NCBI GenBank assembly: GCA_947177035.1
Contig: CAMWSS010000024.1
Coordinates: forward strand, 1-37,295
Direction of reading: 5' to 3'
DNA from: an uncultured Porphyromonadaceae bacterium
Lineage (GTDB): Bacteria; Bacteroidota; Bacteroidia; Bacteroidales; Muribaculaceae
DNA length: 37,295 nucleotides
Shown: in pieces, positions 1 through 37,295 of the stretch
Numbering within the stretch: the stretch's first letter is position 1
Layout of the letters: every line of letters starts with the position of its first letter
Notes under the pieces: generated by a model
The model's database searches: none
What the model saw: the letters and a program-made list of their open reading frames with translations, nothing else
Told to the model about the DNA's origin: nothing
Translations under genes and position numbers: made by a program

Positions 1-2
1 AT

Positions 3-626
3 GTCCTGTTGCGCGGCTTCGCAATCGGCGTGTTGATCTCGGCTCCAATGGGTCCGATCGGCATGCTTGTGATTCAACGCACTCTCAACAAAGGCCGGTG
101 GGCCGCCTTTTTCACCGGCATCGGCGCAAGCCTGAGCGATCTGCTATACTGCCTGCTGACCGGATTCGGCATGAGCTTCATCACCGAATTCGTCGAACAG
201 AACCAGATGGTGTTGCAGCTGATCGGCTCGGTGGTTCTCGCCGCATTCGGCATATACCTGTTTCGCAATAATCCGGCGCGCGCGCTGCGACACCCTGGTC
301 CGGGAGCCAACACCTACTGGAAAGATCTGATGACCGGATTTCTCTTCACAGTCAGCAACCCGCTGATCCTCTTCTTCATAATCGGTCTGTTCGCACGGTT
401 CAACTTCCTGCTTCCGGAGTTTGAATTCATTCACTATGTTTCCGGCTATGCCAGCATCGTCATCGGCGCGATATTCTGGTGGTTCTCGATCACCTATTCC
501 GTCAACAAAGTGCGCTCCCACTTCAACGTGCGCTCGCTGTGGCTCGTCAACCGCATTATCGGCGGACTGCTGATCATATTCTCAATCGCCGGCGCAGTGA
601 CCGGCATCAACGACCTTCTGGGTTGA
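3..626 (+). CDS. LysE/RhtB-type amino-acid exporter, 5' partial
   Basis: Membrane protein of the LysE translocator family, which exports amino acids or related small molecules; the substrate cannot be told from sequence. The frame is open to the left edge (codons from base 3), so the true start is probably a few residues outside the window. The TTG at base 9 is not a convincing start. The N-terminal signature SAPMGPIGMLVIQRTLNKGR matches the conserved glycine/proline-rich entry of the family. About six hydrophobic segments follow, with a charged stretch near residues 90-105. Length of about 207 residues fits the family. The stop lies 33 bases before the 5'-nucleotidase start, so co-transcription is likely. 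Confidence 0.85.
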   Translation, partial: VLLRGFAIGVLISAPMGPIGMLVIQRTLNKGRWAAFFTGIGASLSDLLYCLLTGFGMSFITEFVEQNQMVLQLIGSVVLAAFGIYLFRNNPARALRHPGPGANTYWKDLMTGFLFTVSNPLILFFIIGLFARFNFLLPEFEFIHYVSGYASIVIGAIFWWFSITYSVNKVRSHFNVRSLWLVNRIIGGLLIIFSIAGAVTGINDLLG

Positions 627-659
627 TCCGGTCAGCAACATTTCTATAAAAAAGCTCTT

Positions 660-2228
660 ATGAAACATAGCAGACTCACCCTATCGATATCGGCCGGACT
701 CGCCTTGATGGCAGCCGCGGCCCTCGGATCCTGCGGTTCCGCCGACTCCGGTTCCGGAAACCGCCTCGTCATTCTCCACACCAACGACACCCACTCTCAC
801 CTCGACCCCGACCCGACATCGGACATGGGCGGAGCCGCCCGGCGCAAAGTGCTGATCGACAGCGTCAGAAATGCAGAGCCAAACGTATTGCTGATCGACG
901 CCGGCGACGCCGTGCAGGGCACCCTCTACTTCCACCTCTATAAAGGCGAAGCCGAACAGCAGGTCATAAACGACCTGGGCTACGACGTGCAGATTCTCGG
1001 AAACCACGAATTCGACAACGGCACGGACGCTCTGGCCAGAATACTGTCGGAAGCAAAACCGACGTTGCTCGCCTCAAACTATGAATTTGCCGACTCCTCG
1101 GCCCTCGACGGGCTATTCGTGCCATATCTGGTCAAGACATATGCCGGCAAGAGAGTCGGCATGTTTGCCATCAACCTCAACCCGGCCGGAATGGTGGCCG
1201 AAGGCAACTATGATGGCGTCAGCTACATCGACTGGCAGCAGGTCGCTCAACCCACCATCGACATGCTCCGCGACAGGGAGGGGGCCGACATCGTCATTGC
1301 TGTCACCCACATCGGATACTCCGGAAGCGCCGAAAGCGAAGAGCTGTTTGGCGACTGCGACCTGGCGCGACAGACGCGCGGACTCGACATCATAATCGGC
1401 GCGCACTCCCACGACCGTCTCCCCGACAATCTCCGCCTGCCCGACGCCGACGGCGACTCCGTGCTGGTGGTGCAGACCGGAAAATACGGCAACTACCTCG
1501 GCGAGATCACTGTCGACCTCGCCTCAGGAAAGACCTCGTCGCGCAACATCCCGGTCAACAGCCGCCTCGACCCGAAACTCGACCCTGAATTCACCGGCCG
1601 GATCCAACAGTGGCGCGACGGCGTTGACTCGCTTTACCGTCGTGAAGTGGCACGCGTCGACTCCGCGGCCGGAAGCCTAAATTCATCATCGCAGGCAATG
1701 CTCAACTTCGCGGCCGACTTCGTGGCCGAAACCGGACGCGAACTGACCGACGGTGTGCAGGGCGCGATCACCAACAAAGGCGGACTGCGCGTCACCTGGC
1801 ACCCCGGAGCAGTGACCGAAGGCGCGGCAATCGACATGATGCCGTTTGCCAACAAAATCACAGTCATCGACATCAAAGGCTCCGACCTGCTTGACGCTCT
1901 TAACGTTATGGCCGGACGAGGAGGCGACGCCGTGAGCAGCGAATTCGACGTCAGAGTTGAATCAACATCCTCAAAAATCACAGCTGCAACACTGGCCGGC
2001 GAGCCAATCGCACCGGATGCCACATACCGCATCGCCACAATCGACTATCTGGCCAACGGAGGCGACTATATGACTCCGTTCACCCACGCCCGCAAAGTGG
2101 CCGAAAGCACCCGGATCGCCTATGACGACCTGCTCCGCTACCTGAAACGCCACCCCGTCATCTCGCCCGACAGCAAAAACCGCATGCGCGAATACTGTCT
2201 GACCGTCCTCGCTCCTCAATCAAATTGA
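660..2228 (+). CDS. 5'-nucleotidase/UshA-family metallophosphoesterase lipoprotein
   Basis: Exported nucleotide phosphohydrolase, 522 residues. A lipoprotein signal peptide ends in a lipobox (ALGSC, Cys25), so it should be anchored in an outer membrane leaflet or the periplasm. The metallophosphoesterase domain (about 35-290) shows the two-metal motifs in order: HTNDTHSH (40-47), DAGD (80-83), GNHEFD (114-119), THIGYSG and GAHSHD. The 5_nucleotid_C domain follows (about 330-500), with NKGGLR, MPFANK and NGGDY as substrate-pocket motifs. Both domains are in one chain, as in UshA. The known family reaction is hydrolysis of 5'-nucleotides, and some members also cleave UDP-sugars; which applies here is not visible. 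It sits 11 bases before the next gene's ATG. Confidence 0.9.
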   Translation: MKHSRLTLSISAGLALMAAAALGSCGSADSGSGNRLVILHTNDTHSHLDPDPTSDMGGAARRKVLIDSVRNAEPNVLLIDAGDAVQGTLYFHLYKGEAEQQVINDLGYDVQILGNHEFDNGTDALARILSEAKPTLLASNYEFADSSALDGLFVPYLVKTYAGKRVGMFAINLNPAGMVAEGNYDGVSYIDWQQVAQPTIDMLRDREGADIVIAVTHIGYSGSAESEELFGDCDLARQTRGLDIIIGAHSHDRLPDNLRLPDADGDSVLVVQTGKYGNYLGEITVDLASGKTSSRNIPVNSRLDPKLDPEFTGRIQQWRDGVDSLYRREVARVDSAAGSLNSSSQAMLNFAADFVAETGRELTDGVQGAITNKGGLRVTWHPGAVTEGAAIDMMPFANKITVIDIKGSDLLDALNVMAGRGGDAVSSEFDVRVESTSSKITAATLAGEPIAPDATYRIATIDYLANGGDYMTPFTHARKVAESTRIAYDDLLRYLKRHPVISPDSKNRMREYCLTVLAPQSN

Positions 2229-2239
2229 CAGACAATCAC

Positions 2240-4378
2240 ATGCAGATAAAATCGCCCGACAAAGAACGCCAACACGTCGAGAGCTTGCTCCGACAGCATC
2301 GCCTTCACGACGCGATATCGCGGCTGCGCACCCTCGCGCCCGCCGGACAATGGCAGATCACCTCTGAAATCGACCGCGCAGAGCAGGACTACCGGCTCAT
2401 GCTGCAATATGCCTTCAACTCCGTAGGCCAGGACCCCGAACGCACCAGACTCCACGCCGACATCACACGCCGGCTCCACTCCGTGCTGCTCATGATCACA
2501 CGCCGGGCATGGACCGCCGACTCTCCGGCGCTCTACTTCTCGACCCTGCGCTATGAGCAGACCCGCCCGGCCGACTCAATTCCCGCGCTGCTCGAAGCCT
2601 ACCGCAGATCAATGGCCGGAACTTCAATCTTCAACCGCGCGACAGGTGGAGCCGGAGCCGACAGCTTCACCCCGCGGCAACGCGAAGAAGCCGAACGGCG
2701 CATATTCAACCGCGTCTGGACCACATTTCCGCTCTCACGCCAGGATGCCGACGCCATCACCGACCTGTGTGCCGACCCGGCCATTCCTGACCGGCTGCCG
2801 CTACAGATCACCGGCGCCCTGCTGCTCGGCTCAATCGAATTTCCCGACGACGAAGCGCTCGCCGTGCTGCTCGATGTGGCCGACGGCGGATCCACCGCAA
2901 GACTGAAGCTGAGAGCGGCCACGGCGGCTCTGATGCTGATCGGACGGCGGCCGGCCTACATAGCGCCGACGGCAGCCGTCAGGACCCGGCTCGACTCTCT
3001 GGCCGGAAAACCGGAATGGACCGAAGTGGCGAAAGACGTGTGGCAATACTTCAACTTCTCAAAACTGACCGACCGCATCGACAGCAAATTCCGCGACGAA
3101 GTGCTCCCGACAATGCAGCAATTCGCATCAAAGATCGGTACGGATCCGGAAACATTCCTTGAACAGAATCCCGAATGGGAACAGATGCTCTCCGACAGCG
3201 GTGTCCGGCAAAAACTCGATGACTTCCAGAAACTGCTGGCCAACGGAGCCGACGTGACCCACTCAAGCATCGGATCCGCCAAACACGACACCTTCTTCAA
3301 CGAAACGGCCAACTGGTTCATGCCGTTCGACTCCGAACACTCCCGCCTGGGCAACGGCCACAATGAAGTCATCAACACCCTGATGGAGCAGAACCCGATG
3401 ATGTGCGACAGCGACAAATACTCTCTGATCCTGTCGCTCGACTCCCTGCCCTACAGCCAGAAACAGGAACTGACCAAAAACTATGACCGCATGCTCTCTA
3501 CAATCGGAGCCATGCAGCCGGGCAGCGTCGCAACACCGGGCAGAAGCGACATCATCAAGATGTTTGTCCAGGATCTATACCGCTTTTTCGCACACTTCCG
3601 CCGAAAAAGCGAGTTCACCGACCCTTTTGCCGGACGCATCGACCTGACGGCAGTCTGCGGCTCCGCGATCGACCCTCAGACCATCCTGGCCGTGGCCGAA
3701 CTCTGCTTCAGGCTGAAATGCTATGACGACGCCGCCGCTTATTTCAGCCAGGTCGACACCACCGACGTGGCGATACTCCAGAAACTCGGCTTCTCACTCC
3801 AGAAACTCGGCAACACGGACAGCGCGCTCGAAGCATTCCGGCGCGCCGAAGCCATCGCCCCCGACAACCCCTACACCCTCAGGCGCATAGCGGCACTGCT
3901 CAGAGCCGGCAGACAGCCCGCACAGGCCATCGACTATTTCCGCCGCATACAGAACCTGTGTCCCGACGATCCCGCCCCGGTGATCTCGGAAGGACACTGC
4001 CACCTGGAGCTGAAACAATATCACGAAGCGCTCCACTGCTACTATCGGGCTGAATTCATGGACGAAAAATCGCTGAAACCGGCACGCCCCATCGCATGGG
4101 TGACACTGCTGATGCGCGATTTCGACACAAGCCGCCGGTATTTCGACCGGATAATGACAGAGTCCACCCCCGACAACAACGACTATCTCAACCTCGGACA
4201 CCTCCACCTGGCCACCGGAAACCCGCGCGAAGCCATCAACTGCTACCGCACATTCACCGAACGAAGCTCGGTCGAAAAACTGCGCGAAGCATTAGACACC
4301 GACAGGCCCATGCTCGACGAAGCCGGAGCCGACACCTCTGTCATCCCTCTTATTCTCGACGCCATACTCTATGATTGA
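2240..4378 (+). CDS. Tetratricopeptide-repeat protein, function unknown
   Basis: Protein of 712 residues. I chose ATG 2240 over the upstream TTG at 2225, because that TTG overlaps the stop of the previous gene. No signal peptide or membrane segment is visible, so it is probably cytoplasmic. Residues 1-470 are helical and rich in charged residues, without a domain I recognise. Residues about 480-685 hold several TPR-like helix pairs, for example the segment KLGNTDSALEAFRRAEAIAP with the usual A/G/Y/P spacing. TPR arrays bind protein partners. The end overlaps the M3 peptidase start by 8 bases (4371-4378), which implies translational coupling and perhaps a shared job. The partner is unknown. 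Confidence 0.8.
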   Translation: MQIKSPDKERQHVESLLRQHRLHDAISRLRTLAPAGQWQITSEIDRAEQDYRLMLQYAFNSVGQDPERTRLHADITRRLHSVLLMITRRAWTADSPALYFSTLRYEQTRPADSIPALLEAYRRSMAGTSIFNRATGGAGADSFTPRQREEAERRIFNRVWTTFPLSRQDADAITDLCADPAIPDRLPLQITGALLLGSIEFPDDEALAVLLDVADGGSTARLKLRAATAALMLIGRRPAYIAPTAAVRTRLDSLAGKPEWTEVAKDVWQYFNFSKLTDRIDSKFRDEVLPTMQQFASKIGTDPETFLEQNPEWEQMLSDSGVRQKLDDFQKLLANGADVTHSSIGSAKHDTFFNETANWFMPFDSEHSRLGNGHNEVINTLMEQNPMMCDSDKYSLILSLDSLPYSQKQELTKNYDRMLSTIGAMQPGSVATPGRSDIIKMFVQDLYRFFAHFRRKSEFTDPFAGRIDLTAVCGSAIDPQTILAVAELCFRLKCYDDAAAYFSQVDTTDVAILQKLGFSLQKLGNTDSALEAFRRAEAIAPDNPYTLRRIAALLRAGRQPAQAIDYFRRIQNLCPDDPAPVISEGHCHLELKQYHEALHCYYRAEFMDEKSLKPARPIAWVTLLMRDFDTSRRYFDRIMTESTPDNNDYLNLGHLHLATGNPREAINCYRTFTERSSVEKLREALDTDRPMLDEAGADTSVIPLILDAILYD

Positions 4379-6371
4379 CAATCCGCTGCTCAGAAACTTC
4401 GACACCCCGCCGTTTTCCGAAATACAGACCCGCCATTTCGGCCCGGCCATCGACAAAGCGCTACAGGAAGCCCGCGCCGACATCGACGCGATAACATCAT
4501 GTGCCGACAAACCGACATTCGCCAACACAATCGAGGCATACGAACGCTCCGGCGAGCTGCTTGACCGCGTGCTCGGCGTGTTCTACCCCCTGCTGTCGGC
4601 CAACGCCGACGACGAAATGATGGATCTGTCGATCGAAGTGTCGGCCAAACTGAGCGAATACTCGTCAGACGTCAGCCTCAACCCCCGGCTGTTCGCCCGC
4701 ATCAAAACGGTCTATGACAGCATGGAATCTATCTCGGGACTGACTCCCGAACAGAAAACACTGCTCTCCGACACCTACATAGGGTTCACACGCTCCGGAG
4801 CATTGCTCGACGGCAGCGCCAAAGAACGCTTCCGCCAGGTATCGGCCAGAATTTCGGAACTGACCACCCGATTCGGCCAGAACGTGAAAAAAGAGCTGGC
4901 CACATACCGCATCGTGATCGACAACCCCGAGGAACTGCGCGGAATTCCGCCACACATCACCGACGAAGCGGCCGAACTGGCCAACTCCGCCGGAATGCCG
5001 GGCAAATGGATTCTCACTCTGGATCAGCCGGTCTACACCGAAGTGCTGAAACTGGCCGACAACCGACCGCTCCGCGAGAAAGCCTACAGGCTCTATTCCG
5101 CACGCAACACCGCCGGCCAATACTCCAACGCCGCCATTCTCACCGAGATAGCGGAACTGCGCCTGGAAATGGCCCGGCTGCTCGGCCACCAAGACTTCGC
5201 TTCATATAAACTCGAGCGGACTATGGCCCAGACTCCCGAACAAGTGTATGGACTGCTCGACCGCCTGCGCGACGCCTACACTCCCGCACTGCATCTGGAA
5301 CTGAAACAGATCGAGGAGTTTGCAGGCGAAAAGCCTCAACCGTGGGACTATTCATACCAGTTCAACCGGCTGCGCCGCAAGCTCCATGACTTCGACCCCG
5401 AGGAACTCAGACCGTATTTTGAGCTTAACCGCGTCATCGACGGAGTGTTCAGCCTGGCCAACAGACTTTACGGAATCAATTTCACCCCGGCCGACAACGT
5501 CGACGTATATCACCCCGACGTCAAGGCGTTCCGCGTCACCGACGCCGACGGTTCGCCGCTCGGACTGCTCTATGCCGACTTCTTCCCCCGCTCCGGACGC
5601 AAAAGCCCGGGAGCATGGATGACGGAATTCCGCGAAGCCGATGCCACGCACCGACCGCTGGTCATCATCGTCATGAACTTCACCAGACCGTCGGCCGACA
5701 GGCCCTCGCTGCTGTCACCGGCCGAAGTCAACACGTTCCTCCATGAATTCGGCCACTCGCTGCATTCGCTGCTTTCCCGATGCCGCTACAGTTCGCTGGC
5801 AGGCACAAACGTGCGCCGCGACTTCGTCGAACTCCCGTCGCAGTTCATGGAAAACTTCCTCGACTGCAAGGAATTCATACACTCCTTCGCCGTCCACTAT
5901 CTCACCGGCGAACCGATGCCCGACCGGCTGCTCGAACGCATGAAGGCGGCACGTCAGTTCGGAGCCGCTTACGCATGCATACGCCAGCTGTCGTTCGGCT
6001 ACCTCGACATGGCGTGGCACACCATCTCCGCTCCGGTCAGCGATCCGGCGGAATTTGAACGGAAAGCCACTGCCGCAGTCACGCCTATCCCCACTCCGGA
6101 ATCGGCTGTCACATCAACATCGTTCGGCCACATATTCGCCGGAGGATATGCCGCCGGATACTACTCCTACAAATGGGCCGAAGTGCTCGACGCCGACGCA
6201 TTCGCCATGTTTGAGCAGATGGGACCGTTCTCAGGAGAACCGGCCAGAAGATTCCGCCACGAAATCCTCGAACGCGGAGGCTCCGAGCATCCGGCCGAAC
6301 TCTACCGCCGATTCCGCGGACACGACGCGACGATCGACGCTCTCCTCCGGCGCGACGGAATCAAAGCTTAG
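4371..6371 (+). CDS. M3-family zinc metallopeptidase (oligopeptidase A / Dcp type)
   Basis: Thimet-oligopeptidase-like enzyme of 666 residues that degrades short peptides in the cytoplasm or periplasm. No clear signal peptide is seen, so cytoplasm is favoured. The zinc site is complete: HEFGH with His458, Glu459 and His462, and the third ligand Glu487 in DFVELPSQ, 29 residues after the first His as in thimet oligopeptidase. The Tyr/Gly-rich late segment (HIFAGGYAAGYYSYKWAEVLDADAF region, split here as GGYAAGYYSYKW then LDADAF) is the M3 substrate-binding loop. The start overlaps the TPR gene, and the 3' end overlaps the convergent NUDIX gene by 11 bases. Oligopeptidase A and peptidyl-dipeptidase Dcp cannot be separated here, so no symbol is given. 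Confidence 0.92.
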   Translation: MIDNPLLRNFDTPPFSEIQTRHFGPAIDKALQEARADIDAITSCADKPTFANTIEAYERSGELLDRVLGVFYPLLSANADDEMMDLSIEVSAKLSEYSSDVSLNPRLFARIKTVYDSMESISGLTPEQKTLLSDTYIGFTRSGALLDGSAKERFRQVSARISELTTRFGQNVKKELATYRIVIDNPEELRGIPPHITDEAAELANSAGMPGKWILTLDQPVYTEVLKLADNRPLREKAYRLYSARNTAGQYSNAAILTEIAELRLEMARLLGHQDFASYKLERTMAQTPEQVYGLLDRLRDAYTPALHLELKQIEEFAGEKPQPWDYSYQFNRLRRKLHDFDPEELRPYFELNRVIDGVFSLANRLYGINFTPADNVDVYHPDVKAFRVTDADGSPLGLLYADFFPRSGRKSPGAWMTEFREADATHRPLVIIVMNFTRPSADRPSLLSPAEVNTFLHEFGHSLHSLLSRCRYSSLAGTNVRRDFVELPSQFMENFLDCKEFIHSFAVHYLTGEPMPDRLLERMKAARQFGAAYACIRQLSFGYLDMAWHTISAPVSDPAEFERKATAAVTPIPTPESAVTSTSFGHIFAGGYAAGYYSYKWAEVLDADAFAMFEQMGPFSGEPARRFRHEILERGGSEHPAELYRRFRGHDATIDALLRRDGIKA

Positions 6372-6918
6372 ACAATTCCTTCTCAAACAGATAGCGATAC
6401 AGAGCCGACGTCATCAGCGACTGCTTCAGCTCGTCGCGGCGCAACATCTCAGCTACTTCCTGCAGCGACATCAGCACCACTTCAACATCTTCCGTCTCGT
6501 CAAGATGCTGACCGCCGGTCAACTCAACGCCCTCGGCCACAAAGCTATAGCTCAGATTATTAAGCGAACCCGGATTGGCCGACGAGACAGTCAGCAGACG
6601 CCACCGGCCTCCGGTATAGCCCGTCTCCTCGGCAAGTTCACGGCGTGCGGCCTGCTCAGGAGTCTCCCCGGCCTCGGCCACACCCGCGCAAAGCTCGGTC
6701 AGAGTCACGCCCAGGCCATAACGGAATTGCCTGACCATCACAAACTGTCCGTCCTTGGTGCGCGCGATCACATTGACCCACGTCGGATACTCAAGAACAT
6801 AATATTCCTCATGGATCACACCCGTCGGGAGCAACACGCGGTCACGCCGCGCCGTAAGCCATGGCCGGCGTATAATATATTCGCTGCCAAGCGTCTTCCA
6901 TTCTTTATTATTACCCAT
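6361..6918 (-). CDS. NUDIX hydrolase, ADP-ribose/nucleoside-diphosphate-sugar type
   Basis: Pyrophosphohydrolase of 185 residues. The Nudix box is canonical: Gly79, five residues, Glu85, seven residues, Arg93-Glu94, Glu97-Glu98, Gly100. These residues bind the catalytic magnesium. The N-terminal segment before the box (WLTARRDRVLLPTG...) resembles the ADP-ribose pyrophosphatase subgroup, so a nucleotide-sugar substrate is likely but not proven. I use ATG 6918; a longer frame from TTG 6945 adds nine basic residues and is less likely. It is read towards and overlaps the M3 peptidase stop by 11 bases, and is divergent from the GH16 gene across about 155 bases. Confidence 0.88.
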   Translation of the reverse strand: MGNNKEWKTLGSEYIIRRPWLTARRDRVLLPTGVIHEEYYVLEYPTWVNVIARTKDGQFVMVRQFRYGLGVTLTELCAGVAEAGETPEQAARRELAEETGYTGGRWRLLTVSSANPGSLNNLSYSFVAEGVELTGGQHLDETEDVEVVLMSLQEVAEMLRRDELKQSLMTSALYRYLFEKELSKL

Positions 6919-6978
6919 AGCTGAAACTTTCTTTTTAAGACACAACGCACTGCTATGTAAATTTATTACACATTCCGG

Positions 6979-7009
6979 TTGGTATTATCACAGAAGTTTA
7001 CTAAATTTG
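6979..7009 (+). promoter_or_regulatory. Bacteroidetes-type promoter of the GH16 gene
   Basis: TTG at 6979-6981, a 20-base spacer, and TAAATTTG at 7002-7009 match the -33/-7 pattern of the Bacteroidetes primary sigma factor. The implied start lies about 60 bases before the GH16 ATG. Confidence 0.7.
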
Positions 7010-7073
7010 CACCTTGAGTTAATCCGACAACAATCTTTTGATCAATCACCCTTAACATAAATACCGCAACCTT

Positions 7074-8888
7074 ATGAAGAAAACCTTGACTCTTCTTGCT
7101 CTGGGAGCCGTGACTCTGCCGGCCATGGCTGCTCCTTATGAGCTGAACTACCCTGAGACACAGCAGATCAACTCAAGCAACAACCGTTCCACAGGAGCGA
7201 TCTCCCTTAGCGGACTGGCAGGAACCCAGACCCTGGCAGTGCCCCAGGCGACAGACCGCCTACTGTACCACAAGGTATTCTCAGCACCGTTTGTAGTCAC
7301 ACCGGGCGAAACCGTGTCAGCCTCCATCAGCTTCTCAGGCGCATGGATGAACGCATACGTTTATATTGACTACAACAACGACGGAGAATTCGATTCCGAG
7401 ACAGAAGCGGTCAGCTACAGCAACCTCGATGGCGTAAACTCCGCCGGAGAGACCAACAGCACCTCCAACACCATGGCGCTCCCCGCCTTCACGCTCCCCG
7501 AAGACATCGCTCCCGGAGTCTACCGCATACGCTACAAAGTCGACTGGAACTCCATTGACCCGGGCGGCAGCACCGTCACCGACAACCACATCGTCAGAAA
7601 CGAAGGATCGATCACCGACGCCATACTGATGGTGTGCGGAAACGACGACGTGGCCCTGAGAATCGACGCAGAAGAAGGCCGTCTGGTCCAGCCCGACCGC
7701 CAGGCTTTGCCCTCATCCGTGCCTGCCCTCAGCTCAATCATATTCAAAGGCCTGCCCGACATGGGACAGCACCTTGAATCCATCCGCGTCGAATACGGCT
7801 ATCCCGACGCTGAAGTCAAGTTCGACAACATCAGCTCGTTCACCCACACGGTTGAAGGCCCCGAAATCTTCCGCAACGAAGGCGTCATCCCCTCCTACAT
7901 GGTGCTGGGCGACGGCATAGTGCTCACCCCCGTATTTGCCGAAGGCGACTTTGTCGACCCCATTGAAAAAGACGGATACCGCCTGGTGTGGAGCGACGAA
8001 TTCAACCAGCCCGACGGCACTTCGGCCGACATGGTCGACAACTGGCAGACCCCAAGCCGCATGGACGCCACATGGCGCCGCTATGTCACCGACCGCGACG
8101 ACCTGCGTGAAATCCACAACGGACGCGTCGTACTCGCGGCCAAAGTCAACGACGGAGCCGACCCCGAAATCACCTCGGCCTGGGTGACCGGCGCACTCGA
8201 AAGCGCAACAAAATTCAACTACACCTATGGCTACACCGAAGCCCGCCTGATGTGTCACTACGTTGCCGGAACATTCCCCGCCTACTGGATGATGCCTGAA
8301 GACCAGAGCGCCGGTTGGCCCTACTGCGGCGAAATCGACATCTGGGAAGCAGCCGACGGCCCCACCCGCAGCTGGCACACCATCCACGGCCCCTGGAACC
8401 CCAACGGAGGAAGCATCTCGAGCGGAGCGCTCCCCATCGACTACAGCAGACCCATCGTCTATGGACTCGAATGGACCCCCGACTATCTCGAATGGTTCAT
8501 CGACGGAGAAAGCGTCTATAAAGTAGAAAAGACCCACAACCGCATCGGCGACGCCAACTGGGTGTTCGACAAGCCCTACTTCATCCGCATCAACCAGAGC
8601 ATCGGCGACGGCAGCTGGGCCGGCAACGGCAACCCCGCAGTGGTCTACAAGACCGAATTCGACTATGTGCGCGTATACCAGAAAGAAGGCCAGCAGAACG
8701 AAGGCGGAAAAACCTACAGCATCGACTACTTCAACAAAGACAGCATCGACACCGTCCAGACTGAAGACGAAAACGACGTCGCCCCGACATACACCGACCT
8801 GCACGGACGCACCGTCAGGCAACCTCAGCACGCCGGAGTCTACATCGAACGCCGCAACAACCAGTTCAAAAAAATCATCCTGAAATGA
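7074..8888 (+). CDS. Secreted GH16 beta-glucanase with N-terminal GEVED domain
   Basis: Exported glycoside hydrolase of 604 residues. A signal peptide (about 1-20, ending PAMAA) is followed by a GEVED-like beta domain (about 65-195, with YVYIDYNNDGEF and PGVYRIRYKVDWN), a linker, and a GH16 domain (about 300-560). The catalytic strand is GEIDIWE, giving Glu420 as likely nucleophile, Asp422 and Glu425 as acid/base. GH16 enzymes cleave beta-1,3/1,4-glucans such as laminarin or lichenan; the exact glycan is not readable. The last about 30 residues (LHGRTVRQP...GVYIERR...KKIILK) resemble the short C-terminal tail of T9SS-exported or surface proteins in this group. No SusC/SusD pair is adjacent. 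It has its own promoter and terminator. Confidence 0.9.
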   Translation: MKKTLTLLALGAVTLPAMAAPYELNYPETQQINSSNNRSTGAISLSGLAGTQTLAVPQATDRLLYHKVFSAPFVVTPGETVSASISFSGAWMNAYVYIDYNNDGEFDSETEAVSYSNLDGVNSAGETNSTSNTMALPAFTLPEDIAPGVYRIRYKVDWNSIDPGGSTVTDNHIVRNEGSITDAILMVCGNDDVALRIDAEEGRLVQPDRQALPSSVPALSSIIFKGLPDMGQHLESIRVEYGYPDAEVKFDNISSFTHTVEGPEIFRNEGVIPSYMVLGDGIVLTPVFAEGDFVDPIEKDGYRLVWSDEFNQPDGTSADMVDNWQTPSRMDATWRRYVTDRDDLREIHNGRVVLAAKVNDGADPEITSAWVTGALESATKFNYTYGYTEARLMCHYVAGTFPAYWMMPEDQSAGWPYCGEIDIWEAADGPTRSWHTIHGPWNPNGGSISSGALPIDYSRPIVYGLEWTPDYLEWFIDGESVYKVEKTHNRIGDANWVFDKPYFIRINQSIGDGSWAGNGNPAVVYKTEFDYVRVYQKEGQQNEGGKTYSIDYFNKDSIDTVQTEDENDVAPTYTDLHGRTVRQPQHAGVYIERRNNQFKKIILK

Positions 8889-8920
8889 CAACAAGGCGAC
8901 ATGCCGCCTGAACCATAAAG

Positions 8921-8970
8921 TCAGCGCCGGAAGAAGGCTATCAGCCTGCCTCCGGCGCTGATTCCATTCT
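8921..8970 (+). terminator. Hairpin after GH16 gene
   Basis: Perfect 11-base inverted repeat TCAGCGCCGGA (8921-8931) / TCCGGCGCTGA (8951-8961), with a smaller inner pairing AGGCT/AGCCT, followed by the T-containing stretch TTCCATTCT. The T-run is weak, so efficiency is uncertain. Confidence 0.55.
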
Positions 8971-9009
8971 CTCAGACAGAGCCTCCGGCAACGCCTACCG
9001 TCAGATTAT

Positions 9010-9041
9010 TTTGGCGATTATGGGATTTCTGCGTAACTTTG
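9010..9041 (+). promoter_or_regulatory. Promoter of typA
   Basis: TTTG at 9010-9013, a 20-base spacer and TAACTTTG at 9034-9041, an excellent match to the Bacteroidetes consensus. The predicted leader before ATG 9074 is about 28 bases. Confidence 0.75.
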
Positions 9042-9073
9042 TGCCCGAATTTTGATATAAGACAACTCAGACG

Positions 9074-10870
9074 ATGCAGAAGATCAGAAACATTGCCATC
9101 ATAGCCCACGTCGACCACGGAAAAACCACAGTCGTCGACAAAATGCTGATGGCCGGCAACCTTTTTCGCGACAATCAGACCACTGGAGAACTGATTCTCG
9201 ACAACAACGACCTTGAACGCGAACGAGGCATAACAATCCTCTCCAAAAATGTTTCAATCAATTACAACGGATACAAGATAAACATAATCGACACTCCCGG
9301 ACACGCCGACTTCGGCGGCGAAGTCGAGCGCGTGCTCAACATGGCCGACGGATGCCTGCTGCTGGTCGACGCCTTTGAAGGCCCGATGCCACAGACGCGC
9401 TTCGTGCTCCAGAAGGCCATACAGATGGGACTCAAACCGGTAGTGGTCATCAACAAAGTCGACAAACCCAACTGCCGCCCCGACGAAGTTCAGGACATGG
9501 TTTTCGACCTGATGTTCAGCCTCGACGCCACAGAAGACCAGCTCGACTTCACCACCATATTCGGATCGGCGAAACAAGGCTGGATGAGCACAGACTGGCA
9601 GAACCCCACCGACAACATCCTGCCGCTGCTCGACGCCATAATCGAGCAGATCCCCGAACCGGAAGTGATCGACGGACCGGCCCAGATGCTCATAACCTCG
9701 CTCGACTTCTCGAGCTATGTCGGCCGCATAGCCATCGGCCGCGTGCACCGAGGCACAATCCGCGAAGGCCAGGAAATCGTCCTCATGAAAAAAGACGGAT
9801 CCTCAGTGCGGCAACGCATCAAGGAACTCCACACATTTGAAGGCATGGGACGCAAAAAAGTCACGGAAGTCAGCTCAGGCGACATCTGCGCGCTGGTCGG
9901 AATCGAAGGATTCGAAATCGGCGACACCGTGGCCGACAGCAACCAGCCGGAAGCCCTGCCGCGCATCGCCATCGACGAACCGACAATGTCGATGACATTC
10001 ACCATCAACGACAGCCCCTTCTTCGGACGCGACGGCAAATTCGTCACCTCTCGCCACATCGGAGACCGGCTGACGCGCGAACTTGACCGCAACCTCGCGC
10101 TGAGAGTCGAAAAATCCGGACAGGAAGACGTCTGGACTGTATTCGGCCGCGGCGTGCTCCACCTGTCAGTGCTGATCGAGACAATGCGCCGCGAAGGCTA
10201 CGAACTGCAGGTCGGACAGCCCCAGGTCATCATCAAGGAGATCGACGGAGTGAAATGCGAACCGGTGGAACTGCTCACTGTCAACGTCACCGAAGAATAC
10301 TCCTCGAGAATCATCGACATGGTCACACGCCGCAAAGGAGAGATGGTGTCGATGAACGCGCAGAGCGACCGCATCCACATGGAATTCACCATACCCTCGC
10401 GAGGCATCATCGGCCTGCGCAACAACGTGCTCACCGCCAGCGCCGGAGAAGCCATCATGGCACACCGCTTCCTTGAATACCAGCCCTGGAAAGGCGACAT
10501 CGAACGCCGCACCAACGGATCGCTCATCGCGATGGAGAGCGGCACGGCCTATGCCTATGCGATCGACAAGCTCCAGGATCGCGGACGCTTCTTCATCTTC
10601 CCCCAGGAAGAAGTCTATGCCGGACAGGTCGTTGGCGAAAATGCCAAGGACAACGACATAGTGGTCAACGTCACCAAATCCAAAAAACTCACCAACATGC
10701 GTGCCAGCGGCGCCGACGACAAAGCCCGCATCGTCCCCCCGGTAGTCTTCTCGCTTGAAGAAGCCCTCGAATACATAAAAGCCGACGAATACGTGGAAGT
10801 AACACCCCACCACATCCGTCTGCGCAAAATCATTCTCGACGAACTGGAGCGCAAACGGGCGGCAAAATAA
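9074..10870 (+). CDS. typA: Translational GTPase TypA/BipA
   Basis: Ribosome-associated GTPase of 598 residues, related to EF-G and LepA, involved in 50S assembly and stress or cold adaptation in characterised bacteria. GTPase motifs are intact: G1 AHVDHGKTT (11-19), switch I region RGITI (51-55), G3 DTPGH (73-77) and G4 NKVD (127-130). Domain II, EF-G-like domains III and V, and the BipA-specific C-terminal domain follow. The segment [19 protein letters not shown] and the end of the chain are typical. Length matches the family. It is a single-gene unit with its own promoter and a likely terminator downstream. Confidence 0.97.
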
Positions 10871-10891
10871 CCCGCCTGGACGGCATACGGC

Positions 10892-10917
10892 CCCGGCATG
10901 CAGCATGCGGCTTTTTG
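10892..10917 (+). terminator. Probable terminator of typA
   Basis: CCGGCAT (10893-10899) can pair with ATGCGG (10905-10910) around loop GCAGC, with one bulged G, followed by CTTTTTGC. A second copy of the downstream 15-base element CATGCGGCTTTTTGC lies at 10927-10941. Confidence 0.45.
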
Positions 10918-10963
10918 CGCTCTACACATGCGGCTTTTTGCAACACTTTTTTTAACTGTTTTT

Positions 10964-10994
10964 TTTGTATTGTTAAAAATTTGTTGTAATTTAG
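10964..10994 (+). promoter_or_regulatory. Promoter of the OmpA-family gene
   Basis: TTTG at 10964-10967, a 19-base spacer and TAATTTAG at 10987-10994. The surrounding sequence is AT-rich, as expected for a strongly expressed outer-membrane protein. The leader before ATG 11068 is about 68 bases. Confidence 0.68.
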
Positions 10995-11067
10995 CACCGC
11001 AAAATTGTGCCCACTCGGCACCATTCACTTTAAACTATTTATTTACTACTCTAATTTATACTCACTT

Positions 11068-12297
11068 ATGAAGAAAAGTGCACTCCTTGCATTGGCTTGT
11101 GCAGCAATGATGTCCGCATCGGCCTACGCTCAGCAGACTCCGGAGATCACCTACACGGAGGATCCCTCGCAGGGCTATCTCTTCAACCGGTTTAAAGACA
11201 ACTGGTTCATCGGTGCTGAAGGCGGCGTGAACTATCAGTTCTCCCGTTCTGACAAAGCCCGCAAATGGTCAGACCGCTTCGCTCCCGAAGCTGCCATCTA
11301 TTTCGGCAAATGGTTCTCTCCGATCGTGGGTTCACGCGTTAGCCTGAACTACACCGGCCTCAAAGGCGTCAGCACTTCCCCCGACTGCTTCGGCAAAGTC
11401 TATGACGGCGAAAAAGGCCCCGACATGTATGGCGACTACTACAAGACCTTCGTCTACAACTTCGGCGGAACCCTCGACCTTATGGTGAACTTCACCAACT
11501 GGTGGTGCGGCTACAAGCCCAACCGTGTCTACAACTTCATCGCATATGCAGGTGGAGGCGCATGGCTCGGCTACCAGCAGGATGCCAAACAGAACTCCGA
11601 CGGCACCCTCGACAAAAAATACTTCAACAGCTCTCATGACACCACACTCGGTCTCCGCGCTGGCTTCATCAACAGCTTCAACGTAAGCAAGCAGGTTGCC
11701 CTGGCCCTCGACATCCGCTACACCGCAATGGGTGCCAACAACGACGGCGGCCCCCACAACGCCATCAACTCCAACCTCGGCGCATCTCTGTCGGTGACCT
11801 ACCTGTTCAAAAACCGCAGCTGGAACGCACCCATCGTGCCCATTATCCCCGAAATCCCCACCTGCGACGAATACAAAGCTCAGCTTGCTGAAGCCGACGC
11901 CAAGATCGCCAACCTCCAGAAGCAGCTCAACGACTGCCTCAACCGTCCGGTTGAAAAAGCAGCTCCCTGCGTGGCTCCCCTGGCAACCGTATACTTCCCC
12001 GTCGGCTCATCGCGCCTGAACCGTGTTGACGCCAACGTCCTGAAGTCGGTAGCTGCCGAAATCAAGGCTAACCCCAACACCAACTACGACGTAACCGGCT
12101 GGGCCGACACCTGGACCGGCACCGACGCCATCAACGCCCGCCTGCGCACCAACCGCGCCAACGCTGTTGTTAAGCAGCTCGTTCGCAACGGCGTTCCCGC
12201 CGGACAGCTCAACGCCAAATCCGGCGAAGGCAACCGCATCGACAACCGCGACCAGATCTATCTCGACCGCGCCGTTACCATCGAAGCAGTGAAGTAA
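11068..12297 (+). CDS. OmpA-family outer-membrane protein
   Basis: Outer-membrane protein of 409 residues. I start at ATG 11068, which gives a clean signal peptide (MKKSALLALAC... cut after Ala21); the longer frame from 11005 has no such signal. Residues about 25-265 form an aromatic-rich beta-barrel ending in a strand before KNRSWN. Residues about 275-305 form a short coiled linker (DAKIANLQKQLNDCL). The C-terminal OmpA domain (about 310-409) binds peptidoglycan; the Asp and Arg of its binding site are likely in GWADT and LRTNRANAVVKQL. It anchors the outer membrane to the cell wall. Many codons end in C, suggesting high expression. Strong promoter before, strong terminator after. Confidence 0.93.
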   Translation: MKKSALLALACAAMMSASAYAQQTPEITYTEDPSQGYLFNRFKDNWFIGAEGGVNYQFSRSDKARKWSDRFAPEAAIYFGKWFSPIVGSRVSLNYTGLKGVSTSPDCFGKVYDGEKGPDMYGDYYKTFVYNFGGTLDLMVNFTNWWCGYKPNRVYNFIAYAGGGAWLGYQQDAKQNSDGTLDKKYFNSSHDTTLGLRAGFINSFNVSKQVALALDIRYTAMGANNDGGPHNAINSNLGASLSVTYLFKNRSWNAPIVPIIPEIPTCDEYKAQLAEADAKIANLQKQLNDCLNRPVEKAAPCVAPLATVYFPVGSSRLNRVDANVLKSVAAEIKANPNTNYDVTGWADTWTGTDAINARLRTNRANAVVKQLVRNGVPAGQLNAKSGEGNRIDNRDQIYLDRAVTIEAVK

Positions 12298-12322
12298 TCG
12301 CAGATAAACCCTGCGACAACAT

Positions 12323-12357
12323 AAAAAACCGCCGGACAATGACTCCGGCGGTTTTTT
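12323..12357. terminator. Strong bidirectional terminator after the OmpA-family gene
   Basis: Perfect 14-base inverted repeat AAAAAACCGCCGGA (12323-12336) / TCCGGCGGTTTTTT (12344-12357) with a 7-base loop. The A/T ends allow termination on both strands. Confidence 0.88.
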
Positions 12358-12554
12358 CTTAGAGAGCGTTTGAAAACCAGCCATTCGCGGATCGGATCAT
12401 GCGTCAATTCCATACGCATCTGCTGAAAAAACAGTTCCCGTCGGAACCATAAACGAGGATTTCACATCCTTCACCGACCATGCAACAACGGTCAAAACAC
12501 CCGCTTACACATAATCAATCATTTCATTAACTTCACCTTTTACAACGCAACACC

Positions 12555-13139
12555 ATGCCTGAGGGTTCACTGATCCTGCCGACTCGCTTCTGCCCCCCGC
12601 CAGCCTACTACAGGGAAATGGCCCGACACAGCGGCCCGGTGGTCATCGACACCGCCGCCAGATTCGACAAGCGATGCAAACAAGCCCACCGATGCGCCAT
12701 TGCCGACGCACGCGGTCCGCTCGACATCACTGTCCCGATAGCCAAACCATACGGCCGCACATGGGACCGGGTCGCCGTCAGCCTCCACGACCAATGGTGG
12801 GAAACGGCACGCACAGCCCTCGAATCGGCCTATGGCCGCACACCATACTTCGAGTTCTATGCCGACGACTTCCTCCCACTGCTCCAGCCCGACCGGTTCA
12901 GCTCTGTGGCAGCACTGAACCGCGACTTCGACTCCGCCATACGCCGATGCCTGCAACTCCCCGCCGAAGTGACCTATGAACCGCTCAACTCTCCCGATGC
13001 TCGCGAACCCGAACCGGCCGACATCGGCCCATACTGGCAAGTGCGCCAAGACCGATTCGGCTACCTGCCCGGACTCTCCACCCTCGACCTCCTCTTCAAC
13101 CTCGGGCCGGAATCTCTGCTAAAAATCATGCTCGACTGA
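12555..13139 (+). CDS. WbqC-like family protein
   Basis: Cytoplasmic protein of 194 residues of the WbqC-like family. Its members occur in polysaccharide or sugar-modification settings, but a reaction is not firmly established. Visible signatures are an N-terminal PTRFCPPPAYY, the segment HRCAIADARGPLDITVPI, the aromatic DQWWETARTALESAYGRTPYF, and the end RFGYLPGLSTLDLLFNLGPE. No signal peptide is present. No sugar-biosynthesis gene is adjacent, so its local role is open. It lies about 250 bases after the OmpA-family gene; the intervening stretch shows the terminator and nothing else I can identify. The next gene starts 44 bases after its stop. Confidence 0.8.
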   Translation: MPEGSLILPTRFCPPPAYYREMARHSGPVVIDTAARFDKRCKQAHRCAIADARGPLDITVPIAKPYGRTWDRVAVSLHDQWWETARTALESAYGRTPYFEFYADDFLPLLQPDRFSSVAALNRDFDSAIRRCLQLPAEVTYEPLNSPDAREPEPADIGPYWQVRQDRFGYLPGLSTLDLLFNLGPESLLKIMLD

Positions 13140-13183
13140 ACCATTCACAACCCGCGCGCGTTATAATTTCAGATTCAACTGTT

Positions 13184-14371
13184 ATGCTTATGAGATTATA
13201 CGCTTTCACTGCTTTGCTTTGCACATGGTTTTCAATGCCCCTTTGCGCAGCCGGCGCTCAGGGGCTTGAGCCTTTCATGGCGCGGCTCGACACCGTGACC
13301 GGATATGCCGCCTCAGTCAGCTACTCCGTGACCCTCCCGCAGGCCGAAGACGACGTGGTCTATGACCTTGACCTCGACCAGCCCGACACAGAAAACTACC
13401 TTATCAGATGGCGCGTCGACACCCCGTCGGGCGCCAGCGACGGATTCTCGGCATGGATCGGCGACGGACACTTCTACAACTACCGCAACGGACGCCTGCG
13501 AGAATACCACAACGAATGGGACCCCGCGCCCCTGACCGGCGATCGCGCCGTGCAGCACACCGTACAGTTCGCCAGGCTCCTCCCCGCCGAAATCTCACGC
13601 GAACTCCGCGCAATGCAGGCCGACACCTCACACTTCCACATCAGAATAGCATCGCCCGACCGGCTCCAGATCACACGCATGGCCGGCGGACAGACCGACG
13701 CCGAAATAACCTGGCGCTTCGACCCCGCCACAGGACTTCCAGCCGAATTCTCGGCCGAATACAACCCCGGCGCGATATCCGAACAGCTGGTGCGCGCAGT
13801 CTACTCACCGCGCGCCACCGACCTAACCGGTCCGCTCTGCGAAAAATGGCTCATCGGCCACTATCCGGAAGTGTTTGAAAACTTCCGCCAGAGCAACTTT
13901 GCAATCGAATCGATGCCCGGACAGCCGCTGCCGTCGTTTTCGCTCCCGCTGACGTTCAGCGACAGCGGCGCCCGCCTCTCCCACCAGCCAGGCAACGTCC
14001 TTGCCCCACCCGCCACCGTGATAGTGCTCCTCGACTCAGAAGCCGCCCTCACGCCCCGACTGATCGAGCAAGTGCGCTCGGCCTCGGCCAGAGTGCCGGT
14101 CGACAACGAAGTCATCTATGCCTTCTGCGGACGCGACCCCGAAAGCAACCGCAACGCCCTCGGCGGCACACTGCGTCCCGGCGAGACGGCCGTCAGCGGC
14201 GCACGCAGACTGGCGGCCGACTGCGGAGCCGCGGCGCTCCCGGTCGTGATGGTCTGCGACCGGCTCGCCACAGTGCGCCACGTCACCGTCGGGCTGAACA
14301 ATCAGCTTGCCGCCGACGTTATGAAGATGATAACACTTTCAACTACCACCCCCTCATCTTCCAACGACTGA
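13184..14371 (+). CDS. Exported two-domain protein: LolA-like region plus thioredoxin-fold-like region
   Basis: Protein of 395 residues that I do not recognise as a named family. A signal peptide is present (about 1-25, ending LCAAGA), so it acts in the periplasm or envelope. Residues about 28-210 are beta-rich with alternating hydrophobic strands, suggestive of the LolA/outer-membrane lipoprotein-carrier fold. Residues about 245-385 (ATVIVLLDSEAALTPRLIEQ ... LPVVMVCDRLATVRHVTVG) resemble a thioredoxin fold including the conserved Pro before a strand, but without a CxxC motif. Such two-part proteins occur in Bacteroidales. It ends 2 bases before the tpx start, so it is likely co-transcribed and perhaps linked to redox or envelope stress. 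Fold assignment is inference. Confidence 0.6.
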   Translation: MLMRLYAFTALLCTWFSMPLCAAGAQGLEPFMARLDTVTGYAASVSYSVTLPQAEDDVVYDLDLDQPDTENYLIRWRVDTPSGASDGFSAWIGDGHFYNYRNGRLREYHNEWDPAPLTGDRAVQHTVQFARLLPAEISRELRAMQADTSHFHIRIASPDRLQITRMAGGQTDAEITWRFDPATGLPAEFSAEYNPGAISEQLVRAVYSPRATDLTGPLCEKWLIGHYPEVFENFRQSNFAIESMPGQPLPSFSLPLTFSDSGARLSHQPGNVLAPPATVIVLLDSEAALTPRLIEQVRSASARVPVDNEVIYAFCGRDPESNRNALGGTLRPGETAVSGARRLAADCGAAALPVVMVCDRLATVRHVTVGLNNQLAADVMKMITLSTTTPSSSND

Positions 14372-14373
14372 TT

Positions 14374-14874
14374 ATGGAAACCATCTACTTCCAGGGATCG
14401 CCCTGCCACACCTATGGCCAAATGCCGCGCGTCGGCGAAAAAGCCCCCTGCTTCACCCTGGTGCGCACCGACCTGCAGGAAATCCGATGCACCGACTTTC
14501 TCGACACGAGAGTAATCCTCAACATCTTCCCGTCGCTCGACACCGACGTCTGCGCCTTGTCGGTGCGACGCTTCAACAAAGAGGCCGCCGCGCTCCCCGA
14601 CGTCAAGATCATCAACGTATCCATGGACCTGCCATTTGCCGCACAGCGCTTCGTGGCTGCCGAAGGCATTGACAACGCCATCGTCGCCTCGGCCTTCCGC
14701 TCCCCCCTGTTCGCCCAGAAATACGGCCTGCAGATCATCGACGGACCGCTCGCCGGCCTGCTGGCCCGCGCAGTCATCGTCATGGACCGCAACCGCAACA
14801 TCATATACGAAGAACTTGTGCCGGAAATCGCGCAGGAACCTGACTACAAATCCGCTATCGCATCACTGCAATAG
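14374..14874 (+). CDS. tpx: Thiol peroxidase (Tpx), resolving Cys replaced by Val
   Basis: Atypical peroxiredoxin of the Tpx subfamily, 166 residues, reducing hydrogen and alkyl peroxides. Family marks are NIFPSLDTDVCALSVRRFN with the peroxidatic Cys60, preceded by the Thr/Asp of the active site; DLPFAAQRF; DGPLAGLLARAVIVMD; and the C-terminal EPDYKSAI. In E. coli Tpx the resolving cysteine sits in RFCGAEG; here the same position reads RFVAAEG (Val94, GTG codon at 14653). Other cysteines are Cys11, Cys26 and Cys39, none at the usual resolving position. It may therefore work as a 1-Cys enzyme or use another partner. It follows the upstream exported protein with a 2-base gap. No signal peptide, so cytoplasmic. 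Confidence 0.92.
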   Translation: METIYFQGSPCHTYGQMPRVGEKAPCFTLVRTDLQEIRCTDFLDTRVILNIFPSLDTDVCALSVRRFNKEAAALPDVKIINVSMDLPFAAQRFVAAEGIDNAIVASAFRSPLFAQKYGLQIIDGPLAGLLARAVIVMDRNRNIIYEELVPEIAQEPDYKSAIASLQ

Positions 14875-14896
14875 AGCCATAAATATCTCTCTTTAC

Positions 14897-14939
14897 AAAA
14901 TAAAAGCACGCCGGAGCGACTCCGCCGTGCTTTTATTTT
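14897..14939. terminator. Long terminator hairpin after tpx
   Basis: A 19-base stem with one mismatch: arms 14897-14915 (AAAATAAAAGCACG...) and 14921-14939 (...CGTGCTTTTATTTT), loop GCGAC. Both ends are A/T runs. Its last bases overlap the -33 element of the next promoter. Confidence 0.88.
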
Positions 14940-14967
14940 GCAAAGTCACATAAAATCCTTAAATTTG
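14937..14967 (+). promoter_or_regulatory. Promoter of the GH109-like gene
   Basis: TTTG at 14937-14940, a 19-base spacer and TAAATTTG at 14960-14967, followed by CAC. The -33 box lies partly inside the T-tail of the preceding terminator. Confidence 0.72.
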
Positions 14968-15014
14968 CACACCAAAACAATCTAACCCCATAAAATCAAT
15001 CATTTATCCTGCTT

Positions 15015-16670
15015 ATGAAGCTCAACTTCAAGCCGATGATCCTGGCTCTGGCCTCAATCATCGCATCTGCAGCCCCAATGTCGGCACAGTCACTGTCGCC
15101 ATCGACCAAGACCCACTGGGACAAAGGAACACTGGTAGTAGAAACCCCCGACCGGGCCGAAGGACAGCAGCACGTGCTCGGCCTCACAGTGCCCAAAATG
15201 GACAAAGTGCGCGTGGCCTTCGTCGGCCTCGGCATGCGTGGTCCTGGCGCCGTCAACCGCTTCGCCCACATCCCCGGCGTTGAAGTCGTGGCCCTCTGCG
15301 ACTTCGAAGCAAAGCGCGCAGAAAATTGCCAGAAGTATCTCCGCGAGCAGGGTCTCGCCCCCGCCGACATCTACTCCGGCGAAGATGGCTACAAAGCAGT
15401 GTGCGAACGCCCTGACGTCGACCTCGTTTACGTGGCCACCGACTGGGACCACCACTTCCCCGTGGCAAAATACGCCCTCGAAAACGGCAAGAACACCGCC
15501 ATCGAAGTGCCCTCCGCAATGAACCTCGAACAGTGCTGGGAGCTGATCGACCTCTCCGAAAAAAGCCGTCTGCACTGCATGATTCTGGAAAACTGCTGCT
15601 ATGACTACTACGAACTCAACGCCCTGGCTATGGCCCAGGCCGGAGTGTTCGGCGAAGTGCTCCGCGCCGAAGGCGCCTACATCCACAACCTCGACGACTT
15701 CTGGGATTACTACTGGAAAAACCCCGAAAACGACCCCGACGGACTCGGCTGGCGCATGAAATACAACATGGAAAACCGCGGCGACCTCTATGCCACACAC
15801 GGCCTCGGCCCGGTGGCACAGTGCCTTGACATTCACCGCGGCGACCGCTTCAAAACCCTCGTGGCAATGGACACCAAATCCGTGCACGGCAAAGAATACG
15901 TCGAGAAAAAAACCGGCAAGCCCTGCAAGGAATACCGCAACGGCGACCACACAACCACCCTCATGCGCACTGAAAACGGCAAAGTTGTCGAAATCCAGCA
16001 CAACGTCATGAACCCGCAGCCCTACAACCGCCTGTTCAAACTCACCGGCACCAAGGGCTACGCCACAAAATACCCCACCGAAGAGATCTCGCTCGACAAG
16101 AGCCAGCTCCAGGCAAGCGGAGTGCAGCCCACAATCGACAACCTCTCGAGCCACGGCTTCCTCCCCAAATCGGAATACGACGCTCTCGTCAAGAAATACT
16201 ACCACCCGATCCTCGCCAAATACGGCGAACTCGGCCGCGAAATGGGCCACGGCGGCATGGACTTCATGATGGACGCACGCCTCGTTTACTGCCTGCAGAA
16301 CGGTCTGCCCCTCGACATGGACGTATATGACCTCGCCGAATGGTGCTGCCTCGGCGAACTCGGCTCACTCTCAATGGACAACAACTGCGCCGCAGTGACA
16401 TTCCCCGACTTCACCCGCGGCCACTGGAACGACCAGAAAGGCTACAAGCACGCCTATGCCGCTGCCGACGACGAAGCCGCTGCCGAAGCCACTGCAAAAG
16501 CCTACACCGAAGCACAGAAAAAAGCCACTGCCGACTGCAAGCTCTGGGCACTCTATGACGCCGTCAAGAACGCCGACACCCCCAAAGCCAAGGCTAAAGC
16601 TGAAAAAGCCTACCGCAACGCTGTGGCAAAAGCCGACAAACAGATTGCCAAAATCCTCGCCGGCAAATAA
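15015..16670 (+). CDS. Exported GH109-like / Gfo-Idh-MocA family protein
   Basis: Protein of 551 residues with a signal peptide (1-24, PMSA before QS). A Rossmann domain follows (VAFVGLGMRGPG, Gly71/Gly73/Gly76) and the dinucleotide-associated acidic end of strand 2 (ALCDFEAKR). The segment HCMILENCCYDYYELNALAM and GHGGMD (His412) are typical of glycoside hydrolase family 109, which uses tightly bound NAD+ to remove alpha-N-acetylgalactosamine. Substrate specificity is inferred only from the family. The enzyme core ends near residue 475 (TRGHW); residues about 480-551 form an extra alanine- and lysine-rich, probably helical tail that family members generally lack. Own promoter; terminator at 16697. 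Confidence 0.87.
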   Translation: MKLNFKPMILALASIIASAAPMSAQSLSPSTKTHWDKGTLVVETPDRAEGQQHVLGLTVPKMDKVRVAFVGLGMRGPGAVNRFAHIPGVEVVALCDFEAKRAENCQKYLREQGLAPADIYSGEDGYKAVCERPDVDLVYVATDWDHHFPVAKYALENGKNTAIEVPSAMNLEQCWELIDLSEKSRLHCMILENCCYDYYELNALAMAQAGVFGEVLRAEGAYIHNLDDFWDYYWKNPENDPDGLGWRMKYNMENRGDLYATHGLGPVAQCLDIHRGDRFKTLVAMDTKSVHGKEYVEKKTGKPCKEYRNGDHTTTLMRTENGKVVEIQHNVMNPQPYNRLFKLTGTKGYATKYPTEEISLDKSQLQASGVQPTIDNLSSHGFLPKSEYDALVKKYYHPILAKYGELGREMGHGGMDFMMDARLVYCLQNGLPLDMDVYDLAEWCCLGELGSLSMDNNCAAVTFPDFTRGHWNDQKGYKHAYAAADDEAAAEATAKAYTEAQKKATADCKLWALYDAVKNADTPKAKAKAEKAYRNAVAKADKQIAKILAGK

Positions 16671-16696
16671 TCCGCCACTGACGCAAAATACTCTTT

Positions 16697-16733
16697 CACG
16701 GCCTGCTTCCATCCCGAAGCGGGCCGTGTTTTG
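16697..16733 (+). terminator. Terminator of the GH109-like gene
   Basis: A 13-base stem CACGGCCTGCTTC (16697-16709) / GAAGCGGGCCGTG (16716-16728), with one G-U pair and a 6-base loop, followed by TTTTGTT. Confidence 0.85.
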
Positions 16734-16749
16734 TTATTTCCTTTTTCGG

Positions 16750-16789
16750 AAAGAAAGCGAAAGTTTTTTGCTTTTCTTTCGCTTTCTTT
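16750..16789. promoter_or_regulatory. Palindromic operator candidate at the fic1 promoter
   Basis: Perfect 14-base inverted repeat AAAGAAAGCGAAAG (16750-16763) / CTTTCGCTTTCTTT (16776-16789) with a 12-base centre. The centre contains the -33 TTTG (16767-16770), and the right arm fills the -33/-7 spacer. A bound protein would block polymerase. The 36 bases 16754-16789 recur exactly at 18132-18167. A hairpin role in RNA is possible but less attractive, because most of the palindrome lies upstream of the predicted transcription start. Confidence 0.7.
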
Positions 16790-16798
16790 GTAATTTTG
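16767..16798 (+). promoter_or_regulatory. Promoter of fic1, near-leaderless
   Basis: TTTG at 16767-16770, a 20-base spacer and TAATTTTG at 16791-16798. The ATG at 16804 is only 5 bases after the -7 box, so transcription should begin at or within a few bases of the start codon. Confidence 0.75.
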
Positions 16799-16803
16799 CA
16801 AGC

Positions 16804-18111
16804 ATGATTGAACAACCTCCTCATATAAAAATCGAAAACGGTGTCACGGATGACCGGTCAAACCCGGATTTAATGGATAGGATTATCCACATAAACAATG
16901 AATATTTATATTGGTCTGATGTGAAATACCGTGCCAAGGGCGTCGGCGTTTCTGCTGAGGAACTGTGGCGACAGGTCAAGAATGTCAGACTTATGCGCGA
17001 TGTGATTGTCTGGCCTGAATTCGGCCTACATTTCTCGCTGACTGACAGAATGCAGCGGATGTGTCATGAATTCGATCTGAATTTTGGCGGTTCCTGGGGG
17101 GCTATGAAGCTGTTTCCGCAGGATAAAGTGAACCAGGAATTATATCTGATAAGCTCCATCATGGAAGAAGCTATCTCGTCAAGCCAGATGGAAGGTGCTG
17201 TTACAACCCGCGAGGCCGCCAAGGCAATGCTCCGAAAGAGGATGGAACCTCGCGATCGTTCGCAGCGTATGATATTTAATAACTATCAGACGATTCAGTT
17301 CATTGCTGAAAATAAACATAAACCGCTTACGCCTGAACTGCTCCTGAAAGTGCACTCACTGATGACGGATGGGACACTGGAAAATCATGAAGATGTCGGT
17401 CGATTCAGAACTCATGACAGCATTGTGGTTGGCAACAGTGTGACAGGTGAAATAGTGCATCGTCCTCCGACGCACGAATGCCTTTCTGCTTTTGCCGAGA
17501 GATTGTGCTTATTTTTTAACTCTTCGTCATCCGGACTATTTCTGCATCCTGTCATAAAGGGGATAATCATCCATTTCATTGTGGCCTATTACCACCCGTT
17601 TGTCGATGGAAACGGACGCACCGCGCGAGCATTGTTCTATTGGTATATGCTCAAAGAAAATTACTGGCTGGTGGAATACCTCTCTATTTCCCGTGTAATC
17701 TACAAGTCGAAGGCCCGTTATGAAAAATCATTTCTTTATGCCGAAAGTGACGGCAATGATCTCGGGTATTTCATAACCTACAATTTAGACGTGCTTGCCA
17801 AAGCGTTTGACGGATTAAAGAAATATCTTCAAAAGAAGCAACTTGAAAGAACACGTGCAGATCGGTTTATGCATCTCGGCGACATTTCACGTCAGCAATC
17901 CGAAATTATAAGAATGTATTACGATAACGGCGACATCGCATTGGAAGCTAAAGACATAGCCTTGCAGTTCAGAGTGTCGCGCGTCACGGCAAAATCATAT
18001 CTTGATGGATTGGCCGCCAAGGGTATTCTGACAAGGATTCAGCCAAATGGCAGAACCCATGCCTATGTGCGCTCTGACAACTTCGATAAAATAATTGGTA
18101 ATATACAATAA
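16804..18111 (+). CDS. Fic-domain protein with C-terminal winged helix (fic1)
   Basis: Class II Fic protein of 435 residues. Fic enzymes usually transfer AMP from ATP to a hydroxyl side chain of a target protein. The catalytic motif is complete: HPFVDGNGRTAR with His264, Asp268, Asn270 and Arg272. The N-terminal inhibitory helix motif (S/T)xxxE(G/N) is present as SSQMEG (Ser126, Glu130, Gly131), implying autoinhibition. Residues about 360-430 form a winged helix-turn-helix (EAKDIALQFRVSRVTAKSYL then a GRTHAYV wing). ATG 16804 gives an almost leaderless mRNA; Met24 (ATG 16873) is an alternative with a normal leader. The gene is clearly more AT-rich than its neighbours and is flanked by an exact 36-base repeat, which suggests transfer. 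The target is unknown. Confidence 0.9.
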   Translation: MIEQPPHIKIENGVTDDRSNPDLMDRIIHINNEYLYWSDVKYRAKGVGVSAEELWRQVKNVRLMRDVIVWPEFGLHFSLTDRMQRMCHEFDLNFGGSWGAMKLFPQDKVNQELYLISSIMEEAISSSQMEGAVTTREAAKAMLRKRMEPRDRSQRMIFNNYQTIQFIAENKHKPLTPELLLKVHSLMTDGTLENHEDVGRFRTHDSIVVGNSVTGEIVHRPPTHECLSAFAERLCLFFNSSSSGLFLHPVIKGIIIHFIVAYYHPFVDGNGRTARALFYWYMLKENYWLVEYLSISRVIYKSKARYEKSFLYAESDGNDLGYFITYNLDVLAKAFDGLKKYLQKKQLERTRADRFMHLGDISRQQSEIIRMYYDNGDIALEAKDIALQFRVSRVTAKSYLDGLAAKGILTRIQPNGRTHAYVRSDNFDKIIGNIQ

Positions 18112-18131
18112 ATCAGCAACACGCCGACTAC

Positions 18132-18167
18132 AAAGCGAAAGTTTTTTGCTTTTCTTTCGCTTTCTTT
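18132..18167. repeat. Second copy of the fic1 palindrome
   Basis: Exact 36-base direct repeat of 16754-16789, starting 20 bases after the fic1 stop and 1378 bases from the first copy. Its inverted arms are AAAGCGAAAG (18132-18141) and CTTTCGCTTT (18154-18163). Right half-sites then repeat about every 10-11 bases (CTTTCG at 18154, 18164 and 18175). It could bind the same regulator or serve as a weak T-rich terminator. Confidence 0.8.
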
Positions 18168-18243
18168 CGCTTTTCTTTCGATTGTGAGAAAGCGTCCGGA
18201 TTCAGCTTCTGCGCCTGAGTCAGATAAAAATGTGTGCAAAAAC

Positions 18244-18274
18244 TTGCGTAATTGCCGAAAAATTCGTTACTTTG
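18244..18274 (+). promoter_or_regulatory. Promoter of the rpmB-rpmG operon
   Basis: TTG at 18244-18246, a 20-base spacer and TTACTTTG at 18267-18274 (consensus TAnnTTTG with T for A at base 2), followed by CAC. The predicted leader is unusually long, about 140 bases. Confidence 0.6.
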
Positions 18275-18281
18275 CACCACT

Positions 18282-18364
18282 GTTTTGACACCGCGTGCCG
18301 GGAAAACCGCTGATAATGATGCAGTCAGCGGCGATATGAGCGAAGGACGTGCCTCTGTCAAGAC
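18282..18364 (+). ncRNA. Candidate structured leader RNA of rpmB
   Basis: The leader is closed by a 9-base stem, GTTTTGACA (18282-18290) with TGTCAAGAC (18356-18364), containing one G-U pair. Inside it a perfect 7-base hairpin CCGCTGA (18307-18313) / TCAGCGG (18325-18331) forms. I do not recognise it as a named family. A ribosomal-protein feedback leader is the natural guess. Confidence 0.45.
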
Positions 18365-18421
18365 CACCCCGAGACAAAAAACAAAATACTATAACCAGTA
18401 GAAGACCAACAACGAACAGCC

Positions 18422-18685
18422 ATGTCAAAGATGTGTCAAATCACGGGCAAGAAGGCCATGACAGGTAACAACGTTTCGCACTCGAAGCGTCGCACCAAGC
18501 GCAAATTCAACGTTAACCTCTTCACCAAGAAATTCTTCTGGGTGGAGCAGCAAATGTGGATCAGCCTCACCATCTCGGCAAAAGGACTGCGCACCATCAA
18601 CAAACTCGGCCTCAACGCCGCCATGCTGCAAGCCGCCGAAAAAGGATATCTGAACGACAAGGACATTAAATTTCTGGGAGCATAA
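18422..18685 (+). CDS. rpmB: Large-subunit ribosomal protein bL28
   Basis: Ribosomal protein of 87 residues. The N-terminal [20 protein letters not shown] and following basic segment [11 protein letters not shown] are diagnostic of bL28 in Bacteroidetes. It binds 23S rRNA in the 50S subunit. It is first in a bL28-bL33-DUF4295 cluster and sits behind a long leader. The stop is 5 bases before rpmG. Confidence 0.97.
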
Positions 18686-18690
18686 TCATC

Positions 18691-18879
18691 ATGGCAAAGA
18701 AAGCTAAAGGTAATCGCGTACAGGTAATCCTGGAATGCACCGAACACAAAGCCAGCGGCATGCCTGGCACTTCGCGCTACATCACAACCAAAAACCGCAA
18801 GAACACCACCGAACGTCTTGAGCTGAAGAAATACAACCCCATCCTCAAGCGTGTGACTGTTCACAAAGAGATAAAATAA
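18691..18879 (+). CDS. rpmG: Large-subunit ribosomal protein bL33
   Basis: Ribosomal protein of 62 residues, with [21 protein letters not shown] and [18 protein letters not shown] as bL33 signatures. Only one cysteine is present (in LECTE), so this is the zinc-free form lacking the four-cysteine ribbon. It is in the operon with rpmB and the DUF4295 gene. Confidence 0.97.
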
Positions 18880-18908
18880 TCTATCCACCTTCTTAAGTTC
18901 ATCAGGAA

Positions 18909-19058
18909 ATGGCAAAGAAAACCGTGGCCTCACTTCAGAAGGGTGAAGGCCGTACCTACAGCAAGATCATCAAGATGGAGCGTTCTCCCAAAACCGGCGC
19001 TTACGTCTTCAAGGAAGAGATGGTGCCCAACGATCAGGTAAAAACCGCTCTGAAATAA
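18909..19058 (+). CDS. DUF4295 small basic protein
   Basis: Small protein of 49 residues (MAKKTVASLQKGEGRTYSKI...), beginning at ATG 18909 and ending with TAA at 19056-19058. DUF4295 proteins are found in Bacteroidetes directly after bL33 and are probably ribosome-associated, though the function is unproven. The chain is basic at the N-terminus with a beta-like middle (GAYVFKEEMV). Start-to-stop spacing from rpmG is 29 bases, consistent with one operon. Confidence 0.88.
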   Translation: MAKKTVASLQKGEGRTYSKIIKMERSPKTGAYVFKEEMVPNDQVKTALK

Positions 19059-19094
19059 TCTCTCAGACACTATCAATCCCGCATAAAAGCATAG

Positions 19095-19120
19095 ACGCCC
19101 CGCCAAGCGGGGCGTTTGCG
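19095..19120 (+). terminator. Hairpin after the ribosomal protein cluster
   Basis: Perfect 9-base inverted repeat ACGCCCCGC (19095-19103) / GCGGGGCGT (19107-19115) with a 3-base loop. The T-tail is poor (TTGCG), so read-through into the PAP2 gene is possible. Confidence 0.6.
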
Positions 19121-19140
19121 CTTTCCACCCGTCTTGCCTT

Positions 19141-19908
19141 ATGATCCGACTGACTTTAATGATCATGGCCTTGCTGGCAGGATGTCAGGCCAGAGTCTTC
19201 GGCTCAACGCCCGACCAGTCGCAGGCCGACACCCTTACATATGCCGTGGCATCCGAAAAATTCCGGCCACGGCAGCTGATCCTGCCGGGAGCGCTCTTGG
19301 CCGCAGGAGCCGCTGGTGTGGCCTGGGGAGATCAGTTCAACCGCTACATTCGCGATGAAATGCACCGGATCAGCGGCGGCCGGCGCATCCACGCCGACGA
19401 CTATGTGCAATATGTTCCGGCCGCAGCCTATCTCGGGCTGGGTGCGATTCCCGGAGTGCCATGCCGCCACAATTTCAAAGAACGATTCATGGCCGAAGCC
19501 ACAGCTTACGTCACAATGGCTGTGCTTACCAACGCGCTGAAATATACCGTGCGCGAACAGCGCCCCGACGCATCAACACGCAACTCTTTTCCGTCGGGCC
19601 ACACCGCCACAGTCTTCACCGCCGCGGAACTGATCAGACAGAGCTATCCAGCCGGAATAGCCGCCGGAGCATACACTGTGGCAGTCGGCGTGGCATTCCT
19701 CAGGCTCTACAACAACCGCCACTGGCTCAACGACGTCGTGGCCGGCGCCGGAATCGGCATACTCTCGGCCAGAGTGGGCATGTGGATGCTCCCGCTCTAC
19801 AGGAAGTGGCTCCACATAAACCCGCGGACGGACCGCGCAGTGGCTCTTCTGCCATTCTACAACGCCCCGGCACGATCTGCCGGAATCGCCTTCACAATGA
19901 CACTCTGA
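19141..19908 (+). CDS. PAP2-superfamily phosphatase, lipoprotein
   Basis: Membrane-associated phosphatase of 255 residues. A lipobox-like LLAGC (Cys15) suggests a lipoprotein, or the segment could be a signal anchor. The three PAP2 motifs are intact: KYTVREQRP (motif 1), SFPSGHTA (motif 2 with catalytic-pocket His) and RLYNNRHWLNDVVAG (motif 3 with the nucleophilic His and its Asp). Hydrophobic segments surround them. The family removes phosphate from lipids such as undecaprenyl pyrophosphate, phosphatidate or lipid A; the substrate here is not readable. It ends 32 bases before uvrA and may be co-transcribed. Confidence 0.88.
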   Translation: MIRLTLMIMALLAGCQARVFGSTPDQSQADTLTYAVASEKFRPRQLILPGALLAAGAAGVAWGDQFNRYIRDEMHRISGGRRIHADDYVQYVPAAAYLGLGAIPGVPCRHNFKERFMAEATAYVTMAVLTNALKYTVREQRPDASTRNSFPSGHTATVFTAAELIRQSYPAGIAAGAYTVAVGVAFLRLYNNRHWLNDVVAGAGIGILSARVGMWMLPLYRKWLHINPRTDRAVALLPFYNAPARSAGIAFTMTL

Positions 19909-19940
19909 ACATTCACCGGGCCTCACTCATTCAATAGTTT

Positions 19941-22754
19941 ATGTCAACGAACATCATAGCAAAAGGCGTCAGAGTCAACAATCTGAAAAACGTCAACGTT
20001 GAAATTCCGCGCAACAGGCTCATCGTCATCACCGGACTGAGCGGAAGCGGCAAGTCTTCGCTGGCATTCGACACCCTGTATGCCGAAGGACAACGCCGCT
20101 ATGTTGAAAGCCTGTCGGCCTATGCCCGTCAGTTCATGGGCAAAATGCAAAAACCCGAAGCCGACTTTATCCGCGGACTGCCGCCGGCAATCGCGATCGA
20201 GCAGAAGGTCAACACCCGCAACCCGCGATCGACAGTGGGCACCTCCACCGAAATCTATGACTACCTGCGGCTGCTCTTCGGGCGCATCGGCAAGACAATC
20301 TCGCCGGTCAGCGGCGACGAAGTGAAAAAACACACCGTCAACGACGTTGTGGCCGCCGCCACATCATTTGCCGACGGAGTGCGCATGGCGGTTGTGGCCC
20401 CGCTTGAAATTCCGGAAGGACGCACCCTCAGGCAACACCTCGACATTCTGCTCAAAGGAGGATACACTCGCCTGCACCGCGACGGGACGTTTCTGATGAT
20501 CGAAGATCTGCTCGCCGACAAAAAACTGCCCGATCTCCCCGACACTCCGGCCGACCTGCTGATTGACCGGCTGAGCCTCCACGCCGACCTGCCCGACGAA
20601 CTCAACCGACTGCGCGAATCGGCCGAAATCGCATTCTTCGAAGGCCACGAACGCATGGCCCTGATGGTCTGGGACGGCACGCCGCAACAACCTCGGCGCA
20701 TCGAGTTCAGCACCCGCTTCGAAGCCGACGGAATCACCTTTGCCGAACCGTCGGACCTTATGTTCAACTTCAACAATCCGGTGGGAGCCTGCCCCACCTG
20801 CGAAGGCTTCGGAAAGGTGATGGGCATAGACGAGGCCCTGGTGGTGCCCGACGTGACCCGCTCGGTCTATGACGACGCCGTGGTGTGCTGGCGCGGAGAG
20901 AAGATGAGCGAATGGAAACACTGGTTCATAAAACACAACCCCGAATTCCCGATCCACAGGCCATATGCCGACCTCACCGCCCAACAGCGCGACCTGCTCT
21001 GGCACGGAAGCGGAAAACGCAGCCGCAACGAGGCTTCGATCGACAATTTCTTCAAGTTTGTCGAAGAGAATCTGTATAAAATACAATATCGCGTGATGCT
21101 CGCACGCTATCGCGGCAAGACAGTCTGTCCGGACTGCCGCGGCGCGCGCCTGCGTCCCGAAGCACAATACGTGAAAGTGGGCGGACGCACCATCACCGAG
21201 CTGGTGGCCATGCCCGTCGGCCGGCTGCTTGAATGGTTCCGCGAACTTAAACTCGACAGCCACGACACGGCCGTGGCCACACGCCTGCTCACAGAGATCG
21301 ACAGCCGCCTGTCGTATCTCGACGAAGTCGGTCTCGGATACCTCACGCTCGACCGCCTGTCGTCAACCCTGTCGGGCGGCGAAAGCCAGCGCATCAACCT
21401 GGCCACCTCGCTCGGCAGCTCTCTGGTCGGATCGCTCTATATCCTCGACGAACCGAGCATCGGACTGCACTCGCGCGACACTCAACGCCTGATCGGAGTG
21501 CTTGCCAAACTCCGCGCCATCGGCAACACGGTGGTCGTGGTCGAACACGACGAAGAGATCATGGCCGCCGCCGACTATATCATCGACGTCGGCCCCGACG
21601 CCGGACGCCTCGGCGGCGAAATCGTCTACCAAGGTCCGGCTGACGAACTGAAAAGCGCCATCGGGCGCAGCTACACGGCCGACTACCTCCTTGGCGCGCG
21701 CAGCATCCCCGTTCCGGCCACACGCCGCCGCCAGGGAAGCTACATTCAGGTAGACGGCGCCCGCGAACACAATCTGAAAAACATCGACGTCAGATTTCCG
21801 CTCGAAGTGATGACCGTGGTCACCGGAGTGAGCGGAAGCGGCAAATCCACCCTGGTGCGCGACGTGCTCTACCGCGCGCTCATACGCCGCCTCGGACAAC
21901 CCGGCGACGCTCCCGGCGCCCACCGCGGACTCTCGGGCGACGTCGACCGAATCCAGGCCGTGGAATTCATCGACCAGAACCCGATCGGCAAAAGCAGCCG
22001 GTCAAACCCGGCCACATATCTCAAGGCCTACGACGAAATCCGTCAGCTATTCGCCGACTGCCAGCTGGCAAAACAGATGGGCTTCACTCCATCTTACTTT
22101 TCATTCAACGCCGAAGGAGGCCGATGCGAGGAGTGCAAAGGCGAAGGGTCGATCACCATCGAAATGCAGTTCATGGCCGACATAACTATAACCTGCGAAA
22201 GCTGCAACGGCAAACGCTTCAAGCCCGAAGTGATCGAAGTCGAATACCGCGGACGGAGCATCTGCGACGTGCTCGACATGACAGTGAACCAGGCCATCGA
22301 ATTCTTCGCCGAAACCGACGGCGCGGCCGAACGCCGCATCGTGCGCCGGCTGAAACCGCTCCAGGAAGTCGGACTGGGCTACATCAAGCTCGGACAATCG
22401 TCAAGCACCCTGTCGGGCGGCGAAAACCAGCGCGTCAAGCTCGCATACTACCTGAGCCAGGAAAAACCGCAGCCCACGATGTTCATTTTCGACGAACCGA
22501 CCACCGGACTGCACTTCCACGACATCTCCACCCTGCTCCACGCCTTTGACCGCCTCATCGGCATGGGCCACACAGTGGTGATCATCGAGCACAACATGGA
22601 CGTGATCAAATGTGCCGACCACGTGATCGACATCGGCCCCGAAGGCGGCGATGCCGGAGGATACGTCGTCGCCGAAGGCACCCCTGAAGAAATCGTGGCC
22701 GCCGACCGCGGATACACAGCCGGATACCTCAAAGAGAAACTAACAAGATCATGA
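19941..22754 (+). CDS. uvrA: Excinuclease ABC subunit A
   Basis: DNA-damage recognition ATPase of nucleotide excision repair, 937 residues, acting with UvrB and UvrC. Two ABC modules are seen: first Walker A GLSGSGKSS (32-40) with signature LSGGESQRI and Walker B YILDEPSIGLH; second Walker A GVSGSGKST (about 628-636) with LSGGENQRV and FIFDEPTTGLH. Zinc-binding CxxC pairs are CPTC, CPDC, CEEC and CESC. The UvrB-interaction segment lies between about 120 and 250. Length and order are standard. Its TGA overlaps the ispE ATG by 4 bases, implying translational coupling of DNA repair and isoprenoid genes. Confidence 0.98.
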   Translation: MSTNIIAKGVRVNNLKNVNVEIPRNRLIVITGLSGSGKSSLAFDTLYAEGQRRYVESLSAYARQFMGKMQKPEADFIRGLPPAIAIEQKVNTRNPRSTVGTSTEIYDYLRLLFGRIGKTISPVSGDEVKKHTVNDVVAAATSFADGVRMAVVAPLEIPEGRTLRQHLDILLKGGYTRLHRDGTFLMIEDLLADKKLPDLPDTPADLLIDRLSLHADLPDELNRLRESAEIAFFEGHERMALMVWDGTPQQPRRIEFSTRFEADGITFAEPSDLMFNFNNPVGACPTCEGFGKVMGIDEALVVPDVTRSVYDDAVVCWRGEKMSEWKHWFIKHNPEFPIHRPYADLTAQQRDLLWHGSGKRSRNEASIDNFFKFVEENLYKIQYRVMLARYRGKTVCPDCRGARLRPEAQYVKVGGRTITELVAMPVGRLLEWFRELKLDSHDTAVATRLLTEIDSRLSYLDEVGLGYLTLDRLSSTLSGGESQRINLATSLGSSLVGSLYILDEPSIGLHSRDTQRLIGVLAKLRAIGNTVVVVEHDEEIMAAADYIIDVGPDAGRLGGEIVYQGPADELKSAIGRSYTADYLLGARSIPVPATRRRQGSYIQVDGAREHNLKNIDVRFPLEVMTVVTGVSGSGKSTLVRDVLYRALIRRLGQPGDAPGAHRGLSGDVDRIQAVEFIDQNPIGKSSRSNPATYLKAYDEIRQLFADCQLAKQMGFTPSYFSFNAEGGRCEECKGEGSITIEMQFMADITITCESCNGKRFKPEVIEVEYRGRSICDVLDMTVNQAIEFFAETDGAAERRIVRRLKPLQEVGLGYIKLGQSSSTLSGGENQRVKLAYYLSQEKPQPTMFIFDEPTTGLHFHDISTLLHAFDRLIGMGHTVVIIEHNMDVIKCADHVIDIGPEGGDAGGYVVAEGTPEEIVAADRGYTAGYLKEKLTRS

Positions 22755-23587
22755 TACTGTTTCCCCACGCTAAAATAAACCTGGGACTCGACATCGTGGC
22801 GCGCCGCGCCGACGGATACCACGACATCGAGACCGTGATGATGCCCGCCGGATGGGAAGACGTGCTCGAACTGACCCCGTCGGACCGGCGCCACACCTCG
22901 CTGTCGGTATCCGGACGCACCGTCCAATGCCCGCCTGAAAAAAACCTGGTGATGAAAGCATTCCGCGCCATGGAAGCCGCCACCGGCGGACTGCCCCCCA
23001 CCGACATCCGCCTCCACAAAGTCATCCCCGACGGCGCCGGACTCGGTGGCGGATCGGCCGACGCCGCATTCACTCTGCGCGGACTCAACGAACTCTACAA
23101 CGTCGGCATGACCGAAACCCAGCTCTGCCGGATCGCCGCCTCAATCGGCGCCGACTGCCCGTTTTTCATCGCCGACCGGCCGATGCTCTGCACCGGCACC
23201 GGCACCGACATGACCCCCGTCAGCCTCCCCGACTTCAGCGGCCTGACTCTGGCCATTGTCAAGCCGCCGGTCAGCGTGAACACCGCCGCGGCCTACTCGC
23301 GCGTGACCCCGCACCACCCGGAAGTGCCGCTGGCCCAACGCATCGCCGCGCCCATAGACCGATGGCAGGACTCGATCGTCAACGACTTCGAACAATCAGT
23401 CTTCCCGCAATTTCCGGAAATCGCACGGACCAAAGAACTGATGCTCGGAGCCGGCGCCCTCTATGCTGCCATGAGTGGCAGCGGATCTGCCGTTTTTGGC
23501 CTGTTTGAAGGCATGACAACTGACATTTTGTCAGACCGCATGAACCTCACATTTCCCGGCTGCCCGCTATATTGCCGCTCGCTATGA
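22751..23587 (+). CDS. ispE: 4-(cytidine 5'-diphospho)-2-C-methyl-D-erythritol kinase
   Basis: GHMP kinase of the non-mevalonate (MEP) isoprenoid pathway; phosphorylates CDP-methylerythritol with ATP in the cytoplasm. It is 278 residues long, normal for IspE. The N-terminal HAKINLGLDIVARRADGYHD carries the catalytic Lys8. The glycine-rich ATP loop is PDGAGLGGGSADAA (93-106), and GADCPFF places the catalytic Asp135. The GHMP C-terminal loop MSGSGSAVFGLF is present. It overlaps uvrA by 4 bases and shares its transcript. Confidence 0.96.
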   Translation: MILFPHAKINLGLDIVARRADGYHDIETVMMPAGWEDVLELTPSDRRHTSLSVSGRTVQCPPEKNLVMKAFRAMEAATGGLPPTDIRLHKVIPDGAGLGGGSADAAFTLRGLNELYNVGMTETQLCRIAASIGADCPFFIADRPMLCTGTGTDMTPVSLPDFSGLTLAIVKPPVSVNTAAAYSRVTPHHPEVPLAQRIAAPIDRWQDSIVNDFEQSVFPQFPEIARTKELMLGAGALYAAMSGSGSAVFGLFEGMTTDILSDRMNLTFPGCPLYCRSL

Positions 23588-23624
23588 ACGCTTTCCGGCA
23601 CCACGGCGTTATAATTCAAGATTA

Positions 23625-23648
23625 TTGCCGCCATCCGGCAAAGTTTTT
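23625..23648 (+). terminator. Weak terminator candidate after ispE
   Basis: Six-base stem TTGCCG (23625-23630) / CGGCAA (23636-23641), 5-base loop, then AGTTTTT. The stem is short, so this is tentative. Confidence 0.35.
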
Positions 23649-23689
23649 GATATCAACAGATAAACATAATTAACAACATCCACCGGAAT

Positions 23690-24280
23690 ATGAGCAAACA
23701 CAACCATAATGCCCACGAGGCAACCCAAGAAACCCCCGAAGTGAACGAACAGGAAACCACTGGCGCAGAATCGGCCGAAATCATGGACAACATGGAAGCC
23801 GAAGCCGGTGCCGACGAAACGGAAGCCCTGAAAGATCAACTCGACAAACTTCAGCAGGAACTGGACAAAGAGAAGAAAGAATACCTGTTTCTGATGGCCG
23901 AATTCGACAACTTCCGCAAGCGCACGCTCAAGGAAAAAGCCGAACTGATCCGCAACGGCGCCGAATCGGCGATGAAAAGCCTGCTTCCGGTCGTCGACGA
24001 CTTCGAGCGCGGAATCGACGCGATCAAAGCGACATCAGACGCCGACGCCGTCAAGGAGGGAATGATCCTCATCTACAACAAATTCGTGAAATACCTCGAA
24101 CAAAACGGCGTCAAAGCCATGGACACCAACGGTCAGCCATACGACGCCGACCTGCACGAAGCCGTGGCCTTGGTGCCCGGCGACGAAGCTAACAAAGGCC
24201 TGATCATCGACACTATCCAGAAAGGCTATCTGATCAACGACAAAGTGCTCCGTCACGCAAAAGTGGCGGTTGGCCAATAA
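23690..24280 (+). CDS. grpE: Nucleotide exchange factor GrpE
   Basis: Co-chaperone of 196 residues that releases ADP from DnaK. An acidic, low-complexity N-terminus (1-45) precedes a long helix (about 45-80, LKDQLDKLQQELDKEKKEY), which forms the dimeric coiled coil. The family core FLMAEFDNFRKRTLKEKAEL and the C-terminal beta-wing (VALVPGDEANKGLIIDTIQKGY...VLRHAKVAV, given in parts) are typical. The stop is 18 bases before dnaJ, so the two form a chaperone operon. dnaK is not in this window. Confidence 0.96.
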   Translation: MSKHNHNAHEATQETPEVNEQETTGAESAEIMDNMEAEAGADETEALKDQLDKLQQELDKEKKEYLFLMAEFDNFRKRTLKEKAELIRNGAESAMKSLLPVVDDFERGIDAIKATSDADAVKEGMILIYNKFVKYLEQNGVKAMDTNGQPYDADLHEAVALVPGDEANKGLIIDTIQKGYLINDKVLRHAKVAVGQ

Positions 24281-24298
24281 ATCTCCCCTCCAAACGCT

Positions 24299-25474
24299 AT
24301 GGCTGACAAACGAGACTATTACGAAGTGCTCGGCGTGGCTAAAACCGCCACGGCCGACGAAATAAAAAAAGCATACCGGAAAAAAGCCATCCAGTATCAC
24401 CCCGACAAAAACCCCGGCGACAAAGAAGCCGAAGAAAAATTCAAGGAAGCCGCCGAAGCATACGAAGTGCTCTCCGACGCCGACAAGCGCGCGCGCTATG
24501 ACCAGTTCGGCCACAACATGGGACCGCAGGGCTTCCCCGGAGGAGGCGGATTCGGCGGATTCAGCTCCGGAGGAATGAGCATGGAAGATATCTTCGAACA
24601 TTTCGGCGATATCTTCGGCGGACGCTTCAACATGGGCGGAGGATTCGGAGGCGCCACCGGCGGACGCGGCACACGCCGACGCCAGCGCAAAGGCTCAGAC
24701 CTGCGAATCACCGTCAAGATGACACTGGCCGAAATCGCCACCGGAGTCACAAAAACGCTGAAAATCCCGACACTCGACAAGTGCGACCACTGCAACGGCA
24801 CCGGCGCCAAAGACGGCACGGCCTTCACCACCTGCCAGACATGCGGCGGATCGGGTGTGGTCAGCCAGGTCCAGCAGACAATGTTCGGAGCCATGCAGTC
24901 ACAAAGCGTCTGCCCCCACTGCCAGGGTGAAGGCAAAATCATCTCGCAGCCATGCTCCCACTGCAACGGCGAAGGAGTGACACGCAAGGAAAACACCGTC
25001 AGCTTCACAATCCCCGCCGGAGTGAGCGACGGAATGGTGCTAACCCTCAAAGGCAAAGGCAACGCCCCGGCACACGGAGGCGTCAACGGAGACCTCCTCG
25101 TGGTGATCCAGGAAGTCAAAGACAGCGAACTCATCCGCGACGGAAACGACGTAATCTTCAACCTGATGCTCGACATCCCGACGGCAGCCCTCGGCGGATC
25201 CGTCGAAGTGCCCACAATCAACGGACACGCCCGACTCAACATCCCCGCCGGCACACAACCCGGAAAAGTGCTCCGCCTCCGCGGCAAAGGACTGCCGGCC
25301 TATGGCGAAAGCGGCACAGGCGACGAACTCATCAACGTCATGGTCTACATCCCCGAAAACCTAACCCCCGCCCAGCGCGAAGCGTTCGAGAAAATGCGCG
25401 CCGACTCCAACATCAAACCCGACGAAAGCATGACCCGGCGACTCTTCTCCAAACTCCGCCACATCTTCGAATAA
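24299..25474 (+). CDS. dnaJ: Chaperone protein DnaJ (Hsp40)
   Basis: Type I Hsp40 of 391 residues that delivers clients to DnaK and stimulates its ATPase. The J domain (5-70) has HPD at 34-36. A Gly/Phe-rich linker (about 75-130) follows. Four zinc-finger CxxCxGxG repeats are intact at Cys162/165, Cys179/182, Cys205/208 and Cys219/222. Two beta-barrel substrate domains and a C-terminal dimerisation segment complete the chain. Length and order are standard. It is co-transcribed with grpE and followed by a good hairpin terminator. Confidence 0.98.
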
Positions 25475-25499
25475 CCACCTATCCGGCATATACGTCGTG

Positions 25500-25533
25500 A
25501 CGGCAGCCCCTCAAGGCTGCCGTTCTCGTTTTG
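25500..25533 (+). terminator. Terminator of grpE-dnaJ
   Basis: Perfect 9-base inverted repeat ACGGCAGCC (25500-25508) / GGCTGCCGT (25515-25523), 6-base loop, then TCTCGTTTTG. Its tail abuts the first half-site of the fic2 operator (25530). Confidence 0.72.
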
Positions 25534-25595
25534 CGGCGAATATCACCCGCATTCACCGCAAATTTGCGGTGAATATTTGCCGTATTCACCGCAAA
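25530..25595. promoter_or_regulatory. Tandem palindromic operator of fic2
   Basis: Two contiguous 33-base units, 25530-25562 and 25563-25595, identical at 28 of 33 positions. Each is a palindrome of the form TTTGCGGtGAAT, 9 bases, ATTCACCGCAAA; unit 1 has one C variant in the left arm. At the junction the arms form a perfect 24-base palindrome (25551-25574). The spacer of unit 2 contains the -33 TTTG (25576-25579). A fifth partial half-site TTTGCGGT (25604-25611) overlaps the -7 box and ends at the ATG. Confidence 0.78.
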
Positions 25596-25607
25596 TCACT
25601 ATTTTTG
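25576..25607 (+). promoter_or_regulatory. Promoter of fic2, leaderless
   Basis: TTTG at 25576-25579, a 20-base spacer and TATTTTTG at 25600-25607. The ATG is at 25612, 4 bases after the -7 box, so the transcript should begin at or next to the start codon. Confidence 0.75.
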
Positions 25608-25611
25608 CGGT

Positions 25612-26721
25612 ATGAGAAAGAATGTAATTCCAAGCGTATACATCTGGCAAAGAGCCAAATGGCCTGATTTCAGATGGAATTCGGATGCATTACTGGAGGC
25701 ATTGAGCCGACTTAACCATGCACATGGCATACTGCACGGTCGGATGCAGATGGTCGGGTTCAGCCAGCAGAGCAGGTCACTGCTGTCGGCCATGACTGAA
25801 GAACTGATCAGTTCCTCCGAGATTGAGGGCATCACGCTGAATCCCGCTTCCGTAAGGAGCAGCATTGCCCGGAGACTTGGTATTGAGGACGGTGTGACAC
25901 TCGCTGAGGACCACTATGTGGACGGACTTGTCGATGTGATGATGGATGCTGTCGGCAATTGTCGCGAACCGCTCACTGCCGAACGGCTCTTTGCATGGCA
26001 CTCGGCTCTGTTTCCGCTCGGACGCAGCGGAATGTTCAGAATCACTGTTGGTGACTGGCGGAAAGGCGACGAGCCGATGCAGGTTGTGTCTGGAGCGATG
26101 GGACATGAGAAAGTGCACTATGAGGCACCCGCGTCGGCTGATGTGCCGGCTGCCATGGAGGCTCTTATCGACTATTGCAACCGTTCCGACCAGTCCCCGT
26201 TTATCATGGCTGCTGTGGTCCACCTGTGGTTTGTCAGCATCCATCCGTTTGACGACGGCAACGGCCGCATCAGCCGCACGCTGGCAGATATGCTGCTGGC
26301 CCGTCTTGATGACAATGCGGCGCGCTATTACAGTATGTCGGCCGAGATCAACCGCAATAAAAAGGCTTATTACGACATTCTTGAGCGCACTCAGAAAGGA
26401 GACCTTGACATAACCGAATGGATCCTGTGGTTTTTTGACTGTCTGGAAAATGCTATCGGCAGAGCGTCGGACAAAGTAGTCGACACAATGAAAAAGGCGG
26501 CCTACTGGTCGAAGTTCTGCAATGTCGATATCAATTGGAGGCAACGCAAGGTGATCAATCGGCTGTGGGACGGATTCGAAGGAAAACTGACCTCATCGAA
26601 GTGGGCGAAGATATGCGGGTGTTCGCAGGATACGGCTCTGCGTGACATCAATGATCTTATCGCCAAGGGGATGCTGCGCAACAGCGGCGAAGGAGGACGC
26701 AGTGCCAACTATGTGATCTGA
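25612..26721 (+). CDS. Fic-domain protein, DUF4172 N-terminus, C-terminal winged helix (fic2)
   Basis: Class II Fic protein of 369 residues, a probable AMP-transferase. The N-terminus (YIWQRAKWPDFRWNSDALLE) is of the DUF4172/Fic_N type. This fixes the start at ATG 25612, because the next Met is at residue 45. The inhibitory motif is SSEIEG (Ser68, Glu72, Gly73). The catalytic loop is HPFDDGNGRISR, from His211 to Arg222, with all key residues. The C-terminus (about 300-369) is a winged helix (SSKWAKICGCSQDTALRDIN, then a GGRSANYVI wing). The body is moderately less GC-rich than dnaJ. It stands alone between two terminators, with an elaborate operator at its promoter. The target protein is unknown; autoregulation is inferred. 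Confidence 0.92.
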   Translation: MRKNVIPSVYIWQRAKWPDFRWNSDALLEALSRLNHAHGILHGRMQMVGFSQQSRSLLSAMTEELISSSEIEGITLNPASVRSSIARRLGIEDGVTLAEDHYVDGLVDVMMDAVGNCREPLTAERLFAWHSALFPLGRSGMFRITVGDWRKGDEPMQVVSGAMGHEKVHYEAPASADVPAAMEALIDYCNRSDQSPFIMAAVVHLWFVSIHPFDDGNGRISRTLADMLLARLDDNAARYYSMSAEINRNKKAYYDILERTQKGDLDITEWILWFFDCLENAIGRASDKVVDTMKKAAYWSKFCNVDINWRQRKVINRLWDGFEGKLTSSKWAKICGCSQDTALRDINDLIAKGMLRNSGEGGRSANYVI

Positions 26722-26745
26722 CAGCGCGCCGGCCACCCATAACGA

Positions 26746-26793
26746 CACCGCCCGCCGGAGGGTGAGTCCGGGCGGGCGGTGGTAAGGGCTTTT
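26746..26793. terminator. Terminator between the convergent fic2 and DUF308 genes
   Basis: Perfect 11-base inverted repeat CACCGCCCGCC (26746-26756) / GGCGGGCGGTG (26771-26781), with further inner pairing CCGGA/TCCGG. It is followed on the + strand by GTAAGGGCTTTTT. Confidence 0.75.
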
Positions 26794-26810
26794 TGCGTGT
26801 GGACGGAAGA

Positions 26811-27371
26811 TCAGTCGTTGCCGTTGTTGACCGCGGGCTTCATGTCATAAGCCAGCAAAGCCAGCGAGAAGCCCCAGTAGATAAACGCGAGCGATGTCAG
26901 GAACGCAACGTTGACCGTATTGCTCACATAACCCTCCTCAAGGAATATGAACCCGATCAGCAGCAAAAGAATGCCATTGACAATGTGGAGCCACCAATAA
27001 CGCTGGCCGCGCGAATTCACCGCGCCGACCAGAGCGCCGACGCCCCAGAAGATGAACACAAAGGCAATGAAATAAGGAAACACTGCCTCGGCCAGAACCA
27101 CACTGCGCACCAGCATGAAGCCGATAAACATATCGATCACACCGCCGGCAAGCCACCAGCCCCATCCGCGGGGACGGTTCACGCCGGCCGACACACACAC
27201 CTGCACCACTCCGGCGCCCACAAGCATCCACCCGAAAAGCACCGAAGCCACCGCATAGCCCTGAACCGGGAAAAACCAATAGGCAAAGCCTGCGATAACC
27301 ATGAGAATACCGACCAGAAGCACGACCCACCATGCTTTGCTCCGGCCCCAGAAATTAACGATTTTTTTCAT
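26811..27371 (-). CDS. DUF308/HdeD-family membrane protein
   Basis: Inner-membrane protein of 186 residues. Six hydrophobic helices in three pairs, rich in Gly/Trp and with short loops, match the HdeD/DUF308 pattern; FWGVGALVGAVNSRG and YWWLHIVNGILLLLIGF are typical pieces. In enteric bacteria HdeD is linked to acid resistance, but most DUF308 members are uncharacterised and the role here is unknown. The start is the ATG at 27369-27371. It is convergent with fic2 and divergent from the GT5-like gene across a 194-base gap. That gap holds the GT5-like gene's promoter; I did not find a convincing promoter for this gene. Confidence 0.82.
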   Translation of the reverse strand: MKKIVNFWGRSKAWWVVLLVGILMVIAGFAYWFFPVQGYAVASVLFGWMLVGAGVVQVCVSAGVNRPRGWGWWLAGGVIDMFIGFMLVRSVVLAEAVFPYFIAFVFIFWGVGALVGAVNSRGQRYWWLHIVNGILLLLIGFIFLEEGYVSNTVNVAFLTSLAFIYWGFSLALLAYDMKPAVNNGND

Positions 27372-27488
27372 GACGTTGATAGAATTTAGTTGTTAAACGT
27401 GTTGTTTCATTCTACATTACTAACATTCCCACAACACCGTTGGTTCACCCTCTGCTGCCACACGGACCATATTAAAAAAGCTAAATTA

Positions 27489-27520
27489 TTAGGCCATACG
27501 GAAAAAAAGCGCTAACTTTG
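27489..27520 (+). promoter_or_regulatory. Promoter of the GT5-like gene
   Basis: TAACTTTG at 27513-27520 is a good -7 box; TTAG at 27489-27492, 20 bases upstream, is a weak -33 box. Confidence 0.5.
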
Positions 27521-27565
27521 TGCAATTGTAAAACCAAACAAACATCTTTTTCCTCCGCATAAAAA

Positions 27566-28402
27566 ATGAGTCAACAGAAGGTTCTCTTCATCTCTCAGGA
27601 AATCACTCCCTATCTGCCGGCCAACGAAATTTCGGAATTTTGCCGTCAACTGCCTCTGGCCGTCCAGGACAAAGGCTTTGAAGTGAGAATGTTCATGCCT
27701 AAATACGGTTGCATCAACGAACGCCGCAACCAGCTCCACGAAGTGATTCGCCTGTCGGGCATGAATCTGATTATCGACGACACCGATCACCCGCTTATCA
27801 TCAAGGTCGCGACCCTTCAGAACTCACGTATGCAGGTCTACTTCATCGACAACGACGACTACTTCCAGCGCCACCCGGCAGTCGAACTGGAAACCGTGTC
27901 GCATCCCGATGACAACGACGAACGAAGCATATTCTTTGTGCGGGGTGTGGCCGAAACAGTCAAGAAACTGCGCTGGGACCCCGTCATCATCCACTGCAGC
28001 GGATGGATCACCGCGGCTGCGCCGGCATACCTCAAGCGCGTCTACAACGACGACCCCTCGTTCAAAAAAGCGAAAATCGTATACTCGCTCATGGACGACG
28101 AACTCATTGCCCCGCTTGACCCGACAATGCAGAAAAAAATGAAGGCCGACGGAATCTCCGACAAACAGACCGGATCCATACGCAACAAAACAATCGACCA
28201 CGCTGCCCTCTGCCGGTTGGCAATGGACCACGCCGACGCCATCGTACAGGCCCGGCAGAACGTCAACCCCGAACTGATCGAATACGCCCGCGCAACCGGA
28301 AAACCATTCATGGAATACCCCGGCGAAGGACCGGAAGCCCTCAAAGCCTACACTGACTTCTACGACACTCTGCTCTCCACTCAGGCTCCTGCAAAAAAAT
28401 GA
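27566..28402 (+). CDS. Stand-alone glycogen-synthase-like (GT5 N-terminal) domain protein
   Basis: Cytoplasmic protein of 278 residues resembling only the N-terminal Rossmann half of GT5 glycogen/starch synthases. KVLFISQEITPYLPANEISE aligns with the synthase start, and VIIHCSGWITAAAPAYLKRV with the DWHTA region. The ADP-glucose-binding Lys-x-Gly-Gly-Leu motif is replaced by PANEI, and the C-terminal catalytic half is absent. It is therefore unlikely to be an active glycosyltransferase. Short proteins of this kind are often annotated as glycogen synthase in Bacteroidetes. Its stop overlaps the DUF4270 start by 4 bases, so the two genes are translationally coupled. Function unknown. Confidence 0.8.
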   Translation: MSQQKVLFISQEITPYLPANEISEFCRQLPLAVQDKGFEVRMFMPKYGCINERRNQLHEVIRLSGMNLIIDDTDHPLIIKVATLQNSRMQVYFIDNDDYFQRHPAVELETVSHPDDNDERSIFFVRGVAETVKKLRWDPVIIHCSGWITAAAPAYLKRVYNDDPSFKKAKIVYSLMDDELIAPLDPTMQKKMKADGISDKQTGSIRNKTIDHAALCRLAMDHADAIVQARQNVNPELIEYARATGKPFMEYPGEGPEALKAYTDFYDTLLSTQAPAKK

Positions 28403-29805
28403 AACGGATTCTCCCCCTGCTGACTCTGACGGCAGCGGCCACAGCCGCAGTCTCCACATACTCCTGCCAGGACTCTCAGGGCGACGTGGGCGGCTCGCTG
28501 GTGCAAGGATCGGTCGAAATCCTGGTTGACTCAGACTTCACCGCCACCGGGCGATCAGTCATCAACAACAGGGTGCAGTCTCGGACCACCACACAGCTGC
28601 TCGGAGCGATACGCGCCAACGGTTACGGCACACTCCGCTCCGATTACGTCACCCAGATGCTCCCCACAAACATGATCGACACCGCGGGCATCGACGCCTC
28701 GGCCGTGGATTCGGTCAAACTCCTGCTCGTTTTCGACAAAGACGGATACGTCGGCGACTCGATGGCACCCATCGGCATCAACATATACCCGCTCAACAAG
28801 GCTCTCCCCTATCCCATATACTCGGACGAAAGCCCGGAGCCATATTATGACCCGGCCGACAAACTCGGATCGGCCGCATTCTCGGCCGCCGGCTACAACG
28901 ACTCGATCGCAGGCGGAGACTACCGCTATGTCTACGTCAACCTGCCACGACAGACCGGAGTAGACTTCTTCAACAAATTCGTGGAAGACCCCACCCTCTT
29001 CTCCGACCCGCTGCGATTCAGCGAAGAATTCTGCCGCGGATTCTATGTCCAGGCAGCCTTCGGATCAGGCCGCGTGACGCGCATCACCGACACCCGCTGG
29101 GTGATGTACTACCACAAGACATATCAGGCCGTCGACACCCTCGGACAGCCCTACGACTCGATCGTGCCGACCTATGGCATCTACATGGCCGCCGCCCCTG
29201 AAATGGTGGCCAACAGCAACATCGAATTCTCGGCCGACGATGCTGTAAAACAGATGACAGACAACGGACGCACCGTCCTTGTCAGCCCTGCGGGCTACGA
29301 CGTCGAAGTGCGCTTCCCGATCGAGGAGATTATCGCCCGCTACAAAGAAAACGCCGGCGACCTCTCGGTAATCAACACCCTCACCTTCAAAGTGCCGGCA
29401 CGGAAAATCGACAACGACAAAGGCATCGGCATGCCGGTCAACATGCTCATGGTGCTCAGCAGCGAAAAAGACGAATTCTTCGCCAAAAACAAACTCCCCG
29501 ACAACGTCAAATCGTTCAACACCAAGTACTCTTCAGCCGACACCGCCTACGTATTCTCCGACATGAGATCATATCTCGTCGAGATGCTCAAAAAGGAAAC
29601 AATAACCCCTGAAGACTACACCTTTACGCTGACTCCGATCGCCGTCGAGACCGAATCATCGGCCAACAGCTACTACTGGCAAGTAACCGAACCCACCATC
29701 AACGCCATCACCCCCATGGTGGCAATGCCATCGATGGTGGAACTGAAACTCGAAAAATCTCAAATAAAACTCAGCTTCAGTAGGCGAAATCTCAAAAATA
29801 ATTAG
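28399..29805 (+). CDS. DUF4270 lipoprotein
   Basis: Exported protein of 468 residues. A signal peptide ends at a lipobox-like TYSC (Cys23), so it should be a surface or periplasmic lipoprotein. The N-terminal VDSDFTATGRSVINNRVQSR and GAIRANGYGTLRSDYVTQM are typical of DUF4270, a Bacteroidetes family of unknown function. The rest is beta-rich with many Asp/Asn/Tyr, and ends in a basic tail (LKLEKSQIKLSFSRR). It overlaps the GT5-like gene by 4 bases, and this gene pair may act together at the envelope. The gene ends 24 bases before the tRNA. Confidence 0.85.
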   Translation: MKRILPLLTLTAAATAAVSTYSCQDSQGDVGGSLVQGSVEILVDSDFTATGRSVINNRVQSRTTTQLLGAIRANGYGTLRSDYVTQMLPTNMIDTAGIDASAVDSVKLLLVFDKDGYVGDSMAPIGINIYPLNKALPYPIYSDESPEPYYDPADKLGSAAFSAAGYNDSIAGGDYRYVYVNLPRQTGVDFFNKFVEDPTLFSDPLRFSEEFCRGFYVQAAFGSGRVTRITDTRWVMYYHKTYQAVDTLGQPYDSIVPTYGIYMAAAPEMVANSNIEFSADDAVKQMTDNGRTVLVSPAGYDVEVRFPIEEIIARYKENAGDLSVINTLTFKVPARKIDNDKGIGMPVNMLMVLSSEKDEFFAKNKLPDNVKSFNTKYSSADTAYVFSDMRSYLVEMLKKETITPEDYTFTLTPIAVETESSANSYYWQVTEPTINAITPMVAMPSMVELKLEKSQIKLSFSRRNLKNN

Positions 29806-29813
29806 TACCTTTG
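29806..29813 (+). promoter_or_regulatory. -7 box of the tRNA-Thr promoter
   Basis: TACCTTTG at 29806-29813, 16 bases before the tRNA, matches TAnnTTTG. No convincing -33 element is seen. It begins 1 base after the DUF4270 stop. Confidence 0.45.
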
Positions 29814-29829
29814 CACCTGCAAAGTTCAA

Positions 29830-29902
29830 GCCACAATAGCTCAGTCGGTAGAGCATTTCATTCGTAACGAAAAGGTCCGGGGTTCGAACCCCCGTTGTGG
29901 CT
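29830..29902 (+). tRNA. tRNA-Thr, anticodon CGT
   Basis: A 73-base tRNA. Acceptor arms are GCCACAA / TTGTGGC, the D arm is GCTC...GAGC, and the T arm is CGGGG-TTCGAAC-CCCCG. The anticodon loop TTCGTAA has anticodon CGT at 29863-29865, reading ACG (Thr). The discriminator base is T and CCA is not encoded. The anticodon-stem pair next to the loop is A-C (A29860, C29868). Confidence 0.97.
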
Positions 29903-29905
29903 CAC

Positions 29906-29940
29906 TCGCCTGCGGCACACCGCCGCGGGCGATTCTTTTA
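29906..29940. terminator. Terminator after tRNA-Thr
   Basis: An 11-base stem TCGCCTGCGGC (29906-29916) / GCCGCGGGCGA (29922-29932) with one G-U pair and a 5-base loop, followed by TTCTTTTA. It ends at the stop codon of the convergent ABC permease. Confidence 0.8.
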
Positions 29941-30747
29941 TCATCTCCGGCGCAAAGAAGAGAGCAGACGCGCGGCCGCATAAAACGCAGCCTGGATAAA
30001 CACGATCAGCGCGGCCGGAGGCACATCGACGGCAGTGGCCGCCATCAGCCCTCCGATGCCCGACAACAGCGAAAACACCGCCGACCACACAACAATGCGG
30101 CTGAAACGCCGGCTCACGCACTCTGCCGCAAGCTGAGGCAACGTGAGCATGGCCATGAGCAGCATGATCCCCACACAGCGGATCATCAACACGATGCCCA
30201 CCGACACCAGCACGGTCATCATCACCGAAATAACCCTCACGGGCAACCCGGCAACCCGGGCGAAATCAGGATCAAACGCCACCGCCTCTATCTTCCGGAA
30301 CCACACGGCCATCAAAACGACCAACACCGCCGTAAACGCGGCAAAGCCCGACAGATCAGCGGCCGTGACTGTCAGAATATTACCGAAAAGCAACGAATTA
30401 AGCTCAGGGACCGAACCCGGAGTGATAAACACGAAATACACCCCTATGGCCATTCCAAGCGCCCAGACCACCGCAATGGCCGAATCCTCGCGCACGCGTC
30501 CGCGCCACGTCAGCCACTCAACGGCCACGGCCGACGCCACCGCAAAAACCCCCGCCGACAGCAGCGGGGCTATGCCGAGAAAATAACCGAGTCCGAGCCC
30601 GCCGAAACAGGCGTGCGTAATTCCGCCACACAACGAAGTCATGCGGCGCGCCACAACATACGAACCGAGAATTCCGGCCGCGACGCTCATCAGCGCCACC
30701 GCAAGAATGGCATTGCGGAAAAACGTATAATCAAGCAGCTCGAGCAT
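29941..30747 (-). CDS. Metal ABC transporter permease (ZnuB/MntB-like)
   Basis: Inner-membrane permease of 268 residues of the ABC-3 family, which imports Zn2+, Mn2+ or Fe2+. It has about seven to eight hydrophobic helices. FFRNAILAVALMSVAAGILGSYVVARRM near the N-terminus (given as FFRNAILAVALMSVAAGILG), the loop ITHACFGGLGLGYFLG, and the helix RCVGIMLLMAMLTLPQLAA are family marks; HACFGGLG is the conserved cytoplasmic coupling region. The ATPase and the substrate-binding protein are not adjacent in this window. It starts 1 base after the mreC stop and so belongs to the purH-mreB-mreC transcript. Metal specificity is not readable. Confidence 0.9.
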   Translation of the reverse strand: MLELLDYTFFRNAILAVALMSVAAGILGSYVVARRMTSLCGGITHACFGGLGLGYFLGIAPLLSAGVFAVASAVAVEWLTWRGRVREDSAIAVVWALGMAIGVYFVFITPGSVPELNSLLFGNILTVTAADLSGFAAFTAVLVVLMAVWFRKIEAVAFDPDFARVAGLPVRVISVMMTVLVSVGIVLMIRCVGIMLLMAMLTLPQLAAECVSRRFSRIVVWSAVFSLLSGIGGLMAATAVDVPPAALIVFIQAAFYAAARLLSSLRRR

Positions 30748-30748
30748 C

Positions 30749-31603
30749 TCAGAATTTGCCTGAAGTATTGATCCGGTCCTGCTCGACGGCCTCTATCTCA
30801 TCTTTCTGAAAATTCTTGATGACGCGCACCGTGCTCAGAGTGGCGAAATCAGTAAAGAGTTCCACCTGCAGCGAATAGAAATTATCGTCGGAATCACGAC
30901 TCTGTCCGATCACCTTTCCAACAGGGATACCCTCGGGAAACACCACCGAATATCCGCTGGTCACCACAGTGTCGCCCAGGGCGAACTCCACATGGCGCGG
31001 CAACTCCTCGAGCACCGCGCGGCGCGGCGAGCGTCCGTCCCACACCAGCGACCCGAAAGCGTTCGATCCTTTCACCTTGCAGGCCAGACGCACCGCGCTC
31101 AACACCGAGATCAGACGCGCCGTGTGCGGCCCTGTCACGTTCACAATGCCGACAATGCCGTTCTGGTCCACCACCCCCATGTCGGGCCTGACTCCGTCAA
31201 GCTCGCCCTTGTCGATGGTGATGAAATTATTGGACCTGACTATCGAATTGTTGATCACATGGGCCATGATGAAGCCATACTGGCTCAGCATCGAATCCAT
31301 CGGCAGAGAGTCGGAGGGAATACGCTCCGCGGCACGGCGCAGGGCCGTGCGCAGATTGATCACCTCCATCTCCAGCTGCGCGTTGCGCTGCTGCAGATCC
31401 TCGTTGATGCCGCGCAGATGGAAATATCCGGTCACGGCCCCTGCCGTGGAGTAGACGCCACGCGCCATGGCCCCGGCAGAGGTCATATAGACATGCTGCT
31501 GATAGGGATTCCCCCTGAACAGCATCACGCAGCTGATTATGGCAAAGAGCAGAAACGTGAACCAGCTCCCGTGCCTGACCAGAAATTCAACAAGCGCTTT
31601 CAA
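30749..31603 (-). CDS. mreC: Rod shape-determining protein MreC (TTG start)
   Basis: Elongasome scaffold of 284 residues that links MreB to periplasmic cell-wall synthases. A single N-terminal membrane helix (about 13-32, FTFLLFAIISCVMLF) is followed by a coiled coil (about 65-95, LQQRNAQLEMEVINLRTALR) and the beta-barrel MreC domain (TIDKGELDGVRPDMGVVDQN, LVWDG, GDTVVTSGYSVVFPEGIPVG). The start is TTG at 31601-31603: upstream the same frame reads AGA, GCG and then the TAA stop of mreB, so no ATG is available, and homology begins here. It lies 6 bases after mreB. mreD, mrdA and rodA do not follow. Confidence 0.93.
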   Translation of the reverse strand: MKALVEFLVRHGSWFTFLLFAIISCVMLFRGNPYQQHVYMTSAGAMARGVYSTAGAVTGYFHLRGINEDLQQRNAQLEMEVINLRTALRRAAERIPSDSLPMDSMLSQYGFIMAHVINNSIVRSNNFITIDKGELDGVRPDMGVVDQNGIVGIVNVTGPHTARLISVLSAVRLACKVKGSNAFGSLVWDGRSPRRAVLEELPRHVEFALGDTVVTSGYSVVFPEGIPVGKVIGQSRDSDDNFYSLQVELFTDFATLSTVRVIKNFQKDEIEAVEQDRINTSGKF

Positions 31604-31609
31604 TCTCGC

Positions 31610-32629
31610 TTAACGGATCAGGAAAGAGAATTTGTCGATATTCTTGAGAGCCACGGCAGTGCCGCGGGCAACGGCCAGAAGCGGCTCGTCGGCCACGTGG
31701 AACTGAATTCCGATCTTGTCGGTCAGACGTTTGTCCAGACCGCGTATCAGCGCGCCGCCGCCGGCCAGCCAGATGCCGTTGCGCACAATGTCGGCATACA
31801 GCTCCGGAGGAGTCTGCTCAAGCGCGCTCAGCACCGCGGCCTCGATCTTCGAGATCGACTTCTCCATGCAGTGCGAGATCTCCTGATACGAAACCGGCAC
31901 CTCCATCGGCAGGGCGGTGATATGGTTCGGGCCTCTCACCACATAGTCCTCCGGCGGATTCTCCAGTTCGGTCAGCGCCGAGCCGACGTGGGTCTTGATG
32001 TCTTCGGCCGTGCGCTCGCCGACCTTCACGTTGTGGGCGCGGCGCATATGGCCGATAATATCTTCCGTCAGGTCATCGCCGGCAATCTGGATCGACTTGT
32101 TGGTGACGATGCCACCCAGCGAGATCACGGCGATCTCGGTGGTTCCGCCGCCTATGTCAACGATCATGTTGCCGTCGGGCGCCTCCACGTCAAGCCCGAT
32201 TCCGAGCGCGGCGGCCATCGGCTCATAGATCATATAGACGTCGCGTCCGCCGGCGTGCTCGCTCGAGTCACGCACGGCACGGATCTCCACTTCGGTCGAA
32301 CCCGACGGGATGCCGACGACCATGCGGAGGCTCGGGCTGAACCAGGTGCGCTTTCCGCTGCTCTTCTTCACCAGACCGCGGATCATCAGCTCGGCGGCGT
32401 TGAAATCGGCGATCACGCCCTTGCAGAGCGGGCGGATCGTCTTGATGTCGGGGCTTTCGCGGCCCTGCATCAGCTTGGCTTCCTTGCCGACGGCCTGAAG
32501 CTTCTGAGTCTTTGTGTTTATGGCGACGATCGACGGTTCGTCGATCACGATCTTGTCATTTTGCAGGATGATGGTGTTGGCCGTTCCCAGGTCAATAGCG
32601 ATCTCCTTTGTCAGAGAGAACAATCCCAT
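31610..32629 (-). CDS. mreB: Rod shape-determining protein MreB
   Basis: Bacterial actin of 339 residues that forms membrane-bound filaments directing side-wall growth. Nucleotide-binding motifs are intact: phosphate 1 IAIDLGTANT near the N-terminus, phosphate 2 MIVDIGGGTTEIAVI, and the adenosine segment WLAGGGALIRGLD. The N-terminal MGLFSL offers a short amphipathic membrane anchor. The length is normal. It starts 27 bases after the purH stop and is followed by mreC, the conserved Bacteroidetes order. Confidence 0.98.
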   Translation of the reverse strand: MGLFSLTKEIAIDLGTANTIILQNDKIVIDEPSIVAINTKTQKLQAVGKEAKLMQGRESPDIKTIRPLCKGVIADFNAAELMIRGLVKKSSGKRTWFSPSLRMVVGIPSGSTEVEIRAVRDSSEHAGGRDVYMIYEPMAAALGIGLDVEAPDGNMIVDIGGGTTEIAVISLGGIVTNKSIQIAGDDLTEDIIGHMRRAHNVKVGERTAEDIKTHVGSALTELENPPEDYVVRGPNHITALPMEVPVSYQEISHCMEKSISKIEAAVLSALEQTPPELYADIVRNGIWLAGGGALIRGLDKRLTDKIGIQFHVADEPLLAVARGTAVALKNIDKFSFLIR

Positions 32630-32656
32630 TTGTGGCAGATAATATTAAACAAGCTC

Positions 32657-34186
32657 TTAGTGTTTGAAATGACGGATGCCGGTGGTGGCCATTGCCACGC
32701 CGTTGGCGTTGCAGAAGTCGATTGTCTCCTGGTCGCGGATCGATCCTCCCGGCTGGATCACGGCGTCTACTCCCGCACTGTGGGCGATCTCCACGCAGTC
32801 GGCGAAGGGGAAGAAGGCATCGCTGGCCATGACGGCACCCTTCAGCTCGAAGCCGAAGCTCTGAGCCTTGGCGATGGCCTGTTTCAGCGAGTCGACGCGC
32901 GAGGTCTGGCCGACGCCGCTGGCAAGCAGCTGGCGATTCTTGGCGAGCACGATGGCGTTGCTCTTCGAGTGCTTGACCAGCTTGTTGGCAAACAGCAGAT
33001 CCTCCACCTGGGCGGGATCGACCGGAGCGACGGTCACGGTGGTGAGGTCGGCGGCGGTCTCCGTCTTCAGGTCACGCTGCTGAAGCAGGGCGCCGTTCAG
33101 GCATGAGCGGTAGGCCATTGTGGTGGCAAGCGGAGCGTGCTGCACCAGAATGATGCGGTTCTTTTTGGTCTTGAGGATCTCGAGCGCGCCGTCGGTATAG
33201 GCGGGAGCGATGATCACCTCAAAGAATATCGTGTTGATGGACTCGGCGGCTTCCGCGTCGACAGTGCCGTTGGTGACGAGCACTCCGCCGAAGGCGCTGA
33301 CCGGATCGCCGGCCAGGGCGTCGCGCCATGCCTCGGCGATGGTGGCGCGCGAAGCCACGCCGCATGCGTTGTTGTGTTTCAGCACCGCGAAGGTCGGATC
33401 CGTAAACTCGGCGATCAGGCTCACTGCGGCGTCGATGTCGAGCAGGTTGTTATATGAGATCTCCTTGCCGTGCAGCTGGGTGAACATCTTGTCGAAGTCG
33501 CCGAAGAAATAGCCCTTCTGGTGGGGATTCTCGCCATAGCGCATCGGCTTCGGGCAATCCACTGCCACACGCAGGGCCGACGGGCCCTCCTCGCGGTCAA
33601 AATAGTTGAAGATGGCCGAGTCATAGCCGCTGCTCACGGCAAACGCCTCTTTGGCGAACCAGCGGCGCTGTTCGGCTGTTGACTTCGCGCCCTGGGCGCG
33701 GAGCATCTCGGCGAGCGGGGCATACTGAGCCTTTGACGCCACAATGACAACGTCGCGCCAGTTTTTGGCGGCCGCGCGGATCAGCGAGATGCCGCCTATG
33801 TCGATTTTCTCGATGATATCGGCGTCGGATGCGCCGGAAGCCACTGTGGCTTCAAAAGGATAGAGATCGACAATCACAAGGTCGATTTCCGGAATTTCAT
33901 ATTCGGCGATCTGCTTGCGGTCGCCTTCGTTTTCACGACGGTTGAGAATTCCGCCAAACACCTTGGGGTGCAGCGTCTTCACTCGTCCGCCAAGGATGGA
34001 GGGATAGCCGGTCAGATCTTCCACTGCGTCGCAGTCATAGCCAAGCGACTTTATGAAACTTTCAGTGCCGCCGGTGGATAGGAAACGCACTCCGTCGGCA
34101 TGGAGCATTTTCAGGATGTCTTCAAGACCGTCTTTGTAAAAGACTGATATCAATGCTGTTTTGATCTGTCGGGAATTCTCTGCCAT
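32657..34186 (-). CDS. purH: Bifunctional AICAR formyltransferase / IMP cyclohydrolase
   Basis: Final two steps of purine synthesis (AICAR to FAICAR to IMP), cytoplasmic, 509 residues. I start at ATG 34184-34186 (MAENSRQIKTALISVF); the longer frame crosses the promoter. The N-terminal IMP cyclohydrolase domain (1-200) shows STGGTE, GGRVKTLHPKVFGGIL and VDLYPFE. The formyltransferase domain (200-509) shows RYGENPHQKG and KHNNACGVA, with the catalytic Lys-His pair; most relatives have Pro in place of the Ala before Cys. The end QPGGSIRDQE...TGIRHFKH is typical. It is first gene of a purH-mreB-mreC-permease operon. Confidence 0.97.
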   Translation of the reverse strand: MAENSRQIKTALISVFYKDGLEDILKMLHADGVRFLSTGGTESFIKSLGYDCDAVEDLTGYPSILGGRVKTLHPKVFGGILNRRENEGDRKQIAEYEIPEIDLVIVDLYPFEATVASGASDADIIEKIDIGGISLIRAAAKNWRDVVIVASKAQYAPLAEMLRAQGAKSTAEQRRWFAKEAFAVSSGYDSAIFNYFDREEGPSALRVAVDCPKPMRYGENPHQKGYFFGDFDKMFTQLHGKEISYNNLLDIDAAVSLIAEFTDPTFAVLKHNNACGVASRATIAEAWRDALAGDPVSAFGGVLVTNGTVDAEAAESINTIFFEVIIAPAYTDGALEILKTKKNRIILVQHAPLATTMAYRSCLNGALLQQRDLKTETAADLTTVTVAPVDPAQVEDLLFANKLVKHSKSNAIVLAKNRQLLASGVGQTSRVDSLKQAIAKAQSFGFELKGAVMASDAFFPFADCVEIAHSAGVDAVIQPGGSIRDQETIDFCNANGVAMATTGIRHFKH

Positions 34187-34215
34187 AATTCTTTCTTGTT
34201 TTGTAATTGAGAGTG

Positions 34216-34223
34216 CAAAAGTA
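34216..34223 (-). promoter_or_regulatory. -7 box of the purH operon promoter
   Basis: On the minus strand TACTTTTG, followed by CAC, 29 bases before the purH ATG. A -33 element is not clear. Confidence 0.5.
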
Positions 34224-34258
34224 CTAATTTTCCAGCAATTTATTTTACGATTAAACAA

Positions 34259-34286
34259 AAAAATGGCGCCCGGAGGCGCCATTTTT
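34259..34286. terminator. Terminator between the large secreted-protein gene and purH
   Basis: A 12-base stem AAAAATGGCGCC (34259-34270) / GGCGCCATTTTT (34275-34286) with loop CGGA and A/T ends on both sides. On the minus strand it closes the gene ending at 34311. Confidence 0.88.
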
Positions 34287-34310
34287 ATCAGAATCAGGAT
34301 TTAGAGCCTG

Positions 34311-37295
34311 TTATTTCACGAGGGTCTTCACACCGTTGATGATGTAGAGGCCGCCTTTGGTCACTTTGTTGACGCGACGTCCCTGGAGGTCATAGGCTTC
34401 GACTTCCTCACCGTTGACGGTCACGGAAACGATGCCGCTCTTCTCGATGGTCCAGACAACGACGGTTTCTTCGTTGTAGATGTTCTCACCCTTGAAGGTG
34501 GCTTCGGGGATGGTCAGGGTGTAGACGCCGGGATCGTTGATATTGCAGTCGATGTAATACATCTGAGCCTTTTCGCTGTAGTGCTTGGCCAGCTCTTCGG
34601 CATTGAGGCTTTCAATAACTGCGGTCTCGCTGGTCAGAGTGACGGGATCGGCACACTCGGTGTTGATGCTGTAGTCAGCGTCGGCGATGCAGAACGAGAT
34701 GCTGCCGATATTGTCAACAATGCCTGCGTCGGGAGTAACAGTCATTGCCACGGGCTGAGGCTCAACCACAACGGGACGTTCTGCCAGCGAAACCTGCCAG
34801 CGGTAGCCGAGGCTGCCGTCTTCAAGAGTCATGATTTCGGCGGGGTCGTTCTGGCCGTCAAGACCGAGGCCGCAGCCGGGGAATGCAACGGATTTAACGA
34901 TTATATAACCGTCTTTGGCACCGAAGGTGAAGCGGCCGGCTTCGTCGATAGTAGCGTCAACGCGGCAGTAGTGCTGCTTGGGAGTGGCGATGTACTGGCC
35001 CTTGGCGCTGCGCAGATAGAACTCGTCGGCGGAATTTACAGCGCGTTCAATGCTCCAGCCAGTGTTGTCGTCGGCCTCGCTCTGGAAGTGGAACGAGTCA
35101 TAACCCTGGTTGGTCGACTTGGTGGTAGCGCAGAGATAACCGCCTTGTCCGGGCTGATAGAAGTTCCAGTAATTCTGAGTCCAGAGCTTGTCATAGAGAG
35201 CGGAAACGATCAGTTCTTCTTCTGCAGCCAGAACGTCGTCCATGAATGTATAGAATTCCTCGTCAGACCATTTCAGATACTCTTCGGCATTTGAGGCAAA
35301 CGATTTAAGAATGGCGATTTCGCTGTCCATATCCATGAACGGCACGCTTTCCTTATAGATTTCATAGACGGCGATGAGTTCATCAAAGCGGGCTTTGATC
35401 GCTTCGAGACGGGGATCGGGCTGTTCGGGCAGTTCGGCATATTCAAGACACCATTCTTCGCCGGCATCGCCTACATACCAGTGTGTAAGGCCATTGCCGC
35501 GGGTGTCGATGTTATAGCTGCGTTCCCATGAATCCGGAGAATAGAGTCTGTACAGGGCCACTGTGCCGTTGTCTTTCAGTCTGAAGTTGAATGCAGCCTG
35601 GAGAGCGTCGTCGCTGTTGGCCGACAGAGAGAAGTACTGAGCGCCTTCGGCGAGGCATGCATATGCCTGACGGCCTACGTTGCGGAGAACTTTGGCGTCG
35701 CCGACTGATTCAACGGTCCAGTAGGCATCGGCGTTTTCACCGGGTTCGTCAACAGAGTTGATCGAGTCGGCAACGCATGCCAGCCATGCAGCAGAACCCA
35801 TACCGGCCAGACGCTTGTTCTTGATCACGAATGTCTTGCCGTCAACGTGCAGATTGTCGAGAATATCCTGGAGGCTTGCGCGGGTTTCGGCGATTACAGC
35901 GTCAGCGTTTGCTTCGAAATCCTTAAAGCCAAGAGCTTTGATCTGATCGACTGCTCCGCTGAGGATATCGGATGAGCCGGGCACGTTGCCTTCATAGCAG
36001 GTCACCTGTGCAAGTTTGGTTTCACGAAGCGAACCGATCAGTTTGTCTTCAAGTTCGGGAGTGCTGGGCACATAGAAGCCGAGTTCGGCTGCACATGAAA
36101 GGCTTCTGTTACTTTCGGTAATGGCGAAGAACACATAGCGGCCGGTAACTTTTCCTTCAAACATGGCGCTTTCGGCAGAATCGTTACCTTGGGCAGTGAG
36201 CGTTCCGGTGATAGCTTCCTCGGCATGATCCTGCACATAGGCGTTGACCAGGTTCTCGAGGGCGGTGTGGCGTTCAACCTTAGTGGAGTAGTCGGCATCG
36301 TTGATCTGACCGGTGAAGTCAAATGCTGATGCGTCGTCAGACACGAACACGTTGTAAGTCATCCACGTGCCGTTGTTTGATCCAGAATTCTGGCGCGGCA
36401 GCCAAGCGAAACCATAGAGGTCGGTCGACTGTTTCAGGTCAACCACGAAATAGTGGGTACCGTGAGGTTCGCCGCTTGACCACAGCGAGTGATAGAACGT
36501 GGAAGGATCATTGTCGATCATCTTTTCGATCGGACCGCTGGGCAGTTCCATTGTAGGCTCTTCGCAGCAGAATTCGGAGATGGTCCATTTCAGGTCGCCG
36601 TCAAAGATGTTGTAGACCATAATCGGCTCAACCTCGCCTTCGATCACCAGAGTGAAGTCGACGATGCAGCCGCCGTCTGAAGCCAGAGTGTTGTTGAGCT
36701 GGATGTCAGGCACACCGTTCGGATCGAGCTGGTTCCAGGCGCTCTTGACGCGCATGCGGTAGGTGCCGGGCTTGGCGTCGGCCGGGAGAGTGAAGGAGAA
36801 CGGAGTGGTGATTTCCCAGTTGTGGATGTTGTTACCACCGGTGTTCTGACCTACATAGCCATCGGAGTTATACCAATAAGTTTCGCTTGCGGTCGGGCAC
36901 CAGCGGGTGAACGCCACCAAGTCAACTCCGGAACGGAGTTTGTACTGTTGTGCAACCTCGGCGTCAGTGTCAATGTCGAGGAAGTCTCCGGGAGTTGTGT
37001 AAGAGAAACCGTCACCTGCCCAGTCAATGTAGGCATAGGTGTGCATCCAGCTTCCGGCACCTCCAGGAGTCACAGTGATGGTGGCGCCGGGCTTGGTGGT
37101 GAATGTCTGTTCGCTCTTGTCCCAATAGATGTTGTGGGGAGTCGTCTTCTCCGACTGCAAGCCTTCGATGGTCACGCTGGCAGATTCCATGTCGTCAGAC
37201 AGAGTCACCGATGACATATAGCGGTCGCTGCGGTTTGTGGTGCCGAGCGAGCTGAGATCATAGTCAACAACGGGATCCGGTTCTTCTTCGCCTTC
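34311..37295 (-). CDS. Large secreted multidomain protein: GEVED, F5/8C-like, trefoil-like regions, C-terminal tail; 5' partial
   Basis: At least 994 residues; the frame stays open past the Met at 37217 to the window edge, so the start is missing. Order of the visible parts (numbered from Met 37217): GEVED-like domain (about 40-195; YAYIDWAGDGF, PGTYRMRVKSAWNQLDPNG); discoidin/F5-8C-like region (about 205-385; IDNDPSTFYHSLWSS, GTHYFVVDL); helical stretch (about 385-455); two beta-trefoil/ricin-like regions (about 455-590 and 680-820; KNKRLAG, GYLCATTKS, GQYIATPKQ) separated by a helical spacer; an Ig-like domain (about 825-940); and a sorting-like tail (YDLQGRRVNKV...GGLYIINGVK). It is probably surface-exposed and glycan-binding; no catalytic domain is visible. 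It shares GEVED and tail types with the GH16 protein at 7074. Confidence 0.82.
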   Translation of the reverse strand, partial: EGEEEPDPVVDYDLSSLGTTNRSDRYMSSVTLSDDMESASVTIEGLQSEKTTPHNIYWDKSEQTFTTKPGATITVTPGGAGSWMHTYAYIDWAGDGFSYTTPGDFLDIDTDAEVAQQYKLRSGVDLVAFTRWCPTASETYWYNSDGYVGQNTGGNNIHNWEITTPFSFTLPADAKPGTYRMRVKSAWNQLDPNGVPDIQLNNTLASDGGCIVDFTLVIEGEVEPIMVYNIFDGDLKWTISEFCCEEPTMELPSGPIEKMIDNDPSTFYHSLWSSGEPHGTHYFVVDLKQSTDLYGFAWLPRQNSGSNNGTWMTYNVFVSDDASAFDFTGQINDADYSTKVERHTALENLVNAYVQDHAEEAITGTLTAQGNDSAESAMFEGKVTGRYVFFAITESNRSLSCAAELGFYVPSTPELEDKLIGSLRETKLAQVTCYEGNVPGSSDILSGAVDQIKALGFKDFEANADAVIAETRASLQDILDNLHVDGKTFVIKNKRLAGMGSAAWLACVADSINSVDEPGENADAYWTVESVGDAKVLRNVGRQAYACLAEGAQYFSLSANSDDALQAAFNFRLKDNGTVALYRLYSPDSWERSYNIDTRGNGLTHWYVGDAGEEWCLEYAELPEQPDPRLEAIKARFDELIAVYEIYKESVPFMDMDSEIAILKSFASNAEEYLKWSDEEFYTFMDDVLAAEEELIVSALYDKLWTQNYWNFYQPGQGGYLCATTKSTNQGYDSFHFQSEADDNTGWSIERAVNSADEFYLRSAKGQYIATPKQHYCRVDATIDEAGRFTFGAKDGYIIVKSVAFPGCGLGLDGQNDPAEIMTLEDGSLGYRWQVSLAERPVVVEPQPVAMTVTPDAGIVDNIGSISFCIADADYSINTECADPVTLTSETAVIESLNAEELAKHYSEKAQMYYIDCNINDPGVYTLTIPEATFKGENIYNEETVVVWTIEKSGIVSVTVNGEEVEAYDLQGRRVNKVTKGGLYIINGVKTLVK

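What the first reader, a model, noticed from the sequence alone, without database searches (positions are those of the whole stretch)
16750..26721. Two Fic-wHTH genes share one regulatory design with unrelated operator sequences
Both genes encode class II Fic proteins with the inhibitory SxxxEG helix and a C-terminal winged helix. In both, the promoter is TTTG-N20-TAnnTTTG, a palindrome is centred on the -33 box with its right arm in the spacer, and the -7 box lies 4-5 bases before the ATG. Operator sequences are different (AAAGCGAAAG versus TTTGCGGTGAAT). The simplest model is that each protein represses its own gene through its own operator, with AMP transfer or target status changing DNA binding. 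This would be a paired family of self-contained AMPylation/transcription switches. Fic proteins with winged helices are known; this parallel promoter design is, to my knowledge, not a standard description.
Basis: partly seen in the sequence, partly recalled or inferred. Interest (0 to 1): 0.75.

Follow-up and report, generated by a model that had tools for sequence, protein, structure and literature searches.

The report
Self-operated Fic genes, one operator-bracketed
Two genes for protein-tagging Fic enzymes in a gut bacterium each carry, in their own promoter, a DNA palindrome that very probably binds the enzyme's own DNA-reading domain, and one of the two has the same palindrome again just behind it, a layout that recurs in about a third of its relatives and has no known explanation.

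Summary
In detail: both Fic-wHTH genes have TTTG-N20-TAnnTTTG promoters with a palindrome centred on the -33 box. Promoter palindromes are strongly enriched in relatives (81 of 171 Fic genes with a long C-terminal tail, 14 of 230 neighbouring genes; a later set of gene-1 relatives, 40 of 57). The two arms change together between genes, and operator similarity follows the protein's wHTH rather than its Fic domain (not separable in a wider set). Autoregulation by each protein's own wHTH is thus well supported, though no binding was measured. In principle it is known: CccR of Yersinia does this (PMC9755527). AMP transfer as the switch is untested. The short -7-to-ATG distance belongs to near relatives only, and one wHTH-Fic subfamily (4 of 29) is not significantly enriched. 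Such bracketing recurs in gene-1 relatives (own up/down alignment score >=24 in 28 of 91, cross pairs 10 of 600), mostly without a promoter. Whether it makes a loop, a roadblock or a cassette end is open; this is the novel part.

The parts
16804..18111 (+). Gene 1: class II Fic protein with C-terminal wHTH, 435 aa
   Evidence: Fic PF02661 E 1.1e-15; HTH matches at 360-425 all below Pfam cut-off; PADLOC SoFic model E 4.1e-43 over 106-426; AlphaFold2 model, mean pLDDT 82, with helix-helix-helix-strand-strand at 363-423; best PDB fold match SoFic 3zcn, E 4e-12
16750..16789 (.). Operator of gene 1: 14-nt perfect inverted arms, 12 nt between, centred on the -33 box
16767..16798 (+). Promoter of gene 1: TTTG 16767-16770, N20, TAATTTTG 16791-16798
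   Evidence: read; same motif in relatives
18132..18167 (.). Second, exact 36-nt copy of the gene-1 operator, starting 20 nt after the stop; a further half-site at 18164-18173
16740..18186 (.). Probable acquired cassette operator-gene-operator (ends approximate), GC 0.439 against 0.566 for the window
   Evidence: BLAST homology to G096 begins at 18187, 19 nt beyond the exact copy; left end judged by eye after a terminator also seen in G096; GC; no match in the other 10 genomes of the genus at E<=1e-30
25612..26721 (+). Gene 2: DUF4172-Fic-wHTH protein, 369 aa, homologue of CbFic2 (PDB 8CIL)
   Evidence: DUF4172 E 5.6e-29, Fic E 1.5e-18; 8cil_A E 2.4e-89 over residues 9-368
25530..25562 (.). 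First of two tandem 33-nt palindromes
25563..25595 (.). Second 33-nt palindrome, centred on the -33 box, right arm in the spacer
25551..25574 (.). 24-bp palindrome without spacer, formed by the right arm of the first and the left arm of the second 33-nt unit; the same pairing is seen in many gene-2 relatives
   Evidence: read; covariation
25576..25607 (+). Promoter of gene 2: TTTG 25576-25579, N20, TATTTTTG 25600-25607
   Evidence: read
25475..26829 (.). Stretch with gene 2 that is absent from G096, where 112 nt stand between dnaJ and the next homologous stretch

Best explanation
Each gene is a single-gene, self-limiting Fic module. The C-terminal wHTH of a Fic dimer binds an inverted repeat lying on the -33 box and in the spacer of the gene's own promoter and keeps RNA polymerase off, so that a potentially toxic AMP-transferase (related to SoFic, CccR and CbFic2) stays at a low level. 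wHTH and operator have evolved together, which is why the two genes have unrelated operator sequences in nearly the same promoter register. In the gene-1 subfamily a second operator, without a promoter, often stands directly behind the stop codon and is most likely bound by the same protein (loop or roadblock). Shown by sequence: architecture, enrichment, covariation of arms, association of operator with wHTH, bracketing. Inferred: binding, repression, dimer on DNA, toxicity, and what releases repression.
For: Palindrome at p<=0.01 in -100..+9 of the start in 81 of 171 deduplicated Fic genes with a long C-terminal tail against 14 of 230 neighbouring genes (Fisher p 2e-22); in a later set of gene-1 relatives 40 of 57. 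Fic genes without an HTH 0 of 8 (7 of these 8 were scanned, no HTH match at E<=1); Fic genes with an N-terminal HTH_17-like domain 4 of 5 (all five match HTH_17 at E 8e-6 to 0.0026, below Pfam's cut-off). Register: of the genes with a -33-centred palindrome of score >=9, the centre is +1.5 nt from the TTTG centre in 12 of 17 gene-1 relatives (22 examined) and 9 of 24 gene-2 relatives (55 examined). Arms covary: own match 10.27 of 11 against 7.55 permuted (gene-1 family, n 26) and 8.95 against 7.61 (gene-2 family, n 56; 8.18 when permuted inside subclades), 0 of 2000 permutations each. Operator similarity follows wHTH identity when Fic-domain identity is partialled out: 0.64 (n 26) and 0.34 (n 56), 0 of 500 permutations each; the reverse partials are 0.08 and 0.07. 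By eye, 79 gene-1 relatives show recognition-helix types going with operator types, e.g. PTTAK with CTTTCCAAT, NFTAR with GCGAGA, RVTAKSY with AGCGAAAG. Gene-1 protein model has a wHTH whose third helix (393-405) carries these residues. Precedent: CccR.
Against: No binding or expression data. cl1_32 is not significantly enriched (4 of 29) and cl0_49 lacks the -33-centred register (0 of 11). Five of 14 short-tailed Fic genes also had a palindrome in the first test (four of these five are the HTH_17 group's positions). In one search the gene-1 'inside subclade' test is nearly the same as the overall one (subclades 25 and 1), and the slid control of the gene-2 family also exceeded all its permutations (7.50 against 6.95), probably because of further half-sites upstream. 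In the wider set of 79 the partials are 0.26 for the wHTH and 0.24 for the Fic domain, so that set does not single out the wHTH. Shared ancestry inflates all these permutation tests. Repression rather than activation is inferred from position.
Confidence: 0.82

Rival explanations
1. The palindromes are bound by an unrelated host regulator that controls Fic genes.
For: No direct binding data exist; a host regulator could act on acquired genes.
Against: Operator sequence differs between genes and goes with the gene's own wHTH; in the window's genome the sites lie at the Fic genes apart from weak matches to the gene-2 pattern; two Fic genes of one genome have unrelated operators.
Confidence: 0.06
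2. Operator binding is above all an allosteric input to the enzyme: DNA-bound dimers deAMPylate or are inactive, free monomers AMPylate (CbFic2-type switch). It may act together with autorepression.
For: Gene 2 is homologous to CbFic2 over residues 9-368, for which DNA binding through the HTH is proposed to switch AMPylation to deAMPylation by dimerisation; random DNA was used there (PMC10628234).
Against: Not tested for any protein here; the position on the -33 box already explains the operator as a repression site. Compatible with the best explanation.
Confidence: 0.3
3. The palindromes act as RNA hairpins (attenuator in front, terminator behind gene 1) rather than as protein sites.
For: Perfect palindromes can fold as RNA; the second copy lies just after the stop codon.
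Against: The front palindrome lies before the predicted transcription start; the simple scan calls no terminator on the copy at 18132-18167 (it calls one at 16697-16728 on + and a weak one at 18129-18111 on -); hairpin function would not tie arm sequence to the wHTH.
Confidence: 0.08
4. The bracketing operators are ends of a mobile cassette, and regulation is secondary.
For: Sporadic occurrence (43 of 397 genomes of the family, 0 of 10 other genomes of the genus); low GC; homology to G096 resumes 19 nt beyond the rear copy; copies often identical including the spacer; longest inverted word shared by the outer flanks slightly longer than in cross pairs (6.12 against 5.28).
Against: No target-site duplication (5.33 against 5.11); no second ORF that looks like a recombinase beside gene 1; no gene-1 half-site pair in the G096 stretches (single one-mismatch half-sites only); copies occur in both relative orientations; no rear copy at gene 2.
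Confidence: 0.2

Closest known systems
CccR of Yersinia pseudotuberculosis (PMC9755527; passages read)
   Same: Fic domain with C-terminal HTH; represses its own gene through an inverted repeat near -35 and -10; dimer needed for repression
   Different: Its operator is two 10-nt arms 26 nt apart; here arms of 12-14 nt lie 7-12 nt apart, centred on the -33 box. CccR is a T6SS effector. The passages found for 'downstream', 'second binding' and 'stop codon' mention no copy behind the gene
CbFic2 (PDB 8CIL; PMC10628234; abstract, outline and passages read)
   Same: Gene 2 matches it over residues 9-368 at E 2.4e-89, with DUF4172, Fic and wHTH
   Different: No specific DNA site was given in the passages read (random DNA was used); its reported target is a host histone
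SoFic anti-phage protein (PADLOC PDLC03963; PMC12249575, passages read)
   Same: Both proteins match the PADLOC SoFic model (E 4.1e-43 and 1.1e-46); gene-1 model is closest to SoFic structures
   Different: NCBIfam SoFic equivalog 61.6 and 46.1 bits against a cut-off of 550; no convincing small antitoxin ORF directly behind either gene; in the paper 'palindrom' occurs 0 times and the operator passages shown are about lac operators
Antitoxin autoregulation, e.g. AbiEi (search listing only)
   Same: Autoregulation through promoter inverted repeats
   Different: There the antitoxin binds DNA; here enzyme and DNA-binding domain are one protein

Membership tests
Class II Fic proteins | HxFx(D/E)GN(G/K)R motif and N-terminal [ST]xxxE[GN] inhibitory helix | tested here: met
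   SSQMEG / HPFVDGNGR and SSEIEG / HPFDDGNGR; Pfam Fic over cut-off
Class II Fic proteins | AMP transfer activity | not testable with these tools
   needs an enzyme assay
Fic-HTH autorepressors (CccR type) | C-terminal HTH or wHTH | tested here: met
   Gene 2: 8cil match through the wHTH. Gene 1: model with H363-374, H382-389, H393-405, E409-412, E420-423 at pLDDT about 82-91, PDB profile matches through this region, hhalign to the gene-2 family over 337 columns, probability 99.6
Fic-HTH autorepressors (CccR type) | Inverted repeat in the own promoter | tested here: met
Fic-HTH autorepressors (CccR type) | Protein binds the repeat and represses | not testable with these tools
   indirect support only
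CbFic2-like Fic proteins | DUF4172 + Fic + wHTH with full-length homology | tested here: met
   gene 2, E 2.4e-89. Gene 1 not: DUF4172 16 bits against a cut-off of 25
SoFic defence system | PADLOC model match | tested here: met
SoFic defence system | NCBIfam SoFic equivalog cut-off | tested here: not met
   61.6 and 46.1 of 550 bits
SoFic defence system | Anti-phage activity | not testable with these tools
   needs plaque assays

The most novel reading that the evidence does not exclude
Gene-1-type Fic genes are operator-bracketed units: the same protein-specific palindrome stands in the promoter and, without a promoter, directly behind the stop codon; the two copies of one gene stay nearly identical while they differ from gene to gene. 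The Fic dimer would close the gene into a loop of about 1.4 kb, or guard both ends of a self-contained mobile cassette, with DNA occupancy setting the AMPylation state of the enzyme.
Probability: 0.3. Interest if true: 0.8.

Novelty: new variant of a known kind. Interest (0 to 1): 0.62.

Why it matters
Fic proteins with a wHTH are widespread, some are anti-phage or toxic, and the CbFic2 paper leaves open whether a specific DNA site exists. The operators here give concrete sites for a homologue of CbFic2 and for the gene-1 family, with a wHTH-to-operator relation that can be read by eye, so DNA control of a Fic enzyme becomes directly testable in gut commensals. An operator copy behind a Fic gene was not met in the literature searches (open-licence library only; listings and a few passages seen).

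Tried and rejected
Rejected or without result: terminator at the 18132 copy; target-site duplication outside the bracketing operators (5.33 against 5.11); the rear copy as operator of the next gene (next ORF convergent 17, same direction 13, none found 4, of 34 bracketed genes; promoter motif in 1 of 39 rear stretches, 20 of 39 front stretches); a clean empty site for the gene-1 relative L226 in G288 (1558 nt against 698 nt differ between the homologous flanks). Phage records: the gene-1 protein matches 6, one of them over at least 80% (MT840011.1, 52% identity); gene 2 matches 24, none over 80%. Plasmid records: gene 1 matches 266, 12 over at least 80%, all under 60% identity. The four-family Fisher test printed used families chosen after looking and is not used; the all-long-tail test is.

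Rows dropped: 233 Fic ORFs were deduplicated at 90% identity to 189, of which 184 were usable. They come from listed matches; one search's list was cut by the tool. Of one search's list I left out five matches at contig edges (G101:C79, G099:C157, G141:C104, G048:C92, G210:C320); I did not fetch a number of listed rows, mostly fragments. Of the 80 loci (itself the best 80 of 571) I left out three (L333, L341, L346), 19 were removed as duplicates, and one whose chosen frame stops after 23 residues (L287) was dropped, leaving 57. Promoter-based tests used only genes with a promoter call (26 of 34 gene-1 and 56 of 67 gene-2 relatives). One search used 79 of 91 genes with a palindrome score of 8 or more.
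Full report
What is there. The window lies in a 2.3-Mb genome of 62 contigs, of a family that is probably Muribaculaceae: the contig of family member G262 has the same length (35,212 bases) as a record titled Muribaculaceae. Gene 1 (16804-18111) and gene 2 (25612-26721) encode class II Fic proteins with C-terminal wHTH domains. Gene 2 is a DUF4172-Fic-wHTH protein that matches CbFic2 (8CIL) over residues 9-368. Gene 1 has only sub-threshold DUF4172, Fic_N and HTH matches, but its model (mean pLDDT 82, pTM 0.77) has a wHTH topology at 363-423 and its best PDB fold match is SoFic, ahead of CbFic2. Both match the PADLOC SoFic model and stay far below the NCBIfam SoFic equivalog cut-off.

Promoters and operators. 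Both genes have TTTG-N20-TAnnTTTG (that this is the Bacteroides promoter consensus is recalled, not from a call) and a palindrome centred on the -33 box with the right arm in the spacer. Gene 2 has two tandem 33-nt palindromes, hence four half-sites; the spacer-free pairing 25551-25574 is also seen in many relatives. In the own genome the gene-1 operator occurs only on the two sides of gene 1; the gene-2 pattern occurs with at most one mismatch only at gene 2, with three weaker places elsewhere.

Enrichment. With the best inverted repeat in -200..+60, 41% of 208 long-tailed Fic genes, 5 of 14 short-tailed ones and 12.6% of 230 neighbouring genes reached p<=0.01. After deduplication, in -100..+9: gene-2 family 39 of 66, gene-1 family 20 of 34, cl0_49 13 of 31, cl1_32 4 of 29, cl2_7 3 of 7, cl5_5 1 of 3, cl8_1 1 of 1 (together 81 of 171); N-terminal HTH_17-like Fic 4 of 5; Fic without HTH 0 of 8; controls 14 of 230. 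HTH content was checked by Pfam in 20 genes, not in all. A later set of gene-1 relatives from named genomes, with records titled Prevotella, Flavobacterium and Treponema among them, gave 40 of 57.

Register. Of genes with a -33-centred palindrome of score 9 or more, the centre lies +1.5 nt from the TTTG centre in 12 of 17 (gene-1 family) and 9 of 24 (gene-2 family, which also has groups at +0.5 and -2.5); cl0_49 has none in 11. The window's own values are about +1.0 and +1.5. The -7-to-ATG distance of 4-5 nt holds in 2 of 19 and 19 of 44.

Who binds. The arms change together: 10.27 of 11 against 7.55, and 8.95 against 7.61, 0 of 2000 permutations each. The gene-1 family forms essentially one subclade, so only the gene-2 within-subclade test (8.18, 0 of 2000) adds something, and there a slid control also exceeded its permutations. 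The two upstream half-sites pair in the gene-2 family (9.16 against 7.66, 0 of 2000) but not in the gene-1 family (6.15 against 6.40). Operator similarity follows wHTH identity after accounting for Fic-domain identity (0.64 and 0.34, 0 of 500 each; reverse 0.08 and 0.07). In 79 gene-1 relatives with automatically taken arms the partials are 0.26 (0 of 300) and 0.24, so this set ties the operator to the protein without singling out the wHTH; by eye its table still shows recognition-helix types going with operator types.

The second operator. Gene 1 has an exact 36-nt copy of its operator starting 20 nt behind its stop. Among gene-1 relatives, front and rear stretches of the same gene align at score >=24 in 28 of 91 against 10 of 600 cross pairs and at >=18 in 34 of 91 against 29 of 600 (Fisher p 7e-19 for the former). 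In the first set alone a 24-nt match of 20 or more was found in 21 of 34 gene-1 relatives, 19 of 150 cross pairs, 2 of 62 gene-2 relatives, 4 of 31 cl0_49 and 0 of 28 cl1_32; in the later set an 18-nt match of 16 or more in 15 of 57, cross 11 of 400, and 0 of 55 at +300..400. In 29 of 33 bracketed genes the match starts within 28 nt of the stop. The rear copy lacks the promoter motif (1 of 39, front 20 of 39) and does not depend on the direction of the next ORF. The spacer between the arms is often identical in both copies, which speaks for copying rather than convergence.

Acquisition. Gene 1 has no match in the other 10 genomes of the genus and is found in 43 of 397 genomes of the family (E<=1e-30); gene 2 is in 1 of the other 10 (51% identity) and in 86 of 397 (E<=1e-40). 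In G096, about 93% identical here, dnaJ is followed after 112 nt by the sequence beyond gene 2, an empty site. For gene 1 the two flanks are on different contigs in G096, so the place is also rearranged or split there; homology resumes at 18187.

Mechanism. Most likely the dimer's wHTH pair occupies the arms across the -33 box and represses. CccR shows this for a Fic-HTH protein. For CbFic2, DNA binding is proposed to change the enzyme's activity, with no specific site given.

Literature seen: PMC9755527 (passages), PMC10628234 (abstract, outline, passages), PMC12249575 (passages); everything else as search listings.

Noticed in passing
window 18132-18173: Exact 36-nt copy of the gene-1 operator behind the gene, plus a further half-site; bracketing recurs in relatives.
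   Followed up: yes
L100, L125, L151, L159, L163: Fic genes with an N-terminal HTH_17-like domain and no long C-terminal tail also carry a promoter palindrome (CTTGCCG/CGGCAAG type) and a further half-site near the ATG.
   Followed up: partly
cl1_32 group, e.g. L019, L027, L033: Fic proteins with a C-terminal wHTH (HTH_24 in the three scanned) whose promoters show no significant palindrome enrichment; their DNA target is unknown.
   Followed up: partly
window 16791-16804 and 25600-25612: The -7 box ends 5 and 4 nt before the ATG, so both mRNAs may be nearly leaderless.
   Followed up: partly
L250, L254, L255, L256 upstream regions: In these gene-2 relatives a palindrome of the GTCGCA/TGCGAC kind lies downstream of the -7 box rather than on the -33 box (by eye).
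   Followed up: no
MT840011.1 (L378): A 5-kb human faecal record labelled Bacteriophage sp. carries a gene-1 homologue at 52% identity.
   Followed up: no
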